Origin: an archaeon
Lineage (GTDB): Archaea; Micrarchaeota; Micrarchaeia; Anstonellales; Anstonellaceae
Assembly (NCBI GenBank): GCA_020056635.1
Contig: JAGVHI010000016.1
Span: forward strand, 68,702 to 107,179
Length of the DNA stretch: 38,478 nucleotides
Direction of reading: 5' to 3'
This document shows positions 1 to 38,478 of this stretch, in pieces. Position numbers and translations under genes: made by a program. Under the pieces are notes generated by a model that saw only the letters and a list, made by a program, of their open reading frames with translations, had not been told where the DNA came from and did no database searches. Every line of letters begins with the position of its first letter. Positions within the stretch are counted from its first letter, which is position 1.

Positions 1-2
1 AG

Positions 3-1226
3 CTCTTTGGCCCCACTGCCGGCCTCAATACGACCGAAACCCGTGTCCGTTTCCTTGGGGAAACGATGCAGCTTGGGGTTTCAACAGAAATGCTGGGCAG
101 GGTGTTCAACGGACTGGGGGAGCCACGCGACAAGGGCCCAAAAATCATCCCTGAAAAAAGGCTTGACATAAACGGGTCTGCAATCAACCCGTACGCACGG
201 GACACTCCTCGGGACTTTATCCAGACTGGGATTTCAACAATCGACGGATTGAACACGCTGGTGCGCGGGCAGAAGCTCCCTATTTTCTCAGGCTCGGGCT
301 TGCCTCACAACCAGCTTGCGGTCCAGATAGCAAGGCAGGCAAAGGTCGCATCCGAGAAGGGCGAAACATTTGCAGTGGTGTTCGCGGCTGTAGGAATCAC
401 CCACGAAGAGGCTGGTTTTTTCATGCGCGATTTCGAGCGCACAGGCGCGCTTGAGCGGGCGGTTCTTTTCCTGAACCTTGCGGATGACCCCTCTGTAGAG
501 CGGATTATCACTCCAAGGCTTGCGCTCACAACCGCCGAATACCTTGCATATGAGAAAGACATGCACGTGCTTGTGATTATCACGGACATGACAAACTACT
601 GCGAGGCATTGCGCGAAATCGCAGCAGCAAGGGAGGAGGTTCCGGGCAGGCGGGGCTACCCGGGTTACATGTACACTGACCTATCAACCATATACGAGCG
701 CGCAGGCAGGATTAAGGGAAAGAAGGGCACTGTCACGCAGCTCTCAATTCTCACAATGCCCGGGGACGATATCACGCACCCGATTGCCGACCTTACAGGT
801 TACATCACAGAAGGGCAAATCGTGCTGGGCCGTGACCTTCACCGCAAGAACATTTATCCGCCTGTGGACGTTCTTCCGTGCCTTTCAAGGCTGATGAACC
901 TTGGGATTGGAAAGGACCGTACGCGCGAGGACCACCGGGGAGTCGCAGACCAGCTTTACGCAGGATACGCAACAGGCCGCGACCTTCGCTCGCTTTCTGC
1001 GGTAGTAGGCGAAGAGGCCCTGTCTGACATTGACCGGAAATACCTGAAATTCGCCGATGAGTTCGAAAAGCGCTTTATCCTGCAAGGGCCGCACGATGAC
1101 CGGACTATACAGCAGACCCTTGACCTTGGCTGGGAACTTATGGCAATGCTTCCGAAATCCGAGCTAAAGAGGGTGAAGAAGGAGTTCATTGAGAAATACG
1201 GGAAAAAATACAGGGTGGGGCAGTAA
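3..1226 (+). CDS. atpB: A-type ATP synthase subunit B, 5' partial
   Basis: This is the non-catalytic B subunit of the archaeal A1Ao ATP synthase, which alternates with catalytic A subunits in the A1 head. The frame is open to the left edge: [17 protein letters not shown] precedes the first internal Met (position 66) and continues family-typical sequence, so the true start lies outside the window. Visible family features include [17 protein letters not shown], the degenerate nucleotide-binding segment [30 protein letters not shown], and the [21 protein letters not shown] region near the nucleotide interface. The C-terminus is complete and ends in a helical bundle. Subunit D follows after 29 nt on the same strand, the usual A-B-D end of the archaeal operon. 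Identity is secure; only the length is limited by the window. Confidence 0.96.
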
Positions 1227-1255
1227 GCTTTCAAATGAAAAATTGGTGAAATGAA

Positions 1256-1894
1256 ATGGCAGACAATTTCGTCCCAACCCGCATGGAGCTTCTCAAGGCG
1301 AAAGCCAGGATTAAGCTTGCGAAGAACGGGCACAAGCTGCTCAAGCAGAAACGGGATGCGCTGATACTTGAGTTCTTCAAAATCCTGAAAAAAGCCCAGG
1401 ACCTGCGAACAGAGCTTAACGATTCCATGACCGAAGCCTATTCCTCAATGGCAATTGCGCAGGCGCACCACGGGCTTGCGGACATAGAGGCTGCAGCGCT
1501 TTCTGTAAAGAAAATCTCTGGTGTGAACATAGAAGTGCGCAACATCATGGGCGTAAAGATTCCGAGGATCGAGGCAACCCAAACTGAGCGCGGGCTGCTA
1601 AAGCGCGGCTATTCAGTGCTTGGCACAAGCGCGAAAATAGACGAGGCTGCGGACAATTTCGAAAAAGCAACGGACCTGATACTGAAGGTTGCGGAAACCG
1701 AAAACGCAATCCGAAAGCTGATTCGCGAAATAGAAAAAACAAAACGAAGGGTGAATGCGCTTGAGTTCGTTCTAATTCCAAGGCTTACGGACCAGGCAAA
1801 GCTTATTTCGTTCAGGCTTGAGGAAATGGAACGGGACTCATTTGTGATGCTAAAGACGATCAAGCGCAAGCTAAGGAAAGCAAGCGAAGCATAA
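1256..1894 (+). CDS. atpD: A-type ATP synthase subunit D
   Basis: The product is the central-stalk rotor subunit D (212 residues), which transmits torque between the membrane ring and the A1 head. The N-terminal signature VPTRMELLKAKARIKLAKNG-like and the long N- and C-terminal helices that form the antiparallel coiled coil are both present, with a short central region (about residues 70-125, VKKISGVNIEVRNIMGVKIP) between them. The chosen ATG lies 8 nt after GGTG, a usable Shine-Dalgarno site. An ATG five bases earlier is in another frame and leads nowhere. The gene sits 29 nt after atpB and is probably cotranscribed. Length is normal for the family. Confidence 0.95.
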   Translation: MADNFVPTRMELLKAKARIKLAKNGHKLLKQKRDALILEFFKILKKAQDLRTELNDSMTEAYSSMAIAQAHHGLADIEAAALSVKKISGVNIEVRNIMGVKIPRIEATQTERGLLKRGYSVLGTSAKIDEAADNFEKATDLILKVAETENAIRKLIREIEKTKRRVNALEFVLIPRLTDQAKLISFRLEEMERDSFVMLKTIKRKLRKASEA

Positions 1895-2010
1895 ATTGCT
1901 CTTTTTCAGCTCTCCAGAATTTCTTCATAAGCCAATTTCTCGGCCTCAGGGAACTGTACCTCATCACTAAAGAGCATTTATCGAATGCAGGTTAAAAAAG
2001 CAGGCGCTAA

Positions 2011-3267
2011 TCAGAGCTGCTCTCTAAGTGCTGCCTTTCCCAATTGCATTCCAAGCAGGGTTCGGGGGCCTTCCGCAGCCGCGTACATTCGGGAATCCGC
2101 ACTCAGCACAGCTATTGGCATTTCGGTGTCCATCCCAGCCCCGCCATGCAGCCTGCTGCAGATTGCAGCGACTCTCTCAACATTAACATCGGCAATGTTC
2201 TTTGCTATCGTGGCTTTAATCGAGAAGTCAGGCACTTTTGTGCCATTGCCCCCAGGCCCCTCAGCATAAAATGCGGCGTCATACAGGGCATGGCGCGTCG
2301 CTTCTATCGCCTCGACCACCTCGTCAATCTGCGAGATTACAACATCCCTCTCCCGAAGCGGCCCGCCTACGCCCATTCTGCCCAGTACGAACGCAACTGT
2401 CTCATCAAGCGCCCTTTCCATAAGCCCAAGGGCCCCTGCAGCCACCTTGAGCCTGCCGTAATTAAGGCCTGTTACTGCAAGAGCGAACCCCTGCCCAACC
2501 TCCCCAACTACATCCTCCGCCAGAACTTTAACATCGGAAAACGAAACCGAAGAGGTCGGGGACGCAACCCACCCTGTTTTTATCATCGGCTTTCCATGCT
2601 CAAAGCCATTCCTCTCTCCTTCTATTTTGGAAGGCACAAGGAATGCTGTAATGTTCCTGTATCTCTGGCCGGTCGGGTCAACTGCAAAAACCACCGCAAG
2701 GTTGGCTATCGGGCCGTTTGTGATGAAATTTTTCTCCCCATCAAGCATAAATATGCCCCCATTCATGGAAAATTTCATCGAAGTCATGTTTGCGACATCC
2801 GAGCCGCAATTGACATCGCTTAGGGCATAGCATCCAATCGGGCCGTCCTCTTTCGCAAGCTCTGGCAGGTACCGCGCCATTTGCACCTCATTTCCCCCAA
2901 GCATGATGCAGAGCTGGCAAAGCTCATGCCCCTCGAAAAATACCGCAACCGAAGGGCTGCCGTATGCAAGTGCTTCGCGCATCATCACGGAATCGACTAT
3001 TTTCATGCCCATGCCGCCAAAGTCCTCAGGAACAGTGAATCCCCTGTATTCTGCAATGACCTTCAGCATGTCAGAATATGGTTTTTCGCCCCGGTGCAGC
3101 GCAGTCAGGTGCGGGGCTATTCTCTTTTTTGAAAAATCCATAAGGTCCACGAACAGGTCTTGCCTATCCTTCCCAAACCTGTCCCTAAACCATGTCGATT
3201 CCTGCATCAATCTGCGGCTGGTGAGCCGCTCTTTTGAAGCCGTCGAGTGCATATTGAGTGGGTGCAT
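2011..3267 (-). CDS. Acyl-CoA dehydrogenase family protein
   Basis: This 418-residue protein fits the acyl-CoA dehydrogenase fold, which uses FAD to desaturate acyl-CoA at C2-C3 and passes electrons to ETF or an equivalent. In order it shows an N-terminal helical domain, the middle beta-domain motif ALSDVNCGSDVANM (counterpart of the ALTEPxAGSD flavin-binding segment), DGEKNFITNG, and a C-terminal helical domain with the ARxxAA-like and RLHGGAGM segments. The EGP near residue 398 stands where many family members have the catalytic Glu of EGT. Met6 is an alternative start. No ETF, thiolase or hydratase gene is nearby, so the substrate and electron acceptor are unknown. It follows orc1 on the same strand after 88 nt. 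AT-rich elements near 3288-3303 and 3311-3320 could be its promoter. Confidence 0.85.
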   Translation of the reverse strand: MHPLNMHSTASKERLTSRRLMQESTWFRDRFGKDRQDLFVDLMDFSKKRIAPHLTALHRGEKPYSDMLKVIAEYRGFTVPEDFGGMGMKIVDSVMMREALAYGSPSVAVFFEGHELCQLCIMLGGNEVQMARYLPELAKEDGPIGCYALSDVNCGSDVANMTSMKFSMNGGIFMLDGEKNFITNGPIANLAVVFAVDPTGQRYRNITAFLVPSKIEGERNGFEHGKPMIKTGWVASPTSSVSFSDVKVLAEDVVGEVGQGFALAVTGLNYGRLKVAAGALGLMERALDETVAFVLGRMGVGGPLRERDVVISQIDEVVEAIEATRHALYDAAFYAEGPGGNGTKVPDFSIKATIAKNIADVNVERVAAICSRLHGGAGMDTEMPIAVLSADSRMYAAAEGPRTLLGMQLGKAALREQL

Positions 3268-3355
3268 GGTTTAACCTGCTGTTTCAGATTTTAGCACTTT
3301 ATGCAAGCCAATATTTAAAACACATTCCCATTCTTCCTGACACCCAAAAATACGC

Positions 3356-4453
3356 CTATTTCGGTCCCCTTATCCCCAAAATGCGCTTCTTTCTCCCTTT
3401 ATCATTGGTTTCCTTTTCCTCAAGCACGCCGCTTTTCACCATTTTTGCAATATGGAGCCGGACTGCCCTCTCCTCGCCCATAGCTGCCCCAAGCTGCTCG
3501 TACAGCTCCCCGCTCTCAATGCTTCCCCCTTCCGCAGCAATAATTTTCACAATCCTCCTTTCCATTTCAGCAAGCTCCTCCTCCTTCCTAATTCCCAATG
3601 TTTTTGCTTCCTGTATGCATTTTTCCTGCACCGCTTTCACATGCTCCACAAGCACTTTTTTCGCCCCCTTCCCATCTGCTTCCAGCCCTGCTTTCCACAA
3701 AAGCGCAAGCGCAACCCGTGCATCCCCCCCGTTTTTTGCGGAAATCGCGGCGCAGAGCGGCACCACCTCCTTCTCAAGCGCCCCATCGCAATAGCCCAAT
3801 TTCGCCCTCTCACTCAGAATCCCTTTGAGCTCCTGGGGCGAATATTTTGAAAATTCAATCTCCCCCTGCATGAGCGAACTCTTGGTCCTTGCATCCGCCC
3901 GCACGAGTACGTCCCTGTTATTGGTAATCCCTACAAGCCCGATTTGCAGCCCGTGAATTTCAGGCATCCTGCCCAAATCGTAGAGCACTTTCTGCTCCTC
4001 CGAGCTTGCCGCAAACAGCCTGTCCACCTCATCAAGCACCAGAATCGGTATTTTTCCTGACTGGCGCAGCCCCCCCACCACCTTCTCCATTATTTCATTG
4101 CTTGAAAGCCCCCGCTTGGGCGCCATCATGCCTATTCCTTCAAGCAGCGCGTGCAATACCATGTGCCTGCTCGAATATTCCCAGCAATTGAGGTAGATAG
4201 GCTGCGCCCGCTGCGAATACTCGGACAGCTCGCGAAGCACGAACCTGGCGCATGAAGTTTTGCCGGTTCCGCTCGGCCCGTAGAGAAGCAGGTTCTGGGG
4301 CTGCTTTCCATGGGCGGCAGGCCGGACAGAGCGCGCAATTTCGCTTATGTGCTTTTCCCGGAAAAGCAGCTCGGCTGGCACGTAATCCGGCCTAAACACC
4401 CTCTCATCCTTGAAAAGCGTCCCTTCGCTTGTGATTTCGCGGAAAATGTTCAT
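3356..4453 (-). CDS. orc1: Orc1/Cdc6 replication initiator, AAA+ ATPase
   Basis: The 365-residue product matches archaeal Orc1/Cdc6, which binds origin DNA and helps load the MCM helicase. Walker A is GPSGTGKTS (residues 59-67), and Walker B is ILVLDEVDRL with D141 and E142. The initiator-specific region and sensor segments follow, and the C-terminal roughly 80 residues form a winged helix (SIESGELYEQLGAAMGEERAVRLHIAKMVKSGVLEE). The gene is divergent from EndoQ, with only about 31-67 nt between the starts. I looked for origin recognition boxes in both flanks and saw no repeated G-rich ORB motif, so this copy does not obviously mark an origin. Confidence 0.93.
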   Translation of the reverse strand: MNIFREITSEGTLFKDERVFRPDYVPAELLFREKHISEIARSVRPAAHGKQPQNLLLYGPSGTGKTSCARFVLRELSEYSQRAQPIYLNCWEYSSRHMVLHALLEGIGMMAPKRGLSSNEIMEKVVGGLRQSGKIPILVLDEVDRLFAASSEEQKVLYDLGRMPEIHGLQIGLVGITNNRDVLVRADARTKSSLMQGEIEFSKYSPQELKGILSERAKLGYCDGALEKEVVPLCAAISAKNGGDARVALALLWKAGLEADGKGAKKVLVEHVKAVQEKCIQEAKTLGIRKEEELAEMERRIVKIIAAEGGSIESGELYEQLGAAMGEERAVRLHIAKMVKSGVLEEKETNDKGRKKRILGIRGPK

Positions 4454-4520
4454 GCTTCCATTTCGGAGGAATGGATTTTAAGGGATGCCTCCCAATCACC
4501 TTTTGGGGAGGTATGTCCAT

Positions 4521-5771
4521 TTGCGCTGCGTTGCCGACTTGCACATCCATTCCAAGTATTCGATGGCTACTTCGGAATCCCTGGACCTTCAATCCCTGGC
4601 AAAATGGGCGAAGATAAAGGGAATAGACGTGCTTGGGACAGGGGATTTCACCCACCCCAAGTGGCTTGAGGAAATTAAGAAGCAGTGCATATCTTCTGAT
4701 TCTGGCCTGCTTGAGTTTGGCGGGCAGAAATTCATGCTCTCTGCGGAAATAAGCACAGTGTACGAGCAGTCAGGGAAAACGCACAAGGTGCACCATGTGG
4801 TGCTTGTTCCCTCAATCGAGATCGCGGAGCAGGTAAACGAGCGGCTTGGGAAAAGGGCAAATCTTGCAGCCGACGGCCGCCCCACGCTCACAATTCCCTC
4901 CCCGCAGCTTGCTGAAATAATATTCGAGGTTTCGCAAAAGAACGTGCTCATCCCTGCGCACGCATGGACCCCATGGTTTTCGGTATTCGGTTCCAAATCG
5001 GGCTTCGATTCAGTTGAAGAATGCTACTCTGACATGGCGCAGCGCATTTTTGCGCTTGAGACCGGCCTTTCCTCTGACCCTGCGATGAACCATCGCATCT
5101 CCAAGCTGGACAAATACGCGCTTGTTTCAAACAGCGACTCGCACTCTGCGCAGAAAATTGGGCGCGAGGCAAACGTGTTCGACATTGATCATATTACCTA
5201 CACGGAAATGATTGATGCAATCCGCAAAAAGGACCCTGCCCATTTCCTCTGCACGTACGAGTTCTTCCCGGAAGAGGGCAAATACCATTTTGACGGGCAC
5301 CGAAACTGCGGGGTTTCGCTTTCCCCCCAACAGAGCAAATCTCAGGGGAAGCTTTGCAGGGTATGCAAAAAGCCGCTCACAATAGGCGTGATGCACAGGG
5401 TTGAGGAGCTTGCGGACAGGCCGGAAGGGTTTGTGCCAAAGGGCGCAATCCCGTTCCACCACCTCGTCCCGCTCCAGGAAATAATCGGGCATGTGATGGG
5501 AAAGGGCGAATACACAAAAGGGGTGCGCGAGGAGTACGATTCGCTTGTGAGGTATTTTGGAACAGAATTCAATGTGCTTTTTGCAAAGCCAGATGCACTT
5601 GCGCTTGCAACGCACAAGAAAATAGCGGATGCGATACTCTTGGTGCGCGAGGGGAAGGTGAACGTCATTCCTGGCTACGACGGCGTTTTCGGGAAAGTCG
5701 AAATAGGCTCCGAGCGCAAGGCGCACGCTGACGATCCGGGCGCGCAAAAGAGCCTGTCCGAATTCTGGTAA
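4521..5771 (+). CDS. Endonuclease Q (EndoQ), PHP-type deaminated-base repair nuclease
   Basis: EndoQ nicks DNA 5' to deaminated bases such as uracil and hypoxanthine, and is known mainly from archaea. The PHP metal motifs are in order: DLHIHSKYS, GTGDFTHP, LSAEIS, IPAHAWTPWFS and SNSDSHS. A zinc-binding segment follows (NCGVSLSPQQ, then CRVCKKPLTIG), and then the family's conserved HRVEELADRP and HHLVPLQEII motifs. The C-terminal half ends with the NVIPGYDGVFGKVEI segment. The start is uncertain. ATG at 4485 is in frame but has no Shine-Dalgarno site, whereas TTG at 4521 follows GGGGAGG (4505-4511) at good spacing and begins close to the conserved LRCVADLHIH. I chose TTG (416 residues). Divergent from orc1. 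Confidence 0.9.
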   Translation: MRCVADLHIHSKYSMATSESLDLQSLAKWAKIKGIDVLGTGDFTHPKWLEEIKKQCISSDSGLLEFGGQKFMLSAEISTVYEQSGKTHKVHHVVLVPSIEIAEQVNERLGKRANLAADGRPTLTIPSPQLAEIIFEVSQKNVLIPAHAWTPWFSVFGSKSGFDSVEECYSDMAQRIFALETGLSSDPAMNHRISKLDKYALVSNSDSHSAQKIGREANVFDIDHITYTEMIDAIRKKDPAHFLCTYEFFPEEGKYHFDGHRNCGVSLSPQQSKSQGKLCRVCKKPLTIGVMHRVEELADRPEGFVPKGAIPFHHLVPLQEIIGHVMGKGEYTKGVREEYDSLVRYFGTEFNVLFAKPDALALATHKKIADAILLVREGKVNVIPGYDGVFGKVEIGSERKAHADDPGAQKSLSEFW

Positions 5772-6077
5772 AATCAGCAATCCATGCTTTCATGCATTCC
5801 TGGCATTTCGCAATCCATGTCCTTCGGGTTCAACGGAACCCAAAGAATATCTCGCCTATCATCCTCACCCACCCATGGCTATGGCCTCTTAGCCAGTGGC
5901 CTACCCTTTCAATGCCCCACACGTCATTCACCATGTTTCCTTGCCGCGGCCCTCCGTATATTACTCACCCAACCCGCATTTTTCATATCCCGCAACCGTA
6001 TCCCTCCAGTTTCCCGGAATTGCACATCTTCCCAGAAATGCACAAGCTATAATAACCTTGAATGCCAATTTACCCCG
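5772..6077. other. 306-nt gap with hairpins, no supported gene
   Basis: No coding gene is supported between EndoQ and scpA. Three overlapping plus-strand frames are unusually free of stops because the strand is pyrimidine-rich, but their translations look like noise (rich in His, Pro and Ser). Two hairpins are visible. GGGTTC/GAACCC with an AACG loop lies at 5826-5841, extended by a CTT/AAG pair across one mismatch. TGGCTA/TAGCCA with an 8-nt loop lies at 5876-5895. At the right end, CTATAATAACC (about 6048-6058) is a good TATA box for scpA. A structured minus-strand RNA is possible, but I could not match it to RNase P or SRP RNA. Confidence 0.4.
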
Positions 6078-6830
6078 ATGCCCAAGGAAGAGCCGCCTGC
6101 AGATATGGAAAGGGATGAATTTGACGGCGCAAGCCTAGAGCAGATGATAAAGTTCCCCACTTGGAAGGAAATGCTGCTCGATCTCATCTCAGCCGAGAAA
6201 GTCGACCCGTGGAACATCGATATTGCGGTAATCGCGGGCCATTACCTCGAGCGCCTAAAGCGCCTTGAGCTCACCGATCTCCACGTTCCTGCAAACCTCG
6301 TTCTTGCGGCCTCAATCCTCCTTCGCTTCAAGAGCAAAACCCTCCAGTTCCAGGAGCCGCAGCCAGAGGAGGCTCAAGGCATAGTGATAGACGAGGGTGC
6401 AACACCCATCGACATTCCTGTGCTTGAGCTCAAGGGAAGAATCCCCCCAAAGCGCAGGGTTACGCTTGATGAGCTTCTCGTTGCGATGGAGCAGGTGTTC
6501 GACGAGCAAAAAAAGCGCCAGGAGCGCATCCCCTCAATCGAAATCCCGCCCGCGCTAAACATATTCCTGCCGGAAATGGACATGGACACGCGAATGGGCG
6601 AAGTCGAGGGAAAGATACACTCGATGGCGGATTCCGAGGGCCTAGTGCTCTTCTCCACGCTGCTGAACGGCTCCTCGCCCGACGACAAGATATTCACGCT
6701 GCTCCCTGTGCTCCACCTTGCGCAGAACCGGCGGCTCGGGCTGTTCCAGGAGCAGTTCTTCGGCGAGATATTCATACAAGTCTTGGCTGCAGAAGCAAAG
6801 GATAAAAAATCCAAATCCAATAAGGAATAA
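6078..6830 (+). CDS. scpA: ScpA, kleisin subunit of SMC condensin
   Basis: The product is the archaeal ScpA kleisin (250 residues), which bridges SMC heads and works with ScpB in chromosome organisation. Recognisable features are FPTWKEMLLDLISAEKVDPWNIDI (N-terminal SMC-neck binding region, about residues 30-55), VPANLVLAASILLRFKSKTL, a middle region around RVTLDELLVAMEQVF, and a C-terminal winged helix (FSTLLNGSSPDDKIFTLLPVLHLAQNRRLGLFQEQFFGEIFI). The frame is open for a further 98 codons upstream, but that stretch lacks family sequence, and a TATA box ends about 20 nt before ATG 6078. I therefore start there, as a leaderless mRNA. Met10 (6105) is the alternative. ScpB follows 55 nt downstream. 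Confidence 0.88.
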   Translation: MPKEEPPADMERDEFDGASLEQMIKFPTWKEMLLDLISAEKVDPWNIDIAVIAGHYLERLKRLELTDLHVPANLVLAASILLRFKSKTLQFQEPQPEEAQGIVIDEGATPIDIPVLELKGRIPPKRRVTLDELLVAMEQVFDEQKKRQERIPSIEIPPALNIFLPEMDMDTRMGEVEGKIHSMADSEGLVLFSTLLNGSSPDDKIFTLLPVLHLAQNRRLGLFQEQFFGEIFIQVLAAEAKDKKSKSNKE

Positions 6831-6885
6831 CCTCGGGAGCGCCTTGCGAAAAAATGCAAGGCGAACCCTCGGAAGGGCGACTGGA

Positions 6886-7767
6886 ATGGGAAAGAAAACA
6901 AAAAAGGCAAAAAAATCCCCAATCGGGACAATACGCAAAACCGACTCTAAGGCAGTTCCTGTTCCACAAGATAAAAAAACTGATAAAACTCCAATCGAAA
7001 CTGCAGCCGGGCGGATTGCCTCGCTGCGCGTCACAACCGACCAAATCGACCGGGAAAATACGGTTATTACGGGCAAAATGGGCCAGGCCATCTCCCAGCA
7101 GGCGCAAAAAGAGGAAACAAAGCTTGAGCTTTTGCTTCCAGAGCCCGAGCCTCAGGATGCAAAATCCGCTGCCCAACCATCACAATCGGAATCGGCTTCA
7201 ACCGCAACAGCGCAAACGAACTCAGGCACGCCAGAATATTTGTCCGCCCCTGCCAAATCCGATGCACAGATAGGGCTGCCGCTTGCAAAACCGCTCCCAG
7301 CACCCACAAAGCCCCTTGACAACGCGCGCGTAATCGAAGCCGCGCTTTTCATGAGCTCCCGCCCGCTTAAGCGCGAGGAGATTGCAAAACTGATCGGAAC
7401 TGGCTCGCTTGGCTCGGTCGATACTGCGGTGCTTGCGCTGCAAAAGGAATATTCCGGGCGCGAAAGCGCGATTGAAATCTCCTCTGAAAACGGCTACTAC
7501 TCAATGCGGCTCAAGCAGGATTACGCCCCGCAGACCAAGCAGTTTGCAAAAGAGGCTGAGATTTCCAAGCACGCGCTAAAAACCCTGGCCATTGTTTCGA
7601 AAAACGAGGGAATCACAAAGCGCAAGCTCTTTGGCATGCTGGGGGGCACAATATACTCCGATTGCGCGGAGCTTGAGGAAGCCGGATTCATATCGCACCG
7701 AAAAGCAGGCAGGACGACCTCGCTCCACACTACTGCAAAATTCCGCGATTACTTTGGCGGGCAATGA
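6886..7767 (+). CDS. scpB: ScpB-like condensin partner with long disordered N-terminus
   Basis: The C-terminal half (about residues 150-293) matches ScpB, a tandem winged-helix protein that binds ScpA. Motifs include NARVIEAALFMSSRPLKREEIAKLIG, ENGYYSMRLKQDYAPQTKQF, ISKHALKTLAIVSKNEGITKRKL and the second winged helix around EAGFISHRKAGRTTSLHTT. The first 145 residues are low-complexity and rich in Lys, Ala, Pro, Ser and Gln, with a basic start (MGKKTKKAKK); most ScpB proteins lack such a tail. ATG 6886 lies 9 nt after GGAAGG (6871-6876). The frame is open further upstream, but that part overlaps scpA. The position directly after scpA supports the call. Confidence 0.82.
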   Translation: MGKKTKKAKKSPIGTIRKTDSKAVPVPQDKKTDKTPIETAAGRIASLRVTTDQIDRENTVITGKMGQAISQQAQKEETKLELLLPEPEPQDAKSAAQPSQSESASTATAQTNSGTPEYLSAPAKSDAQIGLPLAKPLPAPTKPLDNARVIEAALFMSSRPLKREEIAKLIGTGSLGSVDTAVLALQKEYSGRESAIEISSENGYYSMRLKQDYAPQTKQFAKEAEISKHALKTLAIVSKNEGITKRKLFGMLGGTIYSDCAELEEAGFISHRKAGRTTSLHTTAKFRDYFGGQ

Positions 7768-7799
7768 TTGGGTCAATTCTTTTAAGCGCGCACGAACGA

Positions 7800-7807
7800 T
7801 TATAAAA
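7800..7807 (+). promoter_or_regulatory. TATA box of the thioredoxin gene
   Basis: TTATAAAA lies 22 nt before the GTG start at 7830, the spacing expected when the transcript begins at or next to the start codon. No Shine-Dalgarno site precedes the start, which fits a leaderless mRNA. Confidence 0.7.
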
Positions 7808-7829
7808 CTCACATAACAATTTCCCGCGG

Positions 7830-8162
7830 GTGGTATTCGTGCACGATCTAGATTCAGCCTCATTCAAAAAAGAAGTAACCAGCGCTAAGGGGTTCGTGCT
7901 CGTGGATTTCTGGGCCCCTTGGTGCGGGCCTTGCAAGATGCTTGCCCCCATACTCGAGCAGGTTTCCGAGGAGATGAAGGGCAAGCTCAAGTTCGCAAAG
8001 CTCAATGTAGATGACAACCAGGAGCTTGCATCGGAATACGGGGTGATGTCGATTCCAACTCTCGCAATATTCAAGGAAGGGAAAATAATCGCGCAGAGGG
8101 CGGGGGCGCTCCCAAAGGAGCCCCTAAAAAGCTGGATTTCAGATTCGATTGGCGCAAAGTAG
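7830..8162 (+). CDS. trxA: Thioredoxin
   Basis: This 110-residue protein is a single thioredoxin domain and a cytosolic disulfide reductant. The active site is WCGPCK in the context VLVDFWAPWCGPCKMLAPIL, followed by LNVDDNQELASEYGVMSIPTLAIFKEG with the conserved cis-Pro in SIPT. Length is standard. The start codon is GTG at 7830, chosen because it is the first usable codon after the TATA box and gives a complete domain. The gene lies 62 nt after scpB with its own promoter. No thioredoxin reductase is seen in the window, so its electron donor is not shown. Confidence 0.95.
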   Translation: MVFVHDLDSASFKKEVTSAKGFVLVDFWAPWCGPCKMLAPILEQVSEEMKGKLKFAKLNVDDNQELASEYGVMSIPTLAIFKEGKIIAQRAGALPKEPLKSWISDSIGAK

Positions 8163-8181
8163 GCGCCCTGGTTACAAACCG

Positions 8182-8189
8182 TTAAATAC
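8182..8189 (+). promoter_or_regulatory. TATA box of hisS
   Basis: TTAAATAC lies 29 nt before the hisS ATG (8219), with no Shine-Dalgarno site between them. This is typical of a leaderless archaeal transcript. Confidence 0.65.
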
Positions 8190-8218
8190 ACCTCCCGAGC
8201 CTAATTTTTCCGATAGAG

Positions 8219-9481
8219 ATGGACTACACTCCACCGAAAGGGATGCGGGACTTTCCGCCAGAGAAAATGGCATTGCGCTCGTGGGCAGTGCAAACCATCT
8301 CTTCAATTTACAAGAAATATGGCTATGCTGAGCTGCAGACCCCTGCAATCGAAAAATTGGAAACGCTCACAAGGAAAGCAGGCGATGAGATTGAGGGGCA
8401 GATTTTCAGGATAGAAGGCGACCTTGGATTGCGCTTCGACCTCACTGTCCCGCTTGCGCGCTATGTTTCAGGCACCCAGCCCGCTCCCCCTTTCAAGCGC
8501 TTTTGCATCGCGCCTGTTTGGAGAAGGGAAGAGCCGCAAAAGGGGCGTTTTCGCGAATTCTGGCAGGCGGATATTGACATAATCGGCTCAAGTTCAATGA
8601 AATGCGAAGCGGAATTGCTTGTATGTGCGCGTACCTGCCTGCTTGCGCTCGGCTTTTCCAGCCCGAAAATCCTCCTCAATAACCGAAAGATACTAAATTC
8701 ACTTGCGCAGGAGCTCAAGCTCGATGATTCGCTCGTAAGCTCGGTTTTCCGCGCCCTTGACAAGAAAGGGAAAGCATCTGAGGAGAAAATCAAATCGGAA
8801 CTGGAAAAGGCAGGGCTCACTTCTGCGCAAATCGCCAAATTATTCCAATTCATAGGCAAAACCGGCTCAAACGAGGAACTGCTCAAGTTTGCGCAAAAGG
8901 AAGCAGGGGCAGAGGAAGGGGCAGGCGAGCTTTCTCAATTGCTCGAATATTGCAAGGGCTATGGGTTTACTCCCCTAATTGATTTCTCCCTGGTTCGCGG
9001 CTTAGGCTATTACACAGGCCCGGTTTTCGAAATAACACTCTCTGATGAAATAGGTTCAGTCTCAGGCGGCGGAAGGTACGATAATCTGCTCTCAGCTTAC
9101 GGGAAGCCCAACCCTGCAGTCGGCATATCGCTTGGAATCGAGCGAATCATATCATTGCTTGAGGGCAAGGGCAAATCCCAATTGCCTGCAAAGGCAAAAG
9201 TCGTTTACATCGCGCCTGTGAAGGAGGAATTCTACATCTACGCCCAGGTTGTGGCTGACTCGCTGCGCCAGGCAGGCATTGCTGCGGAAACCGACCTGCT
9301 AAACCGCAACCTGCGGAAGCAATTGGAATTCGCAAGCTCCGCGGGCTATTCATCCGTTGCAATAGTCGGGCAGAAGGAAAAGGAATCCGGCGCAGTCACG
9401 CTGCGCAACCTCTCTTCCGGAAAGGAGCAATTCCTCAAAATAAGCGAGGCTATAGCCCTTCTGCAAAAAGAAGCAGCCTAA
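8219..9481 (+). CDS. hisS: Histidyl-tRNA synthetase
   Basis: This class II synthetase (420 residues) charges tRNA-His. The N-terminus MDYTPPKGMRDFPPEKM is typical. Class II motif 1 lies near YGYAELQTPAIEKLE, motif 2 is FKRFCIAPVWRREEPQKGRFREFWQADIDIIG, and the two HisRS-specific segments are RGLGYYTGPVFEI and motif 3 at AVGISLGIERIISLL. The C-terminal anticodon-binding domain begins near KAKVVYIAPV and includes AETDLLNRNLRKQLEFASSAG. Length is normal. Its last 4 nt overlap the tail of the convergent gene at 9478-10419. Confidence 0.97.
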   Translation: MDYTPPKGMRDFPPEKMALRSWAVQTISSIYKKYGYAELQTPAIEKLETLTRKAGDEIEGQIFRIEGDLGLRFDLTVPLARYVSGTQPAPPFKRFCIAPVWRREEPQKGRFREFWQADIDIIGSSSMKCEAELLVCARTCLLALGFSSPKILLNNRKILNSLAQELKLDDSLVSSVFRALDKKGKASEEKIKSELEKAGLTSAQIAKLFQFIGKTGSNEELLKFAQKEAGAEEGAGELSQLLEYCKGYGFTPLIDFSLVRGLGYYTGPVFEITLSDEIGSVSGGGRYDNLLSAYGKPNPAVGISLGIERIISLLEGKGKSQLPAKAKVVYIAPVKEEFYIYAQVVADSLRQAGIAAETDLLNRNLRKQLEFASSAGYSSVAIVGQKEKESGAVTLRNLSSGKEQFLKISEAIALLQKEAA

Positions 9482-10419
9482 TAACTCTTTTCGTACTCTT
9501 CAATCTCCTTTTCCACTTCCAATTTCATCCCAAGCAGCACTTTTTTCCCATGCTCGTCAATTCCCTTGGACCTCAGCTCATGCTCGCAGAATTCCAGGAA
9601 CTCAGAGTAGTGCTTTTTCGGGTTCTTGCACCGCGTCCCCCAATCAAATACTGCGCACTTCATGTTCTTCCCCAAATATTCCCCATACCTCTTCTTTGTT
9701 TCAAGCGCAGTTTCCTCAGGCGCAACCGCATTCTCCCCTGCAAACCTCAAGTCCGTGCCATCAGGCATAAGGTGGAAAATCTGCTCGCACGCCACAAAAT
9801 GCACTTTTGCTTGCGGATGCTCGAATTTGATTTTCTTCTCCATGTCCGCAAGCCTCCTCGCCCCCTTTAGCGAGCCTGCAAGCGTCACTACCACCAATTT
9901 ATTCAGCCTGTAATGCTTCTCCTCCAATATGGTCAGCAGCCATCGCAGCCCCTTATATAGCGTTGAACCGGTTGCAATCGTATCCCCAATCACAATATTT
10001 GCCCCATCCAAAAGCGACTCGAAATTCTCATACCCCACCCTCGCTGTGAATTCCCCCTCGCTCCCGTCCACCCTTACCCTCTGTATTCCCATGAAGCACT
10101 GCGGGAGCGCAAACCCGTACGTTCGCTTGAACCCGTGGTTAAGGTTATAGAAAAGCCCCCCTGACATGAAAACAAGCTCTACAGTTTTCCCCTTCTCTTC
10201 CCCCGAAAGGAAATTCTCCCCAATCATCCTCGCAAGCAGCTCGCCCATCCCCTCAAGCGAATCCTGCAACCTTTTCCCGGCAATATGCGGCGAGTAGAGT
10301 ATGTTCCTTGACTGATCAGAGCAGAGAATATACGAATCAGATGGGAAATCCTGGCTTGAAACGGAATAAAGGCGGAAATCGTTTGCTTTCTTGAATAAGG
10401 CTATTTTCGGCTTTTCCAT
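9478..10419 (-). CDS. Phosphoribosyltransferase-fold protein of unknown substrate
   Basis: I recognise the fold, not the gene. The core motif IVIGDTIATGSTLYKGL (about residues 140-157) resembles the PRPP-binding loop of type I phosphoribosyltransferases, closest in style to the DxxxATGGT loop of uracil phosphoribosyltransferase. An upstream strand (VELVFMSGGLFYNLN, ALPQCFMGIQRVRVDG) and a downstream strand-helix unit (LNKLVVVTLAGSLKGARRLADM) fit the Rossmann-like core. The C-terminal roughly 90 residues (NMKCAVFDWGTRCKNPKKHYSEFLEFC onward) are an extension I do not recognise; it contains Cys and Trp and a charged helical end. The protein could be a base salvage enzyme, a regulatory PRTase homologue or something new. 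It shares a divergent promoter region with the small membrane protein at 10475. Confidence 0.6.
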   Translation of the reverse strand: MEKPKIALFKKANDFRLYSVSSQDFPSDSYILCSDQSRNILYSPHIAGKRLQDSLEGMGELLARMIGENFLSGEEKGKTVELVFMSGGLFYNLNHGFKRTYGFALPQCFMGIQRVRVDGSEGEFTARVGYENFESLLDGANIVIGDTIATGSTLYKGLRWLLTILEEKHYRLNKLVVVTLAGSLKGARRLADMEKKIKFEHPQAKVHFVACEQIFHLMPDGTDLRFAGENAVAPEETALETKKRYGEYLGKNMKCAVFDWGTRCKNPKKHYSEFLEFCEHELRSKGIDEHGKKVLLGMKLEVEKEIEEYEKSY

Positions 10420-10474
10420 CAGTTATCATTTTTGCCCGCTTAGGATTAAAAATACCATGGGGCAATCCAACCCC

Positions 10475-10648
10475 ATGATGAATATAAGCGGGCGGATTGT
10501 GGCAGGCGTATTCCTAATCCTGCTCGGGGTGCTATTCCTAATGCAGCAGCTTGGCATAATCCAGCTCGACATTATCGCGAAGCTCTGGCCCCTTGCAATC
10601 ATAGTTGTAGGAGTGGTCCTGGTATTCGGCTGGAGCAAGAACCGCTAA
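10475..10648 (+). CDS. Small two-helix membrane protein (LiaI/LiaF-like N-terminal type)
   Basis: This 57-residue protein is almost entirely two transmembrane helices: GRIVAGVFLILLGVLFLMQQLGII and a second after LDIIAKLWPLAIIVVGVVLVFGW. The LWPLaiIvvGvvli pattern is shared with the short membrane region found at the start of LiaF-like and DUF5668-like proteins, whose roles in envelope stress are known mainly from bacteria. Starts at 10475 or 10478 fit a leaderless transcript from an AT-rich box at 10446-10454. The ATG at 10457 is too close to that box. Function in this organism is unknown. Confidence 0.65.
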   Translation: MMNISGRIVAGVFLILLGVLFLMQQLGIIQLDIIAKLWPLAIIVVGVVLVFGWSKNR

Positions 10649-10662
10649 GGGGTTGGGATAGG

Positions 10663-10671
10663 TTTAAATAC
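10663..10671 (+). promoter_or_regulatory. TATA box of the gene at 10695
   Basis: TTTAAATAC lies 23 nt before ATG 10695 and is a strong match to archaeal TATA elements. It is followed by CTCTTTTTG, and no Shine-Dalgarno site precedes the start. Confidence 0.7.
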
Positions 10672-10694
10672 CTCTTTTTGCCATAATAGAACAC

Positions 10695-11855
10695 ATGATT
10701 AGCCACACTAGCCCCACTACTATTTCCTTTAAGCACTTCAAGGGCTTTTTGCGGATTCCCCAGCCCGAGCGAATTGCGGCAATTGAGCAGTTCCGGAGCA
10801 AGCTGATTGAGAGGCGCGACAGGATGCGCGAGCCGCATATTATGAGAATAACCAACGCTTATGCGCGTGGGGAACAAGGCGGGGCTGATTCGGCACTCGC
10901 TTCCGCGGAGCTTGCTCTCCTAAGCAAGCCTATTCTCGACCCAATAGACGCAATCGACTCACGCTACGAACTCCTTATGAAACAGGTGAATGACCTCCTG
11001 TTTTACAGCAAGCTGCTTGATTTGGTTCTCATTCCTGATGGAGAACGCGCTAAACTTACCGCATTCCTGCTCCTAAAGGAAGACGAATTCACGAACCCGA
11101 AATCAAAATCCGCAGATGACACTCCCTACAGCATTTTTGGCGTAATTTCCGATACGATTGACCGGATACCAGCGCACGCAACGAATATTCGGGAAATGGC
11201 ATTCTTGTCCATTATTGCGCAGCTTGAGGAGGGCGCAACCAGAAAGTCGTTCAAGAGCTGGTTTGAGGAGCATTTCAGCGACCTGCCAGCTCGCGAATTC
11301 AATATCGGGCCAGCGGACCTAAACGAAACCGATTCATCTCCGCCTGCTCGGGTTGGCGAAACAGAAGAGCCAGCCGCAAGGCCGAAAAGAACCAATCCCA
11401 CTGCGTCAGTGATGCCTGAGCCAGATTTCTCCTCACTTGATTCAGAGGGTTTCTACGCAATTCTTGACTCGTTCATATACAGCCGTCTTGAAAATAAACT
11501 CCCGGAACAGGAGCCAATCCAGACAATATACCGGTCCATGTCGCTCGCCGTCCGCTCGCTCCATGCCCAATTCAATTCAGTGAAGGAAACGGTGCTCTCG
11601 CGCGGGGGCAGCTTGGATGCGCACAGGGAGCTTGGGGAATTCCTGGAAAGGTTCAATTACGCGCTAGCCTGCATGTCAATACTTACCGGCTCAAAATCCT
11701 CCAAAATATCCGACCCTACATGGAAAGTCACTGTGCTAAGCGGGGAATTTGACAAGCACCCGAATACTGTAGCCGGCTTCATGGGCGTCCTCAAACTCAA
11801 CCCGGCACTCATCCGCTTTTACGAAGAGGCTTGCAAGCTAAGAATCCCAATGTAA
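10695..11855 (+). CDS. Unknown helical soluble protein, 386 residues
   Basis: I do not recognise this protein. It has no signal peptide and no membrane segment. The N-terminal part (about residues 1-215) is predicted mostly helical and charged (FRSKLIERRDRMREPHIMRITNAYARGEQ). A Pro/Glu/Ser-rich linker follows near residues 215-245 (SSPPARVGETEEPAARPKR), and a second helical domain from about 250 to the end includes YAILDSFIYSRLENKLPEQEP and HRELGEFLERFNYALACMSIL. No catalytic motif is evident. Its strong TATA box and well-kept 386-codon frame show it is a real gene. It could be lineage-specific. Confidence 0.75.
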   Translation: MISHTSPTTISFKHFKGFLRIPQPERIAAIEQFRSKLIERRDRMREPHIMRITNAYARGEQGGADSALASAELALLSKPILDPIDAIDSRYELLMKQVNDLLFYSKLLDLVLIPDGERAKLTAFLLLKEDEFTNPKSKSADDTPYSIFGVISDTIDRIPAHATNIREMAFLSIIAQLEEGATRKSFKSWFEEHFSDLPAREFNIGPADLNETDSSPPARVGETEEPAARPKRTNPTASVMPEPDFSSLDSEGFYAILDSFIYSRLENKLPEQEPIQTIYRSMSLAVRSLHAQFNSVKETVLSRGGSLDAHRELGEFLERFNYALACMSILTGSKSSKISDPTWKVTVLSGEFDKHPNTVAGFMGVLKLNPALIRFYEEACKLRIPM

Positions 11856-11899
11856 TCGGAAGGGCGCTGGCTCGGCATCCCGGAGCCTGTTACACCGGA

Positions 11900-11907
11900 T
11901 TATAAAC
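11900..11907 (+). promoter_or_regulatory. TATA box upstream of the trpB2 leader
   Basis: TTATAAAC is the only clear TATA element between the gene ending at 11855 and trpB2. With usual archaeal spacing, transcription would begin near 11928-11933. The mRNA would then carry about 170 nt before the trpB2 ATG, including the short leader ORF at 11950-12024. Confidence 0.6.
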
Positions 11908-11949
11908 CTTCATCGCAGCAATATTCACGCTAAATAAGCAGGTGAGACC

Positions 11950-12024
11950 ATGCAAGAAAAAGGACTTCCATTGAGCGCAGCGCTTGTCTCCAGCATGGCA
12001 TGGCTTTGGCGGCCCAAAAACTGA
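11950..12024 (+). CDS. Possible Trp-codon leader peptide of trpB2 (24 codons)
   Basis: A 24-codon ORF starts with ATG after AGGTGAG (11940-11946), the same style of Shine-Dalgarno site used by trpB2 itself. Codons 18 and 20 are both UGG in the context AWLWRP, very near the 3' end, and the ORF stops with TGA at 12022. The second Trp codon lies in the 5' arm of a 5-bp hairpin: TTTGG 12005-12009, loop CGGC, CCAAA 12014-12018. Three T5 runs follow (12025, 12045, 12051). This arrangement resembles a translation-sensed attenuator for a tryptophan biosynthetic gene. It could instead be a chance ORF in a 5' UTR. No protein-level evidence is available. Confidence 0.45.
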   Translation: MQEKGLPLSAALVSSMAWLWRPKN

Positions 12025-12055
12025 TTTTTCGCTTCTGCTTCGAATTTTTCTTTTT
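12025..12055 (+). terminator. Three T5 runs between leader ORF and trpB2
   Basis: T5 runs at 12025-12029, 12045-12049 and 12051-12055 lie in a short pyrimidine-rich stretch. Archaeal RNA polymerase terminates at T-rich stretches with little need for a hairpin, so this is a plausible conditional terminator. A 5-bp hairpin ends 6 nt before the first run. No promoter follows it, so trpB2 depends on read-through. Confidence 0.4.
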
Positions 12056-12101
12056 CCCCAAGCTTCAGCTACGGCAATTCCAACAAAAATAGGTGATTAG
12101 A

Positions 12102-13421
12102 ATGAAAAATGGGAACGATTCTGTGAAAATATTGCTTGATGAGAACGAGGTGCCAAGGCAGTTCTACAACATACTGCCAGACTTGCCGCACCCACTTGCG
12201 CCCCCGCTGCATCCTGGCACCGGAAAGCCGGCCTCCCCCTCCGATTTCGAGGCGATTTTCTCAAAAGCGGTGATTGCGCAGGAAATGTCAAGCGAACGGT
12301 TTATTCCAATCCCCGGGGAAGTGCGCGATGCGCTGCTGCGCTCAGGTAGGCCCAGCCCGCTCTTCCGCGCGCGCAGGCTTGAGGCAAGGCTCAAAACCCC
12401 TGCAAAGATCTATTTCAAGCACGAGGGCCTCAACCCCTGCGGGAGCCACAAGCCCAATACTGCAATCGCGCAAGCGTATTACAACATGAAGGAAGGAGTC
12501 GAGCACCTTGTGACCGAAACCGGCGCAGGGCAGTGGGGAACCGCACTTTCCTATGCATCATTGCTATTCGGGCTTGATTGCAAGGTGTTCATGGTGCGCA
12601 CCTCGTTTGATTCCAAGCCGTACCGCAAGATGCTCATCGAGACGTATGGCGCAACAATATTCGCATCCCCGAGCAGGGAAACGAAGTTCGGGCAGAAAGT
12701 GCTCTTGGAAAAACCAGACCACCCCGGCTCGCTTGGCATTGCGATAAGCGAAGCAATCGAGTGCGTGGTCTCGGACCCTAAGAAAAAGAGCAAATACTCG
12801 CTTGGCAGCGTGCTCAACCACGTGCTTTTGCACCAGACAGTGATTGGGCAGGAAACCTCGCTGCAGCTTGCGATGGCGGATGAAAAGCCCGATTACGTGA
12901 TTGGGTGCATAGGGGGCGGGAGCAATTTTGCCGGAATCGCATTCCCGCTCCTGTACGACAAGCTCAAGGGGAAAAACAATGCCCAATTCATTGCAGTCGA
13001 GCCCGAATCGTGCCCCTCCACCACTAAGGGTGAGTTCAAGTACGATTTTGGGGACACTGCTGGCATGACCCCCCTGATAAAAATGTACACGCTCGGGAAG
13101 GATTTCATTCCCCCCTCCATACACGCAGGCGGCTTGCGATACCACGGGATGGCGCCGACCGTTTCAGCGCTTGTAGCTGAGAAACTGGTGCACCCAGTTT
13201 CCTACGGGCAAAAGGAAGTGTTCGAGGCAGGGGTGCTCTTCGCGCGCACAGAAGGGATTGTAGCTGCGCCGGAATCCTGCCATGCAATCAAGGCTGCAAT
13301 CGACACTGCGCTTGAATGCAAAAAACGCAACGAGGCAAAAACGATAGTGTTCAACCTAAGCGGGCACGGGCTCTTGGATTTGGCAGGCTATTCCCAGTTC
13401 CTCGAAGGAAAAATGCAATAG
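12102..13421 (+). CDS. trpB2: Tryptophan synthase beta chain, TrpB2 type
   Basis: TrpB condenses indole with serine to make tryptophan, using PLP. This 439-residue protein is of the TrpB2 type: an extended N-terminus ([19 protein letters not shown]), the PLP lysine in [13 protein letters not shown] (Lys117 from the chosen start), [15 protein letters not shown], the phosphate-binding [10 protein letters not shown], and the family segment [19 protein letters not shown] 12102 follows AGGTGA (12091-12096). GTG 12093 is in frame but overlaps that site, so I reject it. No trpA, other trp gene or indole source is nearby, so it may act alone on salvaged indole or with distant genes. The upstream leader ORF suggests control by charged tRNA-Trp. 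Confidence 0.93.
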
Positions 13422-13430
13422 CTTTATAAG
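13422..13430 (+). promoter_or_regulatory. TATA box of the gene at 13463
   Basis: CTTTATAAG begins directly after the trpB2 stop codon, 32 nt before ATG 13463. The small membrane protein thus appears to have its own promoter. Confidence 0.55.
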
Positions 13431-13462
13431 CCGCCTCTTCATTTTCCTCTCGAGGCGGTCAA

Positions 13463-13696
13463 ATGAAGCTGTTCCAGAAGAACGTTGGCGAGGCTGACCG
13501 TGCGGTCAGGATAGTGCTAGGGCTGCTCCTTTTCGGGGCAATACTCTGGGGCCTTGTTACCGACACGATTGCATGGATTGTTGCAATAATCGGGATTGCT
13601 GCGCTTGCGACAGGCATATTCGGCACCTGCATGCTATACACGGTGCTTGGCATCAACACGCACGCAACTAAAGCCAAAGGGAAAAAGAAGAAGTAG
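13463..13696 (+). CDS. DUF2892-type small membrane protein
   Basis: This 77-residue protein fits the DUF2892 (YgaP-like membrane) family: the N-terminal MKLFQKNVGEADRAVRIVLG is a close match to the usual KNVGxxDRxIRxilG opening. Two transmembrane helices follow (LGLLLFGAILWGLV and IAWIVAIIGIAALATGIFGTCMLY), with the family's G.C.LY.LLGINT motif represented as GTCMLYTVLGINT. A basic tail (KAKGKKKK) probably faces the cytoplasm. Family function is poorly known; some members are fused to rhodanese domains. A GAGG element just before the start may aid translation. Confidence 0.8.
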   Translation: MKLFQKNVGEADRAVRIVLGLLLFGAILWGLVTDTIAWIVAIIGIAALATGIFGTCMLYTVLGINTHATKAKGKKKK

Positions 13697-13748
13697 GGCT
13701 AACAATTTTATGTTTCCCCTTCCCATTCCAGCCACCGGAGGTTTTCCC

Positions 13749-14462
13749 ATGCGCGCATTGCTGCCAATCCTGCTTGCACTTTCCCTTTCGCTGTTTTTCT
13801 TAGGCTGCGCATCCCAAGAAAGCCCCGCACCTGCCCCCTCACCACCCCCCTCGCAGCCAAACGTCACTGATTTGCTAAATCCGCCCCAAGAGCCCAATGC
13901 CACTCCAATGCCTCCACCCGAACAATTCTGCACAATCACGCTGCCAAGAGATTCGCTCTCGCTAGGTGATGAAATATTCGTGGAATTTGAAATTCCTGCA
14001 AGCACTCAAGATTCGGTTTCCTACTCTTGCGGGGGCAGCTCTTTTTCCGGCAAGGGCCCAACAACCCAAAGAATTCTGTGCAAATTCACACAAGAGGGGG
14101 CGCAAGAGCTCTGGGCTAAAGTGAACGGAAAAATCTGTGCATCCAAAAATGTTTCCGTAACCAGGCTTTCGCAGCCCGCTTCCGAAAAATCCTGCTCGCT
14201 TGAGGTCACCTTGCGCGACCCGGTTTCTTACCTCTACGAGGCAACCGCCACTTTCTCAGGCTACGAGCAAACGGACAAATTGGAATGGGACTGCGGAGGG
14301 CAGAAACTGGACCTCCAGGTTGGCTCAAGCAATCCAGCCCTTCGCGGAAAAAAAGTTTCAGGGAGCGCTAGCGTATTTTGCGATTTCATTTCCAGCCCAG
14401 GAGTGGATACTATTCCAGTCACGCTTTCGGGCGATTCCTGCGGCACTATCACAATACGCTAG
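13749..14462 (+). CDS. Secreted lipoprotein of unknown function
   Basis: The 237-residue product begins with a lipoprotein signal peptide (MRALLPILLALSLSLFFLGC), with the lipobox Cys near residue 20. A Pro/Ser/Asn linker with sequons (NVT, NAT) follows, then two beta-rich domains of about 80 residues each. Each domain carries Cys in matched positions: SYSCGGSSFSG with ILCKFTQ and GKICASKNVSV; then KSCSLEV, LEWDCGGQKLDL, SVFCDF and DSCGTITI. This suggests two disulfide-stabilised Ig-like repeats. The start follows CGGAGG with 7 nt spacing; an in-frame ATG at 13710 would put the signal peptide too far inside. No enzymatic motif is visible. Its stop abuts the convergent gene at 14463. Confidence 0.75.
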   Translation: MRALLPILLALSLSLFFLGCASQESPAPAPSPPPSQPNVTDLLNPPQEPNATPMPPPEQFCTITLPRDSLSLGDEIFVEFEIPASTQDSVSYSCGGSSFSGKGPTTQRILCKFTQEGAQELWAKVNGKICASKNVSVTRLSQPASEKSCSLEVTLRDPVSYLYEATATFSGYEQTDKLEWDCGGQKLDLQVGSSNPALRGKKVSGSASVFCDFISSPGVDTIPVTLSGDSCGTITIR

Positions 14463-16052
14463 CTACCTAAGAATATCGATCCCCCTTTGCCACAAATCGT
14501 GCCAAAGAACCGGTATCTTCTTTGCCCTTTCCCCCATCTTTGCAATCCATGCCTTAATCCTGTCCCAGGTTGTCTCATTCCTTCTCTGCCATACAATGTT
14601 GTTCCCATCCATCATTATTTCGTAAAATATGGACGGCTTAATCCACCTTCCAGCTTCCTCTCCCCCCATAAGCCCGGCCATCTCTTTAGGGTTCATTTTC
14701 CTCCCAACTGGCTTCACCACTGGGGTAACCACATTGAACATCCTTCCAAGCCCTCGAACATAAACATTGTACCCGGGCGGCACGTAATTGTGTATGTCAT
14801 GGTCTGCATAGCCCCATTTCCCATATTGCTCCTGCATCTCATGCCAAAACGCCAGGTTCACTGAATTCAGGTATAGTTTCCTCCCCAAGCCCCATTTTTT
14901 CACCAACTCCCTGAAATACTTCCTGTTTTCCCTTGCATCAGGCCCCTCGAACTTGATTTTCTGGCTATCTGGCAGAGTGAGGTTGTATGCCCCAATTGCG
15001 TTTGCGTGCTTTTTCACAAACATAAGCGCCTTCTGCAGGCTCCAATCCCCTGCCCCAACCCGGTTCAGCAACCCCACTGCGGGCAGGTTCATGTCGCACG
15101 CAGGGTGCGCAATCCCCACCACAAGCTCCCCCCTGCGCACGAGCTCATCATTCGCCGCAATAATACCCTCGGGATGCATATTGGGCGCGAACGCAGGCAG
15201 GTAAAGGTCCTCGCGATTCATGAGCACTGCCTGGTTATACCCTTCAGCAGCCTCCCTTGTCGCAAACCAGAGGTTCAAGTGCGGCCCGTTGGGCTTTGCC
15301 ATCCGTTTTACCATCTGCCCGTCAGCCCCCTCCACCTCAACCTCCTTATCCACGCGCCTGTACGGGAGCGTAAGCTCGCACGAAATTATTTTCACTATCC
15401 CCACGCTTTTCTCCAGCCCGGTTATCCTATCCAGCAAATCAAAATCTATATGGTTGTGGTGCCCGGTCGCATCATAATCAATATTGTACAGCATCATCTG
15501 CCTTATCACAGCCCACGCAGGCGATTCCCCGTCATCAATATGCATCTTGAACAAGTCCTTTCCATCCACGCTTCCCCAGTGCCCGTGCATCACCGAAAAA
15601 TACGCGCCCTCCGGCTTTTTTGCTGCGGCAGCCAAAATCTCATCCACTGTTCCCCCTATCGTTCTCTCCCCAGCATCCGAAATCCTCCTCACCACATTTA
15701 CCCTATCCGAATCAAGAGTTGCTGCGCTTGCAGAATAATCAGGGTTTGAATAATGCACCTCGAGCGTCCCATCCTTATTGGCTCTCACGAACACGAAAAA
15801 GTTGGACTTCCCGCTCTCATTCCCCTTCCCATCCAGCCCCCGGTTGAAAACAACTTCATCCGGCTTTAGGAGCGAATGGTTCCTCACCCTGCCAAACCCC
15901 TCTCCCTCAAGCCTCTCAGTGAGCTTTCGCAGCATTATTTGCGCGCTTTTAGCTCCCAGCCTGTCCTCAATCCGCAGCTCCCGGAATGCGCTAGCCCTGT
16001 CAAACGCGTGCTGGCCGCTCCCTTTCACCGGGATGGGCTGTTTCATTAACAT
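14463..16052 (-). CDS. Divergent PHP-type metal-dependent hydrolase (putative)
   Basis: I do not know this 529-residue protein as a named gene, but its motif order follows the PHP phosphoesterase fold: HGHWG (motif I, HxH), a helix and then TGHHNHIDF (counterpart of TDHN), VKIISCELTLPY (counterpart of the GxE metal ligand), GIAHPACDMNLP (AHP motif), and YADHDIHNY (counterpart of SDxH). The first roughly 150 residues form a distinct N-terminal domain with beta-strands (SNFFVFVRANKDGTLEVHYSN). The C-terminal roughly 130 residues after DHDIH are unrecognised and end in Trp-rich helices. It lacks EndoQ's zinc segment. Met1 and Met3 are both possible starts. It shares a compact divergent promoter with the aldo/keto reductase. 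Confidence 0.6.
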   Translation of the reverse strand: MLMKQPIPVKGSGQHAFDRASAFRELRIEDRLGAKSAQIMLRKLTERLEGEGFGRVRNHSLLKPDEVVFNRGLDGKGNESGKSNFFVFVRANKDGTLEVHYSNPDYSASAATLDSDRVNVVRRISDAGERTIGGTVDEILAAAAKKPEGAYFSVMHGHWGSVDGKDLFKMHIDDGESPAWAVIRQMMLYNIDYDATGHHNHIDFDLLDRITGLEKSVGIVKIISCELTLPYRRVDKEVEVEGADGQMVKRMAKPNGPHLNLWFATREAAEGYNQAVLMNREDLYLPAFAPNMHPEGIIAANDELVRRGELVVGIAHPACDMNLPAVGLLNRVGAGDWSLQKALMFVKKHANAIGAYNLTLPDSQKIKFEGPDARENRKYFRELVKKWGLGRKLYLNSVNLAFWHEMQEQYGKWGYADHDIHNYVPPGYNVYVRGLGRMFNVVTPVVKPVGRKMNPKEMAGLMGGEEAGRWIKPSIFYEIMMDGNNIVWQRRNETTWDRIKAWIAKMGERAKKIPVLWHDLWQRGIDILR

Positions 16053-16056
16053 ACCA

Positions 16057-16073
16057 CTAATTATGACAATTAG
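16057..16073. promoter_or_regulatory. Perfect inverted repeat in a divergent promoter
   Basis: CTAATT and AATTAG (16057-16062 and 16068-16073) are separated by ATGAC. The repeat lies between the start of the minus-strand PHP-type gene (16052) and the TTTTAAAG box at 16077. It covers the expected minus-strand transcription start and sits just upstream of the plus-strand TATA box, a good place for an operator acting on both genes. Confidence 0.45.
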
Positions 16074-16076
16074 AGG

Positions 16077-16084
16077 TTTTAAAG
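16077..16084. promoter_or_regulatory. Shared bidirectional TATA box
   Basis: TTTTAAAG lies 22 nt before the aldo/keto reductase ATG (16106) and about 25 nt before the minus-strand start at 16052. Being nearly self-complementary, it could serve both genes. Confidence 0.5.
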
Positions 16085-16105
16085 CTTCTCGCCAATACTC
16101 AATTC

Positions 16106-16924
16106 ATGCTCTCCTTGCACTCCACGCGCGCCCTGAACAACGGAATTCAAATGCCAGTGCTTGGGTTCGGCACTTACAAGCTCACTGGCGCACAGTGCGA
16201 GCAATCGGTATCCCTTGCGTTAAATGCGGGCTACAGGCTGATTGATACCGCAAGCTACTACCAAAACGAGCGCGAAGTGGGGCTTGCAATAGCGCACTCG
16301 GGCATCCCTCGCTCCAAAATTTTCCTCACCACAAAGCTCTGGAACGACCAGCACGAAGACCCGATTGGGGCATTCAATCAATCGCTCTCTTCCCTTTCGC
16401 TCGATTACATAGACCTCTATTTGATACACTGGCCAGTTGAAAAGGTGCGCAACCTTACCTGGAAAGCACTCCAGCCGCTTCTTTCTTCCCGCAAGGCCCG
16501 TGCACTTGGAGTAAGCAATTTTCTCATCCCTCACCTAGAAGAGCTTCTCTCGCAAACCGAAACCGTTCCGGCTGTAAACCAGCTCGAATTCTCCCCTTTC
16601 TGCTACCACGCAGACCTGCTCGATTACTGCAAATCGCAAAAAATTCAGGTGATGGCATTCGCGCCTCTTACGCGCACTGCAAAATTCTCAGACCCGCGCA
16701 TTTCCCACCTTCCGCAAAAATATTCCAAATCAATGCCCCAGATATTCCTGCGCTGGAGCCTGCAGCACGGAATGATCCCGATCCCAAAGGCCACTTCCCA
16801 GGAGCACATGCTACAAAACACGCAACTATTCGATTTTGAGCTCTCAAGCAAAGATATGGCTCTTCTGGACACGCTTAATGAAGATTACCGCATCTCAAAA
16901 TGGGACCCATCTGTTTTCAAATAA
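16106..16924 (+). CDS. Aldo/keto reductase
   Basis: This 272-residue NAD(P)H-dependent oxidoreductase has the (beta/alpha)8 AKR fold. The catalytic tetrad is visible: Asp47 and Tyr52 in RLIDTASYYQNE, Lys77 in IFLTTKLWN and His108 in LYLIHWPVE. The family signatures GFGTYKL near the N-terminus, VSNF (GVSNFLIPHLEELL), NQLEFSPF and the C-terminal cofactor segment IPIPKATSQEHMLQN are all present. It is cytosolic and slightly shorter than many members. The substrate cannot be told from sequence. The start follows a TATA box and needs no leader. Confidence 0.94.
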   Translation: MLSLHSTRALNNGIQMPVLGFGTYKLTGAQCEQSVSLALNAGYRLIDTASYYQNEREVGLAIAHSGIPRSKIFLTTKLWNDQHEDPIGAFNQSLSSLSLDYIDLYLIHWPVEKVRNLTWKALQPLLSSRKARALGVSNFLIPHLEELLSQTETVPAVNQLEFSPFCYHADLLDYCKSQKIQVMAFAPLTRTAKFSDPRISHLPQKYSKSMPQIFLRWSLQHGMIPIPKATSQEHMLQNTQLFDFELSSKDMALLDTLNEDYRISKWDPSVFK

Positions 16925-16955
16925 CCCTATTAACCTTCTTTTCCACATCCCATAC

Positions 16956-17750
16956 ATGCCAAAGGAGAAGATATTCGAGTTCAAGCGCGCGATTTTCGGC
17001 AAAGTGCGAAAAATGCTGCTTGAGTGCGACGCAGCAATAGAAGTCGCTGACGCCCGCAACATAGCTGGCACGCGGATAAAGAAGCTCGACCGCCCTTTTG
17101 CAAGCAAGGTGATAATCGCAGCTGCAAAATGCGACCTTGCGCCAGGCCCGTTCCCCAAATACTCTGACCGCATCCCAGTAATCCCTTTCTCCTCCCGCAC
17201 CAAGCGGGGGAAAGAAGAGCTTCTTGCAGCCCTTAGGGGGCGGCGTGACCAGATGAACCAGAGCCGCATTTTGCACGGAAAGCAGCCTCTACCTGAAATC
17301 CGGGCCTGCGTTTTTGGCATTCCAAATGTAGGCAAATCCTCGCTCATAAACGTCATTTCGAACCGAAAGGGAGCCAAAACCGGCTTTAAGGCTGGTGTGA
17401 CCACCAATGTGCAGTGGATTTCATTAGGCGGCGGCATCCTGCTCTATGACACTCCAGGTGTAATCAATTTGGAGGAGAACGATGAGCAGCTTGCGCTCAA
17501 AGCCTCGCTGGATGTGGAAAAGCTCTCCGACCCACAAGAAGCTGCGCTCATACTAATCGCCCGCTGCCTTTCCTCAAAAAACCCCACTCTCTTTTCGCAC
17601 TTTGGAATCGCGCATTCAACCGATCCCGACTCAATCCTCGAATCCATTGCTAGAAAGCGCGGCCTGCTCCTTAAGAAAGGGGAACCCAACATTTCCGAAG
17701 CATCCAAAATAATCGTGCGCGAATACCAGAAAGGGAAATTCAGCTCCTGA
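16956..17750 (+). CDS. Circularly permuted GTPase (YlqF/RbgA-like ribosome assembly type)
   Basis: The 264-residue protein shows the permuted G-motif order of the YlqF/MMR1-HSR1 group: the G4-like AAAKCDLAPGP and G5-like IPFSSRTKRGKEELL come first, followed by G1 GIPNVGKSSLIN, the G2 region AGVTTNVQWI and G3 YDTPGVI. Members act in ribosomal subunit assembly. The N-terminal VRKMLLECDAAIEVADARNIAGTR corresponds to the typical DvvievlDARiPls opening, and the C-terminal helical domain is reduced. ATG 16956 is preferred over the upstream in-frame ATG at 16836, which overlaps the aldo/keto reductase gene. A 42-codon ORF and tspO follow on the same strand. Confidence 0.88.
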   Translation: MPKEKIFEFKRAIFGKVRKMLLECDAAIEVADARNIAGTRIKKLDRPFASKVIIAAAKCDLAPGPFPKYSDRIPVIPFSSRTKRGKEELLAALRGRRDQMNQSRILHGKQPLPEIRACVFGIPNVGKSSLINVISNRKGAKTGFKAGVTTNVQWISLGGGILLYDTPGVINLEENDEQLALKASLDVEKLSDPQEAALILIARCLSSKNPTLFSHFGIAHSTDPDSILESIARKRGLLLKKGEPNISEASKIIVREYQKGKFSS

Positions 17751-17766
17751 ACCCGGAGTGAATAAC

Positions 17767-17895
17767 ATGCCTTCATTCAACAGGGACTGGCACCTCTTGC
17801 ACAAATCCCCTCGCGAGAAAAGCGAGCCCGAAAAGAATAAATGGCGGGTAGAGCATTCAAAAAACTGCAGTTGCGGAGTGAGGAAGAAAAAATGA
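17767..17895 (+). CDS. Small Cys-containing basic protein, 42 residues
   Basis: A 42-codon ORF starts at ATG 17767 after GGAGTG (17755-17760), with ideal spacing, and ends with TGA overlapping the tspO ATG (ATGA). The product is basic and hydrophilic, contains two Trp and one CxC pair (NCSCG), and ends with RKKK. It lies between the GTPase stop (17750) and tspO and is probably cotranslated with both. I do not recognise a family. The Shine-Dalgarno site and stop-start overlap make it more likely to be translated than a chance ORF. A CxC motif could bind metal. Confidence 0.55.
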   Translation: MPSFNRDWHLLHKSPREKSEPEKNKWRVEHSKNCSCGVRKKK

Positions 17896-18368
17896 AATTA
17901 AACTGGGCAATGCTTGCTCTTTTCATACTGCTTTCGCTTGCGGCAGGCGCAATAGGCTCGATTTTCACCCTAAATTCAATTCCCACTTGGTACGCAACTC
18001 TTTCCAAACCCTCATTTGCCCCTCCAAATTGGCTTTTCGGGCCTGTTTGGACTACGCTCTACATACTGATGGGCATTTCCGCATATTTGATTTGGGAAAA
18101 AGGGATGAAGAAAAAACTGGTAAGAAATGCCCTTCTTTTATTCGCGCTCCAGCTTATTCTCAATGCTCTCTGGAGCATCCTGTTTTTCGGGCTCCGCTCG
18201 CCCCTCTATGGATTGGTTTGCATCGCCCTGCTCTGGCTCTCAATCGCGCTTACCATAAAACTATTCTACTCAATTGATAAGCGCGCAGCGTACCTTCTAA
18301 TTCCGTACATACTTTGGGTTTCGTTCGCTTCAATACTCAACTATTCAATATGGATGCTCAACCCGTAG
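17892..18368 (+). CDS. tspO: TspO/MBR family membrane protein
   Basis: The 158-residue product has five transmembrane helices and clear TspO features: WYATLSKPSFAPPNWLFGPVWTTLYILMGISAYLIW near the N-terminus, LQLILNALWSILFFGLRSP in the middle, and LLIPYILWVSFASILNYSIWMLN at the end. TspO proteins bind tetrapyrroles and related ligands; their exact role in archaea is unclear. ATG 17892 follows GAGGAAG and overlaps the stop of the small ORF before it. An in-frame ATG at 17841 would add an atypical charged extension. Length agrees with the family. Confidence 0.93.
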   Translation: MKLNWAMLALFILLSLAAGAIGSIFTLNSIPTWYATLSKPSFAPPNWLFGPVWTTLYILMGISAYLIWEKGMKKKLVRNALLLFALQLILNALWSILFFGLRSPLYGLVCIALLWLSIALTIKLFYSIDKRAAYLLIPYILWVSFASILNYSIWMLNP

Positions 18369-18398
18369 CAGAATAAGAAAAAAGAAGAAAAGTAGCCC

Positions 18399-18704
18399 TC
18401 ACTTGCTTGAAAAGACCGCATTGAGCTTCTCCTCAAACTCCTTGCTCTCCTTCTCCTCCATAACCTTATTCTCCATTTCAGCTTTCCAGACTGCAAGTGT
18501 GTGCTCCGCAATTATTTTTGCAGCCTTGTCCCATTTTGCCCCAGCAATTTTCTCGAAATGCGCCTTTATCTTCTCTTTCATGAGCTCGTCTCCTGCATCT
18601 TCCGCAATATCCATCATCATATCAGCCATGCTCTGCTCTTCCTCGCAGCAGCTCCCATGCTCAGCGCAGCAGCCCTTCTCGTCGCAACAATTCTCGTTTC
18701 CCAT
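18399..18704 (-). CDS. Small protein with N-terminal CC motifs, 101 residues
   Basis: This unrecognised 101-residue protein has three Cys-Cys pairs in its first 20 residues (NCCDE, GCCAEH, SCCEEE), also with one His, in an acidic setting, followed by Met-rich MADMMMDIAEDAGDEL. The rest is one charged helical domain of about 70 residues (KIKAHFEKIAGAKWDKAAKIIAEHTLAVWKAEMENKVMEEK). The CC clusters suggest binding of a soft metal. There is no signal peptide, so it is probably cytosolic. GGAGGCGG lies 6-13 nt before the start, and an AT-rich box (CCTTTTAAC type) lies about 45 nt upstream. Confidence 0.7.
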   Translation of the reverse strand: MGNENCCDEKGCCAEHGSCCEEEQSMADMMMDIAEDAGDELMKEKIKAHFEKIAGAKWDKAAKIIAEHTLAVWKAEMENKVMEEKESKEFEEKLNAVFSSK

Positions 18705-18815
18705 TTAAACCGCCTCCATTCCAGCAGGCTAACTGCCTTGGGGGTTGTTAAAAGGATTGCCCCAATTCACCCCCTTAGGCATAATCTGATAAACAGCACC
18801 TACCAATTCTATCCC

Positions 18816-19514
18816 ATGCTCCAAGCAATCAAGTCAAGCGAACGCCATCTCTCGGACCACGGATGGCTCAAATCCTATCTCCTATTCTCGTTTTCAGACT
18901 ACCGCGACCCAAAAAACATGGAATGGGGGGCCCTGCGCGTGTTCAACGATGACACAATAGGCCCGAGGAACGGGTTTCCCCCGCACCCCCACTCCGAAAT
19001 GGAAGTAGTAACCATCGTACTCGATGGCGAAATAACGCACAAAGACGGCATGGGCAACGAGGCAAGCTTTTCCTCGGGCCAAGTGCAGTCCATGACTGCT
19101 GGCACTGGCGTTGTGCACTCTGAATTCAACCTGGGGATAACCCCTCTGCACATTTATCAGCTCTGGATACGCCCCTCAAAGCCCAAGCTTGCGCCTTCCT
19201 ATGACAGGAAACAATATTCGCTAATTGACATGAAAAACAGGCTATTGCCCCTCGCATCCGGGCAGGGCATGAAAGGCGCTGCCAAGATAAATGCGGATGC
19301 CACGGTTTATCGAAGCGAGCTTGATGCAGGGAAATGGATTGAGTTCAAAACCAGCCCCTCGCGAAAATTGTTCATTTACCTCACTTACGGTCGGATTGAG
19401 GTCAATGGCAGGACCCTGACCACAAATGACCAGGCACGGATAGAAAATGAAACGCTCATTAAAATAAAAGGGAAAAGAAGGACCGATTTCGTGCTTGTTG
19501 ATGTCCCAGGTTAA
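18816..19514 (+). CDS. Pirin family protein
   Basis: The 232-residue protein matches the pirin cupin family, Fe-binding proteins some of which have quercetinase activity. The N-terminal cupin carries the metal-binding motif PPHPHSEMEVVTIVLDGEITHKDGMG, then SGQVQSMTAGTGVVHSEFN, which contributes the final His and Glu, and then HIYQLWIRPSKPKLAPSYDRKQYS. The C-terminal cupin (about residues 150-232) is reduced, as in shorter pirins. ATG 18816 gives a protein beginning close to family norms; the open frame further upstream is antisense to the CC protein gene. The flavin reductase-like gene follows in 17 nt. Confidence 0.92.
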   Translation: MLQAIKSSERHLSDHGWLKSYLLFSFSDYRDPKNMEWGALRVFNDDTIGPRNGFPPHPHSEMEVVTIVLDGEITHKDGMGNEASFSSGQVQSMTAGTGVVHSEFNLGITPLHIYQLWIRPSKPKLAPSYDRKQYSLIDMKNRLLPLASGQGMKGAAKINADATVYRSELDAGKWIEFKTSPSRKLFIYLTYGRIEVNGRTLTTNDQARIENETLIKIKGKRRTDFVLVDVPG

Positions 19515-19531
19515 GTGTTTAGGTGATTTGG

Positions 19532-20107
19532 ATGGATTTGGGATGGGGAAATGAAAAAGCAAGCAAATTTGTTACAAATGTCGGGCTGATTACCTCCACT
19601 GGCCCCAACGGCCCTAACATAATGGCGGCCGAATGGACTTACTACGTTTCCTGGTCGCCCGCGCTGGTTTCAGTGCACATAGGCGGAGGCAAGACTGGAA
19701 AAGCTACCTCCGAGAACATAATGGCAACAAAGGAGTTCGGGGTAAGCATAGCATCCTCCGACCAGAACGTGCTTGCCAGCATAGCTGGGGGCAGTTCAGG
19801 CAGAGAAGTAGACAAGCTGGCAGTGCTCAAGGAAATGGGCTTCCACTTCCACCCAAGCAAGCATATCAAGCCAGAGCTGGTGTCCGGCGCAGCAAGCAAT
19901 ATCGAGTGCAAGCTCAAGGATTCAATCGAAATTGGCGACCACACAATGTTCATTGGCGAAGTGCTTTCTATTGAAACCGACCAAGCAAAGTCCCTGCTCG
20001 CATACTCATTCGGCAAATATTACTCTCTTGGCGAGAGGCTGCACAAGCCGGAAAAGGCTATTCTGGACAAGATTGAGCAGTTGAAAAAGAAATACGCAAA
20101 AAAATGA
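19532..20107 (+). CDS. Flavin reductase-like FMN-binding split-barrel protein
   Basis: This 191-residue protein fits the flavin reductase-like domain, which binds FMN in a split barrel. Supporting segments are VGLITSTGPNGPNIMAAEWTYYVSWSPALVSVHIG, TSENIMATKEFGVSIAS, SSGREVDKLAVLKEMGF and IGDHTMFIGEVLSIE, a common family ending. ATG 19532 follows AGGTGA at 5 nt spacing; the in-frame GTG at 19523 overlaps the ribosome site. It is close behind the pirin gene, so the two may share a transcript. It might reduce flavin for a partner or act as an oxidoreductase itself. Confidence 0.88.
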   Translation: MDLGWGNEKASKFVTNVGLITSTGPNGPNIMAAEWTYYVSWSPALVSVHIGGGKTGKATSENIMATKEFGVSIASSDQNVLASIAGGSSGREVDKLAVLKEMGFHFHPSKHIKPELVSGAASNIECKLKDSIEIGDHTMFIGEVLSIETDQAKSLLAYSFGKYYSLGERLHKPEKAILDKIEQLKKKYAKK

Positions 20108-20124
20108 GCGTCTTGCCCTAACAT

Positions 20125-20140
20125 CCCGCCTGAGGGTGGG
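20125..20140. terminator. GC-rich hairpin after the flavin reductase gene
   Basis: CCCGCC and GGTGGG pair through six positions (one G-U in RNA) with a TGAG loop, 18 nt after the stop codon at 20107. No long T-run follows on the plus strand, so its role as a terminator is uncertain. Confidence 0.3.
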
Positions 20141-20286
20141 AAGCTTAATTAGCGCCAATTTACATAGATTGCTTGCGTGAATGAAGACAAGTGGATTCTC
20201 TGAGCGTTCAGCTGTGATTGGACAATTTAGCCTGACACGCATCAAATTGCAAAAGAAGGCAGGCGGCCATCGCCCCAGTTAGCCAA

Positions 20287-20361
20287 TTACCGCTGCTTAT
20301 TCTTGAACTTGGGCCCCTTGTGCTTCGGTTTTTTTTGCATCGGTTGTCCTTTTCTTCCCAT
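20287..20361 (-). CDS. Very small basic protein, 24 residues
   Basis: A 24-codon minus-strand ORF starts at 20361 after GGTGGAG (20373-20367) at 5 nt spacing and lies about 37 nt after a TATA-like CTTATTAA (20405-20398). The product (MGRKGQPMQKKPKHKG, then PKFKNKQR) is strongly basic, with 11 Lys/Arg/His, Pro, Gly and no acidic residues, like ribosome-associated or nucleic-acid-binding peptides. No family was recognised. It occupies the otherwise empty 20108-20494 gap. Promoter, ribosome site and composition agree, but it is too short to be certain. Confidence 0.42.
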   Translation of the reverse strand: MGRKGQPMQKKPKHKGPKFKNKQR

Positions 20362-20442
20362 GTGTGCTCCACCCTGCGCACTACTTAGCTTGCATACTTA
20401 ATAAGCAGCATTGGCGGTCCTGCCTGATCCACAATTCCGGAA

Positions 20443-20458
20443 CGCCCGTGAACGGGCG
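20443..20458. promoter_or_regulatory. Perfect GC-rich inverted repeat beside a TATA box
   Basis: CGCCCGT (20443-20449) and ACGGGCG (20452-20458) are perfect inverse complements separated by two bases. The repeat ends 6 nt before the TATA box (CTATAAAC, 20465-20472) of the lipoprotein gene at 20495. It may be an operator where a protein could aid or block TBP/TFB binding. Confidence 0.45.
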
Positions 20459-20464
20459 CTAATC

Positions 20465-20472
20465 CTATAAAC
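20465..20472 (+). promoter_or_regulatory. TATA box of the 648-residue lipoprotein gene
   Basis: CTATAAAC lies 22 nt before ATG 20495. No Shine-Dalgarno site is present, so the transcript is probably leaderless. Confidence 0.65.
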
Positions 20473-20494
20473 TTTCACTTTCCAACCTTTTCCG

Positions 20495-22441
20495 ATGGGG
20501 GGAAAGTGGGTCCTTCTTGCCATTCTTTTTGCCGTGCTGTTCAGCGGCTGCCTTGGAAGTGAACAGCAAAAGAAAGCGCCAGAACAAATAGCCTGCGATA
20601 AGCCCTACATCCGCTTAGGCACTGGTTGCTGCCTTGACCAGAACTCAAATTCCATTTGCGATTCGGATGAGAAATCCCCTGCTTCTCAGCAGCCCGTATG
20701 CAATCCCCCCTATATACTAGTAGGCACGGGCTGCTGCCTAGACAAAGACTCAAATTCAATCTGCGACAAGGATGAAGCAGCCCCGCAACCATCCCCTGCA
20801 GCACCCGGGCCTGAAACGAACGAAACCGCCTCTGCTCCTGCCCCGCCTGCAGCAAATGCCACGAATGAAACTGATGCAGAAACAGACGAAACTGCAACCG
20901 CCGCTCCTCCACCCGAAACTTCCCCGGACGCAAATGCCACTTCCGCTTCAGAATGCACCCCTCCCTTCATCCTTCATTCGGGTGCATGCTGCATAGATGA
21001 AAATTACAATAGAATATGCGATGGGAGCGAGGGAATGCTCACCACTCCAAACCTCAGCATCGCAGTCTCCCTTCCCACTCCGGTTTGCGGGGACGGCTAT
21101 TGCTACTTTTCGGAAAACTGGACCACGTGCCCCCGCGATTGCGGCTGCCCGGCAGGCTATGTTCTGCACAACAGCTCATGCTCCAAATTCACATTCGTTC
21201 CGGGCAGAAGCTTCACAATAATGGAAATCTGCGGAAACGGAGTGTGCAAATCCGGCACAGAAACCCAATCCACGTGCTGCAAGGACTGCGGCTGCCCCTT
21301 GGGGCAGATTTGCTCAAGCAATGTTTGCTCGAACATTTCAGTATACCGCCCCTCGCTTGTTCCCATCCTTTCGCTTTACGATACCTACGTAGTTGCTTAC
21401 CTATACGAAATGCGCGTGCATGACGATACGGATCCGTTCGGGCCCGGTGAGCTCATGGTTTTCACGTACGCAGGCACGAACCAAACAGCGCAGAAAGTGA
21501 ACTGGCCTTACAGGATTTGGTATCCCATAAGCGGGGGAACAACCGCGCAGCAATCCATTCCTCTTTTTGCACTCAAGGAACGGGAGATGGGCGATGCGCT
21601 GGCGCTCTCGATTACTGCTATAGACAATGACCAGCTCCCAAGCTGGCTCGACTTTTTCCTTGATGTGCTTGATTTTGTTACCAAGCCAGTGCAGGCGCTA
21701 CTCGTGCTTGTGAGCACAGTTCCCGCAAGCATTGCAAGCGGCGAGCTCGATACCAGTTTCGGAACTTCCATGATAAGCTCGCTTGACAATGCCTTGCGAG
21801 GAAACGAGCTTATCGGTTCCGTGAATAAAGTATATGGCAAATCCTCAAATTGGGGCGTGCGTTCCGAGCCCTATTCCGAGCGTGCAGGCTCGCTCACCGC
21901 AAAATACGAAATAAAGCGCATTTCAGTCCCGAAAAGTTCCAAGCTTGGAGTCCGTGTCTACAATATAACCTATTCCGATACCGGCGACTATTTTGATGGG
22001 GAAGTGTTCCTCTACATACGTGCATCTACTGGATTTGGGGAAACGGACCTTTCCGCCTCCACATACAAATATCCGACAAGAGGCACCTGGGACCTTGGCG
22101 ATAACGCTTTCATACACAGCGGCGCCTGCACTCCTGATGGGGGAGGCGGCTGCCCTGAGAACCCGCTCTTTTCCTACGAGGCAAACGGCCCCTTCATATT
22201 CCTTGAGATTTCCTCATGGGACGAGGACAACCCCGAAGCCGGCGATGACCATGATTCCATCGGGCAGACAACCTGGATGATTCCCTACGATGCGTTTGAC
22301 ACACCGCCCGTTACAAGCACAGAAACCTATCCAGGCCATACTGCATACCCGTGGGTAGTTTCAGGCAACACGATCACTGTTCCCTACTCTACTCGCGGGA
22401 ACATGAAAGCATATATCGACTTTTACAGGATTGAGGGATAG
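20495..22441 (+). CDS. Large secreted lipoprotein with Cys-rich repeats
   Basis: The 648-residue protein starts with a lipoprotein signal (WVLLAILFAVLFSGC, lipobox Cys near residue 19). Three repeats of about 35-40 residues follow the pattern C..PYI..GTGCCLD.NSNSICD.DE: residues about 33-55, 69-91 and a looser third, CTPPFILHSGACCIDENYNRICDGSE. Repeats 2 and 3 are separated by a Pro/Ala/Thr-rich, sequon-rich linker. Two further Cys modules follow (CGDGYCYFSENWTTCPRDCGCP and CGNGVCKSGTETQSTCCKDCGCP), then a beta-rich domain of about 370 residues with a hydrophobic segment (DFFLDVLDFVTKPVQALLVLVSTVP). The D.N.N.ICD.DE part suggests calcium binding as in dockerin or TSP3-like loops. It is an envelope protein of unknown function. 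Confidence 0.72.
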   Translation: MGGKWVLLAILFAVLFSGCLGSEQQKKAPEQIACDKPYIRLGTGCCLDQNSNSICDSDEKSPASQQPVCNPPYILVGTGCCLDKDSNSICDKDEAAPQPSPAAPGPETNETASAPAPPAANATNETDAETDETATAAPPPETSPDANATSASECTPPFILHSGACCIDENYNRICDGSEGMLTTPNLSIAVSLPTPVCGDGYCYFSENWTTCPRDCGCPAGYVLHNSSCSKFTFVPGRSFTIMEICGNGVCKSGTETQSTCCKDCGCPLGQICSSNVCSNISVYRPSLVPILSLYDTYVVAYLYEMRVHDDTDPFGPGELMVFTYAGTNQTAQKVNWPYRIWYPISGGTTAQQSIPLFALKEREMGDALALSITAIDNDQLPSWLDFFLDVLDFVTKPVQALLVLVSTVPASIASGELDTSFGTSMISSLDNALRGNELIGSVNKVYGKSSNWGVRSEPYSERAGSLTAKYEIKRISVPKSSKLGVRVYNITYSDTGDYFDGEVFLYIRASTGFGETDLSASTYKYPTRGTWDLGDNAFIHSGACTPDGGGGCPENPLFSYEANGPFIFLEISSWDEDNPEAGDDHDSIGQTTWMIPYDAFDTPPVTSTETYPGHTAYPWVVSGNTITVPYSTRGNMKAYIDFYRIEG

Positions 22442-22489
22442 ATCGCCCTGGCTCGATGCGCGAATATTTTAACAAGCTAGTTCCCAAAA

Positions 22490-24313
22490 TCAGCAAACTT
22501 GCTCCGGGTCCGGGCACTCCGGGTTCTGCCCCGGGCAGTCACTGCACGCATACCTCTGAACAGAAGTGGTTATTTCCCCGCTGCAGCAGCAGCTGTAGCT
22601 GAACTCGCTAGTGCTGACTGTGACATACCTGCTAGTTGTGGTGAAATACTTGCATGTTGTGAAGCATTCAGGCTCCGGTATTTCAGACATTGCGGCCTCG
22701 CCTGCTGCCTGTATAATCCCCTGGCATGCACCCTGATTGTTCTCGCCTGCCGGGTTTGCAGCAAGCTCAGATTGCCCGCACACGCTCGAGCACGAAACCG
22801 GGACCGGGTCGCATGCGTTCCCCTGCCCATCCCCATCCAAATCACTCTGGGCAGGGTTTGCAATATTCACGCAATTATCTACTGAATCGCACCTTCCATC
22901 CGAATCAGAATCAGGGCAAACGCAATGGCACTGGCTGTTGCATGTATACCCGCTATCGCACCCGCTTCCATCACATTGCTCGCTTCCTTCCCGCACCCCA
23001 TTCCCGCATACTGGCGGAATCGGCTCGCATGCGCACTGGCTGTTGCACCTATAGCCGCTTGAGCAGTCAGAATTGTTTTCGCACTGCTCGCTTCCTTCCT
23101 TCACTCCATCCCCGCAAACCGGCGGAAGCGTGTCATTCATAGGCGGGGGCTGCTGTGTCGTGTTTCCGGGCGGTATGGTGCCATTTCCTGGCGGTATTGG
23201 TATCGTATCATTCACCGGCGGATTGACTGTATCGTTCGCAGCAGGGACTGGGATGCATGCGCATTCTCGGTTGCACATCTGCCCTGCAGGGCACCCTATC
23301 CCGCCCGCCCCTGTAACATTCCACTCACAACGCTCCCCAAGTTCCCTTACCCCGTTACCGCATGCGGTTTCATTTGGCACGCACATGCACGCTTGGGTGC
23401 AGATTAGGCCTTCTCCGCATCCAGTGGGCCAGACTCTTGTGTCGCACTGCTCCCCCGCAGCCGGTTCAATGAACGCGTTCCCGCAGCAGCATGAATGCGG
23501 GCAGGTCGCGCTCGAAACGTTGCACATGTTCTCCGCATGCAGCTGGTATGCCCTTGCAGTCCTGCCTATGCTTGTCATGAGGCTGTCTGCAGGAATCCCA
23601 TCCTTCGGCCTTGAAAGCCTCACTCCCCCATCCCCGTTCCGTGTGTATTGCCTATGGGTTCCTGCGGCAGGCGGGTTGTTCCGCTCATGTTCAGCAACCG
23701 CCCCTCCAGTCACCCTGTCCATATCCACCCGAGTCGGGCCAGAAATCGTCCTCCCTGTCGCATCATCCACAACAGAATACTCGACCATCTCCTGGTACTC
23801 ATCCAGGTTCCCGAGATAATGCCCTGCCTCGTGCGCAAGAATCTGCTCGCTGTCCTTTGTTGCAAACTCTCCCGCATTCCCGGATGCCATCTCCCCATCT
23901 GCCCATGGCCCCATATAAGCAAACGATACATGCTCCCCCACGGCCTCCACAACTTTCACGCAATGGTATGTCGGGGAGATATCCGCACAGCCGCTGCCCC
24001 TTGCATTTATCGCAAGCACCTCAACCCTCATTTTGCACTTGCACAGCCCGCATGTGAAATTCTTGTTCCAGAACTTGTCCACTGCCCTTGTGAAATTCTG
24101 TATGAACTCGTCGCTGCTGCCATTCCCCACAAATGCCATGTGCAATTTGAATACAATGCCGCACTCATCAGTGCTTACTGAGGTTTTTGCAATCACCGGC
24201 TGCGCTAGAATAAGCAGGAGCAACAATCCCAATGCAGCGCGTGAACCCCCCAATTTATCTCCCGCCATGTTCCAACAGCCCGCGACAATCGCAAGCCGTC
24301 GCAACTCATCCAC
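22490..24313 (-). CDS. Secreted metzincin-like metalloprotease with Cys-rich and TSP3 repeats
   Basis: The protein has a signal peptide (GGSRAALGLLLLLILAQPVIA) and an N-terminal protease-like domain with HEAGHYLGNLDE (His161, Glu162, His165 from the first Met), the HExxHxxGxxD zinc-binding form of metzincins. Cys-rich modules follow: CGNGVRELGERCEWN, and CGDGVKEGSEQCENNSDCSSGYRCNSQCAC with a close second copy, separated by a Pro/Asn linker with NDT and NTT sequons. Next comes a thrombospondin type 3-like calcium segment (DSDSDGRCDSVDNC and DLDGDGQGNACD), then a Cys-rich tail. Met16 (position 24268) gives a more normal signal peptide and removes an 8-nt overlap with the upstream gene, so it may be the true start. 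Likely a cell-surface or secreted protease. Confidence 0.75.
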   Translation of the reverse strand: MDELRRLAIVAGCWNMAGDKLGGSRAALGLLLLLILAQPVIAKTSVSTDECGIVFKLHMAFVGNGSSDEFIQNFTRAVDKFWNKNFTCGLCKCKMRVEVLAINARGSGCADISPTYHCVKVVEAVGEHVSFAYMGPWADGEMASGNAGEFATKDSEQILAHEAGHYLGNLDEYQEMVEYSVVDDATGRTISGPTRVDMDRVTGGAVAEHERNNPPAAGTHRQYTRNGDGGVRLSRPKDGIPADSLMTSIGRTARAYQLHAENMCNVSSATCPHSCCCGNAFIEPAAGEQCDTRVWPTGCGEGLICTQACMCVPNETACGNGVRELGERCEWNVTGAGGIGCPAGQMCNRECACIPVPAANDTVNPPVNDTIPIPPGNGTIPPGNTTQQPPPMNDTLPPVCGDGVKEGSEQCENNSDCSSGYRCNSQCACEPIPPVCGNGVREGSEQCDGSGCDSGYTCNSQCHCVCPDSDSDGRCDSVDNCVNIANPAQSDLDGDGQGNACDPVPVSCSSVCGQSELAANPAGENNQGACQGIIQAAGEAAMSEIPEPECFTTCKYFTTTSRYVTVSTSEFSYSCCCSGEITTSVQRYACSDCPGQNPECPDPEQVC

Positions 24314-25076
24314 TTACAAACTTCTTTTTTTCTGGATCAAATGAAATCTCTTCCTTATACTGGCTCCACCACTGCTCCCACTTCCCTAATGCCAGCGCAT
24401 CAAATTCCCCGTACCCGCACATGAACCCAAAATCCTTCTCAGTGTACGTAACAAGCGCGGTGTTCGCCATATCGCAAACCTCGTGCGGAGGCTCGCTCAC
24501 CAAAAGCAAATCAGTTTCATTCATGAGCCCAATCAAAACCGGAATTCCCTTCTTTTCCCCAAGCGCAAGCAATTCATAAGCAGCCATGCCCCTTATGCTA
24601 ACCCTCTCGCTCTCCAGGAGCGGAAGCAGCGCACTTTTTATTTGCGCTTTCTGCTCCCCGCTTGCTTGGGGTATTATTACTGATAGCGCGGAAAGCCCGC
24701 TCCACTCCGCATAAATATTCTCATCCTTAAGCAGCGGCAATATGTCTGAAAGCGCTTCCGGCCCAAGCGCGCCAATCTTGCTCACACTATAGAACGATTC
24801 GGCATACCCGTGCTTATACGATGCAAGCACTGATTTGATTACTTTCTGGTTCACATTCCCATCAGGGTATTCCGAGGTATCCACAACAGGCTTTAGCAAT
24901 TCTTTTGCCTCTGGCGACAGTTCCCTGTTCAGTGCAGGAATGGAATTATTTTTGGTTTCATTCACTGTTGCATTCTGCGAAGGGGGTTCCCCAAATGGCG
25001 GAAACACGCACCCAGAAACAAAAATCAGGCTGGCAGCAAGCGCAAAAAGAACAAGAATGCGGGCCGTTTCACCCAT
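24306..25076 (-). CDS. Lipoprotein with HEAT-like repeats
   Basis: The 256-residue product starts with a lipoprotein signal (ARILVLFALAASLIFVSGC, lipobox Cys near 23) and a short sequon-rich linker (NAT, NET, NNS). Helical repeats of about 35 residues follow, in HEAT or armadillo style: SVSKIGALGPEALSDILPLLKDENI, AEWSGLSALSVIIPQASGEQKAQIKSALLPLLESERVSIRGMAAYELLALGEKKGIPVLIGLMNE. It would be anchored on the outer face of the membrane as a binding protein. It lies immediately upstream of the metzincin-like gene on the same strand, so the two may be cotranscribed and act together. No enzymatic motif is seen. Confidence 0.72.
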   Translation of the reverse strand: MGETARILVLFALAASLIFVSGCVFPPFGEPPSQNATVNETKNNSIPALNRELSPEAKELLKPVVDTSEYPDGNVNQKVIKSVLASYKHGYAESFYSVSKIGALGPEALSDILPLLKDENIYAEWSGLSALSVIIPQASGEQKAQIKSALLPLLESERVSIRGMAAYELLALGEKKGIPVLIGLMNETDLLLVSEPPHEVCDMANTALVTYTEKDFGFMCGYGEFDALALGKWEQWWSQYKEEISFDPEKKKFVSG

Positions 25077-25185
25077 TGGGGAGTGCTACGCGTGAATGGT
25101 TTAAATTGGTTTTGGAACCCTAGTCGGGCCGCACTATTCTTATTTGGTTGCAAAATCCATCAAATGCGGATGAAATCCCCAAAAG

Positions 25186-25194
25186 CCTATAAAC
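25186..25194 (+). promoter_or_regulatory. TATA box of the gene at 25225
   Basis: CCTATAAAC lies 30 nt before ATG 25225. GGTGATG also lies just before the start codon, so a short leader is possible. Confidence 0.55.
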
Positions 25195-25224
25195 TCCGTT
25201 GCCTGAGCATTATTCGGTGATGTT

Positions 25225-25470
25225 ATGGCAAAAAGCGAGCCTGTTTTTGTAGTCGCGCAGTGGCAGCACAACAGCAAGGGCATTTACACGCTTGTCAAGG
25301 TGGGGGTCGCAACCAAATACATCATAGAAAAAGGAAGCCAGCGATGGACTTTGCGGATTGGCAAGTCGATGTACCGTTTATACCCTTACAAAGAATGGCA
25401 GAAGCACAAAAAGCGGGGCCTGCCCAGGGCAAAGATTGTGCCACTTGGCCGTGACATAAAAAAGCTATAA
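25225..25470 (+). CDS. Small basic protein of unknown function, 81 residues
   Basis: This 81-residue protein is not recognised. It is basic, has no signal peptide or membrane helix, and looks like one small beta-rich domain: VFVVAQWQHNSKGIYTLVKVGVATKYIIEKGSQRWTLRIGKSMYRLYPYKEW. The aromatic and Lys/Arg content would suit nucleic acid binding. GGTGATG lies a few bases before the ATG, and a TATA box is present, so expression is plausible. A 375-nt gap follows. Confidence 0.65.
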   Translation: MAKSEPVFVVAQWQHNSKGIYTLVKVGVATKYIIEKGSQRWTLRIGKSMYRLYPYKEWQKHKKRGLPRAKIVPLGRDIKKL

Positions 25471-25567
25471 CGCAAACAGATATTGTTCATTGCGATTGCG
25501 CCTAAGAGAATTTTAGGTTTCAGGCCCGTGCGCTGCGCACTCTGTCTGTGACGGACATGTTGGATGC

Positions 25568-25606
25568 TCTCCCGGGCAGTCGCTGAAAAAATAGGGAGAA
25601 CTGCCC
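25568..25606. repeat. Two interleaved perfect inverted repeats
   Basis: TCTCCC (25568-25573) pairs with GGGAGA (25594-25599), and GGGCAGT (25574-25580) pairs with ACTGCCC (25600-25606). The arms are directly adjacent on each side of a 13-nt centre containing A6. The two stems cross, so an RNA could form either hairpin, but hardly both, because no loop nucleotides separate the stems. Confidence 0.6.
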
Positions 25607-25642
25607 ATTCCTCACTTCTGAGTGCTCCTCACCCTCTCCACC

Positions 25643-25657
25643 TTTACCTTAACCAGC
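25643..25657 (+). repeat. Interspersed repeat, copy a (divergent)
   Basis: TTTACCTTAACCAGC is the most divergent of four same-orientation copies of a motif whose core is CACCTTAACCAGCTTCTTC. Only the left half is kept. Confidence 0.45.
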
Positions 25658-25845
25658 CTAAAGCTCCACTCTCTTCCCTTTCTCCACTTTCATGTGCTCC
25701 GGGAACAATTCCGTTCCTTGAGTGTGCACTGGCGCAAGCTTCCTCGCGCCTATTTCCCCTATTATTGCGAATATTTCCTGCATTGCCGCATGCCCGGCTT
25801 TTCTATATAGATAAATGCAGTCGCTTTCTAGTTTAAAATATCTGG

Positions 25846-27099
25846 TTACGGGGCACTAGTTATTGTTTGGGGTTCCGGGATGAACTGTGGGGCAACTGCA
25901 TGGGATGCGCAAATATCCAGGTATTTCCCAATCACATGCGGCCAGTTAAGCTTATCCCTTATTTGGGAACGCACTGTAGACGGGACCGATAATCCATCCC
26001 TGATAAACTGTTCAATTTTTTCTGCCACTGCGCCCGTATCAAGGAACTGGGTTATCAATCCAGTCAGGCCATATTCGCCAAACACTTCAGTCACACCCAT
26101 GTTGGGGCTTACGAAAGCAGGCGTGCCGGAGCTTACTGCCTCCAGCGGGACGTTCCCATATGTTTCAAAATGTGAAGGGCATAGCACCACGCTTGTGGAA
26201 CTATAAAATGCAGCCAGCCCTGGCGTGTCCTTTGGCTCATGGACCACAACCGACGCTTTTTTCAATTCGTTGATAAGGGTGTTTTTTGGGTCAACTTTGG
26301 TAACCATATGGATATTGCGGCCATTTCTCCGCTTTGCAAATTCCCTTGCCAAATCAAGCATGAACTCCGGATTTTTGACCGAGGTATTCCTGCCAACAAA
26401 CGCTACGTCCACCTCCTTCTTATGGACAGGGCAGCAATCGAAAAATTCTGGCGGGACCCCATTGAAGACAACCCTGCTGTTTTGCACGGGGTGACCGAAT
26501 ATGCCCTCAACGGTCTTTTGGGTCAGGGCTGATGGGAATATGTAGAATATATTCGGGTCGGAGAAATCCTGCTCCATGAGCTTGAGTGTTGATTGTATGT
26601 CATCCGGCAGGTGGGCTATTTCCATGCTAAGTATCCCGGCATAGCAAAGAACCACGGGCTTGCCCTGATTCCTGGCCGCCTGCAACAGCGCCCAGGGAAC
26701 AAAATATGTGCCGCCCAGCAGTACGACATCCGCATCCTTCACCAACTCTTCCATCGACTCAATCAGCGGTCCAAACGCCGAGCGAAGCTCCTCGATGGTT
26801 TTGGCTTTCCTGTAAATCGTGTTCGGATTCGTTGTCCCGATGGTATCGGCAAGCGGCAGTGTGCAGCGGACAATCCGATCATCGACAGTCCTTTCTTTCA
26901 GGGTCGGGTCCGCCCTGACCAATGTGAGGCGCTTTCCGTTTTCGCATGCCACGCAGCGTTGCAGCTCGTCATTCTGCCTGCCCAGGCCGCTCACGAATTT
27001 GGCGATTTCATTGGTCCTCCTGGCAAATGCTTCTGTGGAGGAACTGGTATTGGCTACAATATGGAGACTAGTAAGCGCGGTTTGACCCATGTTATCCAT
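25846..27099 (-). CDS. Glycosyltransferase, GT4-like (GT-B fold)
   Basis: This 417-residue protein resembles retaining GT4 glycosyltransferases. The C-terminal donor-binding half has VDVAFVGRNTSVKNPEFMLDLAREF (start of the second Rossmann domain, with the Lys at KNP), AAFYSSTSVVLCPSHFETYGNVPLEAVSSGTPAFVSPNMGVTEVF, with the E-x7-E pattern at ETYGNVPLEA, and a C-terminal helix. The N-terminal acceptor domain carries DVVLLGGTYFVPWALLQAARNQGKPVVLCYAG. There is no membrane helix. Met4 (27090) is an alternative start. It is the only gene between repeat copies a and b. The sugar and acceptor are unknown; surface glycan synthesis is likely. Confidence 0.82.
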   Translation of the reverse strand: MDNMGQTALTSLHIVANTSSSTEAFARRTNEIAKFVSGLGRQNDELQRCVACENGKRLTLVRADPTLKERTVDDRIVRCTLPLADTIGTTNPNTIYRKAKTIEELRSAFGPLIESMEELVKDADVVLLGGTYFVPWALLQAARNQGKPVVLCYAGILSMEIAHLPDDIQSTLKLMEQDFSDPNIFYIFPSALTQKTVEGIFGHPVQNSRVVFNGVPPEFFDCCPVHKKEVDVAFVGRNTSVKNPEFMLDLAREFAKRRNGRNIHMVTKVDPKNTLINELKKASVVVHEPKDTPGLAAFYSSTSVVLCPSHFETYGNVPLEAVSSGTPAFVSPNMGVTEVFGEYGLTGLITQFLDTGAVAEKIEQFIRDGLSVPSTVRSQIRDKLNWPHVIGKYLDICASHAVAPQFIPEPQTITSAP

Positions 27100-27160
27100 T
27101 CGCCTCTGGATTGAGCTAGGTATTTCTAAGCAATTGTTTTGCTATTAGGTGGTTCAAGAT

Positions 27161-27238
27161 TTAAAAACATTCAGATACCGATTGCTTTTTCCTTTCCACT
27201 TTCACCTTAACCAGCTTCTTCTGTATTCCTGCAATCAT
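27161..27238 (-). CDS. Possible microprotein overlapping repeat copy b, 25 residues
   Basis: A minus-strand ORF of 25 codons (27238 to 27161) covers repeat copy b. The central reading is IQKKLVKVKVERKK. Related readings occur in copy c (WKKPIKVKIERGK), copy d (WKKLVKVKIKQ) and copy a (RLVKVKVERV). Differences between the copies are largely synonymous or conservative (GTG/GTA, AAA/AAG, GAA/GAG, GTT/ATT). The ATTTAAATAT box at 27255-27264 lies 17 nt upstream and could serve this ORF as well as the plus-strand gene. It precedes the glycosyltransferase gene on the same strand. It could equally be a non-coding repeat. Confidence 0.28.
   Translation of the reverse strand: MIAGIQKKLVKVKVERKKQSVSECF
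27200..27229 (+). repeat. Interspersed repeat, copy b
   Basis: TTTCACCTTAACCAGCTTC and the following TTCTGTATTCC match copies c and d closely. It lies in the 191-nt gap between the divergent glycosyltransferase and membrane-protein genes. Confidence 0.7.
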
Positions 27239-27254
27239 TCATGATTTCTGGTGC

Positions 27255-27264
27255 ATTTAAATAT
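27255..27264. promoter_or_regulatory. TATA box upstream of the gene at 27292
   Basis: ATTTAAATAT lies 27 nt before ATG 27292 and is self-complementary over most of its length. It could also drive the minus-strand short ORF over repeat copy b. Confidence 0.6.
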
Positions 27265-27291
27265 CTTTATTACCACTAACTAGCGATACTG

Positions 27292-27966
27292 ATGCTACTC
27301 CATAACATAAACGTTCCAAGGGTTATTGCCAAGCTGCAGCCATTCGAAGCGAACAGGAACGGTGCGAAATTCACTGCAGGGGAATTGCATGTTCTTGCAG
27401 TACTCCGGATTGCCTCAAACGAAGCTCATAAACGAAACCAGGAGTGGGAGCAGGCAAAGCGCCTAAGAACGTTTCAAGCGGCGTTTGATACTGAGCCGGA
27501 AAGGGCTGTGCAGACAGTGGATGGAATGCCCCGCATGGCTTTTGCTGAAGCAATGGCCATTATGTGCCACGAAGATAACCGGGCAGACGAATACTTCCTG
27601 TCCCTTCTTAAGGAAAAAGGGCTTCTCACTCCCCCGACCCCAAATGGGACACAAAACGACGTGCGGACGATTTTGGAGACAATAAACGACCGGCTGGTTG
27701 AGCTTCGCGAATATTCAGCTGCTGCAGAAGAGGCAAGCAGGCAGATTAGGAAAACATATGCAGGTCCGATTATCGCCACCGTTATTGCAGGCATATTTGC
27801 AGTTACGGGGATCAGCATCACAATACCCCTCGCAGGTGCCTTGCTTTTGCTGGCCACAACTCCGCTTTCCTTAACCACGCGAGCCAGGGCAGTATTGAAC
27901 GACGCAAGGGTGGAATTTAACAAATTGGCAGAAAACGTTGCGGATGTAATACCAAGATATAGTTAG
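27292..27966 (+). CDS. Membrane protein of unknown function, 224 residues
   Basis: I do not recognise this protein. The first 150 residues are soluble and helical (ELHVLAVLRIASNEAHKRNQEWEQAKRLRTF; NDRLVELREYSAAAEEASRQIRKTY). A hairpin of two transmembrane helices follows (GPIIATVIAGIFAVTGI and ITIPLAGALLLLATTPL, about residues 157-193), and then a roughly 30-residue helical tail. It would be anchored with both ends on the same side, probably the cytoplasm. Its stop codon overlaps that of the convergent radical SAM gene. The two genes are the only ones between repeat copies b and c, which hints at a shared role. Confidence 0.68.
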   Translation: MLLHNINVPRVIAKLQPFEANRNGAKFTAGELHVLAVLRIASNEAHKRNQEWEQAKRLRTFQAAFDTEPERAVQTVDGMPRMAFAEAMAIMCHEDNRADEYFLSLLKEKGLLTPPTPNGTQNDVRTILETINDRLVELREYSAAAEEASRQIRKTYAGPIIATVIAGIFAVTGISITIPLAGALLLLATTPLSLTTRARAVLNDARVEFNKLAENVADVIPRYS

Positions 27967-30035
27967 GCAACCCGTATTTTTCCGGAACGTTGCGCTTTAA
28001 GATACCTGTCGCAAACAGCCATCGCGTTCCTCTTTCCGTCCTTATCAAATACCACATTGAACCTTATCGGATTTTTTCCTACCGCATCAACACCGCAGCT
28101 GAACATACCCATCTTTTGGCCCTTTGGCTCCATTAACTGCAGCATCTCCCTCATCTGTTCGACCACTTCCCTATCAGTCAGGGGCCTGTTTGTTCCATCC
28201 GCAGTTTCCTGCGCCATTATTCTCGCGTATCTTGAGCATGGTGGCGGGTTGACTGCCATGAATGTCACGAATCTACTATCTGCGTGATTAAGGAACTTGG
28301 CAGTCTCGGTCGCATGCGGTTCATTGAACCGAATTCCCCCCAAACCCGGCATTACCATAAGCGACAGTTTTATTCGCGCGCGTTCTGTTATTTCCGCAGC
28401 CCGAAACATCTGTGGAACCCGAACTCCTTTATTTACATAGTCCAATACCGCTTGGCAGCCTGACTCCAAGCCCCAATAAATCAAGTCCAATCCGGCTTCC
28501 CTTAGCCCTTCGAGTTTTTTCTGGCCTTTTTTGACGATTGAATCCGAGCGCCCGTAAATCGCGATTCTCTCAAAATTTGAGAGAAACTTGACGAGCCTGA
28601 TTACTTCCCTGAGAAGGTCATACTCAACGCTAAGCGCGTTGCCTCCGCCTATGAATATCCTGCGTATCCTTTTCATATGCTCCCCAAGGGCATCCCTCAC
28701 TTGCCGATAGTGCGCTGCGAATTCCTCAATGGTTTTTACCATATATCTGATTTCTTTGTAGCCATCACAGTATGTGCAGCGATTATAGTCGCAGCCTTGG
28801 GTCAGTTCAAGCCTAAGCACATGGAGCCTGCGCTCTGCAGGCGGGGAAAACATGTCAATTGAGCTGAAAAGTTTAGGAGTGGCATACGCTTTTGCAAGCT
28901 TCCCCCCAAGAAGCGCAAAAACACGGTTGACATTGACGCTATACGCACCATCCCCGGTGCTCATAATCAATCCATCTTCAATGAGCTCTCGAATCATTAG
29001 TTTGCCATAACTGCATAGCATAGTGCCCGTATCTTGCCGCGCCCGCTCGATTTCCTCTTTGTTTGCTTCCTCAAGTACGGCGAATCTGGCTTCCCCCAAT
29101 ATCTGCCTTGCCAGCTTCTCCGGGCTGCCTGCCCTTTCCGCATCCCTCCTCAATGAAATTTTTTCCATCTGTCGAGGCTTAACCTCAATTTTTTCGGTGC
29201 TGCTTCTGGGTTCAGCAGCAAATCTGGTAATCTTAACCCTGAAAGTGCCACATCTGTCGCTTGTCGAGTCCCAATCCCATCCATCTCTAACAATCCCCTC
29301 ACTTCCCTTATAGACAGGCTTATTTCCCTTATAGAAGACAGGCTTATCCCACCGGTGCTCTTCGTCTTTTATTATTTCCAGCAGCCTTATCCTGTCTCCC
29401 CTTTTGAAGTCCGAGCCATCCAGCGGTGCTTCTGCGTTTATTATGCCAACCAGTTTCTCCGCAATATTCTCAAGGAACTGGCTAAGAGGCTGTTCCTGCA
29501 CCTCCGAAAGAAGAGCTTCCCGATGCGCCCACACGGCCTTGCTTTCCTCATGTGAGGCTATGTAACGCGGCTCCAGCTGATGCGCAGGGAACGTGTCGTG
29601 GTATCCATCTTCGAATTCCACTTCCACCTTCCCATTCCAGTCGAACTCCCCAACTATCGTCGCAACCTTATCACGGTCCCAGCTGATTATTCTTACTTCA
29701 GCCCCTTTATTGAGCCTGCTCGCAACCCTCTCCAATCTAGGGTAATCTATCACTATCCCAAATCTTTTTTCAACAGACTCCACTATACTTTCACGGAACC
29801 TCCTGCTGGCAGCCGGGCCCGCGTCCCTGTCCATCTCTTGTTCCAATCGATCAAAAACAACATGTCGCAGATTATGCAGATTGTGCTCAATGGTTTTTTC
29901 ATCTATGCAGTCGGCTATTATAGCCTTCAGCTGGTCGCCGCCTACATCAGTCCTGCGCTCCAGCCCTCGGGCTATTTCCAAGATTGTGTACTCATCAAGA
30001 AACTTTGAGCTAGTACTAATGCTATCCTGACCCAT
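27963..30035 (-). CDS. Radical SAM protein with an unusual N-terminal half
   Basis: The C-terminal half of this 690-residue protein is a radical SAM domain: LELTQGCDYNRCTYCDGYKEI gives a C-x4-C-x2-C cluster motif (Cys415, Cys420, Cys423), a spacing seen in a subgroup with the CxxNRCTFC pattern. FIGGGNALSVEYDLL follows in the position of the GGE motif, then GRSDSIVKKGQKKLEGLREAGLDLIYWGLESG and KLSLMVMPGLGG, typical of HemN/Elp3-like enzymes. The N-terminal roughly 400 residues contain two small beta-barrel-like segments (VRIISWDRDKVATIVGEFDWNGKVEVEFEDGYHDTF; GDRIRLLEIIKDEEHRW and SEGIVRDGWDWDSTS), with KOW or Tudor-like spacing. A winged-helix-like stretch comes before the SAM domain. The substrate is unknown. 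A TATA box (TTATATAA, about 30057-30066) precedes a leaderless start. Confidence 0.78.
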   Translation of the reverse strand: MGQDSISTSSKFLDEYTILEIARGLERRTDVGGDQLKAIIADCIDEKTIEHNLHNLRHVVFDRLEQEMDRDAGPAASRRFRESIVESVEKRFGIVIDYPRLERVASRLNKGAEVRIISWDRDKVATIVGEFDWNGKVEVEFEDGYHDTFPAHQLEPRYIASHEESKAVWAHREALLSEVQEQPLSQFLENIAEKLVGIINAEAPLDGSDFKRGDRIRLLEIIKDEEHRWDKPVFYKGNKPVYKGSEGIVRDGWDWDSTSDRCGTFRVKITRFAAEPRSSTEKIEVKPRQMEKISLRRDAERAGSPEKLARQILGEARFAVLEEANKEEIERARQDTGTMLCSYGKLMIRELIEDGLIMSTGDGAYSVNVNRVFALLGGKLAKAYATPKLFSSIDMFSPPAERRLHVLRLELTQGCDYNRCTYCDGYKEIRYMVKTIEEFAAHYRQVRDALGEHMKRIRRIFIGGGNALSVEYDLLREVIRLVKFLSNFERIAIYGRSDSIVKKGQKKLEGLREAGLDLIYWGLESGCQAVLDYVNKGVRVPQMFRAAEITERARIKLSLMVMPGLGGIRFNEPHATETAKFLNHADSRFVTFMAVNPPPCSRYARIMAQETADGTNRPLTDREVVEQMREMLQLMEPKGQKMGMFSCGVDAVGKNPIRFNVVFDKDGKRNAMAVCDRYLKAQRSGKIRVA

Positions 30036-30056
30036 GCGCTATAATTGCATCACAGG

Positions 30057-30137
30057 TTATATAAAATGTTTCTTTAAGTAGGAACTTCCGTTCGACTTTC
30101 CTCTCTCAATTTTCACCTTAATCGGCTTCTTCCACAT
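30057..30137 (-). CDS. Possible microprotein overlapping repeat copy c, 26 residues
   Basis: A 26-codon minus-strand ORF runs from ATG 30137 to TAA 30057, directly upstream of the radical SAM gene (start 30035) on the same strand. Its first half reads MWKKPIKVKIERGK, parallel to the reading of copies b and d. An AT-rich box (ATTAAAAAG on the minus strand, 30175-30167) lies about 30 nt before the ATG, the usual spacing for a leaderless gene. Its stop codon lies within the radical SAM TATA box. It could be a modified-peptide precursor or simply a non-coding repeat. Confidence 0.3.
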   Translation of the reverse strand: MWKKPIKVKIERGKSNGSSYLKKHFI

Positions 30138-30140
30138 TCC
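30110..30140 (+). repeat. Interspersed repeat, copy c
   Basis: TTTTCACCTTAATCGGCTTC followed by TTCCACATTCC. Compared with copy d it differs at CCAG/TCGG and at the right end. Both copies have GAACTTCC a short way upstream. Confidence 0.7.
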
Positions 30141-30163
30141 CGGCGTTTCGCTTGAGCCGCCGG
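30140..30163. promoter_or_regulatory. GC-rich inverted repeat in a divergent region
   Basis: CCGGCG (30140-30145) and CGCCGG (30158-30163) form a perfect 6-bp stem with a 12-nt centre. A T5 run follows on the plus strand, but no plus-strand gene precedes it. It lies between the AT-rich boxes near 30167-30185 and the minus-strand ORF start, so an operator is more likely than a terminator. Confidence 0.4.
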
Positions 30164-30207
30164 ATACTTTTTAATTGTAAATATCCATCTGTAAGCGGGT
30201 GGTGGGA

Positions 30208-32436
30208 ATGGACCGTCTGGTTCTTTTTGCAGCAGTGTTTGCTGTTGCTCTTCTCCTTTTGGGCTGCGCGGGAAATGCCCCAGAGGGGCAAAAATCGCCA
30301 TCTGCAGCCAATCCAGCTTCTTCTTCTCCAGCAGGCTCACAAGCTTCCCCTCAAAAAATCTCTCCAGATTCCATAAATGACCCAGACCTACGCTCGATAT
30401 ACGAAGCTTCGCTTGAGCAGCCTCCCCCCAAAACTTCGATTGCAAAGCTTGCAGAGGCATTCGATTCGGGAAAAATTCCGCAGGCGGATTACGCGGTATT
30501 CTCAATGCAAGCAATTTATACCCCACAATCCCTCCCTTCACAATATTCAGGTGCCGCGCTTGAGGGCTATGATGACAGCCGCGATACGATGCTCCTGCTT
30601 GATTCATGGGATATGCTAACCACCCAACAGAAAGAGCAGATGGCCCCTCTCATTCGTTTGGGCAATGGGGATATTCCAAAAGTTGCAAAGGAATATGCAG
30701 AGGAAATAGATATCGAATCAGTTTCAATCGCCCCAGGGGAAGCCGACCCCTCGCCCGCGCCCCTCATGCTCTCCCCCCAAAAAATAACTTTCGCAGGGCC
30801 AGTTTGGATAGAATACAAGCGCGATGTTGCAGGCGGGAAATTTTCTCTTCGCGAGCGGTTGCCCGTGGGCCACAGCCAGGCCGAATACCAGGCAATGAAC
30901 GCCCGCTTTGACCTTCTTGAGAAAGCAACCACCGAAACCTACCCGAAATTCAAGCAATTATGGGGCATTGAGCCCACTCAGCAGGTTTGGGTATATGCGG
31001 AGGAGCTTCCAAAAGGGGTGCTCGGGCGCTCCACGCTTGCTGAATTCACTTACGACCCAGTCGAGCGCTGCAGGCTGTTTGTGGATTTCAACCAGACCGG
31101 ATTGGGGAATGAGGCAAAGGCAACGCTTGCGCACGAGCTTTTCCACTGCTTCCAGTTTATTGTTCCTATGCGCAACTTCAATGATACCGGCATGTACTGG
31201 CTTGCCGAATCCACCGCAGTCTGGTCAGAGCACTATGCGTACCCGGATTACAATACTGAGCAGCCGCGGCTCCCGCGCTTTTTCAAAACACGGGAGGAAA
31301 TGCTGTTCCAAAAGGGGCTTAAGGCATACGCCGACTACCCTTTCTGGCTCATGCTTCAGCAAAAAGGGGCAGAGGCTTCCACTATAGATGTGCTGAAAGC
31401 AGCCAAATCCAAAACCGCTGAGAAGGCACTCTCAGAAATGGGGAATTATGACAATTTTTTCGCGGACTTCGCAGTCTGGAGCTGGAATCAGGACCCTGTG
31501 AACAACTACCAGGATTCCCCGAATTTCCCTGCGCTCAAGGTGACCGGCCCTGCAGTGTCGTACAATCTCCTATTTGAAGATTCGCAGGCAGACATCCCTT
31601 ATGTGCTGCAACCGGGCGCTGCGCACTACTCAGCGCTTGACATGCCACAGGAAGCAAAGAAAATAAAATTCACCTTCCCGCAATCATCCGACCCAAAGCG
31701 CCAGCGCACCGCGCTCATAAAAATAAACGGAATCCGGCACGATGAGGACTGGGGCGAGCTTTCCGAGAAAACATTCTGCCCTGACCAGCCGGGCGAAAAA
31801 GTGCAGGCAGCGGTTATTGTGCTCTCCAACTCCGACCTTGACCATGATTTCTCCTCCACCTATTCTGTGGATACCACCGGGGAGTGCCCGAGGCAGATAG
31901 GCGGCACCACAAAAATCACATGGGACTTCACAATGCAGGGCAAGACGACAAAGTCCATTTTCACCTCGCATGACACGCTGCAGTACGATTCAGAGGAGGA
32001 CGAGTATGTGCTAAAAACCCGCAGGATGACATGCTCCTACTCGGACACCGTAAATATAGAGGACGAGCTTATGCCGGTCCATAGCAGCAATACCGGCTCG
32101 GGCAGCTCCACAGAGGAATACCCCAACCCATACGAAGCGCCCCTCAAGATCCGTTTCGATTACAATGACAATGAGGTGGATTTCAAGGTGGACCCTGACA
32201 CGAAGAATCCCAATTGGGTGCATTACACTGGAAAGCTAAACGGAATTCCCACTGATGAATATGGCGATTGCATCACTTTCTCCCCGGTTCCGTCCCTAAT
32301 CGAGCTTCCAATGGGCGAATACCTGACCGGGGACCGCCTGCACGGGACAAAAAACCTCATAACAAGCGGAGTGAGTTCCACACTTGAGTTCGATTACATC
32401 ATTCCCGAGCCGGAAATAAAGCCTGAGGAGGAATGA
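30208..32436 (+). CDS. Lipoprotein with HExxH metallopeptidase domain, 742 residues
   Basis: The protein begins with a lipoprotein signal (LVLFAAVFAVALLLLGC). A helical region of about 150 residues follows, and then a peptidase domain with LAHELFHCFQF (His309, Glu310, His313) and WLAESTAVWSEHYAY, in which Glu334 is placed like the third zinc ligand of gluzincins. The last roughly 280 residues are beta-rich and include YVLKTRRMTCSYSDTVN and a jelly-roll-like stretch. The family is probably a peptidase MA-type lipoprotein. ATG 30208 is preferred to the GTG codons at 30199 and 30202, which belong to the GGTGG ribosome site. It faces outward and may process surface proteins or peptides. Confidence 0.78.
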   Translation: MDRLVLFAAVFAVALLLLGCAGNAPEGQKSPSAANPASSSPAGSQASPQKISPDSINDPDLRSIYEASLEQPPPKTSIAKLAEAFDSGKIPQADYAVFSMQAIYTPQSLPSQYSGAALEGYDDSRDTMLLLDSWDMLTTQQKEQMAPLIRLGNGDIPKVAKEYAEEIDIESVSIAPGEADPSPAPLMLSPQKITFAGPVWIEYKRDVAGGKFSLRERLPVGHSQAEYQAMNARFDLLEKATTETYPKFKQLWGIEPTQQVWVYAEELPKGVLGRSTLAEFTYDPVERCRLFVDFNQTGLGNEAKATLAHELFHCFQFIVPMRNFNDTGMYWLAESTAVWSEHYAYPDYNTEQPRLPRFFKTREEMLFQKGLKAYADYPFWLMLQQKGAEASTIDVLKAAKSKTAEKALSEMGNYDNFFADFAVWSWNQDPVNNYQDSPNFPALKVTGPAVSYNLLFEDSQADIPYVLQPGAAHYSALDMPQEAKKIKFTFPQSSDPKRQRTALIKINGIRHDEDWGELSEKTFCPDQPGEKVQAAVIVLSNSDLDHDFSSTYSVDTTGECPRQIGGTTKITWDFTMQGKTTKSIFTSHDTLQYDSEEDEYVLKTRRMTCSYSDTVNIEDELMPVHSSNTGSGSSTEEYPNPYEAPLKIRFDYNDNEVDFKVDPDTKNPNWVHYTGKLNGIPTDEYGDCITFSPVPSLIELPMGEYLTGDRLHGTKNLITSGVSSTLEFDYIIPEPEIKPEEE

Positions 32437-32476
32437 ACCAGCGAGCCGGTATCTAGTGGAAACTTGCTTGCTTTGG

Positions 32477-33316
32477 CTAATCCGACCAGTAAGTTTTGCT
32501 CTGCGATTTTCCTTTTTGATTGCCCGAGCGAAGCTCATTTCCATTGCCAAGAATCATTATATCCAATCCAGCATCCGGCATCATGCGCTCGAATTCAAGC
32601 CTCATCATGTCCATGCTGCTCACATGTTCCCAAAGCGGATTTTTCCCATAATAAATCGTGCCATCTTTGCCTATTGCAGCGCAATCCGGCTTGCGCATAT
32701 CCCTCCCGCCCCTGTCCGTGTTGGAATATTTGATTTTTGCAGTTCCTTTGCCATTGCCATTGAACCTATTCACTCCATCAATAATCGTGTTCCTTGCCCC
32801 TTCCGCCCCGCCTATAATAGTGATTTCCAATTCAAGATTCGCAAACTGTGAGTTGAGCAGCCTTACAATGTCGTATTTGTTCACCATTGCGTCAATATGC
32901 GCCAACCCGACCTTCTCCACTTTCCCGCAGTTTCCTTTCGCGCTTATCGCAAGAATCGGGCACGGGCCCGCCGCAAACGTATAAATCGCATCATATCTCG
33001 TGTTTGTCGCTTCAAGCACCGCAGCCCTCCCTTGCAAAATCACATATGGCCTGGCTTCGCGTATTTCCGAAATCCGTGGCACTGAGCGTATGCTTAGCGT
33101 GTCAACGCGCACAGGAAGGGGTGCGGTTATTGCGCTCTCGCTTAGCGGAAGGGTTTGCGCAAACCCTGTCCTGCATATTCCCAGCGCAATCCCTGCAGTT
33201 ACCACCGCAGCCATGGAAAACAGCGCCAGTTTTCCCACTCCCCTGCGTTTTTGCGCTGCTGGGAATTTGGTACGTGCATCCATCTTCACTTGCGCAGCAA
33301 TTTTTGAAGCATTCAT
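32477..33316 (-). CDS. Membrane-anchored NTAN1/CheD-like amidohydrolase (putative)
   Basis: The 279-residue product has a basic N-terminus, one transmembrane or signal-anchor helix (VGKLALFSMAAVVTAGIALGI, residues 27-47) and then an exported domain. In this, FAAGPCPILAIS (Cys119), GLAHIDAM (His140) and LELEITIIGGAEGARNTI follow the order and spacing of protein N-terminal asparagine amidohydrolase (NTAN1) and CheD-type deamidases: catalytic Cys, then His in a HxDG-like motif, then a GG(F/A) strand end. The later DCAAIGKDGTIYYGKN parallels an NTAN1 strand pair. The true start is ATG 33316, about 25 nt after a CTTAAACA box. A 26-codon upstream extension overlaps a repeat and is rejected. Substrate unknown. 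Confidence 0.5.
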   Translation of the reverse strand: MNASKIAAQVKMDARTKFPAAQKRRGVGKLALFSMAAVVTAGIALGICRTGFAQTLPLSESAITAPLPVRVDTLSIRSVPRISEIREARPYVILQGRAAVLEATNTRYDAIYTFAAGPCPILAISAKGNCGKVEKVGLAHIDAMVNKYDIVRLLNSQFANLELEITIIGGAEGARNTIIDGVNRFNGNGKGTAKIKYSNTDRGGRDMRKPDCAAIGKDGTIYYGKNPLWEHVSSMDMMRLEFERMMPDAGLDIMILGNGNELRSGNQKGKSQSKTYWSD

Positions 33317-33351
33317 GCAGGATATATTATGCTTAGAACTGTTTAAGTGTG

Positions 33352-33382
33352 TTTGTCGCCAAAAGTCGATTTCACGCCGGAA
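33352..33382. repeat. 31-bp repeat, copy 1
   Basis: The sequence begins TTTGTCGCCAAAAGTC and ends ACGCCGGAA. It matches 37231-37261 at 29 of 31 positions in the same orientation. Its minus-strand reading is FRREIDFWRQ. Confidence 0.75.
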
Positions 33383-33418
33383 TGGGGCCTGCAACTGATT
33401 GTGTTCGAGAAAAGTTTG

Positions 33419-33427
33419 TATTAAATC
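33419..33427 (+). promoter_or_regulatory. TATA box of the GNAT gene
   Basis: TATTAAATC lies 22 nt before ATG 33450. Confidence 0.55.
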
Positions 33428-33449
33428 TCTTTCTTATCATATCTACAAC

Positions 33450-33998
33450 ATGGCAGTACCGCAGCCTGCGCAAGCAGGCAAAGCGAATGTTGCAGCCCAA
33501 CTGATTTTCAGTACATTCCAGCCCCACCATACTATCCCTATTTGCGATTTAAACCGGGCCCATGTCCAAAAATCCCCTTTTGCGCATTTGTGGCAGGAAG
33601 GGCATAATGAAATAGTGCGCAATATTCCCGAGGTGTTTCTGGAGAAGAAAGGGGATTTTCTGGTTGCGAGCCATATAGGGCAGATTATAGGCATGGGCGG
33701 AATTATGGGTGTAGTAGAAAAGCCGGTAGTCGACCGAAAGCCGCGTTATGAGAAAACCGCCCTGCTGCGCAAGGTAAGGGTGCACCCGGAATTCTGGGGA
33801 TTGGGGATAGAAGCGGAGATAATCGGGCAGCTTGCAATCCGGGCAAGGAAATTGGGGTACGAGTGGCTCAGGGCAAAAGTTTCTGTGGACAATGAACACA
33901 TGATAAACATATTGAAAGAAAACGGGTTTGAGCATATGGATACGGAAGATAAATTCGGAACCCAGCTGCTTGTTTTTGAGAAATTAATTAGGGTTTGA
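33450..33998 (+). CDS. GNAT-family N-acetyltransferase
   Basis: The 182-residue protein has the GNAT core: FLVASHIGQIIGMGGIMGV (beta strands 2-3), then KTALLRKVRVHPEFWGLGIEAEIIGQLAIRARKLGY, in which VHPEFWGLGIEAE is the acetyl-CoA pyrophosphate-binding motif A (R/QxxGxG/A type). The common ending LRAKVSVDNEHMINILKENGFE follows. The chosen ATG follows a TATA box; an in-frame ATG at 33399 overlaps the divergent promoter and is unlikely. The substrate cannot be told; it may be a protein N-terminus, an amine or a sugar. The gene is divergent from the NTAN1-like gene. Confidence 0.87.
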   Translation: MAVPQPAQAGKANVAAQLIFSTFQPHHTIPICDLNRAHVQKSPFAHLWQEGHNEIVRNIPEVFLEKKGDFLVASHIGQIIGMGGIMGVVEKPVVDRKPRYEKTALLRKVRVHPEFWGLGIEAEIIGQLAIRARKLGYEWLRAKVSVDNEHMINILKENGFEHMDTEDKFGTQLLVFEKLIRV

Positions 33999-34084
33999 TA
34001 AATTATGGAACGCTATCGGAGTAAGGCGGAATAGCTTATTGGCTGCTTATTATTATCACACATTAGTTATTTATTAAACACACA

Positions 34085-34093
34085 TTTATAAAG
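34085..34093 (+). promoter_or_regulatory. TATA box of the caspase-like gene
   Basis: TTTATAAAG lies 22 nt before ATG 34116 in an AT-rich stretch; a leaderless transcript is expected. Confidence 0.65.
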
Positions 34094-34115
34094 TACCAAA
34101 TCCTAAATTAGGCAT

Positions 34116-35090
34116 ATGGACCTTTCCAATCCGTCAGACTTTGCTATATCCTGCATAGTTGGCGGAGTTTTCGGCGCTCTTTCAGCAATAGAAAGCGCTA
34201 TAGTTTGGGCAGTGCACAAGCTTACTCCAAACAGGATAAGCGAAACGCATGGGAAAACCGATAAGCAGGCAATAATAATTGACAATGGACATGACAGGGC
34301 ATATGCCGGCCCAATAAGCCTTTCTATTCTCCTCTCAGGCTTTATTTCCATATTTTCCGGCTGGGACTTTTTGCCAGCGGGTGCATCATTGTTCTATTTG
34401 TTCAGGTCCACCCGCCTGGACCAGGCCAACCTATACGAAATGTGGAAAAGCAGGAGATTGAGGAAGGCGCTTGAGGGCAAGGGGTATTCGGTTTCAATAT
34501 ACCATAAATTCGATGGGAACTGGGATGCAGTGCTTGACTCGGTTGAGAGGAATGCAACTTCCCAAACTACCACTGTAATTGCTTATCACGGGCATGGGGG
34601 CCGCCTGAAACGGCCGTATAGCCAGATAACTTGTGACGTTTACGAAGTGACTGACAATACGGCCCGCTACAGATATGCATATGCCACGGATCCGGCGCAG
34701 CGAACCCACATTTCCATTCTTGAGAAAAAAAGCGTGCAGGATTACGAGCTGATTTCAAAACTTGCCCACCTGCCCGGAAAAAAAGTGCTGCTTGTAAGCG
34801 CGTGCCAGGCTGGCGGTTTCGCTGCAGCTGCCAGGGACTTACGGGGCGATTTGAGGGAAAACATATCGGTTCTCACTGCTTCCGGGAACAGCATAACTAC
34901 CCCGAACAAGCTTAACCGGGCATTCACCCACTTTGTAAAGGGGGGCGATGCCAATGTGGGGGAATTCTTTCATTTCCATTCCCGCAGGTATGCGCTTTCC
35001 GGCGGAAGGATGAGGCGGGCTGCACTCCTGCTGAAAAACCGGATGTACAACCCGCAAGCCCACGTGGGCCGCAATGTAATCACTATCTGA
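34116..35090 (+). CDS. Membrane-anchored caspase-like (clan CD) cysteine peptidase, putative
   Basis: The 324-residue protein has two hydrophobic segments near its N-terminus (about residues 9-33 and 66-96) and then a soluble domain. This contains TVIAYHGHGGRL (His158, His160) and, about 70 residues later, KKVLLVSACQAGGFA (Cys230). A strand ending in HGHG and a later hydrophobic strand ending in SACQAG are the His/Cys pair pattern of clan CD peptidases (caspase, metacaspase, legumain, gingipain and related). ALEGKGYSVSIYHKFDGNWDAVLDSV between the membrane part and the His strand fits the usual alpha/beta order. A basic C-terminal tail follows. Function is inferred only from fold; substrate and activation are unknown. 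Confidence 0.6.
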   Translation: MDLSNPSDFAISCIVGGVFGALSAIESAIVWAVHKLTPNRISETHGKTDKQAIIIDNGHDRAYAGPISLSILLSGFISIFSGWDFLPAGASLFYLFRSTRLDQANLYEMWKSRRLRKALEGKGYSVSIYHKFDGNWDAVLDSVERNATSQTTTVIAYHGHGGRLKRPYSQITCDVYEVTDNTARYRYAYATDPAQRTHISILEKKSVQDYELISKLAHLPGKKVLLVSACQAGGFAAAARDLRGDLRENISVLTASGNSITTPNKLNRAFTHFVKGGDANVGEFFHFHSRRYALSGGRMRRAALLLKNRMYNPQAHVGRNVITI

Positions 35091-35114
35091 ACTGAACTTC
35101 CTCTTCTTGCTTAA

Positions 35115-35141
35115 TTTTCACCTTAACCAGCTTCTTCCACA
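35115..35141 (+). repeat. Interspersed repeat, copy d
   Basis: TTTTCACCTTAACCAGCTTC followed by TTCCACA. It lies between the caspase-like and permease genes. It is the copy closest to a consensus of the family. Confidence 0.7.
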
Positions 35142-35148
35142 AATTAAG

Positions 35149-35158
35149 CTTTTATAGG
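35149..35158 (+). promoter_or_regulatory. TATA box of the permease gene
   Basis: CTTTTATAGG lies about 20 nt before ATG 35178 and directly after repeat copy d. Confidence 0.55.
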
Positions 35159-35177
35159 AAAACTGGGGAAGGGCTCC

Positions 35178-36476
35178 ATGCTTAGGCGTTCGCTTGGACT
35201 GTGGCAGACCGTGCTTTTAGGCATCGGGATAATGATAGGAGCCGGAATCTACGTGCTGGTGGGGGTGGCAGGAGCCCAGGCAGGGGATGCGCTGTGGCTC
35301 TCGTTTCTTATTGGGGCCATTCTTGCAATATTGACCGGATTCACCTATGCTGAGCTGACCTCCATGTTCCCTAATGCCGGCTCGAGCTACTTTTACTCAA
35401 AACAGGCATTCGGCTCGAGGAGGTTAAGCTTCCTGCTCGGCTGGTTCCTTATTATCGCATATACGGCAATGAGCGCGACGGTCGCGTTCGGGTTTGCGCA
35501 GTACCTTAATACTTTCTTCGAGGTGCCCCAGCCGGCTGTCGCGTTCGGGGTAATAGTTGTGCTCGGAATCCTCAATTATATCGGGCTTCGGGAGGCAAGC
35601 GGGTTCAATACAATTGCAACCGTGCTTGAGATAGCCGGCCTTGTGGGCATCCTGGCATTGTTCTTCTGGAGCGCGGGGTTCTCGGGTTTTGAGTTTTCCA
35701 TCTCATCGCCCACTGGCCTGGGAGGGCTGCTCTCCGCAGTCGTGTTCGTGTTCTTCGCATACCTGGGCTTCGAGGTTCTGCCCACAATTTCCGAGGAGGT
35801 GAAGGATGTGAGAAGAACCCTTCCCAGGGCATTGCTCATTTCCATCGCAATCACATCGGCATTGTACATTCTGGTTGCAATCGCCTTCACCTCCGCGCTA
35901 ACGCATGAAGAAATAGTCAGCACTGTGGAGAGCGGGAAGGGCGCGCTTGCGGTTGCGGCTGGGAAATTCGGGGGGAACGCCGCGCTGTTGGCGCTTGGGA
36001 TAGTTGCCCTTTTCTCGACCGCGAATACAATCCTGATATCCGCAATAGGCGTGAGCAGGATGATGTACGGGATGGCAAAGGAAAAAGCGCTGCCCGGGCA
36101 GTTGCTTTCAACAACTCGGAGCGGGGTTCCGGGTAATGCGATAATCATCTCCACAGGTCTGTCGATTCTGTTTGTGCTGGTGGGGGATATTGAGTTCATT
36201 GCTAGGATTTCGGTGGCAGGCCTGCTGATGACTTTCATTATAGATAACCTGTCGGTAATATTCCTGAGGCTCAAAAAACCGGGATTGGCTCGGCCTTTTA
36301 GGATTCCGTTTTCATTCGGTTGGATTCCCCTTTTCCCTGCATTGGCAATAGTTTCAATGGGGCTGCTCCTGGTGCATGAGTTCTGGGTTGAGCCCGCGCT
36401 GCTTTTGGGATTCGCAGGCCTGGTAATTGCAGGGATTGCGCTTAACGAGGCGGAGTACAGGCTGACCGGGGATTGA
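35178..36476 (+). CDS. APC-family amino acid permease
   Basis: The 432-residue integral membrane protein matches the amino acid-polyamine-organocation family, which takes up amino acids with protons or by exchange. The opening LGLWQTVLLGIGIMIGAGIYVLVGVAGAQAG contains the GxGxMIGAGIF substrate-binding signature of TM1. TM3 follows FTYAELTSMFPNAGSSYFYSKQAFG, and TM6 has VVFVFFAYLGFEVLPTISEEVKDVRRTLPRALL, a family hallmark. TM8 has NTILISAIGVSRMMYGMAKEKALPG. About 12 helices are expected, and the length is normal for a shorter member. Expression is probably leaderless from the TATA box at 35149. The substrate is unknown. Confidence 0.94.
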   Translation: MLRRSLGLWQTVLLGIGIMIGAGIYVLVGVAGAQAGDALWLSFLIGAILAILTGFTYAELTSMFPNAGSSYFYSKQAFGSRRLSFLLGWFLIIAYTAMSATVAFGFAQYLNTFFEVPQPAVAFGVIVVLGILNYIGLREASGFNTIATVLEIAGLVGILALFFWSAGFSGFEFSISSPTGLGGLLSAVVFVFFAYLGFEVLPTISEEVKDVRRTLPRALLISIAITSALYILVAIAFTSALTHEEIVSTVESGKGALAVAAGKFGGNAALLALGIVALFSTANTILISAIGVSRMMYGMAKEKALPGQLLSTTRSGVPGNAIIISTGLSILFVLVGDIEFIARISVAGLLMTFIIDNLSVIFLRLKKPGLARPFRIPFSFGWIPLFPALAIVSMGLLLVHEFWVEPALLLGFAGLVIAGIALNEAEYRLTGD

Positions 36477-36601
36477 CAACTGTTCATTTCTGCGGAAACA
36501 TGCTGTTTGCGCCCTGCAGTTTTTCAATACTCCGAAAAATAGGGCAGTCCTGGTAGAATTCACATTCTCATGGCAGAGCGGATGGAAGGGGCGGGACCGG
36601 G

Positions 36602-36610
36602 CTTAAATAT
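36602..36610 (+). promoter_or_regulatory. TATA box of the lipoprotein gene at 36632
   Basis: CTTAAATAT is 21 nt from ATG 36632 but only 6 nt from the earlier in-frame ATG at 36617. Initiation spacing therefore favours the later start. Confidence 0.55.
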
Positions 36611-36631
36611 CTGGATATGCAAAAGCTTAGC

Positions 36632-37177
36632 ATGCGGCTTTTGGCATTGATATTCATCGGGCTCGCCCTGCTTTTCGCAGGCTGCACCCAGCCGGCGCAG
36701 GAACCGCAAAATGAGGCGGGCAACAATTTGACCCCTGTTGCAAACCCTCTTCCGCAGAATAATTCCATGCCTGTGCCGGTTTTGCCCCCCACAAGCCATA
36801 ACAATTCTACCTCGCAGCAGAATGTTTCACCGCCCTCGCAAAACATTACCGCTCCTGTGCTGAATGCAACGGGAATCCAGGAGAACGTATCAGAAAGAAG
36901 CAATGGAAGCATGGAAATCGAAGGGATGCGGTTCGGCAATTATACCCTTGTTCTTGAGGATATTTCTATTGCAAGCGGGCCAGAGCGGATTTCCTGCGCT
37001 ATAATAGGAATTTACGGATATGGAAGTTCCTCAAAACTTGCGGAGTTGCAGGGGTGCCCGGGCCAAGACATCCGCTGGGTTGCGCCTGACGGCCGCACAT
37101 GGCGCATCGTAGTCTACCAGACCGCGCAAGGGTATTCACAGGAGGCTGCTTGGGCTGAAATAGCGGTATTCGGATAA
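36632..37177 (+). CDS. Sequon-rich lipoprotein of unknown function
   Basis: The 181-residue product starts with a lipoprotein signal (MRLLALIFIGLALLFAGC). A roughly 85-residue Pro/Asn/Ser/Thr linker follows, with many N-glycosylation sequons (NNS, NST, NVS, NIT, NAT, NGS), and then a globular domain of about 80 residues. The domain reads EIEGMRFGNYTLVLEDISIASGPERISCAIIGIYGYGSSSKLAELQGCPGQDIRWVAPDGRTWRIVVYQTA and may be a small beta sandwich with one disulfide. It would be displayed on a glycosylated stalk on the outer membrane face. ATG 36617 is an in-frame alternative but too near the TATA box. No enzyme motif is visible. Confidence 0.72.
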   Translation: MRLLALIFIGLALLFAGCTQPAQEPQNEAGNNLTPVANPLPQNNSMPVPVLPPTSHNNSTSQQNVSPPSQNITAPVLNATGIQENVSERSNGSMEIEGMRFGNYTLVLEDISIASGPERISCAIIGIYGYGSSSKLAELQGCPGQDIRWVAPDGRTWRIVVYQTAQGYSQEAAWAEIAVFG

Positions 37178-37230
37178 TATGGCTTGAAGGGTTCATGTAG
37201 CCGCTTTCTTATATATTTTTGAATTTTCCT

Positions 37231-37261
37231 TTTGTCGCCAAAAGTCAATTTTACGCCGGAA
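37231..37261. repeat. 31-bp repeat, copy 2
   Basis: This is the second copy of the 33352-33382 repeat, in the same orientation, differing at two positions. The minus-strand reading is FRRKIDFWRQ; the two differences are one Glu/Lys change and one silent Ile change. Confidence 0.75.
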
Positions 37262-37277
37262 AGTTACCCTCCGAGTG

Positions 37278-37286
37278 TTTAAATAC
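37278..37286 (+). promoter_or_regulatory. TATA box of the gene at 37308
   Basis: TTTAAATAC lies 21 nt before ATG 37308, a strong match to other promoters here, and decides for this start over the in-frame ATG at 37275. Confidence 0.65.
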
Positions 37287-37307
37287 TCGAAAAATCCAGC
37301 CTCATCC

Positions 37308-37547
37308 ATGAAAAAAGATTTTGGATGGGTCTTCGGCCTTCTGGAAACCGAGAAAAAGGAATTGACGCTCTGTGAGATGTATGACTTACGCCCTGAGGGA
37401 ATAGGCTCCGCCAATGTGGACTGGAAACAGCTCTGGCGCGACCGAAAGGCCATTCTACATGATTTAGAGAAGCAAATCGAGCTAGGGGTCCGATTCACTG
37501 TGAAGAACAATAGAGTGGCGTTAAGACGGATGAAGAGAAAGAAATAA
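37308..37547 (+). CDS. Small unknown protein, 79 residues
   Basis: This 79-residue protein is not recognised. It is helical and charged: MKKDFGWVFGLLETEKKELTLCEMYDLRPEGIG, then ANVDWKQLWRDRKAILHDLEKQIELGVRFTVKNNRVALRRMKRKK, with a basic end. It lacks a membrane segment. It lies directly before the AbrB-PIN toxin-antitoxin pair but is separated from it by that pair's own operator, so it need not be part of the module. The strong TATA box supports expression. Confidence 0.62.
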   Translation: MKKDFGWVFGLLETEKKELTLCEMYDLRPEGIGSANVDWKQLWRDRKAILHDLEKQIELGVRFTVKNNRVALRRMKRKK

Positions 37548-37551
37548 ATAT

Positions 37552-37575
37552 CAGTTATACCTACTAGTATAACTG
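37552..37575. promoter_or_regulatory. Perfect 9-bp inverted-repeat operator of the toxin-antitoxin operon
   Basis: CAGTTATAC (37552-37560) and GTATAACTG (37567-37575) are perfect inverse complements separated by CTACTA. The right arm runs into the ribosome site (GGTGAAAA) of the antitoxin gene, and the half-sites look TATA-like. AbrB-type antitoxins commonly bind such a palindrome to repress their own operon, so autoregulation is likely. Confidence 0.7.
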
Positions 37576-37583
37576 GTGAAAAT

Positions 37584-37835
37584 GTGGCTGAAATATACGA
37601 AAAGGGGCAGGTTGTCGTGCCAAAACACATCCGTGACATGTTTGGCCTGGTTCCAGGCACAGAGGTTAATTTCAAGGTTGAAAATAAGCGGGTTTACCTT
37701 GAACCCGCCTACAATGCGCTGGCGGAGTTCCGCAGGATCCGGGCAAAATATGCCAAGCACACAGAAAAGGAAACAGCACAGCTTATTGTGCAATCGGAAA
37801 AAAAGATGCATAAGGAGTGGTTAAATGTTCCTTGA
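37584..37835 (+). CDS. AbrB/MazE-like (SpoVT-AbrB) antitoxin
   Basis: The 83-residue protein has the swapped-hairpin AbrB fold in its first 45 residues: AEIYEKGQVVVPKHIRDMFGLVPGTEVNFKVENKRVYLEP, close to the G-[QR]-[IV]-x-[IVL]-P-k-x-[IL]-R family signature. A C-terminal helical, charged tail (AEFRRIRAKYAKHTEKETAQLIVQSEKKMHKEW) probably wraps the toxin. The start is GTG 37584, after GGTGAAAA. An ATG two bases earlier is in another frame. The gene overlaps the PIN toxin by 11 nt, and a perfect palindrome precedes it. Dimer binding to that palindrome should repress the operon. Confidence 0.87.
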   Translation: MAEIYEKGQVVVPKHIRDMFGLVPGTEVNFKVENKRVYLEPAYNALAEFRRIRAKYAKHTEKETAQLIVQSEKKMHKEWLNVP

Positions 37836-38223
37836 TGCGAATGTTTTCATCTATGCTTTTGACACGCGCAAAGGTAAAATGACAAGACAATCTGCCCGGT
37901 TCTTGGAAAGGGTCATGGCAGGGGAGCAGCACGCCACCACAAGTCCGCTTGTGATAAACGAAGTCCTATTCTACTTCCACACAAATGTCGGGCTTGAGGC
38001 AGCAGAAGATATTTACCACAATATCCTTTCAATGCAGGGCATCTACATCCTGCCAGTTGACATAAGGGTGTTGCGCGGCGTTATGGATTTTGTAAAGCAA
38101 GGCTTGCTGGTCACGGATGCTTTTCATGCGGCTACTATGGCTGCCAATGGGATAAGCACACTCTGCAGCTTCGACCGTGATTTTGACAAGATTAAGGGCA
38201 TTTCAAGGCAGGAACCGAAATAG
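37825..38223 (+). CDS. PIN-domain ribonuclease toxin (VapC-like)
   Basis: The 132-residue toxin is a PIN-domain RNase. Acidic metal ligands are visible at FLDANVFIYAFD (Asp4), SPLVINEVLFYF (Glu near residue 47), LLVTDAFHAATMAANGI (Asp near 96) and CSFDRDFDKIKG (Asp near 118). VapC-type toxins cut tRNA or rRNA and are held off by the antitoxin's C-terminal tail. The gene overlaps the antitoxin by 11 nt, which favours coupled translation. Its pairing with an AbrB-type antitoxin is common in archaea. Length and order are normal. Confidence 0.9.
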   Translation: MFLDANVFIYAFDTRKGKMTRQSARFLERVMAGEQHATTSPLVINEVLFYFHTNVGLEAAEDIYHNILSMQGIYILPVDIRVLRGVMDFVKQGLLVTDAFHAATMAANGISTLCSFDRDFDKIKGISRQEPK

Positions 38224-38226
38224 CTG

Positions 38227-38478
38227 TTACATTCTCCCAAGCGGGAGACGCTCGAACAGCTCTTTCGTATTGTAAACAACCACTTCCTTCTGGCTTTTCA
38301 GCAGCTTGTCATTGCTCCAAAGCGGGCAGCCTCTGACAAGCGCCAATGCAAGGAAAATCGCATCATCAGGGTCTGGTGATATCCTTAATGCGTCTTTCAT
38401 TAAGTGTTTGTAACCAGCGGGCAGGACTATCTCTATCTCGGAAAGAATAAGGCGCACAGCAATGTTGTACTGCTCTTC
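38227..38478 (-). CDS. Second PIN-domain protein, 5' partial
   Basis: This convergent ORF is cut by the right window edge: the frame is open through EEQYNIAVRLILSEIEI. The visible end is a PIN-domain C-terminus, DALRISPDPDDAIFLALALVRGCPLWSNDKLLKSQKEVVVYNTKELFERL, with DPDD and WSNDK (late acidic ligands). It resembles the PIN_3-like group more than the VapC-like toxin at 37825, so it is probably not a duplicate. It may be an orphan toxin or the toxin of a second pair whose antitoxin lies outside the window. Confidence 0.8.
   Translation of the reverse strand, partial: EEQYNIAVRLILSEIEIVLPAGYKHLMKDALRISPDPDDAIFLALALVRGCPLWSNDKLLKSQKEVVVYNTKELFERLPLGRM

Follow-up and report, generated by a model that had tools for sequence, protein, structure and literature searches.

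CUU is the slip codon of bacterial RF2 (prfB), whose autoregulatory +1 frameshift site reads CUU_UGA_C. In Ty1, the site CUU_AGG_C gives 40% +1 frameshifting (PMC5009743), and slippage at CUU is there combined with a slow sense codon that is read by a rare tRNA and sets a fixed Gag-Pol ratio. Until now, frameshifting at hungry codons (Gallant; PMC5009743, PMC8211752) was known purely as a mishap in starved cells. Atkins et al. (2016) noted that it might make starvation-specific proteins, but that 'no examples are known' (PMC5009743). A 2021 review of archaeal recoding describes hungry frameshifting as general and lists only one archaeal −1 case, in fucA1 of Saccharolobus (PMC8211752). Among open-licence papers, we found nothing relevant on frameshifting in Micrarchaeota or on frameshift-controlled amino-acid operons.

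The Micrarchaeota leaders described here resemble each of these systems in part. Taken as a whole, the system is likely one in which the leader senses Trp by programmed +1 frameshifting at a hungry codon, the same physical event as that seen in starved cells. As in RF2, a P-site CUU would slip beside a slow A-site codon, the +1 shift falls near the start of a gene, and the product would relieve the slowness; an SD-like AGGG, possibly a stimulator, precedes CUU in the GRDLL cassettes of some leaders (AGGGATTTACTT). Unlike in RF2, the A-site codon is a sense codon (UGG, CAC, or CAU) that would report amino-acid supply, the AGGG lies 5 nt from CUU and is absent in the locus that we began with, and several genes and regulators are involved, with two shifts in series, in archaea. 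As in Ty1, CUU would slip beside a sense codon that is read slowly, but in Micrarchaeota that codon stands for the amino acid that the pathway makes. fucA1 likewise represents programmed frameshifting in archaea, but it is a −1 shift in one gene without amino-acid sensing. Finally, as in trpL/hisL attenuation, a short leader ORF with codons for the regulated amino acid stands before biosynthetic genes, but the Micrarchaeota leaders have no terminator or antiterminator, and the output would be a change of reading frame. If this reading is true, it would provide the first natural gene switch that uses starvation-induced (hungry-codon) frameshifting, and would join attenuation and T-boxes as a further form of ribosome-based amino-acid sensing, in a lineage with little known regulation.

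The stretch of DNA analyzed (38,478 nucleotides; hereafter the window) is part of contig C5 of the Micrarchaeota MAG G000, and the closest trpB2 records bear the name Micrarchaeota. Its trpB2 gene (12102..13421; all features given here are on the + strand) encodes a TrpB-like PLP enzyme (NCBIfam NF009057, E=3e-210; TIGR01415, E=2e-194) and has its own Shine-Dalgarno (SD) sequence, AGGTGAT (12091..12097). Upstream, a TATA box, TTATAAA (11900..11906), is adjoined on its upstream side by a probable operator, TGTTACAC (11888..11895). An SD sequence, AGGTGAG (11940..11946), of the kind found before most leader ORFs of relatives, precedes a 24-codon leader ORF in frame 0 (MQEKGLPLSAALVSSMAWLWRPKN; 11950..12024), which ends with a TGA (12022-12024) four codons past its second Trp codon. 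The two TGG codons, codon 18 (12001..12003) and codon 20 (12007..12009), are both followed by C, and the second forms part of CTT TGG C (12004..12010), the heptamer at which a +1 frameshift is proposed. From this site, a +1-frame ORF of about 31-32 codons (12005..12100) continues to a TAG at 12098-12100, one base 5' of the trpB2 ATG, with the trpB2 SD inside its 3' end. No known domain was recognised in the 32-residue +1 product of the window, and the window leader has no SD-like stimulator just 5' of CTT. The letters of a small hairpin, TTTGG/CGGC/CCAAA (12005-12018), and three T5 runs (12025-12029, 12045-12049, and 12051-12055) are also present. The sequence-only reading from which we started had listed the TATA box, the leader SD and ORF, both UGG codons, the hairpin letters, the T5 runs, and trpB2, and each was confirmed at its position; the open +1 frame was not among them.

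Chance alone seldom gives this arrangement. When 11900-12101 was dinucleotide-shuffled 20,000 times, an SD-led ORF that had TGG close to its end, with the +1 frame open as far as the trpB2 start, appeared in 13 shuffles, and in none (0/20,000) if CTT had to precede the TGG or two TGGs were required. Ahead of biosynthetic genes in the window, a Trp leader with an open +1 frame was found only at trpB2.

With ample charged tRNA-Trp, ribosomes would decode both TGG codons and terminate at the TGA. When Trp-tRNA is scarce, a ribosome would pause at UGG with its A site empty; the peptidyl-tRNA would slip from CUU to UUU, and the +1 frame would then be read via GGC. We found tRNA-Trp(CCA), tRNA-His(GTG), and tRNA-Gly(GCC), the last of which would read this GGC codon. 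In the window, shifted ribosomes would stop one base before the trpB2 ATG and feed trpB2 translation or transcript survival, the likely output being either translational coupling, with ribosomes delivered to the trpB2 start, or protection of the U-rich gap by the ribosomes that cover it; elsewhere, the product of the same shift would be the enzyme or a small regulator of HTH or AbrB type. For the window locus alone, we hold the frameshift reading to be probable, with less confidence than for the system, because its +1 product has no recognised domain, its nearest relatives have no leader, and the evidence comes from comparing sequences.

About 20 Micrarchaeota loci have an SD-led ORF that stops just past a Trp codon, at which a +1 shift opens onward reading to one of three destinations: a short ORF that ends at the trpB2 start, an HTH or AbrB regulator without a usable start, or the enzyme itself (trpB2 or trpE). 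In most cases a slippery P-site codon and a slow A-site codon stand together as CTT_TGG or CTT_CAY; several Trp HTH cases have CGG or CGC (CGN_TGG), not CUU, before TGG. The window heptamer CTT TGG C recurs in G058, G059, G065, G066, G042, G033, G094, G286, G057, and G075.

First, the loci closest in form to the window have the short ORF. In G059 (MNRQFGICKQKPSGMIWLWRD), G058, G065, and G066 (..VCLWR), SD-led leaders end in CTT TGG CG, and the +1 frame stays open until a stop codon that adjoins or overlaps the trpB2 ATG; the G059 and window leaders have SxMxWLWR in common. The +1 ORFs of G058, G065, and G066 are 46, 45, and 46 codons long, each with a stop that overlaps the ATG, and that of G065 contains a frame-preserving indel. 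Between G058 and G066, codon changes in the +1 frame are 9 synonymous and 8 non-synonymous, compared with 3/11 and 5/10 in the other frames, a synonymous excess that may be read as a weak sign of coding. G069 also has a Trp-rich leader, with a +1 frame that closes 105 nt too soon. The same frameshift sensor could have a different output in the window, transcriptional polarity: ribosomes stopping at 12022 would expose a U-rich stretch to FttA/aCPSF1, the archaeal termination factor, and shifted ribosomes would cover the transcript up to trpB2. The T-rich interval 12025-12055 falls exactly in the segment that is translated only after a shift, as polarity would have it, but the T-runs are not kept in related short-ORF loci, and we regard this output as possible but doubtful.

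Second, in many loci the +1 frame encodes a regulator. It is an HTH protein before trpB2 in G042, G052, G081, and G080, and a protein of AbrB/MazE fold in G026, G033, and G094; Pfam matches of the trans-frame products reach E=2e-6 for HTH and E=1e-6 for AbrB/MazE. The stop of these regulator-type ORFs usually overlaps the next start codon. The same leader-regulator arrangement precedes a trpE-trpG-trpD operon in G077. The genome of the window holds a second case on contig C25 (L284, leader ATG near 42821), where an HTH ORF follows an SD-led ATG and only a +1 shift, at ATT TGG C, joins the two. One G057 HTH (C137) with W was not included among the cases, owing to an ambiguous frame relation.

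Third, the enzyme itself may lie behind the shift. In G286, G089, and G085, no in-frame start of trpB2 follows the upstream stop before the conserved N-terminus is reached, and its translation would need a shift, at ATG..GAG TTA CTT TGG C, ..TGT CTT TGG G, and ..TGT CGT TGG C, respectively. G083 trpE is a like case, its sole in-frame start candidate being a GTG without an SD; an alternative in-frame start is possible in G090 trpB2, G053 trpE, and G087 AbrB. These enzymes and regulators bear on another idea, that stalling alone acts, for example by freeing the SD of trpB2 or shielding the mRNA, and that the open +1 frame of the window is incidental. The SD of trpB2 and the domainless +1 product would suit it; however, at five loci the open +1 frame reaches a stop at the ATG, one of these loci (G065) has the frame-preserving indel, and homologous arrangements encode regulators or an enzyme in the +1 frame only. 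We consider stalling alone to be unlikely.

The choice of codon was examined at 36 Micrarchaeota trpB2 loci by scanning every sense codon for an SD- and ATG-led ORF ending at most 14 codons on, with the +1 frame open to trpB2. TGG gave hits in 12 genomes and CTT, which is linked to it as its neighbour, in 10; AAA, the highest of the unlinked codons, had 8; with a 6-codon limit, the counts were 11 for TGG, 7 for CTT, and 5 for the next. For a −1 shift, TGG scored in 2 genomes, and −1 frameshifting was rejected as an alternative, with neither TGG nor CAY enriched. At 76 trpB2 loci outside Micrarchaeota there was no convincing case, only GC-rich false positives. A second mechanism, considered for f20/f21/f22/f24 because a wHTH gene there begins within the Trp codon of a leader ('CAATGG'), was set aside as probable chance, the wHTH having its own start. 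Likewise, in other families a winged-HTH gene stands before trpB2 and the Trp codon of an upstream short ORF overlaps its start (L126, L127, L129, L114, and L115), likely by chance.

Finally, the leaders have a histidine counterpart. For an out-of-sample search, we used a profile built on the three AbrB products of Trp type (alignment A1); it picked up more AbrB ORFs with no usable start, many of them before histidine genes and with CAY in place of TGG. Their neighbours are a complete his operon in G064 (L197), hisD in G063, G055, G049, G091, G050, G086, and G017, and hisG in G060 and G072 (identities of hisD, hisG, hisI, and trpE are from Pfam/NCBIfam). These leaders have CTT or GTT followed by CAC or CAT where the Trp type has CTT-TGG, as in G063 (MVNGRDLL>IGRDLV>IRLDKKARLVLPLEIR). 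Where the regulator is one frame off there is one His site, and where it is two frames off there are two successive His sites, typically 19 nt apart, with the second in the frame reached by the first shift. A His +1 path was present in 25/25 AbrB genes tested, and in 21 the start of this path had an SD before it. An in-frame start with an SD occurred in 0/25, and 18 had no in-frame start codon of any kind. In the GRDLL cassettes the AGGG lies 5 nt before CTT, and the motif GGGRTKTNCTTCAY gave 59 matches, compared with 7 for a reversed control (43 genomes, one family). Some his enzymes have a shift site of their own: hisG of G060 and G072, hisI of G072, and hisD of G059 and G017. hisG has no in-frame start codon in G060 or G072; these two genes, the trpB2 genes of G286, G089, and G085, and the AbrB ORFs are cases in which a conserved downstream product would be reachable only by a shift. 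Frameshifting would account for many his and trp genes without a start codon, which are liable to be mis-annotated as pseudogenes.

The sequence-only reading had proposed a Trp-sensing attenuator before trpB2, with a ribosome stalled at UGG holding a hairpin open or covering the transcript and so allowing read-through. The sensor is probably real, and the mechanism named is most likely wrong. What held up is a translated leader with Trp codons ahead of an archaeal trpB2, as an attenuator would have, and the recurrence of Trp-ending leaders in Micrarchaeota; the T5 runs, too, are as attenuation would have them. Transcription attenuation by the hairpin and T-runs is nevertheless very improbable, because the leader RNA is less structured than its shuffles (z=+2.74; 200/200 shuffles fold at least as well), terminator-like sites number 0 against 0.8 expected, with neither an intrinsic terminator nor a competing antiterminator found, and the Rfam search of the leader matched no family, giving only a sub-threshold snoRNA-like match on the other strand. 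T-box, riboswitch, and other Rfam leaders were dropped on the same Rfam result. Moreover, the hairpin and T-runs are not conserved in G059, G058, and G066, and attenuation leaves the start-less trpB2 and hisG genes and the double His sites unexplained. Assembly indels, constitutive recoding unlinked to starvation, or chance are least credible of all, for although all genomes compared are MAGs, the shift is always +1 at a pathway-matching codon in dozens of independent genomes from many families, Trp for trpB2/trpE and His for hisD/hisG/hisI, with two sites where two shifts are needed.

Under the frameshift reading, the regulators may act at elements beside their promoters. TGTTACAY (or CGTTACA) lies just 5' of the TATA box at 10/10 trpB2 loci with HTH-type or short-ORF Trp leaders and is essentially absent from that promoter place elsewhere. 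The promoter of the C25 HTH gene, TGTTACGCAGATTTTTAAAG, resembles that of the window trpB2, TGTTACACCGGATTATAAA (TGTTAC-TATA). The element also occurs at Trp-type HTH genes of G057, G075, G077, and G099, and not at generic HTH paralogs. This distribution suggests that the HTH product may bind TGTTACAY as a putative operator. AbrB-type loci (L197, L183, L122, L168, and others) share TAGTGGGAAA directly at the TATA box, which is probably their autoregulatory operator. His-type AbrB regulators also occur upstream of hutH, the gene for histidine ammonia-lyase (L170/L296 in G037:C2; L271 in G293:C18), where the regulator may hold back the degradation of His when it is in short supply. Further members of the His-linked set are a GNAT-like protein and radical-SAM-like proteins (L278 in G030, L274 in G104, and L273 in G107; L272 in G085, L270 in G016, L283 in G084, and L169 in G088), some with their own NTT_CAC site and without an in-frame start. 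A 338-aa protein without a Pfam/NCBIfam match stands behind a CTT CAT shift site in a His-linked cluster (L239, G081:C115).

In a trpB2 tree, the window grouped with the leader-bearing G059, G080, and G069 and with a leaderless clade of the same family (G013 and G016-G019). Asked of relatives, whether the ORF with its Trp codons is kept has a divided answer: it is absent in the nearest readable family members (G013, G016-G019, G002, G005, and G012) and present in G059, G058, G065, G066, G042, G052, G080, G081, and more. Leaders appear to have been gained and lost frequently, since the leader label needs 8 changes over 35 rows of the tree. In place of the leader, these nearest family members often have AATGTA..TACATT-like palindromes, perhaps repressor sites, which occur at promoters of Micrarchaeota trpB2 genes, mostly leaderless ones (L002/L031, L004, L119, L121, and L124).

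Across Micrarchaeota, we think it likely that programmed +1 frameshifting, at whichever codon specifies the scarce amino acid, is a general sensor, for Trp, His, and perhaps Phe and Cys, with enzymes and HTH/AbrB regulators placed behind one or two CUU-hungry-codon cassettes and made only in shortage. Tyr and other continuations of GRGATTTACTT were judged not to be leaders. The GRDLL-X cassette does occur before HTH genes with CTT TTC (Phe; L324, G061:C22) and with CTT TGC (Cys; L294, G053:C44), and these candidate Phe and Cys versions are leads.

Follow-up and report, generated by a model that had tools for sequence, protein, structure and literature searches.

The Dehalococcoides ssrA islands (PMC3146451) exemplify tandem integration at the 3' end of a gene, and a single integration site can be re-used by archaeal elements (PMC6563490). 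Integrons and clusters of attC sites without integrases also occur among Archaea (PMC9668308). Here, we analysed a 38,478-nt stretch of archaeal DNA (the window) in which short direct repeats separate accessory genes, together with loci of related genomes in which the 3' end of an RNase J-like metallo-beta-lactamase gene (MBL; beta-CASP) recurs between accessory genes (MBL arrays). Gene content and promoter form point to an archaeal host for the window. We consider it reasonably probable that the four repeats of the window are remnants of recombination sites in an array of accessory-gene cassettes, anchored on the 3' end of that MBL gene.

MBL arrays are similar to tandem gene-end (accretion) arrays in having direct repeats of a conserved gene 3' end, tandem blocks that vary between strains, a core at the gene end and some units without an integrase of their own. 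They differ in targeting an RNase J-like MBL gene, of which the copies often keep 50-145 bp, and in that the units are only 1-2.5 kb long and mostly hold one or two genes, none of them seen with a recombinase. With integrons and attC clusters (PMC9668308), they share a layout of single accessory genes, set between recurring sites that follow a fixed gene, and a cargo of toxin-antitoxin and unknown genes. However, their sites derive from the end of a coding gene, the orientation of the cargo is mixed, there is no attC-like fold, and no integron integrase was identified. Casposons are also archaeal elements found at the ends of protein genes, sometimes in tandem (PMC6563490), whereas the MBL repeats reach 145 bp of coding sequence.

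Repeats and genes in the window

A sequence-only reading of this DNA had reported four repeats in the same orientation, all between genes. We found the same four, with the coordinates off by one in places: the 27-bp family has four intergenic plus-strand copies in the window (Table 1), and the copy near 25643 had rightly been called divergent. The sequence TTTCACCTTAACCAGCTTC occurs exactly at 27200 and 35116 and with two mismatches at 30111, against a chance expectation of 0.02 matches. The copies occupy 9.5 kb close to one end of contig C5, and the window stops at that same contig end. Four intergenic copies are not expected by chance, because the stretch that holds them is only ~8% intergenic. 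A fifth listed member of the family (30298-30324, 74%) was rejected; it lacks the core and lies inside a coding gene.

The earlier reading had seen no other copy in the first 25 kb. Our profile search extends this to the whole genome (a 1.1-Mb draft, 79% complete), where it returned exactly these four copies (E 3e-7 to 3e-6; next best match, E 0.4). Copies spread at promoters throughout the genome, the pattern named as contrary to a cassette array, were not found: the four are clustered and there are no others. The repeat pattern was absent from 300 further genomes of the class, all outside the window's genus, and public collections gave one chance match in genome_contigs and none in viral_contigs. 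An Rfam search of the window and the repeat loci returned no match. We also rejected a tRNA-like origin, as the window contains no tRNA and the resemblance to a tRNA D-arm was judged to be chance. A second local direct repeat, TTTGTCGCCAAAAGTCRATTTYACGCCGGAA (31 bp, 94%), is intergenic and has only two copies in the genome. It is possibly another type of site of the same array.

Table 1. Repeats and block genes of the window (window positions).
Feature	Position	Strand	Remarks
Repeat copy 1 (c25)	25638..25664	+	Diverged, 70% to reference; repeat and profile search
Repeat copy 2 (c27)	27196..27222	+	Repeat and profile search
Repeat copy 3 (c30)	30107..30133	+	81% to reference; repeat and profile search
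Repeat copy 4 (c35)	35112..35138	+	85% to reference; repeat and profile search
Second local repeat, copy 1	33352..33382	+	31 bp, 94%
Second local repeat, copy 2	37231..37261	+	31-bp family
RNase J-like MBL (beta-CASP) C-terminal fragment, 47 aa, with stop codon	25658..25801	-	Putative left arm of site
Glycosyltransferase (GT4-like), block copies 1-2	25846..27099	-	Glycos_transf_1, E 1.9e-16
Small membrane protein, block copies 2-3	27292..27966	+	No family match
Radical SAM protein, block copies 2-3	27963..30035	-	Domain search
Lipoprotein-like DUF6055 protein (putative metallopeptidase), block copies 3-4	30199..32436	+	DUF6055, E 4e-7
Uncharacterised protein ("NTAN1-like" in the earlier reading), block copies 3-4	32477..33394	-	No Pfam match
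GNAT acetyltransferase, block copies 3-4	33399..33998	+	E 6.5e-9; likely start 33451
Caspase-like protein, block copies 3-4	34116..35090	+	HG and C motifs by reading; no Pfam match

The glycosyltransferase, radical SAM and GNAT genes that had been named between the copies are indeed there by domain search. The supposed protease is a DUF6055 protein and a putative metallopeptidase, and the caspase-like and NTAN1-like labels found no Pfam match. We did not find the radical SAM gene elsewhere in the order (83 other genomes). Block composition is ordinary for the genome, with no foreign signature, and a search for PADLOC defence families found none. At the contig end, we identified by reading a pair comprising an AbrB-like antitoxin and a PIN-domain toxin (window 37573-38223). 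A similar AbrB/PIN pair lies downstream of the last MBL fragment in a genome of another genus of the family (G004; L037 8634-9363).

The window genome (G000) also carries an RNA-like element with two hairpins, at C5:4663-4693 (L027), C5:57006-57036 (L026) and C8:52344-52374 (L028). The three copies show a compensatory change in the first stem, from CACC/GGTG to CAAC/GTTG, and a conserved TTCCGAT after the second hairpin. Both C5 copies are intergenic, and Rfam returned nothing for the element at E up to 1.

An MBL gene end at copy 1

On the minus strand, copy 1 begins where a C-terminal MBL fragment of 47 residues reaches its stop codon. Identity between copy 1 and copies 2-4 starts at the base after that stop codon and is at background level before it. 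Full-length relatives of the fragment match RNase J / beta-CASP models with scores below the curated cut-offs. The window genome has another, intact MBL gene on contig C19; at the DNA level, the window fragment is 58% identical to this full-length gene versus 79% to an array fragment (f1) of G004. Judged by these identities, array fragments are shared between genera. Neither the MBL C-terminal profile nor the core type of another array genome (G025), with whose sites the window repeats cannot be aligned, matches copies 2-4, so the link between the window and MBL depends on copy 1 and on where the repeats lie. In the relatives, direct repeats consist of the conserved 3' end of a gene, in its orientation; in the window, this applies to copy 1 only.

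MBL 3'-end arrays in related genomes

We searched for the window fragment across the order and then by profile across the class, reading 57 MBL loci. The relatives are draft assemblies from genera other than the window's, and many of their MBL loci lie near contig ends. G004 has a full MBL gene and two 3'-end fragments on one contig, in the same orientation and with unrelated genes between them. Its fragment f1 (L037 4745-4838) is interrupted by ~95 bp with a strong inverted repeat. G056 carries the MBL 3' end as five direct copies (105-146 bp, 84-93% identical), separated by an ankyrin-repeat gene, an unknown gene, two HAD genes and an AAA/DUF4143 gene. G025 has a head MBL gene and five further sites (six in all), with a DUF234 ATPase, a HAD gene, a ParE-like toxin and others between them. 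Shorter or fewer copies were found in G042, G046, G071, G073 and G088. Cargo genes are of mixed orientation, and in several cases the stop codon of a cargo gene directly precedes a site. Within the same loci, same-strand 3'-end copies accompany 6 of 50 MBL genes compared with 4 of 288 other genes (Fisher p = 0.001), and a pair of HAD paralogs makes up two of those four. G097:C46 (L096) also has a 35-bp exact direct repeat (~2740-2774 and 3568-3602, 828 bp apart) a short way downstream of its MBL gene.

The copies in these arrays are of two hybrid kinds. Left-arm copies run from between -145 and -46 to about 0 relative to the MBL stop codon, and right-arm copies run from -24/-23 to between +14 and +89. 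The right-arm starts at -24/-23 were seen in G025 and G046, in both with unrelated left arms. The two kinds overlap in a purine-rich core of ~24 nt at the gene end and share only this short core, as strand exchange inside the core would leave. Copies 2-4 of the window resemble right-arm versions of copy 1 in their behaviour, with a sequence specific to the lineage.

Gene content between fixed flanks differs between G025 and G070, sister species of one genus, whose MBL genes are 85% identical and whose downstream gene pair is 89% identical. This nucleotidyltransferase-HEPN pair (identified by reading) lies 7.1 kb from the MBL gene in G025 and 1.4 kb from it in G070, with different genes between. 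A HAD gene follows the pair in G070 and G046 but lies inside the array in G025. This variation supports the earlier cassette-array reading in the relatives, as distinct from the blocks of the window itself.

Recombinases and site folding

The earlier reading had suggested looking for a co-occurring integrase. None lies near the repeats; the three tyrosine recombinases of the window genome are all on other contigs (C20, C12 and C4). About half of the genomes in the order have tyrosine recombinases, including five array genomes (G000, G004, G025, G042 and G046), where they again lie on other contigs. None was detected in the array genomes G056, G071 and G073 (81-88% complete), and we recognised no recombinase in the cargo that was read, of which part was scanned. 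For an attC-like fold, most array repeats did no better than shuffled sequences (z between -2.3 and +1.2). On reading the loci, we came across no Cas1, PolB or terminal inverted repeats. The cassette-array reading gains from the direct MBL 3'-end repeats between accessory genes in related genomes, but neither an attC-like fold nor a nearby integrase supports it. The repeats probably mark junctions of a cassette array that resembles an integron while showing no integron parts.

Discussion

The repeats could alternatively be a shared regulatory element, the 27-bp motif being the binding site of a regulator whose small regulon is confined to a single accessory island. Plus-strand starts follow 40-76 bp after copies 2, 3 and 4, with TATA-like boxes between, and the second local repeat is placed likewise. 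However, copy 1 lies between converging gene ends, has no promoter and abuts the MBL stop codon. The distance from repeat to TATA box also varies by ~25 bp, where constant placement would be expected of a shared operator, and no copy exists elsewhere in the genome. We regard regulation as an unlikely explanation overall, although it may apply to copies 2-4. Still less probable is an origin of the repeats in the duplication of a small coding sequence (peptide KKLVKVKIER, minus strand), of which they would be vestiges. A minus-strand frame does show conservative and synonymous changes, with p = 0.003 for one of six frames, a value that is modest after six-frame correction. Yet this frame covers only ~10 codons, the tails differ in all copies, copy 1 has no start codon, and there is no match to the MBL profile; we give such an origin very little credence.

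An explanation that dispenses with a dedicated site-specific enzyme is homologous or microhomology-mediated recombination, whereby foreign DNA with MBL homology recombined repeatedly at the MBL 3' end and duplicated it. Such a process would accommodate both the left boundaries of left-arm copies, which vary from -145 to -46, and the three array genomes without a detected tyrosine recombinase. However, two genomes have right-arm copies that start alike (-24/-23) despite unrelated left arms, and the ends of left-arm copies lie near the stop codon. These boundaries are too regular for recombination along at least 100 bp of homology, and we consider this explanation improbable, though less so than a coding remnant.

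We thus favour an array of cassette sites anchored on the MBL 3' end; that the window has such an array of its own is inferred by parallel with the arrays of its relatives. Mixed cargo orientation, the ordinary composition of the blocks and the failure to detect a tyrosine recombinase in three array genomes speak against this reading, as does the mismatch of copies 2-4 with MBL sequence. Under the mechanism we propose, small circular cassettes would carry a copy of the MBL gene end and recombine within a core of ~10-24 bp at that end. Each insertion would restore the MBL reading frame and push older gene-end fragments downstream, such that the array would grow by accretion (serial insertion). 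The recombinase would act in trans or have been lost. In the window, copy 1 (the MBL fragment plus right arm) would be the distal end and copies 2-4 would be right-arm sites with unrelated left arms, the intact head gene lying outside this contig.

More tentatively, MBL arrays might serve a class of archaea with small genomes as a platform for gene capture, in which the MBL 3' end is the insertion site, copies of the gene end are the cassette sites, and the recombination activity is neither an integron integrase nor the integrase of a known element. In the open-access literature searched, we found no description of MBL-end arrays. If this possibility holds, the MBL gene tail would be a simple genomic tag for metagenomic arrays of this kind, which would probably escape integron-finding tools. 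It would also provide a mechanism by which small, gene-poor archaea could gain and shuffle accessory genes, among them toxin-antitoxin pairs, nucleotidyltransferase-HEPN genes, ATPases and HAD phosphatases.
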